Shown piece after piece: positions 1 to 64,000 of a DNA stretch of 64,000 nt. The notes under the pieces are model-generated. The model saw only the letters and a program-made list of their open reading frames with translations. It ran no database searches and had not been told where the DNA came from. The stretch lies in the NCBI GenBank assembly GCA_033819885.1, contig JAQYUZ010000030.1, positions 1 through 64,000 of the forward strand, read 5' to 3'. How positions within the stretch are numbered: position 1 is the stretch's first letter; each line of letters opens with the position of its first letter. The stretch is from Microbotryomycetes sp. JL201. Its lineage: Eukaryota; Basidiomycota; Microbotryomycetes. Both the position numbers and the translations under genes were made by a program.

Positions 1-690
1 GGCTGAGATCCAGTCCTTTGTGGAAAATTGCTCTTGTTGAACGCGAATGGCGGCCTTTGCAAACGACTTGTACCAGTTGTCGGCGCCTGTTGCGTCCAAT
101 GGCATGGGTGCGCCAGCGCGAGCAACAAGTTCGTTGATCGACGCAACCTTCTGCTGTACGGTGTGTCTTCCGTAGAGCGAATAGAGGTATCGGTAGGCGT
201 CGCCCATTGATTCAAATAGTTGGCTGTTGATGTCGGCAAATATGTTGTTGCTGACGTTACTGCACAGTGCTGAATGTGCAAGTTTGTTTACGCGGTGCCA
301 AAGCGCGTTGTCGCCGGCAAAGAATTCTGACGACAATGTTGCGTTGTCAACAATGATGTTGCACACGCAGATGTCGGCTCGCATGCGAAGCATGTTCTTC
401 CATTGGAGGAAGTTGTCATGTCCGCTGAGTACATAGCTGTCAGGACACAATTGATCGGCTTCTGGTCAATCTGTCTCAGCTTTTCGGTGAAGGACGAATT
501 GCTGGTGCTCATGGCTGCGTGCAGGTCAACTGTGTGTTTGGCGTCGTTTTTCTGCGTCGGCGTAGCGGGCGTCGTGGAAGGGCATGTTGCTTCTGTCGCC
601 GTACTTATGCTGGTGAGCTCATGGCTTGCCTCCGGTGAGCTGCCTGGATAGGCCGTGTCGCCGTCGTGTCCCTGCGCAGGGCTCATAGCC
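1..690 (-). mobile_element. Ty1/Copia retrotransposon remnant, gag part with primer-binding site
   Basis: Read on the minus strand, this stretch encodes a Copia-type gag segment, recognisable by a GHDNFLQW core followed by helical sequence of the UBN2/retrotran_gag type. The element runs off the left edge, so pol cannot be seen here. At 673-690 the plus strand reads like the anticodon arm of initiator methionine tRNA, so the minus strand carries a complementary primer site directly beside the LTR at 691. Half-tRNA iMet priming is known for Copia elements. The gag part is broken in a few places. Family Ty1/Copia; old, judging by the divergence of its LTR from a second copy at about 5855. Confidence 0.65.
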
Positions 691-905
691 TGACAATACG
701 TGTGCGGAGCACGCACATCGGACTAACAAGAGACACGAGATGCTAGTGAGCACGAGTGTATGCGGTACTAGATGAGGTGAAGGAAAACCAGAAGGAGAAA
801 CTGAGCCTAAGTCCAAGTAAAGACAGGAGGTCTGTAGCTAGTTGAGATAAGGAGGAGTTTGAGCCAGTATGGGAGGAATACCATGAAAACCAACACGATC
901 ATCAC
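691..905 (-). repeat. Copia-type LTR, copy 1
   Basis: About 205-215 bp that recur in the same orientation at about 5855-6066. The copy starts with TGACA on the plus strand, so the minus-strand LTR ends in TGTCA, and it borders the initiator-tRNA primer site at 673-690. That places it as the 5' LTR of the minus-strand Copia remnant. Its far end is uncertain by about 10 bp and lies directly against the Gypsy protease remnant. By eye the two copies differ at roughly one base in six, mostly transitions. Confidence 0.65.
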
Positions 906-3900
906 AACATCCCTTGCTTGGAGCATCCAGCTTCAATTCTGCTCTTTGTGATTGACGGCCGCCCAATCGCTTCGGGCAACGTCACTCATTTTGTCAACCT
1001 CAACCTCGTCATAGGCGGACACATTCAGCACGTACAGGCCAACGTGACTGCTCTTGGTGTGTACCCCTTGGTGCTTGGCACCCCTTGATTACGTCGCCAC
1101 AATCCGCACATTGATTGGGCAGACAATACTCTCACTCTGTCCTGCGCTTCCTGCCTAGGACACTTGACACTCGGGCAAACTCGCATTGTTGGTTTGCCAC
1201 TCGTTCAGCAAACTCCTGGGGACGCCTTGGACGCTGCTTTCGCTTCGCCCGCGGACTTTGTCGAGCTGATGCGCTCTCGTTCCGCCATCACGTGCTTCGG
1301 CCTGCTATCGTACGGCACGCTCTTGCACGCGTCGGCCACAAACAAAGCTTCTCAGTCAGTCTTTCCGCAATCCTTGCCACCTGACTCACCAGAATACCTG
1401 GAGGACTTGCGTTCGCTGCTGCCGGCCGACTACCACGACCTGCTTGCGGCCTTTTCAAAAACCGGCGCCGATTCGCTTCCACCTCATTGGCCCTTTGACC
1501 TCGCTATCGACCTTGAAGACGGCAAGCAACCACCGTTTGGCCCTCTGTACTCGCTCTCAGAGAAAGAACTTGCCGCTCTGTCCTCTTGGCTCGACGAAAA
1601 CCTCGCCAAAGGATTCATTCAACCGTCGACTTCGCCTGCCGGCGCGCCGATCCTGTTCGTTCGAAAGAAAGACGGCTCGCTTCGGCTTTGCGTCGACTAC
1701 CGTGGACTTAACGCCATCACCAAGAAGAACCGCTACCCGCTCCCGCTCATTCCAGAAGCACTTGATCGCCTCAGGACCGCCAAAGTTTTCACCAAACTTG
1801 ACTTGCGCTCTGGCTACAACCTGGTTTAAATCAAGAAAGGCGGTGAGTGGAAAACAGCGTTCCAAACTTGCTACAGTCACTTTGAGTGCCTTGTCATGCC
1901 GTTCGGACTAACAAATGCTCCTGCCGCGCTTCAGCACCTCATGAACACACTCTTCCGCGACCTTTTGGACACCACGGTTCTGGTCTACCTTGACGACATT
2001 CTCATCTTCTTGGAGAACTTGGACAACCACGTCAAACACGTTCGTGAAGTCTTACGCCGGCTCGTGGACGCTTGCCTTTACTGCAACCCCAAAAAGTGCG
2101 AGTTTCGCAAGACCTTGACGTTGTACCTTGGCTTCAACATCTTGGCAGACGGTGTGTCAATGGAGCAATCCAAAGTTGAGTCCATCAATTCCTGGCCAGC
2201 ACCAACTACAGTCAAGCAGCTTCAGGAGTTCCTTGGCTTTGCCAACTTCTACCGGCGCTTCATTCAGGACTACAGCCGCATTGCTTTGCCACTTACTCAA
2301 CTGCTCAAGAAGGACGTCGAGTTCAACTTTGATTCTGTCACTCTTGCCGCTTTCGAGAACCTCAAATTGCGCTTCACTTCGGACGTTGTCCTCAAGCACT
2401 TCGATCCTTTGCTGCCTTGCATTCTGGAGACGGACGCTTCGGATTATGCAATCAGTGGCGTTCTCTCTCAGTCAGTTGATGGCTCTCTTTGGCCTATTGC
2501 GTTCTACTCTTGCAAGATGACGCCGCCCAAACAGAACTACAAGATTCACGACAAGGAGCTGCTCGCCATTGTTGCCTGTGTCGATCAATGGCGCCACTAC
2601 CTCAAATCTCTCAAACTCGCCTTTGTCATTTATACCAATCACAACGCACTTCAGTACTTTCAAACGAAACAGACGTTGACTTGACGACAAGCTTGCTGGT
2701 TGGAAAAGATCAACCATCACAAGTACTCGATCCGCTACCGCCCTGGCTTGCGCAATGGCAAGGCGGATGCGCTGTCTCGTCGTCCTGACTTTGCAGCGGG
2801 GGGAAAGGCTTCAGAGCAACCAGGACAGACACTGCTACGTCCTCTCTCGCTCTCTGCTGTGTTCTCTCCTGCCTCGAACGTCGCTGACCTGATTCAGCAA
2901 CATCTTTGGCACAATCCGGTCTTGTCACGCATCGTTCAAGATCTCAGTCAGGACGCCTTGACACACGCCAACTTCAAACTTGCCAACGACGGATTCTTGC
3001 TCTTGCGAGGCAAGATCTACGTTCCCAACTTTGAGCCGCTCAAGGTCCGACTCTTGGAGCAGGCTCACGATTCGCGCATTGCTGGCCACTTTGGACAAGC
3101 CAAGACGTTTGAACTACTCAACAGGAACTACTACTGGCCTGGCATGTGACAATTTGTCAACAACTACGTCAACGAGTGCGACAGCTGCCAACGCAACAAG
3201 CCATCTCATCATCGCAAGCACGGTTTGCTTCAGTCGTTGCCTGTTCCTTCTGCGCCGTGGTCTTCGCTGTCAATGGACCACATTGTTGACCTGCCACCAT
3301 CCTCTGGCTTTGACTGCATCCTCGTCGTGGTCGATCGCCTCACCAAGGAAGCGCATTTCGTCGCCACTTGCAAAACGGACACCTCAAAGGCGCTTGCCAC
3401 TCAGTTCAAGGACAACATCTTTTGATTGCACGGCCTGCCAAGCGACATTGTCTTGGATCGCGGCACAACCTTCACCTCGCGCTGGTGGACCAAATTTCTT
3501 GCCATGCTCAACGTCCGACCCAACCTCTCAACGGCGTTTCACCCTGAGTCGGACGGACAGACGGAATGAACAAATCAAGTCCTCAAGCACTACTTACGGC
3601 ACTTCTGCAACTACCATCAAGAGAATTGGCGCGAACTCTTGGCCCTAGCTGAGTTTTCTTACAACAATTCCTTTCACTCAAGCATTGGGATGACGCCGTT
3701 CTTCGCCTCCCGCAGGTATCATCCTCGCCTTGAGCTGACGCTTCGGACTTCAAGGATTCCGGACCTTCGCGCGCACGTCGACAACCTGCAACAAGCCCAG
3801 GCATTGGCTCAACAACAGATTGCTTGTGCTCAGGAGTCGCACGCCCGCTACGCCGATTGTCATTGACTCAAGACGCCACTCTTCAACATTGGAGATTGCG

Positions 3901-4720
3901 TCCTCCTTGTTCGACGCCACATTTGAACAACTTGACCATTGCCCAAGCTGGACAACCACAAGCTTGGTCCTTTCAAGATCAAGCGCATCGTCAATCCCGT
4001 CGCCTTTGAGCTCGAGCTGCCCTCAAGCATGCGCATTCACCTGGTCTTTCACGCTTTGCTGCTCGAACCGTATCGGACAACTTTGCTCGGGTCTCGTCAA
4101 CAAGTTTTGCCGCCGCCACCGGACATTCTCCACGGTGAGGTTGCTTATGTCGTATCCCAGATATTGGACTCTTGCTGGCGCGGTCGCTCCTTGCAATACT
4201 TCGTCGACTGGGAGGGCTACGGACCAGAGGAACGCTTGTGGACTCGCGCATTGGACTTTGACGACGACAACCGGCTTGTTCTCAAGTTTCACCAACGCCA
4301 CCTGACCAAGCCCGGCTTCCAACGCATTGCCGTTTCGCGGAGCTCAACGCTTAGCCCGGGGGAACTGTCATAAACGACCTTTGGCCCCACTTGCCGACTC
4401 AGCCTCCACTTCTCCGCACCTCCACCGCGTGACTTGGACTTGCAGATACAACACCATTGATCTTGGACTGCTTATATACGCCTCCACTTCTCCGTACCGC
4501 TCGGTCAGCCTCGGCCTCAACGCGTTTGATCTAGTCTTGTCTTTGTGCTAGCTCTGTTAGTTTTCTGCAACTTGATTCTCGTCTTCACCTCGTCTAAGAC
4601 TTTGCTCGACCTCGCTTTGCACCTTTGAGGGACTCCCGTCTCGCAACTTGCCACTTGCAAAGGGACTTGCCACTGCGTCTTGCTCAACAACTTGTTTGCA
4701 ATGCCTGGCTGTCTCTGACA
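905..4720 (+). mobile_element. Ty3/Gypsy chromovirus remnant (protease-RT-RNaseH-integrase-chromodomain, 3' LTR)
   Basis: Order of parts: aspartic protease-like segment near 920-1160, reverse transcriptase with the YLDDILIF box (about 1400-2400), RNase H (ETDASDYA, about 2430-2800), integrase zinc-finger and core (about 3050-3850), and a C-terminal chromodomain (about 4130-4310) that marks it as a chromovirus. A polypurine tract precedes the 3' LTR at 4366. No gag and no 5' LTR are present; the left side is cut off against a Copia LTR. The pol region is broken, with about half a dozen breaks, so it is a fossil. Its base composition is still CpG-rich, unlike the flanking repeats, which suggests a younger insertion than its neighbours. 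Without a 5' LTR it cannot be dated by LTR divergence. Confidence 0.9.
4366..4720 (+). repeat. 3' LTR of the Ty3/Gypsy remnant
   Basis: The 355-bp block begins TGTCA and ends TGACA, so it has short inverted ends. It follows a G-rich polypurine tract (GGGGGAAC) just after the chromodomain. Part of it (about 4551-4595) recurs at about 5497-5540, where only the second half of a related LTR is left. Confidence 0.7.
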
Positions 4721-5134
4721 GATTGCCAGAGAGAGAAGAGCAGAAGAGGCTAGGCAGACTCTAAGAACCAAAGCTGTGCACAGCCCCAAAGACCCAAAGC
4801 TGTGCTGAAATTCCTGAATGCTGTGCAACCTGGCTCCTGAGCTCCAACTCCAGCATCGCATTCCCAAAGACCAAAGACCAAAGACCAAGACAGAGACTTG
4901 TCCACCAAACCCAGAAGCCAACAGTGCCAGACACCTGCAAGCACATGATCCATACCAACAATGAGCAATGGCCAACATGTAGGATATGACTTGATACCTG
5001 TGTGACTCCAACCCATTGATCTGCAACTGTTGTCTGAGGGTTGTTAAAGATGCGGTGAATAAGCCGAATCTTGCTCCAAACTGCAGTGCACATACCGTCA
5101 GTCATGCATGATAAGGCTCTGAACAATGGGGAAC
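4721..5134. other. CpG-poor spacer between LTRs, no gene seen
   Basis: No credible coding segment. From 4721 to 5040 I count about one CpG, with many TG and CA steps, which looks like decay of methylated cytosines. A 17-base match (4827-4843) recurs at 6860-6876, so this is probably repeat-derived. The last bases (AATGGGGAAC) look like the polypurine tract of the LTR that follows, so this may be the tail of another lost element. Confidence 0.5.
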
Positions 5135-5487
5135 TGTCACAAACGGTCTCAGCCCCACAGACTGACTCAGTCCCAACCGTATCAAGGTACATTGTCCATG
5201 TTGACCATTGCCCCACCTTGCCAGTAGACCTATAAATTCAGTAGCTGTCCAAGCTCTCTTGCTCTCTCCTTCTTCTTCTTCTTCTTATCTGAGATTCTAA
5301 GTCTCGTCTACACCATCTTCATCTACTTTGGTGGATCTTCAAGTTGCAAGAACTTACTAGGTCAGAGACGCCATTTCCTCCCAAAGGGAACAGGTCAGGA
5401 ATCACGTGACGACGTCCTCGCACGTGACCGGTCTTCTCGGACTTCTCTCAGAGGTCAGCCCCTATCAGGGTTTAGAACCGTGACACC
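5135..5487 (+). repeat. Second Ty3/Gypsy-type LTR (solo or 3' LTR of a lost element)
   Basis: About 353 bp starting TGTCAC and ending GTGACA, a six-base inverted end pair. It is preceded by a polypurine-like GGGGAAC, exactly as the LTR at 4366 is, and has a promoter-like TATAAAT near 5230. Sequence related to the second half of the 4366 LTR follows immediately, so this LTR seems to lie next to or inside an older LTR. I saw no clear target-site duplication. Confidence 0.6.
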
Positions 5488-5489
5488 GT

Positions 5490-5685
5490 ATCCTGCTCTG
5501 TTAGTTTTCTGCAACTTGAATCTCGTCTTCATCTTGTCACTTTGCCTTGCTCCTTGATTGCTTTTGCTTGCAGAGACTACTGTCTTTGCAGAGACTACCG
5601 TCTTGCACCGCTTTGTTTGCAAGGGAACCGCCTCGCATCTTTGCCTGCATCTTGTCTACGACGCCCGGCGCTTCCCTGACAGGAA
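5490..5685 (+). repeat. Partial LTR related to the 4366-4720 LTR
   Basis: Positions 5497-5540 match 4551-4595 closely, and the block ends near a TGACA at about 5680, as the 4366 LTR does. The 5' half of this LTR is missing or displaced by the LTR at 5135-5487. It is a relic without coding capacity. Confidence 0.5.
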
Positions 5686-5854
5686 CTTAGCACGTGTCTG
5701 GTGTAGGGCAGCCAATGACAGCGGTCCAATCCTAGGTGCAAAGGATTTGATCTCCGTTCAATAGCTCCAGACGCCTGCCACCTTGTCCAAACACAGTCTG
5801 ACAAGGATGTTTGGTTAATGTACTGTGACAAGGCAGGGCAAAATCAGTGAGATG

Positions 5855-6066
5855 TGACAATATGTATGCAGAGCACGCATGTTGAACTAACGAGAGACAC
5901 AGGATGCTAGAAAGCACAAGTGTATGCAATACTAGATGAGGTGAAGGAAAGACAAGAAGGAGAAACTGAACCTTAGTCCAAGTGAAGACAGGAGGTCTGT
6001 GGCTGACTGAGGTGAGAGAGAGGTTGAGCCAGTATGGATGGAATACCATGGAAATCAACAAGTTGT
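5855..6066 (-). repeat. Copia-type LTR, copy 2
   Basis: Same orientation as copy 1 (691 to about 905) and alignable with it over about 205 bp, including a long shared core (GATGAGGTGAAGGAAA and nearby). No primer site or gag is recognisable beside it, so it is a solo LTR or the far end of a decayed element. Several CpG positions of copy 1 are TpG or CpA here. Confidence 0.65.
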
Positions 6067-7840
6067 GATGCCAAAGCCAGCGTGCGCTGGTGGCCATGCA
6101 GCAGGGGCAACAGTAAGCCAGAATTACAGATGCAATTTGAGGCCAACACGCAGGTCCAGAGCTGTGTCAGCCACTAAAGCCAAGCCTTCAGAACAGCAAG
6201 CTGCCACAGCATCTAGACATAGTAGCGTTCTTAATAAGATTTTTTGGTAGGTAGATATCTGCAGCAACTGCCTTCTTCAAGCATGTAAAGGACTACTACA
6301 TCATAGACTGGAGGAAAGAGACAGCTCTTACTGCAGAAAGAATCATCAAACAGTGCAAACACCCAAGCATTTCTTTAAACTATTGTCCAACCATTCTGAG
6401 CTACAATAAAAGAGACTTTCTAAGACAAAAAACACTTTACTGACTGCAGCTCCAATGCACATGAACCGCCAAGAACTCTCAACTTTGCCACCAGAACCTT
6501 GGTCTTGCTGTTTACCAAAGTGGAGCAGCACAAGGCGCGGGAGACGATGGGATTGCCTTGGCTGCTGAGAACCAGTGTGCAAACTGCAGCGCAAGCACTG
6601 GTTTCTGTTGCTCCAGATACCACTCTCCTCCTGCAATCTCTTGATTGCCTTCTCTTCTTCTGATAGTTGATGAACCAGATGGATAGCAACAGCTCCTGTG
6701 ACCTCCCTCAATAGCCCAGAATCAAGCAGGGCCAAGTATTCACAAAGATAAAGTAATCAATGAGGCAGATCCTAAAAGTGCTGAACTTGGCTTCACAGAC
6801 TTGTGAGCATTTGAGATGTTGCAAAGGATGAGCTGCTTTCACATTGCTTTCATGTAATGAACCTGGCTCCTGAGCTTTAACCGGTACACTGACTGGCCAA
6901 AAAGGCACAAAATCCAAGCTGGAAGCTGGATTGCTCAGTACTATGTAAGCCAAAGAGCTGGTCAACAAAGGAATTCTTAGGTGTGTATTAGGTTGTCTGA
7001 CAGTTCACCGTGGCTTTCACATTGCTTTCATTGCGCGTTTTTCCAATACAGAGAGCAGATTGCCTTTCACTGGGCTCAAGAGTGAGCTGTCTACATGAGC
7101 AATGAATGCCAGTGCGTGTCTGACAGGAATCTGACTGAACCTTATGAGGTTCACCCAAGCATTCATTACACAGGATGAAGCTGAACCCGCATGGGCAGTG
7201 GGAGTGACATCTGGAAGCAGTGACTCAGACGTGTAACAAAGTCCTCTGATACCACAATCCCTTCCTGCTGTGCCTGCCTGGCTCCTCCTATTCTTTGAGC
7301 ACCCTCTTTTTCTGATCAAGTGGAAATGACTGGCCTGACATGCTTCTGTCATGACAGTGGTCTTACAGATGTTCCTGGGCGCCCTTATTTGGCTCTTCTG
7401 TCACTGCAGAAAGATGATGTGGATTCCTTCCTGTGCCTGAGTGTTGTTCAAATATTGCCTCTCCTTGTATAACAACCTTCTTTTGGGCACTTGCAAATGC
7501 TTGCAAGGAGAAAACACGCCTTTTCTAGCTTGGTGAAAGTACCTGGCATTCTTTATAGGTTGCACTGCAGTCTGCCTTTGACTGACAAAAACTGCCAATA
7601 TGTACTGATTGATACCATTCAAATTTGACATTGACTTGCTGGCATATCCCTCAGCAACTGTCTGAGAGTGTGCTTGACCTAACAGTACAATTAAGTGGGT
7701 ATGTGCAGCAATTTGAGAAATACTCAAGCCAAGCTGACCATAACTTCAGTGAGCAATTAGCAGCAAGTGGTGTACTTGGCAGTGAACGCTAGTCAGGCTT
7801 CAGCGCACATCAGCCTTGGTGGCACTGCAATCACTTTGTA
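6067..7840. other. Unassigned CpG-poor repeat-like region without a gene
   Basis: I found no exon that could be tied to a known family. The stretch is markedly CpG-poor in its first part (about one CpG in 6241-6480) while the genes around it are CpG-rich. Short direct repeats occur: a 19-base word at 6835-6853 recurs at 7013-7031, and the 17-base word at 6860-6876 recurs at 4827-4843. The simplest reading is decayed transposon DNA between the LTR cluster and ALG9. The part next to 7840 should also hold the ALG9 3' UTR. Confidence 0.45.
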
Positions 7841-10211
7841 TCATTGCAGCAAATGCTTGTTCCTCAGCAAGCAGTATTGCCCAAAAGTGTTCTGCTGTTG
7901 CCATGCAGGCAGAGGGACATAGAATGACCGCGTCCACCTAGCTGACTTTTGGTTGATGAGGAACGGCAAGCATAAAACTTGTTCCCATTCTGCTCTTTGG
8001 CCATAGTTTGGTTCAAGCGCGTTGGGCTCTTCAGCCAGTACTGATAAGTCAAGGTCCACCATGTAGTGGCAGGTTGAAGCTGGCACCTGACAAGGAAAAT
8101 TGCACTCAGCAAACTATCAAACAAACAGGACACTGCTGGGACACATGAAGAGAACTCACATATCGATCTGGCTCATGCTGGTTCATGCTGTTCATGCCAG
8201 ATGGGACCAAGTGTGTGGACCTGCCAAACAGACCATGCCCTATTTGACTTTTGTTGCCTGACCCTCTTTGACTTTGATCTGACACATCCCATACTTTTGG
8301 CAGTATGCCATTGAAAGCACTCTGAACAAAGCGGACTTCGACCGGGTCTGGCACGAGGAAGTGGCCTGGGAACCGATACCATTCCTTGCCCAAGCAGAGA
8401 CGCAACCCAAGGCCATCAAGTGGATCCAGCTCAATGAGCTGTTCTGCCTTGTCGAGCGCGTTTGCAAAGTCCTCGAGGGGTAGCGAAGGGTCCACACTCT
8501 GCGCTGCCGGATACAGCGAGGGATACATCTGCAAGGCTAGGCGTGGCAGCTCGTACCCTTCGAATTGTGCGTAGATATCCAACGGTGCATGGTAGTACAT
8601 GTAATTGGCGGCAATGCGCGAGATTGAGAGGGTAGCAAACACTGCCATGACTGCTGTGGTGAAGAGAGCAAAGACAGGGCTGCGACCTGTCTGTGACAGG
8701 ACCAAGGTTAGCGCCACATCAAAGGCAAGCAATCCAAGGATACTTACTCGGAACGGCGAATTTGTGACCTTGAGGTATGCTTGCTGTAGGCAGCAACGCA
8801 GCAGGTACAGCGTTGTGGCAGCATTCAGGGCAATGTAGCCGTAAGCCGGATACAGGAAACGTTCTTCTTTGTGCGGCTGAAATGAGAGCAGCAATAGCCA
8901 CAGGTGCATTGGAAGCAGCCGCACCACCAAAGACGTAGCCATTGAAGTTGCTGACCCTGGCCAAGGCCTGAAACGTTTTGGGTCTACTTGCCTGGTGATC
9001 CAGATTGCCGGCAATGACAAGAGCGCAAGCGGAAACAGCACGTTGAACTGTAACGAAGCGTTGACAAAATAGAACGAGAATGGCTCTTCGCCGTACAATG
9101 CTGGGCCAGAACCCTTTGTAGGGAACGCGTTATACTTGACAATGTTCCATGGCACAAGGGTGAGATGCTGGTAGGCCTTTGAGTCGGTGGCAATTGCGGC
9201 AACCTGAAGACGCAAGATTCAGCGCTCCTGAGTCGTTGGTACGCGCAATGATTGACTTACCAGCACCAAAAGTGTGGGTATAGATGCCAGAACTAACTGT
9301 CGGAAGCGAGCTGCCACGACAGAAGGCCGATTTGGTAGGAGGTATTCGACGATGCTCGGCGCGGCGAGTGCAGCTGCGAATGGCCATCCAACAACGGCAC
9401 CTATACCGAAAGCCGTCACAAGCGATGTAATGCGTCGTCGACTGCTGTCCACGGGCGCAAGCGCAGCCGCTGAACCGAGCAAAGTGGCCCACATGGCAAA
9501 TGTCGATGGCAGGAAGGAGGTTGCGGATGCAAACAGTCCAGGCGAGAAGAGAAGCGAAAACAAGACGTATCGACCAACGTGCGGATTGATGTGCTCAGCC
9601 ACAGAGCGATAAAACTTTGCTTCGGCAAACGTCGACACGGTGGCGAACGAAAGCCGGATGGCGAAGAAAGCGACCCGCTGAGCAGAGAAGGGCCGACCAT
9701 CAAGGTCGTGAACCGACTAGATTGGAGCCGAAGAGACGTACCTTGCTGGCAAACAGTTGGGCAATGCCGAGCGGCAGCGCATTGACGAGTAAATAAAAGT
9801 AGGAGCGTATCGCGTACGCCGGCGAATATTCCCATGTCTGAAAGCCTACTCCGCGCCATAGGTAGTGCAGAGGTTCCCAGTAATTGAAAACTGCTCACGC
9901 ATGAGCATGTGTCAGCATATCTGCCAGGGGCAGTGAAAGCGCGCCAGTCCTGCAAGCACACCTTCATCGCAGTCCGAGATGTTGGAGCACATCGCAGCGT
10001 ACCACCTGACGATGATCAACATACGCGCAGCTGTCACCCAATTCGGCGTCCATCCGGGCAAGCGCGAGGCATCAACGATGAGCGGCCGACTAGCCGAACT
10101 GGCCGCCTTTGCAGCTACTGGCACCTTGCTGGCGTCGCGTGATGGTGCCGTCCTGCCTCGAAATCGGAGCTGTTGTGCTGCCGGTATATTGAAACCAGCC
10201 GGAGACGCCAT
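7841..10211 (-). CDS. ALG9: Dolichyl-P-mannose alpha-1,2-mannosyltransferase ALG9, complete
   Basis: Multipass ER membrane enzyme of the GT22 family that adds alpha-1,2-mannoses to the lumenal lipid-linked oligosaccharide for N-glycosylation. The N-terminal exon (start 10211) is followed after an intron by the FNYWEPLHYL signature, then TFAEAKFYR, many hydrophobic segments, the GT22 HKEERFLYP motif and the ALG9-type tail (RY, intron, VPASTCHYMVDLDL). The C-terminal block with LEPNYGQRAEW and FGQYCLLRNKH matches the family ending, so the stop at 7841 is trusted. There are at least four introns. The 3' quarter (about 8101-8330) is almost free of CpG, like the adjoining repeats and unlike the rest of the gene. 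The PKA gene lies 171 bp upstream on the same strand. Confidence 0.92.
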
Positions 10212-10382
10212 GACGGCGGCAACGGGAAGAAAACAGCTCGGTGTCGAGCTCCAGTCTCATGAACGACCGTCAAATGCATTGATCAAGAGCAGCAGGAAGT
10301 GAAATCACAACAACGAAAAGTTAAGCAGACATGCACGACAACGGAAAACCGAAACAGAATGCGGTCACGTGATCGTTCACGG

Positions 10383-12505
10383 TCAGAAGTTGGGAAATAG
10401 GTATCCGTAAGGGTCGGGTCCTGAACTCAAAGTTGACGGGTGGACTTGAAGTTGCCGAGCACGAAGGGCTCGAGCGAGTTCAGGCAAAGCATCCACAGGG
10501 CACCGTGCGTAACTTTCAAAATTTGAAACGTCGCCAGCTCCCGCGGAAACTGGAATGATCGGAGCCTGCAACGGTTTCATGAGCACATGGCAGTCCTGTG
10601 CAATGGGCAAAGACTTTGGGGCGATTGCAGATTCACTCACGCGGATGCGCTTCTGTTCAACCGCCGCCCAGTCGACACCTTCGAACCAATCGTGTTGCTT
10701 GACGTCCCGAGCACCATGCTTCAAATTACCGAGCCGTTGAGAGAGATCTGCAGTCAGTAGACGACGAATCAAATCGCGCCCGACTGCATCGAGATGTGAC
10801 GGAAACGAGAACCGCGTGTGCAAGATTCGCTCGTATATCTCGAGAGGGTGATCGGCAAAGAAAGGCGGAAACCCGCACAGGAGCTCGAAAACGAGAACGC
10901 CCAAGGCCCACCAATCTGCAGCGAATCCGTGTCCGGTAGCATTGATGATCTCGGGCGCCAAGTACTCAGGTGTGCCGCAGAGCGTGTATGTTCGGTGTGT
11001 GACCTTTTTGGCAAAGCCGAAGTCCGCGATCTTAAGGTAGCCCTGTCAGCGAGCAAGATGAGTAATTACGATCCGATTCTTCAGCGCTATAATGTCTCGC
11101 TCACTGTCGAGTCGATCAGTAAGTTCTCGGGCTTCAGATCTCGGTAAACGATATCGTGGCTGTGCAAGTACTCGAGTGCAAGGATAATGTTGCTGGCGTA
11201 GAAGCGAGACACGTCGGGACTAAAGCGGCCGGCACGCCGAAGATGAGAGAATAGCTCCCCACCTTGGACAAACTCAAATAAAAGGTATAGGTTGGCTTCG
11301 TCTTGGAATGTGAAGTACCTGAAGAGGGATCCTGCCGCCACGTCAGTGCTGGTCTTTGACCAGAGTCTATATCTCACGAACAAGTTGACGATAAACGGAT
11401 GTTTTACTTGAGCGAGCGTACTGCGTTCTGAATTCAGATGCTCGACCTGCTTGAGCCGAACGACTGTGATCTTTTCGAGAACTTTGAGCGCAAAGTAGCG
11501 CGGTTGAGAGCCAGGTCTTGTTCTCGGTTGCGATTTTGTCAGGAGAACGCGGCCAAATGTGCCTGTACCTGGTTTCAGACTACTCTCAGCAAGAGATCTG
11601 TCTTACTCACGATCTCGTCATGCCGGACGACTTACCGAGGGTATCAAGTATCTCGAAATCTGCCAGCGACAATCCAATATCGCGGCCTCTCTTGAGTATC
11701 ACATTCGCTGGATATGGCTGACTTGGCATGCTCGAAAGTCCAGATGGATACATCAGTCTCTGCTGAGCATGCTGCCCCATGTGCCCCGCTTCGAATTGAT
11801 TCACAAGCCGGTGGTCTAAAAGCCCCAGACCGACACTACACGATGTTGATTCGCTGCTTGCCGTCGCGGAGAGCCAAGGGTCACCGCGGGAAATGCCATC
11901 GAGCGAGGATGACGTGGACATTGCTGACGATGTCAACGCTGGTGTGGCGTCCGTTATCGATGAGGCGGCGGAAGGCGAGGCGTATTGTGGGGCCTCAATG
12001 AGTGCGTCTGGCATTATTAACGGCTGAGAATAGATTGAACCCTGCACAACGATGAGTTCGGGAATATGTAAGAGTTGCGAAGTTATGTCGTCAATTTTCG
12101 CGGGATCCGAGCGGCGACACGAGCCGAACTTTGCTACATGAAGCTCACCGACGCCTGCTTCGGGTACAATGTGGGGTATGGAGCGTCAAGGTCACCCTTT
12201 GCGATGCCAGGCTGTGCGTGCTCGTCATTAGTTGGTTTGTGCACGCCCTGGTCGAAGTCGAGGCCGAATATCGGAGGCTGCGCGACGTGACTGAGCTCAA
12301 ATTGCACGCCATCATCTTTGTGCATGTTCAAAAACCGATCCGCAACCATTCCGTGCCGCGCTACCGCGCCTTCGTCGAGCTGTGGCGCAAGCACGAGCGC
12401 ATTGTTCGCTCCGCTGAGAGACGAAAAGGACGAGCCCTGGTCCGCGGCGCAATGCAGACTACCTATCGCTTGACCGGAAAGGCTCCACTCGTGCTCCTTG
12501 ACCAT
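10383..12505 (-). CDS. cAMP-dependent protein kinase catalytic subunit (AGC kinase)
   Basis: Ser/Thr kinase of the PKA-C family, the effector of cAMP signalling. After a long N-terminal extension (about 240 residues, Ser/Ala-rich), it shows the G-loop GTGTFGRVLL split by an intron, FALKVLEK, YRDLKPENLL, ADFGFAKK, the activation segment TLCGTPEYLAPE and the AGC tail ending DPYGYLFPNF, an FxxF hydrophobic motif. The start at 12505 assumes that the open frame 12134-12505 is exon 1, joined by a GTGAGC donor to the exon beginning GSIYSQP. An ATG in the second exon (near 12014) is the alternative. Between VNLF and YFTFQDE lie about 22 open codons that most PKAs lack; part may be a very short intron of about 44 nt. 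Confidence 0.9.
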
Positions 12506-12668
12506 CTACCGCGAGGCGCTGCTCGAACGACAGAACGCGGTGCGGGCGATCGCAACCTGGGGCGGGATGCCACGCGCCCCACGTGCCGTAGATGTTCGTC
12601 AGATTTATGTCGTGGTTACACAAAAATTTACAACTAAGCGGACTCGAAAGGCAGCGCTTCGCCACGCG

Positions 12669-14914
<2,246 letters not shown>

Positions 14915-15175
14915 GGCCGATGGTGGTCAGGGCCAGAGTGATCGCGGCGGTTTCGCCTCCGACATCAAAGCCCTAACAGCCCCCTCGGTACGGCACGCTC
15001 GCGCCGCAGACTTGACCTCGCATAAGCAACGAGCGTTCGCTGACAAATTTCGCTCGCAGTCCACACCTCTGTCTACAGGAAAAAGTGCGTGCTTCCGTCG
15101 GTCGTTGCGCCCGACTCTCTCGCAGCCTGCTGACACCGTCTCGCACCCATTGCTTCTACTTCCGTCCCCAATTGG

Positions 15176-15650
15176 ATGTTTCCGCTCCTCCGCGTGACTT
15201 GCGTGTGGCTTGCGACTTGCACAGTGTTTGGCTTGCGCGCGTGGCCCACTCCCTTCTTGCGCCCTATGTGAGTTGCGCCAGACGCGCAAACCGCCCAGAC
15301 TTGTCATCACTGGTGATGTACCAATTCTGTGCTACCCCTCGTTCATTTCAAGTCTCACGCTTCGAGTGCTGACCTCGACGCGCAATGTGTTCCGCCTTCG
15401 CCCGGTTCAGGTGGCCTTTCATGGCTGGTGGTCTCATTACCTTCTACGGCGTCGCCAGTGCTCAGAAGGCCATGCTTCAGTGTAAGTTGTCTCACGTTAT
15501 CGTTAGCGCTCGCCCAGATCAGGCCGTCGCAACCCAGTACGATGTCAGTTGACTCACGCACTGATTACATCCCATCCGACTGTTGCAGCACCCGAGTACC
15601 GTGACGACGCTCGCAATCCCCACAAGGCCACTGCGCCCGCCCACCACTAA
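15176..15650 (+). CDS. ATP18: ATP synthase subunit J (Atp18)
   Basis: Small membrane subunit of the mitochondrial F1Fo ATP synthase. Three exons: 15176-15267, 15411-15481 and 15589-15650, giving about 74 residues. The core reads FGLRAWPTPFLRPMWPFMAG, then GGLITFYGVASAQKAML and SPEYRDDARNP, matching the fungal subunit J pattern. The second intron-exon join creates the Met codon of RPM. The frame stays open upstream of the usual N-terminus (near FGLRAWPTP), so the ATG at 15176 adds about 16 hydrophobic residues not typical of the family. An unseen start nearer FGLR, through another exon, is possible. RPT5 lies divergently to the left. Confidence 0.85.
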
Positions 15651-15833
15651 AGCGGTTCTCGGGCACTGAACCAACGCACTAGTCAGAGTTGAAACCATAG
15701 ATGGTCTTGTGATGCAAACAATCGTGTTGCGGAGGCAACCATTTGATTCTGCCCATCTGTCATCTTGCTGCGTATCGCTGTTGCGCTGTCAATCTCCTCC
15801 ATCATCGCCCAGGACCTACCCCAGAACGCAACG

Positions 15834-16889
15834 ATGAGCTCGAATCCGTCCTCGGTGCACCCTCTCAGCGGACGCACAATTGTGGTCACGTGAGCGTGAT
15901 CGCTCGCGCGCCGGCTGCGCGCTCATCTGTTCTCTGGCATCCAGGGGAGCGGCCAGCGGCATCGGCTGTGCGCTCGCGCTTGAACTCGCCGCTGCTGGCG
16001 CACGCTTGGCGCTGGTCGACAAGATGTCTGGCGAGGACGTATGCAACAAGATCAAGAGTCGTTATGAGAACGCTGTCGACATCGCTTATGCTACGTTAGA
16101 TCTGACAAAGTCCGAGGATGTCGCAAAGGTCATGCGCTCGTTCCGTTCCACATTCGGCAGACTCGACGGTCTCGTCAACTGCGCAGGCATCAACTTGCCA
16201 GCTGAGGATCTCGCTTCCACGCCAGCGACCGTCTTCAGCTCGACTATGGACGTCAACGTTGTCGCTGTCTGGCACACGATGCAGTCGTTCCTGCGAGTAG
16301 TCCAGGCACAATCTGGAACAACAGAATCATGCACGCCACCGCGAGGCGGCTATTCCATTGTGTCAGCTTTCTCGTTCTGTCGCGGCCAGTCAAATGCATA
16401 TTCTGAAACGCTTTCGTGCCACCCTCCAGAAACATTGGCAGCACTGCAAGCCTGACTGGAATCGCCGAGAGCGCAGCGTATGCACGTCGTCTTCGGACAA
16501 AGCGAGATCTCATGACCACACTGACCGGTTACTGGTTCCACAGTGCGCCTCAAAGCATGCCGTCCTCGGTATGTCTCGAGCCTGCGCGAAAGAAGTCGCT
16601 CAGCATAATGTTCGGGTCAACGTCGTCGCTCCGGGCCCAGTCGACACACCACTACTTAGAAACCTCATGGACAGTAGCGGAGCGTCCGAGCAAGACATCT
16701 TGCGACCTGTTCCAATGAACAGACTAGCTCAGCCGGAGGAAATCGCCAAGGTTATCGCTTTTTTGCTGGGTCCAGATGCGAGTTACGTCACAGGTCAGCA
16801 AGCTTGAGACGCCTCGTACGATGAAGTCTGTTGAGATGTGGTATATTCCAGGTGCCGTGGTCCCGGTGGACGGGGGATGGACCGACTGA
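15834..16889 (+). CDS. Short-chain dehydrogenase/reductase (classical SDR, FabG-like)
   Basis: NAD(P)-dependent oxidoreductase with a Rossmann fold. Five exons give TGAASGIG for the cofactor loop, VDKMSG after beta-2, VNCAGIN (the NAG motif), the catalytic serine in NIGSTASLTG, the YxxxK motif as YCASK, then VRVNVVAPGPVDTPLL and a C-terminal PVDGGWTD. About 250 residues, typical for the family. The YxxxK join needs a GC-AG intron at 16482-16543; no GT donor keeps the frame. Substrate is unknown; similarity of layout to FabG or 3-hydroxyacyl-CoA type enzymes is only suggestive. It lies 63 bp from the convergent CWH43 stop. Confidence 0.88.
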
Positions 16890-16952
16890 GTAAAAGAGAC
16901 AGCTATGACGCGGCGTGCCCTGATGAGCGGGAAACAGCAAGTGATACAACAT

Positions 16953-19900
16953 TCACACTGGATTTCCGTAGTACAAAGGCGCGAACTGTCCGTGCCGGTC
17001 CTTCAGAACGTGGAAGTAGTGCCCGCGAACGCCTTGGCCGTAGAACATTGACGGGAAACGGTGGTCGCTGGGAACAAGGTCTTCGTCCACTCGAGTTGCC
17101 TGGGTTTGGTCCGCCTGAGCAAAGTCAGCAGAAGCGGGATCCTGCGGTACGACAAACTTGGCGACTTGAAGCTCGGTGTCGGTTATCGACGGATTCGAGC
17201 CTGCACGGGCAGTGAAGACGGGTCAGACGCGAGTGAAACTTATCATTACCGGTTCTCGTACCCCGGTTCAACCGTGCATAAGCGACTCGTCTGCTCATTG
17301 TTGCGTCAGCACACAAACTGCTTTCGAGAAAACGGACCGACCTAAGACCCCTAAACAGAATATACTCGCACCACCTGTCATCGTCCGCAGGCTGGTACAT
17401 CCAAGAAAAGGAATCAGCGCGGCCATCTCTAGCGAATGATTCCAGACACTCACATCGATATCATTCACTTGTCCGTCTTCAACGAGCAATTTGTAAGGCG
17501 CTGGTCGCTCTGCATGCGGCTTGGTAACGACGTAACCTGAAATGAGGGAATCAGTACTTTGTTGATATATTCGCTAGCAAGATGCTGACCCAAAAAGATC
17601 ACCGGTCTCGGCTGAGCTTCCCGCATCAACCGCCCGAGCTCGCGGCTCTGTAACTCTCGATCAAGGGGATCTTCTTCTTGTCCATTGTGGGCAACGATGA
17701 CGTCGACATATGTACCGTATACGTCAAGTGTCGCATGAATGGCAGGCGCGAGTTCGCCATTCGGCGACGGGAGCAGGTGATGAGTAGAATTGAGAATTGG
17801 GAATCTACTAAGAAGGGCGCAGCCCCAAGTGTGCTGATTAGGTCCGGGCCCAATGTCGGAATACATGCCAAGTGTGCTGGCCATAAATTGCGTCCTTGAA
17901 GCAGTGTGAATCAGCGAAGTGCTTCGGGTCACATCCAATTTGCAGCATACATGTCGCGGTTGCCGCCCACTATCCTATGGACATCGCTTTCGAGCAGGCC
18001 TGCAAAAATATGGCGTCAGGATACAGTAATGTACTTATAGCTCGCACCGACGCTCACCGATGATGTCAAGCTCCGCATCACGTACAATATCGGCCATCCG
18101 CCGTTGACTCTCCCACATGCTACACGAACGAGAAGAGTTTTTCGTTACTAGCTAGTCTGGCGTCTTTCGTTTCGCGACTCACCGTCCGTCCATGGCGAAA
18201 TGCACGGTCCAGATTCCAGCTGTCACGATGCGCGCCCCCGGTTTAATAGGTGCCGGTGACGTCCGGGGCCGCCGATGATGCAGGGTGATCACACTGGCTG
18301 TCAGCAACAGGGTCAAAGCCAATTGCAAACGCGCTGGCAGCGTCCGCGTAGAGTGCAGCTTGAATCTACGTGCGTTCAAAAATCCTATGCCGATTCCGAT
18401 CATTGTCGCGGCCAAAACGACATCTGTCCGCTCGCGCAACAGATTTCCGTACGGAACAAAAGCATACGCGACGGTCCAAACGCTCGCCAAGAGGAGGCAC
18501 GCGTAGACGACATAGGCAATCCCGAAAGAGATGCCCGGATTGTGGCGAGCGACGCCGGCAACAAATGCCGGAAAGCTGGCAAACGAGGTGAAGGCGAGGA
18601 CACAGGCACCTGCGAAACTAGTCCATCCTTTGAAGAAATGCAGCAGATAGCAGCCAGCGCAAGCGGCAAGGAAGAATGTAGGCTGGCGCCATATTGAAGG
18701 ATGGAACGACGCAACAATGCCCAAAGCCATTGCGAGTATAGTTAATATCCCGTGCGGCATAGCCGTCGGGCCTCGGACCGGATGCCCTTGCCAGGACCAG
18801 GCGATTGTCGTACCACTGTCGCTGTACAGGAACTGTACCAAGAAGAGCAACGAGCCGAAACCGAAAGACGACGCCAGCAGCTCGGCAAAGGTGGTTCGCG
18901 AGGTTTGCGGCGTCCGCCGTTCGCTCTGAGCTGGCACAGGTACGAGAATTAGCCACGCGAGGATCCCGCAGGCCAGGCCAACGGTGTTGTAGCCACCGGT
19001 CGCCATGCGCCCTTGTGAGTGGTCGTTCATGATTGGCCAAAACGGGTTCAAGCTGTAATTAGCAAACTTGAGAACCACTGAGGCGAGAAGTCCGAGGAGA
19101 AAGGCGCTGCAGAAGGCAAACATTAGATCCAAGCTTTCGGGCCACAATTTACACAGCTTCTTACGAAACGCTTGACTGCACTCGAGCTCCATGGTTTGCT
19201 GCCGCGGACCATTGTGCTGCATAATGCAGGCAGCCAAAGCCGACGGCTGCTGCATTCATCTTGAGGCGTGTCGGGCCGAGATCGTCCACGCGGTGGGCCG
19301 CCATGCCCAGCAGCATCATCGCCCTCAGCACCGAAGGAGCAAATGAAGCAAAGCGTCGAACGGAGGGAATCGCGAGCAGAACGGGTGCTAGCGAAGCGAA
19401 AAGCAGAATTTCGTCCCCGCTGAGACTGCACGGGTACTTCAGAATTTGACAGACAGGGCAGTCCACATGACATACCCCATATTCCAAACACTGGAATAGA
19501 AAATCATTGGACCCAGCGCAGTCATATTTGTCCAGAAAACGAGGCCTGATGCATACCCGTCAATCGGCGAGGCTGGGTACGATGAGCCCAGTGTTGCTCA
19601 CCATAGAAACTTTCGGCCAGGAAGCGCACAAATTGGACAGCATCATCGACTGTGACGAAAGGCGTAGCTGACGTCATGCGAGCACTGCGCATGCGGATCA
19701 GCTCTTCTGAATGAGTATGCGTGTACTAAGGGACACTGACTCGCTGTCGGCGACGATCGGCATCTCATGAATATCCACCAGTATTCTGACGCCGTTTATG
19801 TCCAAGACAGCTCCTGCATCAAAAGCAACATCCAATGCGATGAGGCTCCATTCAAAAATGGAATAGATGCTGTACGCTGATGTACGCATTAACGTCAGAG

Positions 19901-20782
19901 CTGAAAGTGTGTTTTACGACTGAGGCTCACCTCCAGCGCGCTTGTGAACCTTGTGTTGAATGTACCAGTAAATCAGGGGCACGAGGGCGGCGAAAAAGAG
20001 GCTTGCCGTCGTGCGGCGGTACCTCCTGACATGCGACCGCTTTGAGCTGACTAAGGTCAAGCCAACCATCCACGGTATGTTGAGTACAAGGTATCTGCAC
20101 AAAGGTGAGTGCAAAGTCTTTGCTGACAACTGTCTCCAGGCGAATCAACGCACAGAATCATGAAAAAGTCATGGGCATCGGCGGAATCCGAGCTAGTGAT
20201 GTATACCCAGCCCCCACACGCGAGTGTTCGCGCTACACCAACTGCTGCAATGACCCCCGAAAAGCGAGCCCCTTTGACCTTCGCCAGCAAGTACAAAGTG
20301 GCGACGACAATGAAGCGAGGGCCGGATGTGATGGCGACGAGTATCTGGAACGTTTGGCGTTCAGGAAACCAGTCTCCGATTGTGCTGCCGCATGTGACAT
20401 TCAGTCAGTCTGCGACACTGGCCCAGGCCAAGCAAGAACACACGCAGAAACGGATGGCCACCATTCCTGCGGGTAACCGAACCACTGGGTACAGAGGCAG
20501 CCTAAAGTCTCAATCTGAGCGTTCGTCTTATGCTGTAGCGCGCACCTGATTCTTGACGATACGTTGATAATGCAAACCGACGCCGAGAGCTAGGGCTGTC
20601 GCGAACGCGCCTGTTGACGGGCGGCACGGCCCGAATCAGCATGACAAAGGGGACGTGCAAGCATGAGTCGCACCTGCAGACAATGCTGTATGCGCGACGG
20701 CGATTGCCGATCCCGAAAAGGCCACACTCGAGGTTGACTGATGCGATGTCCTTTCAGCAAAGTAATAGCAAGGGCCTAGCAT
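16953..20782 (-). CDS. CWH43: Cwh43, GPI-anchor lipid remodelling protein
   Basis: Fungal Cwh43 puts ceramide onto GPI anchors and joins a PGAP2/Frag1-like membrane part to a PGAP2IP-like part with an endonuclease/exonuclease/phosphatase-fold domain. The N-terminal part shows [28 protein letters not shown] joined to [10 protein letters not shown], and [15 protein letters not shown]. The middle holds many membrane helices (about 18180-19255). The C-terminal part shows [59 protein letters not shown] and [14 protein letters not shown], close to the stop at 16953. At least ten introns. The start ATG at 20782 opens [12 protein letters not shown] and is the first in frame. Divergent from NCS6 over 195 bp. 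Confidence 0.92.
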
Positions 20783-20977
20783 GACGGTTGAGAGGATGAG
20801 AAGCGCACCTGAGGAGGCTGTAGCGGTGTCCGCGCGGTGGCGGACATCTTTCACGCAGACAGTCACAAGCGAACAGTCGAGTCGCAGTCTCCGCCAACTC
20901 TTCTTCACTCGGATTGCCTCAACTCATCGCATCAGCACATTCCATCGAAATCTCAAGCAGCTGCTCCATTGATCACG

Positions 20978-22670
20978 ATGGCTCCATGCGCGCTCTGTCC
21001 TACAGATTCTCCTGCACGCGCGATCGTACGCCGCCCAAAAACGCTTCAGCCCGTTTGCAAAGAATGCTTCTTCCGCGTATTCGAGACAGAAATTCATCAC
21101 ACTATCATGGGCTATGGACAAGCTGAAGGCGGAGGTGGGGCGAAGGGCAAGGGCAAGCCGCTGTTTGAACGCGGCGAAAAGGTCGCCATCGGCGCCAGCG
21201 GAGGCAAAGGTACGCGTGCTCTGTTTCATCTCCAAAGACAATGCGGCAACGACGGCACGCCGAGACGTCTGCCGTACCCGACGCTGCTGCCGTTTCAAAA
21301 CTTGTTACCAGGTCACGTGCCGCTGACTAGATGCGCTCTGCTTGAACTTGTCACAGATTCAACTGTACTAGCCTACATAATGACTCTACTGAATGAGCGG
21401 TATGATTACGGACTCGAGCTCTCATTACTATCCATCGATGAAGGCATCAGCGGATATCGGGACGCCTCCCTCGATGTAGGTTTAACATGGTCTGCAGCGC
21501 CTTTAAGCTGTCTCGTTGGCTTGATGCGTGGACGTGCATTGAATTTTTGCTACGTTGACAGACGGTGAAGCGCAACGCCGAGCAATATGGCCTACCGTTG
21601 ACAATTCTGTCGTATCACGACCTGTACAATGGCTGGACAATGGACAGAGTGGTCGCGGAGATTGGAAAAAAGGGCAACTGTTCGTGGAGTTCTTTTCAGA
21701 CCCGCTTTCAGCGTGTGCTGACGTTCTGTTTCTAACCCGCGCAGGCACGTATTGCGGCGTGTTTCGGCGTCAAGCGCTCGACCGCGGGGCAGATCAGCTT
21801 ACAGTTGATCACGTCGTCACTGGACACAATGCAGATGATGTTGCAGAGACTGTGCTCATGAACGGTAAGCCACTGAAGGCTAGCAACACTTCGATCCGTT
21901 CTCACCTTGGCTCGAGCGGCCTATGCAGTGCTTCGCGGCGATTTCCCTCGATTAGAGAGATGCACTGCAATTACGACTGGCGGCGCCTCGTCGTCGCAGT
22001 CAGCGGGAGATGTTGAAGGCGGTCGTGATCTTGAAGACGTGCTACCCAGAACAATCAAAAGAAGCAAACCTTTCAAGTATGCATACGAAAAAGAGATTGT
22101 GATGTACGCGTACTTCAAGGTGAGTCGACTATTTTGGCTTGCGCTGCCCTGCTTTGGCTTGAGCTTCGGCGCCCACAGAAACTTGATTATCACTCAACCG
22201 AGTGCATTTATTCTCCGACCGCATACCGAGGCTATGCAAGAGCTTTGGTGAAAGATCTGGAAAGCATTCGACCCAGTGCAATTGTCGATATCGTACGTAT
22301 CCTCAGCGACTTAAATAAATCTTTGCGGCCTGAGCGTCATCTGATTTTTGCTACTCGAAGATCTACTCTGGAGAAGCCATGGCTTCGTCAACAAAGCTCC
22401 CTGGGCGACGCGTCGGCGATGTTGAAGGAGCCAAATCGTCGAGCGCTAAGTCGAGCCAACCAAGTAAATACGTGCAGCGTGAGTCGATGCGCGGCCTTCT
22501 GCATGTGCCGCGTAACTGTTAGTGACAGTCTTCGCGTTCTCCTTCCGCCTTCTCGCCGAAATGCAGAAAAATGTCGTCGATGTCAGTCGCTTTCATCGCA
22601 ACCGTTGTGCCAGGCTTGTTCGCTGCTCGAAAACCTGCAAAAGTCTGCTGCCAGAATTGATGTCGGATAG
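20978..22670 (+). CDS. NCS6: Cytoplasmic tRNA 2-thiolation protein Ncs6/Ctu1
   Basis: Adenylates wobble U34 of Lys, Glu and Gln tRNAs so that sulfur from Urm1 can be added, together with Ncs2. The N-terminal zinc region reads MAPCALC and PVCKECFF. The PP-loop SGGKDSTVLAY is formed by joining the exon ending GGK to the next exon across an intron. Then come [54 protein letters not shown] and [13 protein letters not shown], and the C-terminal zinc ribbon ([15 protein letters not shown]). About seven introns. A Ser/Lys-rich insert sits before the last exon. It heads a tight plus-strand row with RFC5 and UBC8. Confidence 0.93.
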
Positions 22671-22934
22671 ACAAGAACTCATTTGCGCCACTGTTTCGCA
22701 ATACACTAGCCCATATTGACGCCCCACAAAGCGTTCGAAACGCTGCTGTCACTCGGCTTGATCTTTTTCTACGTCGCAGCGTTGCCAGGTTGAGCGATAC
22801 CCGCAGCTGCTGTTTCCCTTTTGCACACTTCGACATCGGTCAGCGTCTCTAAGTTCTTCTCTGCGGATCGGTTTCCTGTCACGTCGCAACGCGTCTCCCT
22901 CGATCTCGGCGACTAGCCCAGGATCGCGTCCACA

Positions 22935-24505
22935 ATGAGCCTTATCGTCGACAAATGGCGTCCAAAGAGCCTCGCGGACCTGCAGTTTCACGATGACTTG
23001 TCTGAACGGCTGCGATCGCTGGTCAGCCCGTCTTGCGCGCGTCGCCTCTTTGCTATGCGCATGCTGACATGTTACCGACCTGACAGGCCCGCACTGACTT
23101 TCCTCACACGCTATTCTACGGGCCCTCGGGCGCTGGCAAGAAGACGCGCATCATGTGCACGCTCAGGGAGCTCTTTGGACCAGGTATCGAAAAGGTGGGG
23201 TCTGATTTGGGTTCCTCAGCAAAGCAAGATATGACTGAAAAGCTGTACGAACTATCGCTGTGCAGCTTCGCATCGAGCAGCGCACGTTCCTGACGCCCAG
23301 CAAGCGCAAGATTGAAGTCAACATTGTCCAAAGCAACTTTCACATCGAACTTACCCCAAGGCAAGCTGATAGCTGTTTTCCGCACAAGAGTGCTCACCAG
23401 ACTATCTCTGTGCCGGACTCTGACACTGCAATTGCAGTGACGCTGGCAACTGGGACCGATCCGTGATCCAAGAAGTGCTGAAGGAGATTGCACAAACGCA
23501 GCAAGTGGACTTGAACGCCAAGAAACGCTTCAAAGGTGCGTCTGACTCAACACGTCTTCCCGAAGGCAGTGCTCAGTTGCTTGGTGCTTAGTTGTGATCA
23601 TCAACGAGGCCGATCTTTTGTCGAGGGACGCCCAGTCTGCCTTGCGTCGCACGATGGAAAAGTTTACAGCCAACTTGCGGTTGATTTTGTGCGCAAACTC
23701 GACGAGTCGCATTATCGGTCCCATTCGCAGTCGGTGCCTTCTTTTGCGCGTGGGAGCGCCATCCGAGGAACAGGTAAGCAGCCACGGCCCATTGCGCTAG
23801 GGCTGAGACGCATTGAACCGCGATCAAAACAGATCTCGCACGTTTTGCACTACGCTGCCTCGAAAGAGATGTTCCTGCTTCCCGATCACGTCGCCTTGTT
23901 GCTAGCTCGTTTGTCTCAAGGCAACTTGCGTCGAGCGCTTTTGTCACTTGAGGCGCTATACGTGCAAGATCCAGCGTTCAAGACAATCAGTGAGCAGCAT
24001 ACGTTGCTCACAGGAGAGCGAGCGAAAGCCTCCGATCTGGACACGGTTCCGCGCCCTGATTGGGAAAAGTACGCCGGGCGTGCGGCCGAGAAGATTTTGG
24101 GCGAGCAGTCACCAGAGAGGCTGCTCGAGGTGCGCGGCATGCTGTACGAACTGCTCGTCCACTGCATTCCTGCAACATTGATCGTTTCGGTACGTCCGGC
24201 GTTTGCAAAGCTCGGAAGTGAACAGGCTGACCATGAATGTGGCTTGAGCACAGACAATCACGAAAAGATTGCTTGAACGCGTTGACGAAGATGTCAAGTA
24301 CGAAATCGCTACGTGGGCCGCCTTCTATGAGCATCGTATCAAGCTCGGAAGCAAGCCAATCTTCCATCTCGAAGGTGAGATGCGCTGTAGTACTCGGGTT
24401 GCGGACTCTCTATTGACTTTTCGTTTCGTTTGCTGTATAACAGCTTTTTGCGCCAAAATTATGAGCATCTACAAGCAGCATCTGCTTGGGCTGCCTATGG
24501 ACTGA
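22935..24505 (+). CDS. RFC5: Replication factor C small subunit (yeast Rfc5 / human RFC3)
   Basis: Subunit of the RFC clamp loader that opens PCNA. Exons encode [12 protein letters not shown], Walker [11 protein letters not shown], the FGPGIEK block, [53 protein letters not shown] and the C-terminal [14 protein letters not shown]. Rfc5-type features are GKKTR in Walker A and an INEA Walker B instead of DEAD, as expected for the subunit that does not hydrolyse ATP. The arginine-finger SRC motif is present. About eight short introns; length near 350 residues, normal for the family. Confidence 0.94.
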
Positions 24506-24698
24506 CAGGAGTATGAAGCTTGTTCAGACTGTTCGTCGGGTAAGGAGGTGTTTGCATCGCTTGCAACTGTGTTGTAATATTCAATCAGCTTAGCAGACGC
24601 GCCGGGAGCTCGCCGACGTCATGTGGCGCCCAGTGAGCACCCGAGTTCTTCGTACGCCGCTCACGTACCGAGTCATCTGCGGGCCCCGGACACCAACA

Positions 24699-25861
24699 AT
24701 GAGCTCGCCAAAGCGGCGGATCGAGACTGACGTCATGAAGCTGTAAGAGCACTCCCGACGCGCAACATCAGGCGTCATTTGTTGTACAGCGCACGATGCC
24801 GAGACGGCTGACGTCTGCTGCGTGGACGTCTGCAGGCTCATGTCGGACTACGAAATGACTCTTGTCAACGACAACATGCAAGAGTTCTACGTGAGGTTCA
24901 ACGGCCCTGCAGAGAGTAAGCGTTCAGTCCACCGTGCCGTGCTATCGTCCGAACATCAAGGCCTCCCAGAGCCTTTTCAGCGGGCCAATAGCTTCTTCCA
25001 AACGCACGAGGCTTGCCTCTTTGTAGTCAGGGACAACGTAATCGATGTCCGAGCCAGCCGACAAATCACATCGCTCGCTCAGTCACGCGACCTCGCGTTC
25101 GACGTATTGTGCGACGTGTTGGCGTCTGTAGGGGTCAGCTGAATGCCTACCATGTCACAAGAAAGAGTCACTGTCGTCGAGACTTCAGATGCGTCCCACT
25201 GACGATCTTATCAACCTGGGCAGCCCCATTTGCTGGTGGCGTGTGGAAGATTCACGTAGAATTGCCGGACGGGTATCCATACAAGTCGCCAAGTATCGGT
25301 TTCGTCAACAGGATATTCCATCGTGAGCCCTGCGTGATAAATGGCGCATTTGAAACCCAGCCGGTTCCGTCCTCCTGACATTGCCGTGGTCTAGCCAACA
25401 TTGATGAGCTGTCGGGCTCGGTCTGCTTGGACGTCATTAACCAGACATGGAGCCCAATGTACGACCTTCTCAATATCTTTGAGGTGTTTCTGCCGCAGCT
25501 GCTCCGGTACCCAAATGCCGCAGATCCTCTAAACGGCGAGGCTGCGGCTTTGCTCATGCGCGATGCAAAGGGTTACGACGTCAAAGTCAAGGGTATCTAG
25601 CAAGAGCTCGCTTCGTAAGACGAGCGGTCAGGGCTGACTTGTGCGATTTTACAGAATATGTTTCACGTTTTGCAACAAAGGAAGCTCTGGAAGGTGACGG
25701 CGATGCGGACGAGGATGAAGAGTCAGATGAAGTACGCCCAAAGATGTTTTGGGGCTGTTTCGTTCGCTGACAATCTTGTCCTTCGTTTGGTGCAGGAAGA
25801 TGACGATCAGGCAAATTATAGCGCTGGCGAGGAGGACGCGGCAGATGGGATGGACCTTTGA
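24699..25861 (+). CDS. UBC8: Ubiquitin-conjugating enzyme E2, Ubc8/UBE2H type
   Basis: E2 enzyme; in yeast Ubc8 works with the GID ligase on gluconeogenic enzymes. The start [15 protein letters not shown] matches UBE2H (MSSPSPGKRRMDTDV). Then come [40 protein letters not shown], the HPN block, the active Cys in [15 protein letters not shown] and [17 protein letters not shown]. It ends in an acidic tail ([19 protein letters not shown]), typical of Ubc8. About five introns; the first splits the codon after MK. Only 193 bp separate it from RFC5. Confidence 0.94.
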
Positions 25862-26969
25862 TACTCGGATACCTACATGTTGTGATTTGTTTTGACGCGC
25901 ATTGTCTTCCTTTTGTTTTGCAATCAGTCGCGACTCAATGAATGAGGCAAAACGGCGCGCGGTCACCTTGCTATTGCGCGTGATGCCATAATCCTTACGA
26001 TCTTTGTATCCGAGGGACGGTCACGATCCAAGTGCCGACGGTCTAGACCCTTGCTTCTGGCGTAACCCTTTCGCCTGATTGATCTGCAAAGCAAATGCAG
26101 ATCGCTTCCCGAACGTGTCTCACGTCCCCCTGCATCAAAGCTGATGGAGACCGACGAGGCCAGACGATGTGCCCCCCTGAGACATCTGTCGCTGTACAAG
26201 CCATGTTCTTTCAGATGCCACCGCGCGTAGCTCTCGAAAACACGTGCTCGGTATTGAGCAGGAGCAACTTCTGTACTGAGATACGTGCAGGAGCGGGACA
26301 GAAGCCACACAAGTTGTGCAGCATGTTCTGTGCAAACATCGCTTGGATGCAATTTGACCAACCCTCGGACCAATATGAAAACCCTGCGGTGTGCGTGGCC
26401 CCGGCGCGTCGGAGCGCGTCTGCGCGCGCGCGCTTTCCATTAAAGTGAGACACTGTGCAGAGACTGTCGAGAGCTCTCTTTCCATGGTGGCGGCCTCGGA
26501 TGCATGCGTGACGACTCGAATTCATTTTCACCACTAACAAATGCGACGACGCTTGCCTGCATCCAGGCAGAACTAAGTTGAGCTTATGCTCGCGTTGTGG
26601 CTTGCGCATTTCCTAATCCAGCAACTTTTTTTCAGCCAGAGCTCGATCGAAAGAAGACCTCCATCACGTTGGCACGGCCGGTCGTCTAGCGACTCGCCAC
26701 TGTTCAACTCTCTCGTCCTTTATTCGCGTTCAATCTCGCTCGGCTCCCGCATTACTGCCGTCTGCTCGCAGTGGCGGCTGCAGCGCTCCGAGCACGGACC
26801 TCTAAACTTCTCAGGGCTCGGACTCGACCACGAAACCGACGCCATCGGTGTCAGCGCACGACACATTTCCTTCCTGCACCAACTCGTGTCAGCCGCTGCA
26901 TTCCTGTGCAGTGACTGCCGGTTTGCAGAGACTTTGACGTGCAAGTGTCCGGCCGATCTTGTCTCGCTC
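25862..26969. other. Gap between UBC8 and the Ser-rich gene; one open minus-strand frame
   Basis: Contains the 3' UTR of UBC8 and the upstream region of the next gene. A minus-strand frame stays open for 136 codons (25963-26373) but has no ATG start and no motif I recognise. The plus frame of the next gene is also open from an ATG at 26586, so part of this gap could be its N-terminus. No tRNA or repeat was found. Confidence 0.35.
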
Positions 26970-28620
26970 ATGGCGGCCTGGTCTCCGATCATGGCCGATG
27001 GTGTGTCTTCTGTTCACCAAGCGGCCCCACAACGCCCTCAACAAGTAAACTTCAGACACGCTATGCGAGCGCAAGGCTTACAGATCGACACGCGCCCATA
27101 CAAGCCGTCGACCGAACGCGCGATAATGCTTCCACCGAGTCCGCCGATCACGCCTCCGGTTCTATTTCTGTCGCCACGACAGGATACTGATGCATCGACT
27201 GCACAAGTCGCTTCCGGGTCCGAAGACCTTGCTGCATCGCCACTTGCAAGCTTCTGCCCACTGCCCACTTCCTCCGGCGAGCACGTGACGGCCAGGACGA
27301 AAGCCGTGAAACGCAAACCAGTTCCCCAACTCAAGATTGAAGACGACATTGACCTCGTTGATGATCCTTTATGGGACGGAAAATGCGCAACCTCGCCCAC
27401 TAGCAAAGCTCTTGTTGTCCCTGTCACCCAAAGTCTCCTGCCAGCGGCCCTCGCGCAGGCTCTGCAGACGCCAAATAGGGCCGCAATGATTAGCAAACGG
27501 CCAGGATACTTTGATGCTTCACACGTCCAAAGTGAACCAGAAACAAGAGGCAGATCAGCCAGCCTGACTATGACAGAGCGTTCTGGTAAGCTCGCGTGTG
27601 AGAAGGACACTTGTCGCGGTGGCCACAAGCTCACCGTGTTGTTTATTTCTAGATTCGACGTCCATCGCTTCGAGCTGTACGTCTACAACTCGCGAAAGTA
27701 CTAGCACGACGCCGTCATCAATACTACAGACTGTCACCCGGAGTCATTGCTCGAGCGTGTTCCCTTCAAAAGTTGGGCATTCAAGACGAATCAGCTTGAT
27801 TGAGAAGCCGTTTGCTCTCGTGCAACAGAGGCCTCGCAGAGCGTCCATGTGCTTTCCAAGTGCAAAGCTTCCCGCGCCATCTCCAAGCGACTGCATGGAC
27901 CTTAACGGCGACGATGATCAAGGAGACTTGCTCGACATGTGGATGGACGCCATGACCGGTCCTTCCGATCACGGAGAGTCGTTACATGATCTTAGCGCGA
28001 CAGAGTCCCCCCATTCGTGGCGGCTGACGCCCCTCGTCTACTCGCCGCCTCAGACCGATTCATTTTCGCCAGCGTCTGCGTCTTCACACTCATGCGATAC
28101 TTTCGGTACGATTCCTTCTGCGACTGGGTCAAGTTTGCCGTCGCTCCGGTCGCAAGTCTCGCAATCGACGTTGTCATCGAGCGTTGAATCAGCGTCCGTG
28201 TACGCGACATGCTCTGAAGAAATTAGCAGGCCGTGTTCATCTCTGTCGCAACACAGCGGGCTGTCTGCTCTTCCTGCAACAGACCCCTTGTCGGACATAG
28301 CCGAGATGCCCACTCCCGATGCTGGCCAAACTCCTTTACTTAATGTGCGCTCTCATGACGCCTCTGGTTTGTGGACGAAAGCGGATCACGCCGAGCCGGA
28401 CGCCGCACGTCAGCTTTCAGCATTCACGTGGAACGACTCGCAGGTTGGCGCCGAAGTAGTTGTTGCCACCCATGCTGAAGATCGCGCGAAGGACGTTGGC
28501 GCCGACTCGTCCGTAAGAGCGAAGAGCACAAATAATCGCAAACTGAGCAGCGGGGCTCCCCTTCCACCGAGGCCAACCAAATCCCCTCGGCGCGGTTCCC
28601 GTCAAATTTGTCAAGTTTGA
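26970..28620 (+). CDS. Ser/Pro-rich protein of unknown function, two exons
   Basis: Exon 1 (26970-27585) and exon 2 (27653-28620) are joined by a GTAAGC...TTCTAG intron, giving about 527 residues from the ATG at 26970 (MAAWSPIMADG). An upstream in-frame ATG at 26586 would add 128 residues. The protein is low in complexity and rich in Ser, Thr and Pro, with no recognisable domain. Visible pieces: a proline patch LPPSPPITPPVLF, an acidic IEDDIDLVDDPLWDG, two PKA-type consensus sites (RRIS and RRAS) at the start of exon 2, and a basic C-terminus (RPTKSPRRGSRQ). It is probably regulatory and phosphorylated; that is inference. Confidence 0.65.
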
Positions 28621-28840
28621 CAGCCTGTTCGCCTTTGAACATTGCGCATTTCATTTGTACATTCAAAATTTCATCACATGAACATCATCGCTAGAATCTC
28701 TTGCAATCCCGATCCATTGTTGTGACTTTGCGCAATCTCTGCTGCGCAGTCGCCATCGTGCGCGCGCCCGTGCCCTGCATTCGAGAAAGTGCGCTTGGCT
28801 TTTGTACACGCGCTCGTGCAAGATTCCTACATCGACCGAG

Positions 28841-30134
28841 ATGTCAGGCAGTCTGAATGTCCTCCAACGAGCGTCAGCTATGCAACTTGCCTCATCTTTC
28901 GGCCTCTCGTCGTCATGGTCGGCTCTTAACCCATCGAACATTGAGATTGATGTCGCCTCATGGCTCGCGACACACTGGGCTACGAAAGGGAATATTAACA
29001 AGCAGTCTTTGAGAAATATGCAGTTCGTGGACATGGGGGAATTGGTATAGGCATGCCCATTGTTCTCAATGCAAGACTGACAGCGAGACTGTACAGACGA
29101 CGACGCTCAAAATTGATTATCCGGCCGGTGAAAAAGGAGGAGTGCAATTTTGGATGCAACCAGACAATCTGAGTGGCGCTCAGACTGCAATACTCAGCTA
29201 CAAGGCGAGTTTGTCTCGTTTTCGACGTGCGTGGAGGGAACCCTGATCATGCTGTATTTACCCGTCATTCTCAACAGGTAATCACATCGCCAGAATGGGA
29301 CCCTGTTTTGGGCGGGAAATTGCCTGGTCTGGTGAGCTCAAAAGGCGATATTCAAAATTACTCGGCCGTGACAGCACAAGCGTTGCGCAGTACGGCGGCC
29401 AACGCAGGAATGAATGCAGTGGCGGTGACAGACGTACGAGTTGCTTCAGTGCTCGACTCATGTGGCGAACGTCGGGCTATGGAGAAGGTAAGCTCATGAG
29501 AGACGGTTTGTAGCGTTGTCCATTGCCGTGGCTGACCCTACGGCGCTCGTGCGAGAAGTGTATGCGTACATGTCTATTTACGACCAGCTGTGCGCTCAAA
29601 GTGACGTGATTTGTGGCAATGACGTTTACGGCATCAGTCTTTCTCGTGGTGCGTGGCAATTTCACCCGGGCAGCGCCACCAGCATCACCCAGCTCGTGTC
29701 CCTCAACACGCCTGGGGTGGCAAATGGATTGCTACTCGTGTACGCCAACGACACTCTTGTACTGGCTCAGACCGGGCTCACATGGCGAACTGCCGAAGTC
29801 AACATCTCGCACGTGGCATTTTCGAGTTTGTATGGTGGCAGTGGCAAGCAGTACTTTCCGAACAGTGACCAACACCTGTTGTTTACGGATTTTCAAGTGC
29901 GCTCTCTACTTGCAGTGGCGGCTACGGTTGCTGACTGGGGACTTTGGCCAGGTTTACGCGTCGATATTGCCCTCTCAGGCCTCTGGGCCGCCGGTAGACG
30001 GGCATCTGTACGCCTCCTCGTTCAAGAGCATAGCTCACAAATTTAGCTTGAGCCTGCGGATAATCGTGCTGAATATTGTCGTCTCGCTCTGTCTCACCAC
30101 ATTCGGTTACAACGTCCTCTCGTCATTGCAATGA
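28841..30134 (+). CDS. Polysaccharide lyase family 14-like protein with C-terminal hydrophobic tail
   Basis: The fungal PL14 (alginate/glucuronan lyase-like beta-jelly-roll) signature is assembled from about six exons: GGKLPGL, YGGQRRNECSGGD, CFSARLMWR, GEVYAYM, RGAWQFHPGSATSITQLVSL, NTPGVANGLLLVYANDTLVL and SSLYGG. The last exon ends in a hydrophobic segment (LRIIVLNIVVSLCL) eight to ten residues before the stop, so the protein may be tail- or GPI-anchored. The predicted N-terminus (MSGSLNVLQRAS) is not a clear signal peptide, so an upstream exon may be missing. One intron is GC-AG (29205-29277). Substrate unknown; fungal members are often of unproven activity. Confidence 0.75.
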
Positions 30135-30764
30135 CAAAAAAGCTGGCAGCAATGGGTTGCTCGTCTGTGGCACTCGCGACCGAGCAAACAGGGCACGGTC
30201 GATCCTCAAATCCGATGACTACTATTGTTTCAGTGAATGCGCTAAGAGTCATGTATCGTCGAGCCTACCTACGCAGAGGATCGGCTCGACACATGCGCTT
30301 GACTCTAGTTAAAAATCTGACGCAATCTCATCATTTGAAGTAGTCATCGGCGTTGAGGATCAAGCGTGCTGGTGTGTTGTGTGAATAGAACGCGTGAATG
30401 GAAAGTGGAGACAAAGAGCTCGCAAGATGGAAGTCGTAGAGACGCACAGAGGTGCGAAAGAATGCGTGAGAGAGAAATGGACGTTGCATGTATGCTGTGT
30501 GATAATGCCATTGCGGTCGTCGTCGTCGCCCTGACAGGAAGAAAATTGCAAATGTCGCGTCCGCGAGAAACGTCGTACATCCAGACACGAGTGTATCCCG
30601 AGCGATCGTTAGGACACGAGCCTGTCCATAACAGCGCTGCAATGCAACACCGGAGCCTGAGACGTGGCGGTGGACAAAGAAGGAGGGCGAGACGAGCTCG
30701 CGCGTTTTCTTCAAGTGGAATAGGAGGTCTCATCGACGTTGCAGTCATCAGTAATACAAGCTTC
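30135..30764. other. Gap between convergent PL14-like and PARP genes
   Basis: Holds the 3' UTRs of the two convergent genes. Overlapping open frames near 30340-30750 on both strands are low-complexity, lack conserved motifs and are probably chance. No RNA gene or repeat was recognised. Confidence 0.4.
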
Positions 30765-33041
30765 TCAGTAATACGAGCTTCTCTTGTCCACGAAACTGAC
30801 TTTGAGCAAGTATCGTAATGTCAAGGCTGCAGGAACAAAAGACACAAACTGCATGCTCCAGGAATGAGCAACGCTGGATGTTTGCAATGACAGTACACTC
30901 ACCTCGTCATAGACGAATGCAGACTTTGAATCTTCCCCTTCGGATAACTGGCGCAAGCGAGGAACCATCGCTGCCAACTCTTTCGATCTTTGCCACTCCT
31001 GCGCCGCTCGCATCAGAATCAGCCAAGCACGCATTTCGCTATTGAACATTACCAGAACGCACCGTTCTCATTCTGCCAACAGCTTGAATGAAATCAATGC
31101 CGTGCTTACGCTCATAGTTCAGGTTAGGCTTCGTCATTGCTTCGACAGCAGAGTCGTCCACGACGGATTCAACCACGAGTAACACGCCCTCATTCCCTGT
31201 CACCTGGTGATAGCAGTTTTGTGCTGCTTTGCTAGCCACTGGTGTTAGGTACACCCCACGGCGTCCAAACGGTTTGAACTCTTTCGACTCTAGCCCGTCC
31301 GCGGCCGCCAAGCCATGCTTCAAAATGGGCCCGTACTGGGCAGCACGCGTAGCAAAGAACAGGATGCGAGGCAGGCCCTTTTCACCCTTGACGCGTCCTT
31401 TTGTGCTTGCCAAAGAGGCTCGTTGAAACCTGAAAACCTGTGCGAGCGTCAGTCGCTGGTTGTGTGTAGGTCCTTGCGTATCTCCCAGCAGCGAGCTCAG
31501 CGCCCGACTCTCTTCATTTGCGTCGTCGAGAGGTTCCTTCAGAACGTGATTGTCAGTCGACAACCCCCGTCTAAGATTCATATCCTGCCGTACGATGGTG
31601 CAATCGAAGCCCTCGTATAGAAGCTCGATCGGGTCTAATCCAGTATCAAATTGGCTTGGGACATGGCGACTGTTGAACTTGAAGCCTACGAATTCCCTTT
31701 TGTTAGGCTGCTGCTGACAGAATCGGATGCCGCGTGCCTCACTTTCAATGAGTCCCAAGAGAGCCAGCTCGCGGTCGATACGTTCTACCGAGTCCAACAG
31801 AGGTGGGCGGTTGCGAGCGAACGAGTGCGGAATCAGCGTAAAGTACTGATTCGTCAAATCGATGACGCGCGTCCTTGTCTTGGCCAACACACTGCGCTCA
31901 AGCTCATCAAGCACCCTTTTGCCTTCTGCTATCGTGGTCATCGCAAGGCGACCCAGGGGCAGTTTGGCGCTATCGTACTCGAACTCGGACAATGTAGCCA
32001 ACATGGAATTCTCGTCAAGCATGAAACGCAATAGCTGTTGCAAGCTGTCGGGAAGCCGACACTTTGAGGTGATAGACGTGTTGGCGTCGCTCGCTCGCGA
32101 TACCTGAGACGTGTTTGCAGGCGCAGTCCGGGTGTACTTTCCTCTGACGGCCGTATCCGAGCGATTGACCCAAGTGAGACCTGACTTGGCTTCAAACTGC
32201 GAAAACGTGTCAACAGATTCGACTTCGGATGGATGGATGAGCGAGCTGAGCACCGACCTTTGATTCGAAGGCGGCGACTGCTGGAGGCAACGACTCGAAC
32301 TCGAGCAGCGCTGTGCGCCCCTTTTCACCAATGCGGCCCCACCTGATCCAGGTGTAGTATTTGGGCGCTTTGAGCTGTTCGTCGTCCCTCAGCACGTGAA
32401 GAACAAAGAACTTTGATGCCGCCCGCAGTCAGAACATTGCACGATGCGCGAGCGAGACGCTTTCTAGCTCACTTTGTTTGAATTCTTTTTTGCGTCGGTG
32501 AAAGTCAAGGTTGCGTCATAAAAACCGCCCTGACAAGAAATGACATGTGCGGTGTCTGGAATCGGAGTTGAGCGATCGAGCGACTGAATTCCGGTTTTGG
32601 AGAATTCACCTTTGACGGGACAGTGCGTATCTACAGGACAGCCACCTTTTTCGAGAGAAGTCGTCAGAGCCTGTAGCCGGGGCTGCGTCCGGTCTGATGC
32701 CTGATCTTCGGGTGGCAAAGGTCTGTTTATCGGGTCCTTGCTTTGCGATGACCTGAACGGGGGATACGATGCAGTTTGCTTTGACAACAAAGACGATGGT
32801 TGTTTCCTTTTTAGTTTCCGGGTATCTGCTTGTCTACAGGCGGTGAGATCTAGTTGTCAGAGTGAGCTGCGACTTGCTTTCCAGGTCAGGCCTCGTACAA
32901 GGTTGGGTCAAAGATGCACATGTGTTGCTTTCAGATACGAAAGAATTGCTCGACTGACCTAGGTGCGCAAAGTGCAGATTCTCGCGAAGGTGGCGAGGTT
33001 GAGTGAACAGTCTCTCGTTTACGTCGCGTGCGCAGCTGCAT
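30765..33041 (-). CDS. WGR-PARP family protein lacking the catalytic histidine
   Basis: Order: basic N-terminus (MQLRTRRKRETVHS, then TRKLKRKQPSS after an intron at 32834-32958), WGR domain (YYTWIRWGRIGEKGRTALL), PARP regulatory helical domain (KLPLGRLAMTTIAEG), catalytic fold (RILFFATRAAQYGPILKHGL; FGRRGVYLTPVASKAAQNC) and C-terminus (FVYDEFVSFVPAALTLRYLL). In active PARPs the first catalytic block reads WHGSR. Here the equivalent is FFATR, so the His of the H-Y-E triad is missing while the Tyr and probably the Glu remain. It may be a catalytically weak or dead PARP, or act as a WGR DNA-end binder. About six introns. Divergent from importin alpha over 168 bp. Confidence 0.85.
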
Positions 33042-33209
33042 CGCTCGCGAGAGGCTAGAGCGTGCGACGAGCAACGCTTCGAGTACAATAACTTGCGACT
33101 GGGTTTGCCGAGCGACACGCTGTACAGCAGTCAAGAGCGGCTGTGGACGCAAAAGTTGCCAGCGCCGCGTTCGGTTTCTTCCCGCACACACCTCGATCCT
33201 ATTCCCACG

Positions 33210-35585
33210 ATGGACCGCCAGGCACCAGCGTAAGCGAGACTGATCAGCAACATGTCATGCTCGTGCTGTTGAGCCCGCAACAAGCCGTCGCGGTGTCGCT
33301 GACTGCCGTTCTCGCTCGGGCGCAGCTCGCGCCGCGCCGCGTACAAGAACAAGGGTCTCTTTGGACAGGAAGGTGAGCGTGCCGACCTCGTTCATGCCCC
33401 GGCGACTCGTCTGGCTCGCATGCCACGCCTGTCCTCGCCGGCTCGATAGCGCCGCACAGGCGCGTGCGCCGAGAAAACCGATCGCGGCCGCGCCACCGCA
33501 CGCCGACGATGCGCTGACTCTCGCCATGCAGAGCTGAGAAGGAGACGAGAAGAGGCACAGGTCGAGATTCGCAAGCAGAAGCGCGACGAAAGCATTGCCA
33601 AGCGTCGCAACTTCAACGCGCCATCGAGCGGACCCGATTCTGATGACGAAGGCGGCGTTGATGCGGCAGTGAGCACCGTCTGACAGCAATTGTGTAACAC
33701 ATCATAGCTGACGCTTGCTCGCCCGCCCGCCCGCCCCTTCCGCTCATTCGCTCACGCGCAGCTCCAGGAGCAGCTGCCAGCGATGATCCAAGGCGTCTTT
33801 TCGGACCAGCCAGATCAGCAGCTCGACGCAACGACAAAATTCCGCAAATTGCTCTCAAAGGAGCGCAACCCGCCCATCGAAAAGGTGATCGAGTGCGGCG
33901 TTGTTGCACGCTTCGTCGAGTTCTTGCGCAATGAACACTCAATGATTCAGGCGAGTGGCACTCACTCGTAGCTTGGCACCGAGATCATCATTATTGACAC
34001 TGAACGCTGTCTCTAACAGTTTGAAGCGTGAGCTGCGCCGTCTCTAGCAAGGAACCTGCCGTCGCTCCTCTGCTGACACGATCGAATAGCGCCTGGGCTT
34101 TGACCAACATTGCATCTGGCACGTCAGAGCACACCCAGGTTGTCATCGAGTCTGGTGCCGTCCCAGTTTTCATCGAACTGCTCTCGTCTCCCGTACTCGA
34201 CGTTAGAGAGCAAGCCGTTTGGGCATTGGGCAACATCGCCGGTGACTCGCCAAAATGCCGCGACTACGTCCTCGAGCAAGGCGCCCTCCGACCGCTCCGT
34301 GAGTCGAGCAAGTTCAATGGGCCCGATGATTGCTTGTGCTCACATTTTGTCGACCAGTCACGCTTCTGAATGAGCCGTCTAAAATGTCGATGCTCCGCAA
34401 CGCCACCTGGACGTTGTCCAACTTCTGTCGCGGCAAAAACCCTCAACGTCAGTCTAACCGTTTCCTCACCTCAGCAACAGACATGGCTGACTTACAGCGT
34501 ATCATTTGCACAGCCGCCTGGGAGTTGGTCAGTGGCGTTTCTCGGCTTGGAGAAAGACTCTCGATTGACCGGCCTGCATTGGCAGATCTCGCCGGCTCTG
34601 TCCATTTTGACGAAGCTCATTTACTCTCTTGATGACGAAGTCTTGATTGATGCTTGTTGGGCCATTTCCTACTTGTCCGACGGCTCGAGTGAAAAGATCC
34701 AGGCCGTCATCGAATCCGGAGTCGTCCGTCGACTGGTCGACTTGCTCATGTGGGTGATTAAGTGAAGGCTGACGAAATGATCCGCTGACGTCTGTATTGC
34801 AGGCACCACTCGACAGCAGTGCAAACTCCTGCGCTTCGATCTGTTGGCAATATCGTTACCGGCGATGATCTGCAAACACAGGTTGTATTGGCTTCGGGCG
34901 CCCTGCCCGCTCTTCTCTCCCTTCTGTCGTCCCCCAAAGAAGGCATCAGGAAAGAGGCGTGCTGGACCATCTCCAACATCACAGCCGGCTCGCCTCTGCA
35001 AATTCAGGCCGTCATCGACGCAAACATCATCCCACCGCTCATCAATATCCTACAGCACGCTGATTTCAAGACGAAGAAGGAAGCATGCTGGGCCATCTCA
35101 AACGCGACATCTGGTGGGCTGCAAGATCCGAACCAGATTCGATACCTCGTGTCGCAAGGCTGCATCAAGCCCTTATGCGACTTGCTCAAGAGCTCGGATA
35201 ACAAGATCATTCAGGTTGCACTTGACGGACTCGAGAATATCCTCAAGGTTGGCGAAGCAGACAAAGAGCACAACGGCGGCGTCAACCAATTTGCGTCTCT
35301 CGTCGAGGAAGTCGGTGGCATGTTGACCATCCACAACTTGCAACATCACGAGAATCTCGAGATTTACAAAAAGTGTTTCCACCTCATGGACACGTACTTT
35401 CCCGAAGACGAAGGCGAGGACACGGGAATCGGAGCAGCACAAGTCGACGCCCAGGGCGCCTTCGCTTTCCAAAGCGACGTTGCAGCTCCGCAAGGCGGAT
35501 TCAGTTTTGTCAGTCTTTGTGTCTTCTGGCTTGTAGGCCGCCGTTCTGACTCCGAGCCCGTTTGCAGGCCAACATGTCGCAGTAA
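33210..35585 (+). CDS. SRP1: Importin subunit alpha (karyopherin alpha, Srp1)
   Basis: Armadillo-repeat adaptor that binds classical nuclear localisation signals and importin beta. The IBB domain ([10 protein letters not shown], then [20 protein letters not shown]) is followed by repeats with [76 protein letters not shown] and [12 protein letters not shown], then an acidic C-terminus ending GFSFANMSQ. About nine introns. Intron 33951-34019 is GC-AG, and the exon after it (34020-34027) is only 8 nt; both are needed to read [14 protein letters not shown], which matches the family exactly. Start codon chosen because the first intron joins MDRQAPA to the IBB in frame. Confidence 0.95.
34020..34027 (+). 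other. 8-nt microexon of importin alpha
   Basis: Positions 34020-34027 (TTTGAAGC) lie between a GC-AG intron (33951-34019) and a GT-AG intron (34028-34089). They supply Phe, Glu and two bases of Ala in QFEAAWALTN, a stretch nearly invariant in importin alpha. Skipping the 8 bases would shift the frame. Confidence 0.85.
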
Positions 35586-36050
35586 CTCTATCACATTGTG
35601 CGCTTGGCTATGTACCACCAATCTATCTTCGTGAAAGGTCTGTTTCTTTTTTCGACTGGTTTTCCATCGGTTTCATCTCGACTCGGTCGCCTCTTTTTCT
35701 TCCTCTTTTTTTCTAATGCACGCAATCTTTGTTGAACCAACAACAACCGACAACGATCAACGACTCCTTAGAGAGGCTAAAGGCTTCCACCCCATCGCAT
35801 CGTTTCCGCTCAAAATTCGTCTTTGCAGACTTGTTCGTCTGGTGGCCCCACGAGGAGCGGGTCAGCCAGCTTCCTAGCACTCTGAGATTCTACCATCCTG
35901 GAAATCTCAAATGTTTGGCGTAGCTTTCATTTGTTTGCACTTCTACGTCTTGGCTTTTTTTTTCTCGTTCGCCTCGCTCTCCAACCCGAATGAGCACATT
36001 GGATTGCGTCACAGACAAGGTGTGAACCTACGAGTAATGGTGACCTGAAT
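35586..36050. other. Gap between convergent importin alpha and HEL2
   Basis: Likely the two 3' UTRs. It holds several T-rich runs (for example near 35700 and 35950) and no credible exon or RNA gene. Confidence 0.5.
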
Positions 36051-38841
36051 CTATCCTCGCATACTGCCATGACTCAGAAGCAGTACTTTGCCCTTTTTAC
36101 CTTTTTTACCTTTCGGTCCAGCTTCGTCCACAGTCCCGTTCGACGGCAATGTATTCTGCTGCCGGTGCTGTTGTTGCTGCTGGATCGCAGAAGAAGAAGA
36201 AGACAAAGGTAATCCCCACGAGTAATCATCTTGCTCCGAGTTTTCACCGCTCCTTCCGTTCGCTCCATGAGCTCCTGGACTTGGGTCGTCTACGATCGTC
36301 CTGTTTGGCTTGCTCAAAGCAGCTCTGATTCGAGCGCGTTTGTCTGCCTCGACAGAAGAGACAGGTAGAGCAGGGAAATCAAAGCCTGACCTGACGGAAG
36401 GCGCGCCCGCAGCTCGAGTTCCAGTGGCCATCTTGCTAGCCAAAGAAGCTGGTTTTGGAGCCGAAGCAGAGTAAGGCGTCGGTCGAGAGATTGGAGTAGA
36501 GGACCTTGATGGCAGGCCCGATGACGGCGTCGAAGAGGAAGGGGTCGCGGAAGCGTGCGACAGCCATGGCGTTGGCGTGTGAGAGGCTTTCGAACGAATA
36601 CCAGGCACGCTGCCTGCGTTGGGCGCCGATGCAAGCGCCGGAAACGGGTTGGTTGCGGCAGCAGGCCTCGTTGACGATGCCGCCTGTTCAACACGGTCCC
36701 AGACTGCCGGCCGGGACTGTCTCGACGAGCGATTGTTGAGCGAGCGAGAGGTGGCGTGTCTAACGGAGCTCGGCAACGACGGGTCGAGCGGCGCCAGCGA
36801 AGGGAATTGATTTTGCTGATGGGCAAAGCTCTAATCAGCCACTTGCGGTACACGTGGCGTGGGGCGCCGCGTGAACGTACCTGGTCTCTTAAGTCGCGCC
36901 AAGCTGTAATCAACGCTGTGCGCTTCTCAGGATCCTCTTTGGCGAACAGATCGGCAACGCCAGTCACGACAGGCGCGGCCGTGTCCTCTTTTTGATCGAA
37001 AATGTTCCATAGTTGGTCAACGAGATCGTCCGCCGACATCTCGCCGCCTCGAAAGCTTCGTACTGACACCAACCCGAGTCAGGCTCTAACTCATATGGAG
37101 AGTATCGATGCTGTGCTCACCAGCAAGCTTGAAGGAAGTCACTTTGGCCTCCGAAGTGACTGCCTCCTCGACTTTGCGCATGACGGCCTCGTGTTGCCTG
37201 TCCACGATGTTCAAGCATGAGGGTAAGGTTGACGAGCGGAATGTCTGTGCCTGCTTACGCCTTCGTTTCAGGATCCGCACCGCTTGCTGCGCGCGAGGAG
37301 ACTGCGCTTGTGGCGGGCCTGTGGGTGAGCGAAGATCCGAATCCAGCTCTTCGTGCAGAAGAGCTCGCGGCAGCTCCAAGACCAGGAACGATTCTGTTTG
37401 CCCTACTCGTTGATGCGTCCTCGGCCGTCCTTACGAACGCAGCGGAAGGCTGCTGGTCGATTGCCCGACGGTCGCCTCTGCGACCGCTGTTGTTGTTGTT
37501 ACGCCCTCCGCTTCGACTCGACTCGCCCACTGACTGATACGTGAAGTTGGTCTCGATACGCCGGGCATCCTTACGGGCTTTTTGATCGGCAAGCGAGGCG
37601 CCGTGCGTTTCGACGGCGTGAGCTTGCAGATCAAGTTCCGATTCGAAGACAACAAACTTTTGCTGCAAGCATTCGGGGTGAGGACACATGAAGTGCGCAG
37701 ACTTGAAATGCGCTTCCTGTCATCGCAAGGTCAAATATTGTCAGCCGACTTTATTTTGACAAGGGCAAACTGGACCCACAAGCTGCTGGTAGTCAAGATG
37801 ATATTGATGTCTGATGCCTTGTCGAATACAGATGAAACACTCTTCGTGTTTTTCGCGACAATGAGTGTATAGTTGATCAGAGTCGTAAAAGTTGCGCCTG
37901 CAGAAATCGCATTGCGGGTGATCGTTATTCAAGTGCTGTCTCATGTCGGTCTGATTGTACAGAGCATGCTCGTGCGCAAAGATCTTCTTGTTGAACGAGC
38001 ATAAATCGCAGATTTGGGTGTTGTGTGCTGCTTTGACGTGACATTTAAGATCTGGCCATGACTGACGCACGTCCTCGCACGTCGGCTCCGGGCAATTGAA
38101 ACGCAGCAGCGCGATCGAGTCGTCTAGTTGCTCTCGCGTCTCGAACGAGATGCCGAGCTACGGAAGGAAGCAGTGATTGAGTATGGAACGAGGTGTCAGA
38201 CTGGCGCGCGCGCTGACCTTTGAGTCGGAAAACGGCAGACTTTGAGGAGAGTACTCGGAGAATGCCTTGTCAGCATCTGCCGTGAAAATGACTCGGGGCA
38301 AGTCTGTCTTGCAGAATGTGCATTCTCTGGCAACGACCGATGGACGGTCAGCTTCACGTGGGCAGCGGATCCGAATCTTCCCCTCGCGTGCAGTCATTTG
38401 CACGTACTTTTTCTTGTACAGCGCCCGCAACCTGATGGAGCATGTGTGGCACGTGCGATGGTTACACTCGCCCAAGGCCCACAGCTGAGCAACCTCTGCG
38501 CAGATAAAGCACACGGCGCCGTCATCTGTTTCGCCATCGTCCTGAGCGGCAGCTTGGGCAGCTCGTTGAGCCAATGTCTCGGGCGTCTGTTGCAGTTGTT
38601 GGCGGCCGCCGGGGTTGGTGCCACCGTTTACCGACGTTTCTCCAAATGCGCGGTTGTCACTGCGTGAGTTTGATCGCTGCTTGCGCTTGCCATGGTCGCT
38701 ATTGTTTCGCCTTGGATGCGATTGAGGTTGAGGTGGGGCGCCGTGGTCGTCGGATGCTGTCGTCGTCAGTCGACCGCCGAATGCGGCGCGTCTTGAGGTC
38801 GACGCCGCGGGTTTGGCTCGTGAGCTCGCTGCGTCCGACAT
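36051..38841 (-). CDS. HEL2: E3 ubiquitin ligase Hel2 (ZNF598 family)
   Basis: Senses collided ribosomes and ubiquitinates small-subunit proteins to start ribosome quality control. Low-complexity N-terminus, then a RING finger (CFICAEVAQLWALGECNH, CHTCSIRLR, and CTFCK after an intron), CPEPTCEDVRQSWPDLKCH, and a zinc-finger row (CDLCSFNKKIF, CDFCRRNFYDSDQLYTHCR, ECFICIR, FMCPHPECLQQKFVVF), then a disordered Ser/Pro-rich tail. The C-terminus has a poly-Gln stretch and GPKGKKGKKGK, a Hel2-type basic end. About six introns. Divergent from PDA1 over 273 bp. Confidence 0.93.
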
Positions 38842-39114
38842 GGGGCAACTGATGGCGGCGCGCGAGGGCGGGGGCGGGGTCGTCGAGACCGAGAAAGGCG
38901 TGGTGGTGCCGTGCGCACGGGCCCGCGCAGCTGACTCGATTTATCGAAACACTGTTCCCGCTGCGATTAAAAAGGGGTTCGCAGCTGGATCGCTCTAATG
39001 AAGCTTCTCTTGAGCTGATGCTGGCTTATAGTCTGGGCGTGTGTGCCCAATTTCGCGCGGATCGTTGACCCAACTGAACTGCGCGCGCGCTCGGTGCTCG
39101 TTTTTGCCCCCACC

Positions 39115-41380
39115 ATGTCATTCGTCCGGGCAGCCGTGCGCACCTCGCAGGCAGCGTCAGTTGCTCGCGTGCTCGGCCGCCATGCCGTCGCTGGCTCGCG
39201 CCTGGCCGGCGTGCGCTCTGTGCAAACGGTGGTCAGTCCGCGCGGTTTTCCCAACATTCGACGAGCATGCGCCACACGGCACTCGTGCGCCAAGTCTGCC
39301 ATGGCGACGCGCTCGTTGGATGCGATCGATGGGACGTCCGTGTCGTTGCAAGCGCTGACTTTGCTTCGCCCGTGTGCTGTCCCAGGCCGACGCCGCGTCC
39401 GTCGTCGACAAGGCCGGCGACAAGATCAAGGTCGCGCTCAGCAAGGACTACTTCAAGTCTCATTTGTGCGACATCCCAGAGCTCGAGCTCGAGGTCTCAA
39501 AGGACACGCTCGTCCAAATGTACCGCGACATGGTCTCGATGCGCCGCATGGAAATGGCTGCCGACCAGGCAAGTTGCCTCTGTTGCGTGCACACGGCCAA
39601 GAACGCAAAGTCACTGACCGTCCTGCCTCTCCGCCTTTGTATCTCCCCGTCCACAGCTGTACAAGGCTGTACGTTTTCGCATGTCAAGGACACGCTTCCA
39701 GGGGCGGTGGCGAGCTTAGCTGATCATCCACTCAATCCTGCCATCGTCTTTTCGACCTTGTACACACACACACACACACACAGAAACTCATCCGTGGCTT
39801 TTGCCATTTGGCTATCGGTCAGGTGAGTCTCGCACATTAGACGAATCTCTCCTTGTGGCCGCTCCTGACCATATCTTTTTCGACCTTTTTGCAGGAAGCC
39901 GTCTCGGTTGGCATGCATCACGCCATCAAGCCAGATGACAAGATCATCACCGCATACCGATGCCACCCTTTCGCTGTCCTCCGAGGTGGCACAATCAAGG
40001 GTGTCTTGGCTGAGCTGCTTGGTACGTTTCGTTGCTGTTCAAAAGATAATGAACCCGTCGAACTTCCTTTTTGACGATCTACTGGTTACTCAGGCCGCGT
40101 TGATGGCATGTCGCACGGCAAGGGCGGTTCCATGTAAGCCAGATCGACCTTGTGTGTTTCAGCACCAATCCGATGCACTAACGCTAATTTGTGTATAGGC
40201 ACATTTTCACACCAACGTATGTCATTCCGACGCGGCCTTGCTCTCGCCTGCGCCTGTCTCTGTACTGACCTCGTGCGCTTGCAGATTCTTCGGCGGCAAC
40301 GGCATCGTCGGCGCTCAGGTCCCGCTCGGCGCAGGGATTGCGTTCGCTCAACAATACCTCGGCCAAGACAAAGATCATGCGACGTTCGCTATGTACGGTG
40401 ACGGCGCATCCAACCAAGGTCAGGTCTTTGAGGCTTACAACATGGCCAAGCGTGAGCGTGTTTGCGTCTCCAGTCGGGCTGAAGGATGATGCTGACCAGC
40501 TGCCGCGTTGCCAAAGTGTGGAACTTGCCATGTGTGTTTGTTTGTGAGAACAATTTGTACGGCATGGGCACTTCGGCCGCCAGGTCATCTTCCAACACGA
40601 AGTACTTCACTCGTGGCGACTTGATCCCTGGCTTGCAGGCGAGTTTTTCTCTTCTGCCTTGCTGAAGCATACATGTATTCATCTGACCCGATCTGTTTCT
40701 TGAACTAGGTGAACGGTATGGACGTGCTCGCCGTCAAGCAGGCCGTCGAGTTCGCCAAGAACTGGACTCAGTCTGGCAAGGGCCCTCTGTTGCTCGAAAT
40801 GGTCACTTACCGATACGGTGGCCACTCGATGTCTGATCCCGGCACGACTTACCGGACAAGGGTACGTTGTTGGGCGAGCAGCGCGTGAAGCCAGTACAGA
40901 AAACACAGAGCTGACGAGCGAGGGGACTTGTTGTATCTAGGAGGAGATCCAGCACATGAGGTCCGCTAACGACCCAATCACTGGATTGAAAAAGATCATT
41001 CTCGACTGGGGTGTCGTCGAAGAAGGCGAGCTCAAGAAGATTGACAAGGACGCGAGGACAGAGGTTGAGAAGGCCGTCGAGGAGGCCAAAGCCAGCCCAG
41101 AGCCGTCTCAAGAAAAGGACATGTGGACCGACAGTGCGTCATTTTGATGGTCGGATGCAGCTTGAGCTGACCGAGGTTCTTTCATGTGAACGCAGTCTAC
41201 TACAAGGGCACGAACCCGATGTACATGCGTGGCCGCGAGCGAGAAGAGGTTGGTTGCTTTGTCGAATCTGCGCCACGAGTATGTCGCTCACTGTCGTTTC
41301 CGTCTTGAAACTAGCTGCATCACTTTGCCAAGAACGATTCTGATTTGTACGAGGGTGGTGCCAAGCAATTTGGTGCATGA
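39115..41380 (+). CDS. PDA1: Pyruvate dehydrogenase E1 alpha subunit, mitochondrial
   Basis: Thiamine-dependent E1 alpha of the pyruvate dehydrogenase complex. Mitochondrial leader ([19 protein letters not shown]), then [92 protein letters not shown], the TPP motif region [21 protein letters not shown] and the phospho-loop [18 protein letters not shown]. The C-terminus is [18 protein letters not shown]. About a dozen introns, two of them GC-AG (39569-39656 and 40639-40708) and one ending in a long AC repeat. A 12-nt microexon (39657-39668) encodes LYKA. Confidence 0.95.
39657..39668 (+). other. 12-nt microexon of PDA1
   Basis: CTGTACAAGGCT encodes LYKA and sits between a GC-AG intron (39569-39656) and a GT-AG intron (39669-39783) whose 3' end is an AC repeat. 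E1 alpha proteins have a conserved [13 protein letters not shown] here, so the four codons are needed. Confidence 0.85.
39762..39782 (+). repeat. AC dinucleotide repeat abutting a 3' splice site in PDA1
   Basis: About ten AC units run up to and include the CAG acceptor at 39781-39783. The usual pyrimidine tract is replaced by the repeat. Confidence 0.9.
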
Positions 41381-41488
41381 TGCGATGGGCATTTAGGTTG
41401 ATCGTTTTTTTGTAGATTATAGCTCGCTTTCTCTTTCCTCTGGCTCTCCTTTCTGCATAGAACCGCCTTTTTCCGCCGAACACGCATC

Positions 41489-43285
41489 ATGTCGTCGCGG
41501 CATCCGTCTCGGCTGCTCACTCGAAGGCAGACTGAACAAGCGGCCAAAGCGCTCGGACGATGGTTTGCTCAGAACCGAGGCTCGATGCCGGCGTCGACGA
41601 TCGTCCATGTCAGCCTCGCCGCCGCTGCAGGCATCGTGTTGGGTGCAGGTGCCGCTTTGTCGCTCAAGCAAGACGACAAGCGCGTTCGTGAGACGGCACA
41701 GGCGTCTGCGCCGTCGACGAGCGAACAAAGTCCTTTACTCGCGCGAGACAATCAACTGTACAAATTGCAAAGTGGAGCCAACGCAGGTCATGTTAATACT
41801 CCAGGTCAATATGGCAGGCCACCTGTTGTATTTCATGGCAGTCTGACGGGCACAGAGCTCGCGAAAAGAGTTGTCGACCCAATGTCGATTGGTAAGACTT
41901 TCCATCATGTCTGCTTCTTCCTCTTTCCGATAAAACTAACGTGTTGCTCAAACAAACCCCACCACGTGTGCTCGTACTGGTTAGGCCCGATTTCGGATTA
42001 CTTGAAGAGGATAGCTTATACGACGGCTTACGACCGACGTCTACGAATTCCCGCTTGGACGGCCGAGCATTTGACGGCCGAAAAATTATCGACGAGGAAC
42101 GGCAACAGGGCAGAAAGCTCGTTCACCGAGGACGAGAGCATTCCTCCCATGTTTCGGGCTCACTTGCTCGATTATTTCAGGAGCGGATACGGTCAGTTTT
42201 GTGCTCTTGCTTTTGTCCTGTTGGTGCGAACCATCAGGCGTGTAGGTGGTTGACGAGTCGGGTCACGTAGATCGAGGTCATATGGTCCCTGCGGCGGACG
42301 CCAAAGTGTCACAAGAAGCGATGCAAGAGACGTTTTTGCTGTCCAACATTGCACCCCAAGTCGGCGAAGGGTTCAACAGACATTGTGAGCACTCAAAAAT
42401 TTCCTTTGGTTCCGATGCAGATTGCTCATTGGTCTCGTTGTCCCCGACAGACTGGGCATACGTGGAACAGGCGAGGCTCTGACACGTCTAAACACTCGCT
42501 GTCTCGAAGCTGACTTTGGGGGTTCCCCAGTTCTGTCGAGACTTGACGAAGCAATTTGACGACGTTTTCATTTTTACGATTCCGATGTTTCTGCCGAGGC
42601 AGCATCCCGACGGCAAGTGGCGAGTGGTCAGTCTTTAACGAGGTGCAGATCCTCTTCGAGACGGACTCTGACCGGTTCCCTCGTTGGGCGAAAAAGACGT
42701 ACGAGATGATCGCGCCACAGAACTCTGCGCCAACGAGTGAGTGACTGACTGCAGAAACCGAATGACATCCGGGAACACTGGAGACACAGAAGAGAGAGAG
42801 AGAGAGAGCCCACCACCTAAAGTGCTTTCAATGTTGCAGTCGCCGTCCCTACTCATTTCGCCAAAGTGATTCTCACTACTCGACCGAAACGCACCCTACT
42901 CCATCCTACAGGCGGTCAATTGTCTTCGACCGACCCTTCAAAGCTCGACAAAGAGTATTCTATCGGAGCTTTCGTGCTGCCGAACGAAGCCATTCCGGAC
43001 GAGACACCTTTGGTCAAGTTCCAAGTACCCGTAGAGGCAGTTGAACGGGCTAGCGGATTGAGCCTGTTTCCAGATCAGCTAAAGGGCATCTCGAAACAAT
43101 TATGTCAGGTCAGTTTGCCCGCCCGCGATTTTTTTCTTTTTTTTTGGTCTCGTCAAAGACTTTGGCTCTGATTCTTGGTTGCCTCTATCTCGAATCGATC
43201 ACAGTCAACGACGTGCGCCGTGATTGTCAGGCGCTTTGACGACACTCAGAAAAAGTTGGGACGGCAGAGAAGCAAGACGTTGTAG
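41489..43285 (+). CDS. NUC1: Mitochondrial nuclease Nuc1 (endonuclease G family)
   Basis: DNA/RNA non-specific endonuclease of the inner-membrane space side. The N-terminus has a basic stretch and one membrane segment (VSLAAAAGIVLGAGAAL). The beta-beta-alpha-metal core is split over introns: ISDYLKRIAYTTAYDRRLRIPAW (shortened here to the visible exon), YFRSGYDRGHMVPAAD with the catalytic His, ETFLLSNIAPQ with the metal-binding Asn, DVFIFTIPMFLP and KVILTTRP. A C-terminal extension ends RFDDTQKKLGRQRSKTL. About seven introns, one containing a GA repeat (42791-42809). DRGHMVPAAD is DRGHMAPAAD in most relatives. Confidence 0.92.
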
Positions 43286-43465
43286 ATGAAGCGTAGTCGA
43301 TGCCAAATAATGACGATAACGAACGCAATGCTCAAGAAAAACAGACTGTATGAACCTGTTTGTGCTCTGTCGCATTCCATCAACAGGAAACGTAGAAACC
43401 TCCGAAAAAAACATGAACCAGACGTGCAACGGCGCTAGTTGTTTTAAATGGGTGGACACGCCTAT

Positions 43466-44429
43466 CTAGGCGGTGCTGACAAAGCCCTTGCCCTTGTAAT
43501 CCTTCGAGTTTGGTCCTGTGAACGGGTCGAGGTTCTCTTCCCGTGCCTTTTCGTTGCTGGCCTCTTGCCATTCCTTTGTCAACGTCTTTGGCTTTTCCTG
43601 GGCTGAATGCGTTCAAAAGGCGATCGTCTTTGGGTCAGTACAAGCCTGGGAGCAAAGCCTAGCAACACGGTTGTACTGACCGAACGAGCGCAGGCCGTAG
43701 AAGACGACACCTGCAACGGCAACTGCGACTGCAACGCCGCCTGCTGTCTTTGCGCCAGAGCCAGGAGGGAGGATGGGCTCCCTAGGGCCGTGAGGTCCAA
43801 ATGCGACATAGTAGGCTGTACAAGGCGCGTGGCCATGAAGGCGTCAGCGACGAGATGAACCGGGGACGGACAGCACGGCGGTTGCGGTTGCAGCGACTGA
43901 CCGGCCTTTTTCTCGTCGAGCGACAACTCTTTCCAGTCCTTCTTCTGGAGCTCTTCAAGGTGCTTGAAGGTTTGTTCCTGCTCTTGGGGCGTCAGGCCTT
44001 TCCAGGACGCTTCGATCTGCACGCGACCGATGATTTGTTTCGACGGCGTTGCGGGGCCGAGGCGGGTCACGACAGCGTTGTCGTGGACGCGGGCGTGTTG
44101 GCGTCAGACGAGACCGGGGACGGATGGGCGTGCAACCGGCGGGGGCCGCGATTGGCCGAGCGACGACGAAAACGCACGCGCGCGCGATTCGCCCAACCCG
44201 CGCAGAGCAGACAGCAGGCATTCATCAAAAGGAAAGGGAAAAGAGGGAGAAAAGACAACACCTGTCGTCAGCAGTCTGGCCCGGCACGCACGCACACACG
44301 ACGACGAATCAGACAACGACTGACGTTTGAGAGCGACACGCCGGCGGCAGGCGCGACCGACGACTGCAGGCGCACACCAGACTGGCGCGCATGTCGCACA
44401 GCTGTAGACGTCAACTGCCTCAGTGACAT
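43466..44429 (-). CDS. COX5: Cytochrome c oxidase subunit V (COX IV family)
   Basis: Nuclear-encoded inner-membrane subunit of complex IV. Exon 1 (44429-44325) gives the leader MSLRQLTSTAVRHARQSG up to SLSN. A 308-nt intron (44324-44017), long for this window, joins it to IEASWKGLTPQEQEQTF. Then DWKELSLDEKKA, YYVAFGPHGPREPILPPG, the membrane helix GVAVAVAVAGVVFYGLRSF, and a C-terminus with PKTLTKEWQEASNEKA and NLDPFTGPNSKDYKGKG. Three introns. The first join restores the usual SNIE-W motif. The convergent NUC1 ends 180 bp away. Confidence 0.93.
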
Positions 44430-44637
44430 GGCCGTCGACGGGTTCTGAAATGGGTTGAGAGAGCGAGAATCGGGCGCGCCAGACGCGGGCCAAGCGCGCG
44501 CGCGCCCGCCAGCAAATTGGAATTAACAAGTTTTGTAATCGCAATTAAAATTGGTACCGCTAGGAACGACTTGAACCCCGTCATCCTTCTCATGGCTTCG
44601 CAAGACAATGCTCCATTGCACACTATCCAACACGGAT

Positions 44638-47600
44638 CTACGTCGGCTTGTTCTTGGCATTGCTGATGATAATGTTCTTGTACTGGTCCACTGTCGACAC
44701 ACGTACGCGGCCACGTCAGTACGTGTATGGAAAAGTACCGTCACCACCCAACTCACCGTCGCCATAAAACTTTTCTGCCTTGCCGTCACCGACGACCCAC
44801 AACTCCTTGCAGACACTGTGTAAGCGCACACACGCACACACACACGCACGCAAGTGAGGGGATTTGGAAAAGGGTAAGCAAAGCGGATCGCACAAGAGCC
44901 TTTCGACACTCACGTGTTGATGAACGTAGAGTCGTGAGAAATGACAATGACTGGTCAAAGATACCCAGTCGTCAGTCTCGACACTTTCCCGGCGATGTAC
45001 CGTCACAACTGACCGCCTCCGTTCCAACTGTTGAGCGCGTTCATCAGGGCGTCCAATCCTTCAATATCCTGTTTCGCACCAAACATGACGAGATCGGTCA
45101 GCAATGAACACAACCTGGAGGAATGAATCAAAGTCTTGTGCTGACCAAGTGATTCGTCGGCTCATCGAGCAGCAAGATCTGCGGTAAACATGGACCGAAT
45201 TGCCACAAACGAGCATCAGAATTGACAGTCACAGACAGTCCCCCCATTCTGAGCACAACGTACATGCGGATGTTGCATAGATAGTGTGGCAAATGACACA
45301 CGGCTCTTTTGTCCTCCAGACAACGTGCCAATCAATTGCAAACTCGTCGTACCCTGAGCGTTCGGGTCATGTTTGTTTCAGCACGCACATACCACATGTC
45401 TGCAGCGGCATCGCGACAGGAACAAGAGCTTACCGTGATTCCAAAAGCTCCCAAGTGAGCACGGTACTCTTGCTCCGACTTGCCCGGGTACATCTTTGCC
45501 AACCAAGCGACACTGTTGATCGTCAAGTCGAGCGAGTCGATGTGATGTTGAGCAAAGTCTTGCAAAAAGACGAGGAAAATGGATTGATCTGTCAGCATGT
45601 CGTACGTCGCTGACAATCGGATGATCAAACGCTTACAAGCGATTCGGAGACGGCCATTGCGAACTTGATTGCCCTTTGTTGGCTGCAATTCTCCAATAAG
45701 CAGTTTCATACTGTCCGTCCCATCAATTCGTCATCAGTTCACTGCAACCCGAGCATACAGAAGCACAGAGACTCACAGCGTGGATTTACCGGCACCATTG
45801 GCGCCGATCAGACCAATTCTCGAATCCAAACCGACATCGATGTTGACGTTGGACAACAAAGGTTTCTGCTTGTCGTAGCCGAAGTAGACGTCCGACAATT
45901 GCAAGTGAGGCGGTGAGATTTTGTCGGCAGATTCAAACCTGAACGTGACCACGTCATCATCTTCTGGCGGCGTCAGCTCTGGCAACGATTCGAGAATCTT
46001 GAGGCGAGATTGAGCTTGAGCAGCACGATTCGCATTGTCTGTAAGTTTGGCACGTCCACAAAGAGACAGTCAGCTCCATCGTGTCTTTGCCGACTGGAAA
46101 AAGGCGAAAACAAAAACAAACTGACAGCGCCAGCGATCGACGAACGCTTGCAAATGCTGACGATACTGCAATTGAGCTTCGTACTCTCGCTTCTGATTCC
46201 TTGCACGCTCGGATTTTGTGGCGTAAAACTGGGTAAAGTTGCCTGCAACCGTCCCGTCACATCAACGTCTGTCGCAGACCAGAGCCTGCCGCCGTCCGTT
46301 CCATCCCTACCTTTATAGTAGTCGAGACGCTCGTTGTGTTGATATATGATGTCGGTCGCGACGGCGTCCAAAAACGACCTGTCGTGAGAGACGACGAGCA
46401 GTGTACTCGGCCAAGTTTGCAGATAATCTTCCAGCCTGGAATATACAAAGTGAAATGTCAACAAAGAGTGACCGACTGTATTGGGAATGATGGGGAAGGC
46501 TGACCAAGCGAGTGCGTTCAGATCCAAGTTGTTCGACGGCTCGTCGAGTAGCAGCAGGTCAGGCTTGCAGAACAAAGCTGTGTAAAGACTTGTCAGGCAA
46601 CAGAATGAAAGTGGAAATCGCCCACGATTCACCTCGAGCGAGAGATAAACGCATACGCCATCCTCCAGAGAAGGACCTCGTCGGCAATTGCTGTTGGAGC
46701 GAGGCGATTCAGCCAACCATGGTCCCGACGATTGGCAGCTCCACACAAAGTGCAAAACTCTCACCTGATCATCGGCAGAGAAACCCAGACCAGCCAAGAG
46801 CTCTGCCGCTCGACTGGGACCAGTGTAAGCGTCAATCTCGACCAACAAGTTCTGGACTTCGCCAAGTCTCGCAGACAGCTCTTCTGCCTTTGTCGACTTT
46901 TGCTCCTCATCTCCATTTTCGGCGCCGTCGCCAGCTGGCTTGTCGAGCGCCTCGAGTTGGGCGTTCAACTCTTTTTCTTCGGCCAACAAACGCGTGCGAT
47001 GAACATCGGCGGACAAGACGGAATCGATGGCCTTTGTATCGTCACCTAGTACTTCTTGCTGAACGTACAAGATTGAAATGTGTTGAGGAATGTTGAGTTC
47101 GCGGAGAGCCATCGCGCGCAACAGAGTCGATTTGCCGATACCGTTGCGACCAATCAATCCAGCGCGTCTGTCAAACAGAGATTTGTAATCAGCTCCCCTG
47201 CAAGTGCACTGATCGCTCCATTCCATAAACAGCTGACCGTCCATATGGCAGTGTTAGGGTCGCGCCAGACAGGATCCTCGTGCTCGCGAAGGACAAGTCA
47301 ATGTTATCAATATGAATATCTTTGCTTTTGCCTTTGCTCGAGCCGGGCGCTTGCAACGGATTGACCTCGAGGAACAATTCTTCGTAGCTCTTTTGTCCTT
47401 TGTTGGCGTCAATCAGCTTTGAAGACTCGTACGCCGTCTTGCGATCACGTTTGGCAATCTTGGCTGCAATTTTTGCTTCTGCCTTTTCAAGCGCTTTGAG
47501 ATTGACTTGAGTCTCGCGAGCTTTGACCTGTGCCCGAACCGGTCAAATTTGAGTCAGCCTCTGTGCGCGGGATCAAAGGACACGGCGCGCCGCGCGCGAC

Positions 47601-48093
47601 TGACGACTGATGAGATGTCTACGACTTGAGTGACTGTCTGCTTCTTGCTTAGAGCCTCTTGCCGCCTCATGTCGACTGCGTGCTCCAACCTGGCCGGTCC
47701 CTTGTTGCTGACGTTGCCTGTTTGCTCATCCCAAATCTTTTGCAGCTTGTCGCACACATCTTGAATGTCTTGTGTTGCGACGTGTTCAGACTCGAGTAAC
47801 GGCTGCACGAATTGCGCAACCGGGTCGTCGGCCGGGTCGGGCTCACTTCCACCAAACAGACTGGCGATGTAGTCCTGCACACAGTCAATCAAGCAGGTGC
47901 CGTCAATACGTAAGCGAATGCCAACATGCCAAAGAAAATCGCCCGAGCCAGAACGTGCAGGCGCTCGGCCGTCCTCCGTCGTCGAAAGCTGCGATGCGAC
48001 GACACACACACACACAAAACCGAAACTTGCCTCGATTGGACCATCCAAGCTCGTCGGTAGTACAGAGTTGACGATTCGCACCGCGTCCGTCAT
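44638..48093 (-). CDS. GCN20: ABC-F ATPase Gcn20 (ABCF3 type)
   Basis: Soluble twin-ATPase that works with Gcn1 on ribosomes to activate Gcn2. N-terminal Gcn1-binding type region (MTDAVRIVNSVLPTSLDGPI, DYIASLFGG), ALEKAEAKIAAKIAKRD, first cassette with GRNGIGKSTL, FSGGWRMRLSLARA and LLLLDEPSNNLD, ABC-F linker, second cassette with GANGAGKSTL, TLSGGQKSRVSFA and LLLDEPTNHLD, and C-terminus YKNIIISNAKNKPT. About ten introns. The first (48030-47875) has a GC donor and contains no in-frame stop. TG/CA repeats lie in this intron and in one near 44820-44850. Confidence 0.94.
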
Positions 48094-48271
48094 CGTCAAA
48101 CTCGGCGCAGGTGCCGCGTGTGGTTAGATTGCAAACAAAACCTTAAGCACCTTCTACTTGCCATGCAATAAAGGTAACCGCCGGTAAACATTATCAAACA
48201 ACAAGAGCATCAACCAAGAATAGTCAACGCTCAAGAATAGTCAAAAAGAAAAGTCACAAAGACTAGACGAT

Positions 48272-51200
48272 TTAAGCGACTTTGCTGTACAAGAGCAGGT
48301 AGGCGCTCTTTTCACTGTCAGTGCCGTAAGCGCCTTCACGTCCGACGGCGACATCGGCTGGCGAGATGGTCCGTATTTGCGTATCCTGTCGGGCAAGCGC
48401 CGACTCCGTCAACCAAACTTCTCGCGCACGCGCAACGCTGTCGGCAACGGCGACTTACATCAATGTGCAGCCAATTGTGACTGTTCAACTGTTGACGAAC
48501 AGCGACTGTGTAATGTCCGCCACTCGCGTACAAGCCATGATGATAGACGACTATCAAGACAAAAAACGTCAGCTCGAACAGGAGCGAACTCTCGAAAAAG
48601 ATGCAAACAAGACCAACCGCCAAAGAGTTGATACCTGGCCGGTTGTCCGCTCCTCTTAGCAGGCCCAATGATGTCTTGAGCAATCTCCAGCTCGGTGCCA
48701 TACCCGACAACCTTGCCACTCTTTTGAACGCCGCCAACGTTGTCGTACAGGAAACGTTTGAGGTGCAGGATCAACACCGGGGGGAACGTTTCGAGGAACA
48801 CTTGCTTTGTCGCCTCGACTCGCAACCCTGATCGAGACACAAAATCTGGCAAAGGCTCTGGCAAAGTCAAGTTGAGCAGTGCGTCTTCGATCGTCTTGAC
48901 GTGGTCAGGCTGTCGAAGAATCGGATCAAAGTCAGCCAAGCACAAAGGAAAAAGTCTACAGGGGAAAGGTCATTACCGAAATGTCAAGTTGCAATCGTTG
49001 GTACGGTTCGAGCGTGATTGAATCTTTCTGCCCCGGACACCGCAAAACTGATCTCAGTTGGCCACCGAATATTCGCGTGATCGGAGACTCGCGCGTCTCA
49101 GTCTGGCATGCGTAATTGTTAGCAATCAAAGGACCATGCCCGTGCAAGAAGACTACATACAGTCCGCGTCGTCGCTGTCCTGCCCTTGCTGCCGACCTCG
49201 AGCCACCCATCGTCACCGTTCTCGGCCACCTTGTCGTCCTGCTGATCCTTGTCCGCCCTATCAATGACGTACAAGATTTCGTCGTGCAAAGTGTCCAAAA
49301 AGAATCCTAGAAATTCTTCGGCGTCTTCTTGATGTCCTTTCGTCATGGGTTCGAATCGTTTGTTTGGCTTCAAGCTCTCGTACACAGCTTCCGGGACAAA
49401 AGGGTCGGACCAATCAGATGCTGGCAGCGGAATGAATGAATCTGCAGGAGGCGGAGTACTGGTTGATCCCGCCGTCGACGATTTTTGTCGGTGACGAGAC
49501 ACGACAGACACTTTTGACGATGACTTGAACTCGTCCAAAAAGTTCATCCTGCACATGTCGATTGACCCAAGTCAGCATTAGATTCCATCATCACGAACAA
49601 AATTCGCAAGACTTGCATAGCGTCCATCGTCGGCGTTTTGCCACTCAAATCTTGCCTCGTCTCGCTTCTGATGAGCGCCATCAAGTTCCAGAATGGTGAG
49701 CAATAGACGAGAACCTGCAAGATTGCGTTGGCAAAGCAGAGATTGCCGTTATTGATCAAGCCTCTGGGTACAATATTGGCGTTTGCAAAGGCATGCTCGA
49801 CGCCTTGCAATGCTTGCGCAAGTGTTCTTTTCTGAGGCGCCAAAGAGGCGGGATATGTTGCATTGCGACTGGATGACGGCGGGGGAGATGTGATTGCAAC
49901 AGCTGAAGACGAGCCGTTGACGAGAGGAGAGCCAGGAGCTGTGCCGGCAGGTGATCGCAGCAAATCGGCCCACGACCTTTTCATGCCAGCCGGAGTCGAT
50001 GCAGCAGTGGAAGCGGGAGACTTTGGCGTCATTGGTGTCGACGAAGCCGTATTGGTCGTCGTCGATTGACTCGTCTCGACTGACGTGGCAGCACTCGACG
50101 AAGCCGTCGACAGAGCGACAGCTGTCATCGTAGGAGGAACGTTTGCGGACGCAGCGGGACCATTTTGCTGTTCAAGGACAACCCCTCCAGTCGGTTCGTT
50201 CGAAGCTCCCTCGTTTTTATCATCGTTCTCGGCCGAGAGGATTACAGCCGTCTTCTTGTAAAGTGCCGGCACCTGGACGAAGGGCGAGATCGAGAACGGC
50301 GGCGTTGCGGTACTGAGAGACGGCGGCCGTAATCTCTTGTCCGATTTAGAGGTGGCAAGAGCCGGCGCCGGGTCAAAATTGTCGGGTTTTGTAAACAGGC
50401 GAGACACCTGAGCCGAGACAGGGTACTGTTGATGGTGGGAAAAGCCAGGTTGCATCATCGGCGGAAGCATGGACTGCGAGGGTGTCACCATGGCCATGCG
50501 CTGCGGGTCAAACGGTGGCAAAAGTTGCTGCCCGTTCACAAGAGAGGCAGTGGCGCCAGCGGGGGGATAGACGGGCGACATTGGCATGTAGGGAGGGGAC
50601 ATGGCAGCTGTGCTGCCCCTATGCCGTGTTGTAGGCGAGTGCTGTGAGCTGCTGCCGTTGCTAGTGTTGAAACGTGGTGGTGGTGCGCTGCCGTAGAACA
50701 TGCCTGCTCCTGCGCCGCCGGGGCGCGACTGTCCGCTATGAGGGTAGCTGTGAGGATGCTGCTGGGGCTGCTGTTGTAGATGGAAGGGGTGCATCTGGTT
50801 GTATTGATGGTGAGCAGGCGGTGGGGGCGGCTGGGTCGGGTATCGTGCGCTCCACGGCAGCGGCGGCTGGTGTTGTGGTTGCGTCTGAGACCTCGACAGG
50901 TTCTGATGCTGCCAGAACTGCTGTTGGTGTGCTGTCTGTGCCGACGATGCTGCTGCTGTGGCCGGTGACGACGCGGGCGAAGCGCGGCTGACGTCGTGAG
51001 CGCCTTCTGCAGGCGACTGGGCCCCATGTGGGCGGGCGTAGCGCGTACCAGCTGATCCGGACGGACCAGCATGACCTTGCGCGGGATCGTAAACGTTGTA
51101 GTATGGCTGGTTCGCCGAGGCGGACAAGGTCGCGTGAGGGCTGCTGCTACTGCTCGTCGATGCCGTCAGTGCGCCATAAGATGAGGGCGGCACAAAGGGC

Positions 51201-51310
51201 GGAGTGTGTACTGTCATGTCGGCGCTGCGAGGATAAAATTGGTGCGATTGCCGAGCGTGCTGCTGCTGATGAGGCGCCTGCTGTGGCTGCTGGGAAGCGT
51301 GTGCCGCCAT
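48272..51310 (-). CDS. UBP3: Ubiquitin-specific protease, Ubp3/USP10 family
   Basis: Deubiquitinase; yeast Ubp3 with Bre5 acts in ribophagy and vesicle traffic. A long disordered N-terminus (about 500 residues, rich in Gln, His, Pro, Ser) precedes the USP core: GLINNGNLCFANAILQVLVY with the catalytic Cys, GHQEDAEEFLGFFLDTLHDE, ITRIFGGQLRSVLRCPGQ, LPPVLILHLKRFLYD-like block (seen as FPPVLILHLKRFLYD) and the His box YHHGLYASGGHYTV, ending SAYLLLYSKVA. About seven introns. The join after PTMDAMQVL to MNFLDEF only works with a GC-AG intron (49607-49549). Divergent from the dsRBD-like repeat gene over 138 bp. Confidence 0.92.
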
Positions 51311-51448
51311 CGTCCTCCTAGCTCGCAATCAGCCGAGCTCCAAAGCTGGCAGGGACCCAAGTCGCGAGACGAGCAGGCGCGTCGAGTGTGCAATTGAAGC
51401 TGCGAGGGAGCGAAGGCGTTGCGCTTTGACCGCTTCGCCAGGCGCCCG

Positions 51449-54400
51449 ATGCCCGCCAAAGCAACGGCCCCTGCAACGCCAGCAAGCGCCGCACAGTCCC
51501 CTTCGTCGAGGAAGCGATCCGCTAGGCAGGCAGCAAGCACCGCGTCAACGTCAGCGAACGACGGACAGAGCCCCGCGCCCAAGCGGTCAAAGCGCAACGC
51601 GCCGTCTGCACCTCAGCAATCACCAGAGCGAGCATCACTGTCGGCAACGCCCAACTCTCCTCGTAGCCAAACAGTCGCAGGCGTAGACACGCAGCCGGCA
51701 GACGGGCAAGTCGAAATGAACGCCAGTTCGACAGCCGAACCCCAGCCATCCGTCACCGAAAGCTTGCTCAAAGCAGGCGCACAACCCATCACAGACCTCG
51801 ACAGACAGTTCGGACTCAAGTTCGTGTACGTGGCGCTGTGCGACACACTGCGTCGAGCATGAGGGGCGCCCGCCCGAGCGAGAGCTGACTTGCCACCTGT
51901 CTACGTGTTTGTAGCGAACGCGCAACATCAACAAACGCTCCTCCAGCTACTGGACTAGCAAACACGTTCGAAAGCGAGTCATTGACTGCAGAACAGCTCG
52001 CGAAGCTCAAAGACGCAGAGTGAGCTCAGGCCTCTCGATGCCTTTACAACTTGCGCTTACAACCCTCATGTCGCGACGTCAGTCCCTCCGCGTTTGTCAC
52101 ACATTTCTGGCGGCAAAACATTGCCAAGCACCACTTGCCGCGATGGGAATTCTATTCGTTGCAGCCAACGAAATTCAGCTGCTCTCTTTTCGTCTATATG
52201 CCACCGAAACACTCGCGCGCCTACACCGCGGAGGGGACCTACGCTTCAAAGGATGCTGCACGCGACGCAGCATCTCGCACAGCTATCCGAGACGGCGCTC
52301 CTGAACGCGCAAAGGCCGCTAGGTCGCTCGCAGGCAACGAAGCAAACGACTTGGCCGCGCAAGGGGTCAGTGGCAGTCACTTTGAGACGGTCGAAAACCC
52401 AGTCGGCGTACTGCACGAGGCCGTGCAGAAATACGCCATCGAGCAACGGCCGTCGTACGAGTACACGATTGACAGATTGACGGACTTGCATGGCGTCATC
52501 ATCACCTGTCCTGTGTCTCCACGCTTGTCTCAAACGTGGCAGGTAGATCCTGTCTTCTTGTCTCGCAAGGAAGCGAAAGATGCCGTCACCCGCTTGGCAC
52601 TCAAAAACGGCATCATGGAGACGTACTCGGAGCATGCCAGGACACGTCAACCTCCGATGGTGACTACCGGCTCGAATGGGCCAGCTAGAGCTGTTTCTGG
52701 ATCAAAGTTACCGTCGGATGTGCAGAAAGATGCCATCGAGGTTCTCAACCGTGAGGCAGTTGCAGCGTTCGGCAGCGTCAAGTGCCTCAAATGGAGCGTC
52801 ACCCACGCATACAAAGCTCTCGAAGGCAACTGTGAGTCGGCCGCGAGACGTGCTCTTGTTCGTCGGCCTGACTAGCGAAATTGCGCAGCCGAATCAACAC
52901 TTGTGAGCGGTGTCGACTTGCATGTCGCGCTCGGACCTTTGAAGACCAGGGTCTTTTCGATAGAGCCGAGCTTTCTAGATCTGAATCATGCGCGGACGGC
53001 CGTCGCTAGCAAAGCCCTGTCGGAAGGCATCCTGGACGAAATCCGAGCTCATGCGACCCAGAAAGCGGTTGCTTCCCAGGTGGGCGCCGAAGCGCATTTA
53101 CCCCTCACGCAACCTTTCGTCGCATCAGCTGCACCTGTCTCGGCCGAGCAAGCCGAGACAATGCCCGAGTGCGTGCCAATCTCTTTGGCGAGGGAGCTTA
53201 TGCTGACCAAGCGAGTGACGTTCCAGCCCGGTTTCGTATCTGAATCTGTTCATGCAGAAGTGGACCGCCACAACAGCGCCCTTGGCTTTCGACTACGCTC
53301 AAGTCCACGGTGAGGACGTCGGGGCATGCCAGAAACGAAACCGAGACAACTGACCTGCATTCCTCGCAGGTGGATTCAGCTGTACGCTCAAGGTCGTGGT
53401 ACGCGGTCAGGAGTATTCGTACGCCTCGCCTTTCTCTTTTCCCTCCAAAAAACTCGCCAAAGAGGCTGCGGTGCGCACAGCGCTTCGTGAAGGCGTTACC
53501 TCGCTCGTTCGACCTGCAGGCGCGGGATTTGCCCAGACACCAGCGGCTGCGTCTTCTGCTGCGAAAACACCTCCATCTGTTTCTGGACTGCCTGAGAGCG
53601 GTCAGGCAGTACCGACACAGCCGCTGAGCCAGATCGGGAACGCCGTCGGATCGACATGCATGGAGCAGCTCGACAAGCTGTTTGACGATTATTCCCCAGA
53701 CGGATCATTGCCCGACTATACCACTCAGCGTGATCCTCAGAGTAGGTTTCGTTTCGACGGGCTCATGACTGCACGATTTCTGACGGCAATTGATCTGGTC
53801 AGCCGGTTTGTTTGGCGCCCAAGTCCAGATTCCTACGCCTGATGGCGCGAAGACAGTGACCGTCACACCAAATCAGCCGTCGAGGCTAGCAGCCCAAGAA
53901 GCTGTTGCTGTCCAGGTGTTCAGACAAGGCTTGCACAAGCAGTTCAAGCAGCTGTGGCAGCAAGCCAATCCGCCAAAACATGATCCAGCAAGACCTGAGG
54001 ATATGGCGGGACCGTTTGCTTCAAAGATCGTGTCGGTGTGCGAGGTCTTGTTTGACGAGGACGGGCGCAGACCCGTGTTTACAGTTTCGTCACGCTCTGA
54101 TAGTGAGCGCAATCCGTCTCCGGAAGACGCACGTGCTCGAATGACTGATTGATGCGTTACGTTCTAGACGGACCTTTCGGTGCGGCAATGTCTCTACAGT
54201 TGTCACAAGACAATGTGATCGAAACCTCGATTACTTCCGAGTACGAGACGCGCCGGAATGCCGTCGAGGCCGTCGCGCAACGCGCTATCCAAGACGAGTC
54301 CGTGTTGGCCAAGATCAAAGCTGCTGTCGCTGTTGGTATCTCTCAAGGTGCTCCTGCATCATCTGTGGATGCTACTGCGCCATCAGGACCGCCGACGCCA

Positions 54401-54712
54401 ACCGCAAATACGAGACCGACGGCGCGAAGCTTGTATGAGGCGAAGGACCACAGGCAGTCACCAAATCTTGTCCCAGCTGCACAGAGCTCAGTACCGGTCG
54501 ATTTGAACGAAGCTTCGCCTCCTGCCGATGTCGCCGAACCTGAACCGACATCGGCGAACGTTGAAGCCGCGGACGAGCCAGCTGCCGACACTCCAAATGA
54601 GCGCTCGAATCCCGTTCCCACCAAGCCCACTGCGTACGCAAATGTTACAAATCTCGAAGGCAAGTTTTGCCACTTTGCGAAGAACACTCAAACCGCGAAT
54701 TGACTTTTTTGG

Positions 54713-54745
<33 letters not shown>

Positions 54746-55021
54746 GTGTTTTTATCGGTTCCACGATGGTCTATCCTTGCAGACTACTGCGACTTGAAAA
54801 ACTTGCCAAGACCAATCTATAACGTTCAACCTTCTACCACAGATCCATCCGTCCCACCTCGGATATGGGTCACGATCGGACATACCAAATTTGAATTGCC
54901 TCCTTCGAAAAAGGGTTCAAGCTTAAAGCAAAACGACGTCGAGTCTATGAAGGACAGGTTGGCCGGAAAAATAATGAGTTATGTCAAGAGTGGTAAAGAC
55001 ATTGGCGTTTCTGGGTCTTAG
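51449..55021 (+). CDS. Protein of about seven tandem dsRBD-like repeats, unknown function
   Basis: About nine exons. After an Ala/Ser/Pro-rich N-terminus with a basic KRSKRN patch, the same layout recurs seven times: a helix, a Pro/aromatic strand (LPRWEF, RPSYEY, LPRPIYNV), a beta hairpin, then a helix of the form xxxAxxxAxxxAlxxGi. Helix examples: SKDAARDAASRTAIRDG (about 52240), SRKEAKDAVTRLALKNGI (52560), LNHARTAVASKALSEGIL (52990), PSKKLAKEAAVRTALREGV (53440), SRLAAQEAVAVQVFRQGL (53880), TRRNAVEAVAQRAIQDES (54250). The last unit (54783-55010) ends VESMKDRLAGKIMSYV. This is the dsRBD alpha-beta-beta-beta-alpha plan, with the Lys pair for RNA clear only in unit four. One intron is GC-AG and holds a T29 run. 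No named family recognised. Confidence 0.75.
54715..54743 (+). repeat. T29 homopolymer inside the last intron of the dsRBD-like gene
   Basis: A run of 29 T bases lies about 40 nt before the acceptor at 54782, inside the GC-AG intron 54660-54782. It may serve as an extreme pyrimidine tract and is a likely site of length variation. Confidence 0.9.
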
Positions 55022-55301
55022 GACGATCTCTCGCTCTTCATTTTTACGTTGGATAAACGTGCGCATTCGCACGTTGATTTGTTTGAGGCTTTCGTTCCTA
55101 GTTTGATGCTTGTGTGTACAGTGACCCGGAGATCCCCGCAATGAGACACACCATATTAGACGATTGCAGAGACTTTATGCGACCAGTACGGCAAGGATAA
55201 TGGCAATGACACGAGAGCGACAAACAAGCACTGAAAAAGAAGAGACAGAGCCAGACCAAAAAAAAAAGAGTCTAGAGACCAACTGCATGACCAGATCGTC
55301 G

Positions 55302-57827
55302 TTAGTCCTTGTACCTGCTTCGATCAAGAAAGAACGTACGTTGTTCACGAAGGTTGAGAACCCATCTGTTGTACAACATTTGAGCAATCGGGCTTCGACC
55401 GTCCTCGCTCTGCGGCGACGGCGAGGCTGAATCCGTAAACACGTCGTTGGGTGGAGCAGCGTCCGTATCCTTTGTCGCTCGAGACGGAATGGTTCCTAGC
55501 AGAGCCGGAGCAGAATGCATCAACGCTCGACGCGTAGTATCGTCGCTGCAAGGAAAACGCAATGCATTAGCTGAATCGGAGCGGTCCAAGCCATCAACCG
55601 AAACTGACTCGTTCATGGTTGCGAGCAATTCCGACACGAATCTGAATGCGAGATTCGGATTTGTCGATCCTAATTGGTTGAAGCCTTGCTCAATCAGACT
55701 GAGAGATTGACTCTCGTCGACCTTTGCACTGCCAGCCATAGCTCGGCACGTGTCAATGACTGTATCGGCCAGCTTCCGACCTATGTCAGAGGTCATGGAA
55801 CTGGTCGGCCTGCCGTCAAGGTCGGGAGTCGTCTCGTTCGATGCTTGACCATCCGCCGGTTGCGAAAAAATTGAGGCCGAACTTGACTTGCGAGTTGAGG
55901 ATGCAACAGAGGATAACACAGGCGAGAGTAACGGGGGCGGAGCAGTCATCTCTGGCGCGCCTATTCTCGATGGTCTAAATGTACGAGCATCGGTCGGTGA
56001 GCTGTAACGGACCATCGTCAGAACAATCACAAGACGATGAAGCCTTGCTCTTACAGCGATTGTTGACAGACAGCAGATGCCCTCGGCAAATCGCCCTGCT
56101 CAAAACCGGTGTGACCGTCGCCGATGAGAGACTCCATGGACGGGTCCGGTCCTGTAGCTGCTCGTGCACACTGACATGGCCCGTGTCAGTACACGTCAGT
56201 CCATGTCGGGGTGCTTACTTCTACTTCGGGTCTCACCTCGTCCGGCTTTGTGACGGTACTCTGCAGAGTGTCAAACGACCAAGCGCTCATGAGTGTTCCG
56301 TCGTCTCTGTCCTCAGCTTTTTGCTCCTCCTTTGTCCGTTGTTTCCTTGGGCTTTTGGCTCGCCATTCTTGATATCGTTTGACGAGATCCGTCAAATGCG
56401 AGGTTTTGCGTGCATACTTGACGAAACGATGCTGCAACAATTCTTTCGCAGACGGACGCTGTGCGAACGGTACAATTTCGAGTGAAAGTCAGCACATCTT
56501 GTCTCGTCTTGAGTCCGGGTCTGCGCTTGCCTGCGCCGGATCTTTGATCAAACATAACGATACAAACTCTTTGAAAGCCGCTCCAAACTCGGGTCCTTCC
56601 AAGCTTGGCGCTCTTGCTTTCGGAATCAAAAACAAAACCCGCATTGGGTGGTATTCCGCCAGGGGTGGTTCTCCTTTGGCCAATTCGATAGCCGTGATGC
56701 CCAGTGACCAGATATCGGCCTTTGAATCGTAGCCAGACTGACGAATGACCTCGGGTGCCATCCAATATGGAGTGCCTACATGGACGTATTCACATGAGTG
56801 CGGCTGACTGCAAAACTGGGACGTCCACGCACCAACGAACGTGTTTCGTCGTCCAAGGGTAGCCGTTAATTGTGCAGCCACGCCAAAGTCGGCTGTACAT
56901 TCGTGAGAGTCAGGAAAGGACATTACGATCGTGTTCTAGACGTCAAACGGACCGAGCTTGACCGAACCTGCAGCCGAAAGTAGAATGTTTGCAGCTGGCA
57001 AGGAGAAGGAAATCAGAGGCACAGACTGATGTTGGCGGTCGATGTGCCAGACAAACCTTTGATGTCACGGTGAATCTTGTTTTCCTTGTGCAAATACTGG
57101 AGACCCAGGAGCATTTCGCGACAGAGGATCGCAATGTGCATTTCTGCCAGAGGACCTGGCTTGATCTGGACGGTTCGCGGAGCTGTCAGCCGGCGGTTGC
57201 AATACGCATTGCAAAGCACTTCGAGTCACCAGATCGAGACACGAGCCTCCCGCGAGGTATTCCATAACTGGGGGGTTTCAGAAGTCAGTTACAGATTTAG
57301 GCCCAAGTGTGGTGTGCTAATCCAGAGGCGCTGGCGGCGGTAGCCCACCTATCCACAATTTGTAACCTTTGACAAAGCTGCCAAAGACTTTTGTGACGTG
57401 TGGAGAGTCGCAATCGCTCATGTGGGCGATTTCGAGTTGGACTTCGTTGATTTCGTCTTCAGAATCGTCGAGGTCTATTTGTTTGATTGCAACCGGTCTC
57501 GATGTGGGCAGGTGAAGTCTTTATGATGATGTAGGGATGTACCAGCGGAGCGAAACACGCGCCACAAGTTAGCCTGAAGGCTGATGGCACGTGACTTGAT
57601 GAGAACGAGTAAGAAAGAGCTCACGCCTTGTAAACGGTGCCGAAAGACCCTGTGCCGAGCTTGTCGAGCAGTTGATAGTCACTATCGGTAGCGAACCGGA
57701 TCAGCTATGTACCTTGCCGTGCGTTGCGCGAGTACGATCTGCGACTCGGACGTTTCACCATACTGCGCAAGACTGACCTGCTCGGATCGTGTGACAGGCC
57801 GCGTCGATGTTGACTCATGATAGGCAT
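55302..57827 (-). CDS. Ste20-like protein kinase, GCK-III type (Kic1/Nak1/Don3 relatives)
   Basis: Ser/Thr kinase of the MOR/RAM polarity and septation type. The short N-terminus [17 protein letters not shown] joins over an intron to [19 protein letters not shown]. Then [92 protein letters not shown] and [20 protein letters not shown]. The C-terminal part carries [19 protein letters not shown], a long Ser-rich region and a helical end ([18 protein letters not shown]) like the dimerisation tail of fungal GCKs. About seven introns. Ustilago Don3 and yeast Kic1 are the closest known types; which one cannot be settled here. Confidence 0.9.
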
Positions 57828-58248
57828 CGTGTCACGCGGCGCCTTACAGCCTCCTCGAGGACGGCCAAGGCGAGACGAGGCGGCTTGTGCGCGTGTTTGT
57901 TTGTTGATTGACACTTCTACACGCGTATTGCAACAGCAAGCATGCGTGATGCACCAGCACGCGAGAAGGACGTCGACAGAGTCTCCTACTGGGGACAGGA
58001 ACCGAAACCTATCCGGGCGCGCACACGCCTAGTCAGGAGTTTCCAAGAAGATCGCGGCCCGTGCGCATGCAGCGCCTCAAGCCGTGCCGCAAACGCACTC
58101 AAAGTGTCCTTTTCTCGTGACAGTATGATATATACCGAGCTACAAGTGTCTGCTTTCTAAAGTGAATAAATCGGAGAAATAGGAAACAAAAGGAAGAAAG
58201 ACCCCCAGAGTAGGGCCTGTTTAATCAGCCGTGCCCCACTTGACGCTC
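57828..58248. other. Gap between kinase start and glutaredoxin stop
   Basis: Should hold the kinase promoter and the 3' UTR of the glutaredoxin gene, both on the minus strand. Open plus-strand frames here lack any motif. No RNA gene or repeat seen. Confidence 0.4.
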
Positions 58249-60324
58249 TTAATCATCATTGTGGTCACCTCCCCACTTCCACTTGCCGTGTCGAACGCCC
58301 ACTTCATCAAACAAGTCGGCCAATTCGCCCGTCTTGGCAAGCTTTTCCATATCGTCGGCCCCTCCGATCGAACGGCTGCCAATAATGATGTTTGGGAAGG
58401 TGGCATGGTTCGTTCGACGTTTGAGCAACCCAACGAGAGCTTTTTGATCGGCTGCATCGCAATTTAAAGCATAGAATCGTCAACGACTATCAATCGCATG
58501 ATACTCGATCCCCGACCGATCAGTAGCACTCACGTCGCATGTCGACTTCGACAATCTGAGGTGCCGGTGACAGTCGGTACATTTTCAAAAGTTCTTTGGC
58601 GCGGGTCGAGTACCTACGTCAGTCACAAACTTTTGTCAGCCCCCAAAACATCAACGAGGCCAGCACGCTCGTGAGCAGAGAAAGTGTACAAGCTTGACTT
58701 ACGGACACGTCGTCTTGGAAAAGACGATGATCGGCACTCTGCGCACCATTCTCTCGAGGCTGACTTCGAGCGCACTTTTTTGCCATTCCCCCTTTTGAGC
58801 CGTATAAATCCGCGACCAACCTATGGCAGCCTCCTCCATCAAAGCCAAATCGCCCCTGACCCTGTCGCGCAATGGCAAGCTGTCCATGAAGCCTTCCTTC
58901 TTGGCTTGGGCTAGCAGCTTTTCGGTGTTGGTCTTGTCTTCTTCGTCAAGGTAGACCCAGCCTTGATCGAGAATGTGGTCGATTAAAGCGCGTCGTTCGG
59001 CCTTGTGCACAAGCTCTCGCGTCGACAAACTTTCAAACGACAGGGATGAATCTGATGACGAGCGCACATGCAGCCCACTGCCTGATTCTTCGCGGTCGTT
59101 TGCAGCTGCGTGATCGTCGTCGTCGTCCACGTCGTCCACGTCATCGTCATCGTCTTCGGCAAGCACATGTTCGTTCGGAACGTATCCAAGCTCGTCTTCT
59201 CTCGGGTCATACGAGCCATCCTTGCGCATGTCGACAAACTCTCCAAGGTACTTGCCGCTACCGACAACGCCTTTGCTCCACTCGACTGACGCGCCGCCCA
59301 TGACGCCGTGCCTATCTCTCTCGAAATCGGAATTGCGTTTCGCCTTTTTGTTGCCGTCGTCTCCCCCGGCTGCTCCTTCCGCGTCGTCTTCACCTGCTTC
59401 GTGATGCTGGGCAGGTAACCCCTTCCTGATTTCATCCAACGTGCGTCTTTTAAAGTACAAGTGCGCCGTCTTTTGGCCGCTCATCCAATGGTCTCCAATG
59501 TCGGTGTACGGCCTCGGAGTTCTGTCAAGCACGTCTTGCCTCGCTCGACCGAGTCCGACGTGGTCTCCCCAGTTTGAAACGGTTTGCTCTGTCGCCCACC
59601 TCAATCTGGCGTGCGCCTGGGCCGGCTTGCGCAGTTTCGGATTGTACGAGGCATGTCCGCCGGCGCCTGCTCTTGAACCGTGTCGGTACCCATAAGCGCC
59701 AGAATTCCGCCACCACAGCGTTCCAAACAACCAAGCGACCAAGTTGACGTCAAACGCGAACCAGACGACCGTCCATATCGCGACAAACGCGATTGCAAAC
59801 AGTTTTACCCTGGCTCTCAAGACATTGTCGTGACTGAGCTGTCTGATCGTTTGACGTGTAGGTTCGTACAAGATTCGTTTTGCTGCGACACCGAGTTGAG
59901 ACTGCGATGTACGTTTCCTAAGCTTCTTTAATCCGGGAGGTAGTTTCGAAGGACTGGTGCTCAAAAGGCTTGACGAGCCGAGTCCGTCCAAGTCTGACGC
60001 TGTCATCATGCCTCCGTTTGCAGCTGTGAAGCCGAGTCCAGTGACGTTGGTTGATGATGATGACAGGGATGAGCTTGACGTGTGGCCCGAGTCGATCGCG
60101 GTCGCCGCGCCGATCCCTGCAGTTGCCGCCGCCGTCGTCGCGTGCACGATCCGCTTTAAAGTGTTTGAAGTCGCTGTCGTCAAGCTCGAGTGTTGACTGT
60201 GGTGTTGCGGATGGTGTGGATGTGCGGCCGGGTCGTCCAAATCGGCCTGAACTTCAGCGTCCCATTCGCCCATAGAAGGCACCGGCGACGGCGGCTGAGA
60301 TGTCGCTGGAAACGGCAGCATCAT
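58249..60324 (-). CDS. Membrane-anchored glutaredoxin with long N-terminal extension (Grx6/Grx7 like)
   Basis: Monothiol glutaredoxin of the secretory pathway. The C-terminal domain reads VPIIVFSKTTCP, intron, YSTRAKELLKMYRLSP, TFPNIIIGSRSIGGADDMEKL and ends WKWGGDHNDD. The active site is CPYS, as in yeast Grx7. A single hydrophobic segment (about residues 174-205) would anchor it as a type II protein. The remaining region is Ser/His-rich before the anchor and charged after it, with a run of Asp (EDDDDDVDDVDDDDDH). At about 630 residues it is roughly three times the length of yeast Grx6/7. The start at 60324 is the first ATG in the open frame. Two or three introns, all near the 3' end. Confidence 0.87.
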
Positions 60325-60624
60325 GCCCGACGATCGAACCTTGTTGTGAGACACACGCGCGCGCGACGCGAAGCAAACGCACGCGCCTGGTCTTTGTCCG
60401 TCAGTCGCTCACGCGTCAACCTGTTGGATGTACGCGAGCGGTAGGAAAGGAGACGAAACGACCGTACGCGTGACGAGCAAAGCAAGCGCGGCGTGCTCTG
60501 TCTCTCTTTCTCTCTCTGGATCGTGACGAGTGCAAAGCTGCGCTACGAAAGCGACTGCGCGCGTCATCGAAAATAGCGCCATGCGATCTTGAATCATGTA
60601 AATAGCGCACGCGCGTCCTATTGT

Positions 60625-63440
60625 TCAACTTCGCGTCGCATCTACTCTCAACTCGTACACGCCCCAGCCGACACCACCTTCATCGTCTCTTTTCGCCCTC
60701 AGTCGCACAAACTTCCACCCTCTCACGTCTTGACCTTGATCGCCCGTCATCACAGCTCTAGAACCCATCTCGATCCTACAAACGCTAATGTTGGTCTGTC
60801 GACGTTGACGTCGACGCAAATACCTCGAAAGCAAGTTGTGGCCGGCGAGCTGTAGCTCCCTATTGTTGGCGAGCCGAGATTCTACAGAGCTGAGCACTCG
60901 AGACAACGGAAAAGGAGAGTCTGGCATCGTGGACGACACGGACGTGCCGGAACACACTGGTCCGAAAACTTGTTGAGCCGGATGCTGTTCAGTCGATCAA
61001 AACAGTTTCAGTGGGCCGTACTGTCGGCTTCTTCAGAGTCACTCACCCATTTGTATCCGTCAAACGAAACTTCATATGCCACATTCTCAAGCACGGCCGC
61101 ATGATTCTCGAGCATGACGGTCACAGACACACGCGGGATCCAGTGCGCATCGATTGGCGCGAGCAAACTCAGTCCGATGTAATCGTTCATCCTGATGACT
61201 AGAGGCGGAAAGGAATTAGCTACAATACACTGCCCGCGCTGGTCATCCGCATGGTGTCATTCGGCTGCAGTCCACTTACTGTCCGGACTGCGAAACGCTG
61301 TCCGCTCGTCATCGTCAACGGCATGCGCATAAGGCCACTTGAGCGCCCAAGTTTCTTCCTCGTTGAACATTTCACCACCTTCAATCCACCCTCGCGCAAC
61401 CCAGCCGACTCTGTTTTCCCAGCTTTCAAGGTTGGCTACTTTGGTCGTTCCCGGAAACGGTACGCTGTCGGGCGGTGGCAGCAAGTTGATGTTGGTCAAA
61501 AACGTGCACGTGTCAGACAAGCATGGTGATCGTGCGTGATGGGCGTAAGGGTGAGGTTCAAGAGGAGGCAACGGGGTTTGTTTAAATCTGGTCACGTCCA
61601 CAAAGTCGGGCACTGTCGGCAAGATCGTAATGTCTGCCCAGCTCGGTGTCTTGAAACCAACGTGAGCAGAAAAGTTGCCGAGACCTTGATACTGTTGCCG
61701 AGACATCACATGCCCAGTCTGCGTCAATCGGGTCCAGAACGCTTGGACCGAGCCCGCTTGAACTTACAATGAAAGCCTTGTTGCGAGCGATACCGGCGCC
61801 GTCACTATGTCCGAACGGTGACGGCAATTGCATCAGACTGCTCGACATGACGTACGGTGGTTGGTTTTGGAACGTCGTGAACGCATTGTCGGCATGGCCG
61901 ATCAAGTCCCTGTCGAATCCGAGCGCCGTGATCGTTTCTAAATATCTGCGAACGCGCCGTTTCGATGCAAAAGCGCCCGTACCGACCCATGCAAAGCATG
62001 TATGCAAAGAAGATTCTGCAAAGTGGCGAGCCTGTCGCGTCAGTCACGCCAGCATAACACCCGAATCGAGTCCTGAATGTCATATGCGCGCACCAAAAAA
62101 GCACCACTCGAGGCCATACAAGGCTGCGACCTGAGGATTTGTATGAACGACAACAGGTCCTTCTGGGTCCCTGCTAAACTGGGAGTAGAGAGCTCGAATA
62201 GGTTGCACGAGCCAATCGTCGTCCTGGAAAAAGCAATGTGGCGTCGAAGCCTGAGCGCAAGCGAGGTACCGGGCCACGAACAACATGTTTCGCGGGGAAT
62301 TGTAGATGCGCAGCCGCGACGCAGGGCACCGGGACGCCTTGAACATCTGTGTGCCGCACGAGTGGCGTCAGTGATACCGTTGAACCATTGACAAGCAAGT
62401 TGAGCTTTACCTCTCTCGTGAGATGAATGTCCGGATTGTTGTTCCAAACCACGACCGTATCGAAAAACGTGTATTGACACAGAGACGCGACAATTACGAC
62501 GACATTGTCTGTCCTTTTCCAGTGCAACACGATGGCAGTGACATCTCGAGGCGCTTCGCCTTCGAGCACAACTCTGCTACGAGCGTTCCGTTCATCCTCA
62601 TTCGCGTACAAGTATACAGTGTGATCTGTTTTGGAGTTGACCAGGTCGATCTTGCGTTTCCAAAGCGAATCTGCGCCTGGCAACGGTCTCACAACCAAGC
62701 TCGTCTGCCGAGATCTTTTCGTGCGCGATTTGCCCAAGGACTCAAGCACCAGGAACGGGTCACGGCCGCTGATTTTCATATTCTGTGCCGGGTTGATATT
62801 CGCTGCCGGTCCGCTACTTGAAAAGAGCTCTCGCAAGCCGAGCAGGAGCAGAATGGCGACGACGGACCAGCCAGGCTTTCCCAAGCTCTTCCACATGCCT
62901 CTCCGCTTGCCTTTTCTCTTCATAGATAATGCCAAAGGCGACGAAGGGGCCATGAGAGGTGAAGACGGCGCTGCTCGCGTGTGACCCGTGAAAGCCGTCG
63001 CCAGGCTTGTCCAGGCTGCCAGCATTCTGCCGCTCAGCGTGTGATCGTATTGTCTTTTGTTTCTCGAGGTCGAGCTCGCTCGCGGATGCTGTCCTGACAA
63101 GGCCGGGGTCGTCATGCGTCTTGTGGCAAGTGGCGTTTGGGTCGCGCTCGCTGACGAGGCCGTGCCTGTCAGTTGCTGGAGCGTCTTCTTTGACTGTCTC
63201 CACCACGAGTTCCAATGTGTCGAGTGGTGCTTGTAAGTGCTTGTCGAGTCGTCGTCGTCATCGTCACCGGTCCCGCCGCCGTTCTCAACGTTGCGAGCAT
63301 GGTCTCGTTCGAATCGGTGCTCGTGTTGGTGTAGTGGGGTTGCAAAGTCGTGCTGCTGTGAGCCATTTGCGCGCGTGTACTCGTCCCTGTCTGGAATCGA
63401 GTGCATGCCGATCGATGCGCCTGATCTTGTTGTGGCCATG
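60625..63440 (-). CDS. Type II membrane glycosyltransferase-like protein with FQDDDW motif
   Basis: One membrane segment (about residues 189-203) follows a basic stretch (KRKGKRR), so the bulk is lumenal. The catalytic-type region has VTAIVLHWKRTDNVV, DTVVVWNNNPDI, LRIYNSPRNMLFVARYLAC and the metal-binding type CFFQDDDWLVQP, resembling GT64/exostosin-type GT-A folds and a group of fungal proteins of unknown substrate. Then FAWVGTGAFASKRRV and IGHADNAFTTFQNQPP. The C-terminal part has NDYIGLSLLAPIDAH and ends GWKFVRLRAKR and GWGVYELRVDA, like a discoidin or galactose-binding jelly roll. About five introns. Start at 63440 has a good ACCATGG context; an upstream exon cannot be excluded. Confidence 0.78.
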
Positions 63441-63948
63441 GTCGAGTGAGCATCAAGCGCGGGCGTGCTATACCTGTTTTCGCTGTGTTTCCTGCCATGC
63501 ACCTGTGTCTGCGGCTGAGGCAAGCTCGAGGTTGAAGCGTGTCGTTGCTCGGATGATTGCTGAGCGTGCAGCCATGTTGCGGAAGACGACGAGGTGTTTG
63601 CGGGTTGATTGACCAGCGGCGACGCAGGAACCGGACTGCTGTCGATCGGAACTGACAGGCGGCGTCAGCCACGCGAGTCTCCCGATGAAATAGAGGGTTA
63701 GCTGCTGCGAGTGTTGCGAGACTGACTGCCAATGTGCGACGACGAGTTGCGGTGCGAGCTCATCTTTGGCCGACAAGCAACGATCACGCTCTCGTTCACG
63801 CTCGAAGGACTGGTCCTAGACACGCTTCTGGCGGTCGCATCAACCTGTAAGCGAGCAGATTGGCGGGGCGGGCGAGTTGATCAAGAGACAGACGAGTGCA
63901 AGTGAGCCCGGTCCGAATCATTGATTTGCGTTTGACCACATCCCAACA
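63441..63948. other. Upstream region of the glycosyltransferase gene
   Basis: The minus-strand frame of the glycosyltransferase stays open to about 63523 (TQVHGRKHSENRY), and a short MSSHRNSSSHIG reading begins near 63762 with a GTCAGT donor, so an alternative first exon is possible. I could not join them in frame with confidence. Confidence 0.35.
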
Positions 63949-63964
63949 TGTCGGGCAGGCAAGG
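63949..63964 (+). CDS. Possible first exon of TMA7, cut by the window edge
   Basis: ATGTCGGGCAGGCAAG followed by GTCAGC reads MSGRQ plus one base, then a typical donor for this genome. Fungal TMA7 (translation machinery-associated, ribosome-binding) begins MSGRQGGKxKPLKAPKK and often has an early intron, so the fit is good but rests on 16 bases. The rest lies outside the window. Confidence 0.3.
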
Positions 63965-64000
63965 TCAGCTCGCGCTTTCGCCTGTCACAACCTTAAGCAG

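Follow-up and report, generated by a model that had tools for sequence, protein, structure and literature searches.

An apparent seven-unit dsRBD-fold protein of Microbotryomycetes sp. JL201, a candidate dsRNA-binding scaffold

The gene OIV83_004452 of the basidiomycete yeast Microbotryomycetes sp. JL201, labelled "hypothetical protein" at NCBI, codes for a protein of seven units that appear to belong to the dsRBD fold superfamily, as judged from a structure model of modest confidence with the alpha-beta-beta-beta-alpha topology. Computation supports the origin of units 1–6 from one dsRBD-fold unit through internal duplication, with unit 7 as a separate dsRBD-like unit at the C-terminus. Our main reading, with a probability of roughly 0.55, is that the protein is a dsRNA-binding scaffold in which RNA-facing and protein-facing units are combined. 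The gene is located on the forward strand at 51449..55021 of the window, i.e. the 64-kb stretch of DNA that was analysed, on the 215,901-base contig C24; the genome comprises 17.15 Mb. This span agrees with a nine-exon model. The original prediction of one fungal protein with seven dsRBD-like units, several of them degenerate, is borne out by AlphaFold (7/7 units), Foldseek and the Pfam result for the related protein of strain NB124-2.

The gene model comprises exons 1–5 (51449-51825, 51915-52019, 52083-52831, 52889-53168 and 53227-53309) and exons 6–9 (53370-53741, 53803-54102, 54168-54659 and 54783-55021), which together encode 998 aa with 0 internal stops. It represents predicted splicing, derived from the sequence, the alignment with the relatives and the NCBI protein. 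The latter (933 aa) is identical over residues 1–919, after which it reads through intron 8, and unit 7 is lost. Intron 8 (54660-54782, 123 nt) is of the GC-AG type and includes a run of 29 T at 54715-54743. Since unit 7 of both relatives aligns with the last exon, the GC-AG splice is supported; the last exon aligns well with NB124-2 and JL221, and TIGxTKFELPPxKK is present in all three proteins. A draft model of 1014 aa was ruled out by the NCBI protein and the relatives, which show an extra intron within unit 4 (53169-53226). This draft was the query of the per-unit Pfam scans, the phmmer search of the PDB, the search of the own genome and one protein search; the Pfam scan was repeated with the corrected 998-aa protein. 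In the own genome, the draft protein matched itself alone. No tRNA and no Rfam family was found within the window.

Homologues were found only in NB124-2 (1049 aa) and JL221 (1199 aa), both Microbotryomycetes, among 5.8 billion proteins, in searches that are sensitive to near relatives only and of which two scored just the top word-sharing candidates. The repeat number, which the original prediction had proposed to map across proteomes, is seven in both relatives, where all units can be traced in the alignment with JL201; no other fungal homologue was returned. Identity within the units amounts to 70, 49 and 49% for the three species pairs, and to 41, 31 and 30% outside them. Unit 1 of NB124-2 shares 68 and 51% with the orthologous units 1 and 12–30% with the other units. 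The array is therefore older than the split of the three species, and its unit number has been kept.

An AlphaFold model of the NB124-2 protein, based on the three-sequence alignment, shows helix-strand-strand-strand-helix in 7/7 units at modest confidence; the original prediction had looked to structure prediction for at least four units with a dsRBD fold. The mean pLDDT is 47 for the chain and 58, 45, 58, 63, 71, 66 and 63 for units 1–7, calculated from ten-residue blocks. The lowest value belongs to unit 2, in which helix 1 and strand 1 remain below 50. Unit 7 carries two additional short strands and was modelled from two sequences, the alignment having included the NCBI version of the JL201 protein without this unit. 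The linkers between the units look disordered. A single-sequence model of exon 3 (pLDDT 33) was discarded. When the NB124-2 model was compared with the PDB by Foldseek, five matches reached E≤0.001, namely a Dicer and dsRBD proteins that are Dicer partners; the structure alignments (Foldseek, VIA) are direct mainly for units 4 and 5. Among the structural matches to unit 4 is dsRBD5 of Staufen (5cff).

Sequence comparison is less uniform. Three families, each of the dsRBD type and each below its cut-off, are returned by Pfam for the 998-aa protein at E≤10: DND1_DSRM (14.8 bits, unit 7), dsrm (13.4 bits, unit 4) and Dicer_dimer (8.2 bits, unit 5). The 23-bit cut-off of dsrm (PF00035) is also not reached by NB124-2 (14.6 bits) or the NCBI JL201 protein (13.7 bits), and the family is unlisted for JL221 (E≤5). 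In NB124-2, Dicer_dimer (PF03368) passes its cut-off of 23.7 with 33.5 bits (E 4e-8) and its best stretch is unit 4; for JL221 and the NCBI JL201 protein it is unlisted at E≤5. When units were scanned singly, unit 7 gave DND1_DSRM (E 0.008, below cut-off), unit 2 only two unrelated chance matches (E 0.04–0.07), and units 1, 3, 4 (draft version) and 6 nothing. The draft protein additionally listed Transglut_core3 (E 1.2), and NCBIfam returned one chance match only. No named family covering this protein was found in Pfam or NCBIfam, in line with the original prediction, to which no named fungal family with seven such units was known.

The draft protein had no phmmer match in the PDB. A profile of the whole protein gave three weak matches, the best being 2l9p (uncharacterized and not a dsRBD by name, E 0.4) and the two others DUS2. 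With the joint profile of units 1–6 the top six sequences are all dsRBDs of DUS2 (E 0.008–0.31), followed by HYL1 and an ancestral Dicer amid PPM1K phosphatase and GFP (E 0.45–1.1); since these two unrelated proteins are intermixed, this search is near noise. All seven entries listed for the unit 4 profile are of dsRBD type or ancestral Dicer (E 0.035–1.4), R2D2 accounts for the first three of four matches of the unit 7 profile (E 0.05–0.06), and the unit 2 profile has no match. Against a reference of seven dsRBD sequences from ADAR1, TRBP and Loqs we obtained 86% for unit 4, 65% for unit 7, 19% for unit 2, 9% for unit 1, 1% for unit 3, 0.8% for unit 5 and 0.2% for unit 6. Out of 60 column shuffles the real score was reached by none for units 4, 7 and 2, by one for unit 1, four for unit 3, three for unit 5 and 21 for unit 6. 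Unit 4 scores 31.6 against 21.4 when reversed, whereas the reversed profile exceeds the real one for unit 5 (13.8 vs 12.8) and unit 6 (11.3 vs 9.7). Pairwise comparisons of single units with single dsRBDs were mixed, unit 4 being strongest and units 3 and 6 weak. Because of these weak shuffle and reversal results, the tie of units 3, 5 and 6 to the dsRBD family is indirect and runs only via their kinship with units 1, 2 and 4 and the modelled fold.

Could the resemblance be a matter of chance, the protein being some other helix/strand repeat? The Pfam scores of JL201 below the cut-off, the modest pLDDT and the failure of units 3, 5 and 6 to reach the dsRBD reference directly would fit such a view. 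However, the fold search, the Pfam score of NB124-2 above the cut-off, the PDB profiles, the kinship of the units and their common intron sites all agree with each other, and we regard a chance likeness as very improbable.

The kinship of the units is seen in profile scores among units 1–6, where 14 of the 15 pairs beat all 40 column shuffles; the exception is the pair of units 3 and 4, whose real score is reached by 2/40 shuffles. Real scores range from 15.7 to 48 and reversed profiles give at most 18.3 between different units, so that three of the 15 pairs are not clearly above this maximum (units 3 and 4, 15.7; units 3 and 5, 19.0; units 4 and 6, 19.8). Unit 7 (54632..54997, aa 911-991), dsRBD-like and missing from the NCBI protein, stands outside this repeat family: shuffles reach its scores against units 1–6 between 8 and 34 times in 40, and no similarity was detected between its profile and the joint profile of units 1–6.

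The introns point in the same direction. In each of units 3–6 the beta1-beta2 loop is interrupted by a phase-1 intron, at 52832 in unit 3 (52726..53043, aa 376-462), 53310 in unit 4 (53228..53509, aa 505-578), 53742 in unit 5 (53657..53945, aa 628-703) and 54103 in unit 6 (54015..54316, aa 727-805). Units 3, 5 and 6 are the degenerate ones, and unit 6 is closest to unit 5. The introns fall at alignment columns 40, 44, 42 and 42, respectively, in a MAFFT alignment that places unit 3 poorly. A cluster as tight arose in 7 of 200,000 random placements, in a simulation that places introns uniformly and was designed once the pattern was known. Units 1 and 4 each lie behind a phase-2 intron, which interrupts an Asp codon. 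The common position in units 3–6 is likely a fossil of duplication. In the simplest history, an ancestral unit with introns before helix 1 and in the beta1-beta2 loop would have been duplicated to six, some introns being lost, and the C-terminal dsRBD would be of other origin.

The last helix of canonical dsRBDs begins with KKxAK, the RNA-contacting motif, which the units have kept to different degrees. Unit 4, which is basic and in the profile comparison the unit nearest to known dsRBD and Dicer_dimer sequences, reads SKKLAK, SKKLAK and SKKAAK in the three species. The original prediction saw clear RNA-contacting lysines in this unit only, which the sequences of units 1, 2 and 7 do not support. 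Unit 2 (52399..52626, aa 267-342) reads SRRDAK, SRKEAK and SRKEAK, so that units 2 and 4 both possess the basic triplet in 3/3 species. Unit 1 (52093..52311, aa 165-237) is basic with a partial RNA motif (SKTEAK, SKDAAR, SRTEAK), in which two of the three triplet positions are kept; it is followed in the alignment by a conserved helix, PERAKAARSLAG (52300-52335). In unit 7 an invariant KK immediately precedes the last helix and is matched by the profile to SKK of the reference, and the assignment of its basic motif is ambiguous from sequence. In units 3, 5 and 6 the full triplet is missing and at most one or two basic residues are left.

Unit 2 had also been described as nearly textbook. This holds for its conservation, on average the highest of all units (66–74% identity between species; unit 3 reaches 75% in one pair), and for its classic start NPVGxLHExxQK, which resembles TRBP dsRBD2 (NPVGALQELVVQK), the local match to the latter being confined to the first ten residues. 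It does not hold for the profiles, where unit 4 is nearer to known dsRBDs and unit 2 has no PDB match. We do not equate a His of unit 2 (TDLHG) with the canonical loop His, as the profile alignments do not put both together.

The charge of the units bears on whether RNA is bound at all. Units 1 and 4 are basic, with a pI of 9.4–9.9 throughout the three species, and unit 7 is so in two of them. Unit 2 is acidic (net -2 to -6), and units 3, 5 and 6 are acidic to neutral, except unit 5 of JL221. One could argue that all seven units have become protein-protein modules and lost RNA binding, considering the acidic unit 2, the incomplete triplet of units 3, 5 and 6, and the fact that Dicer_dimer exceeds its cut-off in unit 4 of NB124-2. 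According to PMC12663654, the Dicer_dimer domain (DUF283) binds dsRBD cofactors and is primarily a module for protein-protein contacts. The basic triplet of units 2 and 4 in all three species and the high pI of units 1 and 4 speak against a complete loss, which we consider unlikely. We favour a scaffold of mixed function. Judging from the basic residues with which the last helix begins, units 2 and 4 and probably unit 1 would contact dsRNA together. Units 3, 5 and 6, having lost most of these residues, may act as protein-binding or dimerising modules, by analogy with the last dsRBDs of Staufen and of TRBP/Loquacious, which are protein-binding or dimerising. Unit 7 could face either RNA or protein.

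A possible protein partner of the proposed scaffold is suggested by the genome. It contains an Argonaute (Piwi domain, C2:417186-417881) and a Dicer-like gene on the reverse strand (C20:98001-108000), and with both present a Dicer partner is possible. In the Dicer-like gene Dicer_dimer is just over the cut-off and the RNase III motif is divergent with a weak Pfam match (Ribonuclease_3, E 0.018). Its six protein pieces gave in Pfam nothing or chance matches beyond these two families, and the RNase III piece had no phmmer match in the PDB. The sole PF00035 match genome-wide is an RNase III-like gene on C24, presumably encoding mitochondrial ribosomal protein mL44. An exon-by-exon search with PF00035, to which divergent or split domains would be invisible, hence detects no dsRBD in the Dicer-like gene. 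The search for an RdRP gave no match in this genome, nor in the control genomes. As a weaker element of our main reading, with a low probability of its own, the scaffold would bring dsRNA to this Dicer-like enzyme. In a survey of 1592 fungal proteomes, 62.7% of fungal Dicers are reported to be without detectable PAZ and dsRBD, with the caution that divergent domains may escape detection (PMC12663654). A seven-unit scaffold in a genome with an Argonaute and a Dicer-like gene would be one testable answer to how such Dicers hold dsRNA. The most far-reaching version is a fungal Dicer partner whose dsRBD array would be larger than any described so far and which would make up in trans for the dsRBD apparently missing from many fungal Dicers, with units 1, 2 and 4 holding long dsRNA and the degenerate units holding Dicer; this we think improbable. 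The available part of PMC6643885 presents none of the Cryptococcus RNAi factors Rde1–5 as a protein with multiple dsRBDs.

An alternative is a Staufen-like RNA scaffold that handles mRNA or rRNA and has no role in RNA interference. Animal Staufen has five dsRBDs, with RNA-binding and non-binding copies. The architecture is of the same kind, RNA-binding-like and degenerate dsRBDs being mixed, and 5cff matches unit 4; the protein differs from Staufen in its seven units and fungal origin. The N-terminal tail contains the basic stretch PKRSKRN (51578..51598), of which KRSK is invariant in 3/3 proteins and which we take to be a possible nuclear localisation signal, consistent with a nuclear role. 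The surroundings provide no RNAi link, the two neighbours tested coding for a ubiquitin hydrolase and a kinase. On the other hand, nothing links the protein to mRNA or rRNA, and all five matches at E≤0.001 belong to Dicer or its partners, though these are perhaps just common among solved multi-dsRBD structures. We rate this alternative as somewhat unlikely. No orthology to animal Staufen was found in the protein searches, which are sensitive to near relatives only and returned just the three Microbotryomycetes proteins, one of them from this gene.

The Dicer partners TRBP, Loquacious, R2D2 and DRB4, the top matches of the whole model in Foldseek, have two or three dsRBDs, of which the last binds protein, in contrast to the seven units found here. 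The dimerisation domain of Dicer (PF03368, DUF283) is recognised in unit 4 of NB124-2, but unlike Dicer the protein is without RNase III or helicase domains, none being listed by Pfam at E≤5 for the database proteins of the three species or at E≤10 for our JL201 model. The likeness to DUS2, leading the PDB matches of units 1–6, and to DND1, the best Pfam match of unit 7, is weak; in both a single dsRBD is joined to other domains. The dsRBD scaffolds Staufen, TRBP and HYL1 are from animals and plants. To our knowledge, no fungal protein has so many dsRBD-fold units, and the five of Staufen are the largest number known. In the open-access literature we found no fungal dsRBD scaffold, no protein with six or seven dsRBDs, no work on Microbotryomycetes together with dsRNA binding, and nothing under the strain name. 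The units offer a natural set of copies of one fold that are preserved to different degrees, with introns that record the duplication.

Outside the units, two motifs are almost invariant amid variable sequence: SVTxSLLxAGAQPITDLDxQFGxKFV in the N-terminal region, across intron 1 (51749..51915), and RPTAxSxYE (54413-54439), both identified from the alignment. They may be docking sites. Downstream of the gene, a piece on the reverse strand (56489-56935) has a protein kinase domain. Upstream, two pieces of a divergent neighbour (49119-51328, reverse strand) match ubiquitin carboxyl-terminal hydrolase just below the cut-off; since about 140 bases separate the two likely start codons, OIV83_004452 and this hydrolase-like gene may have a common promoter region.
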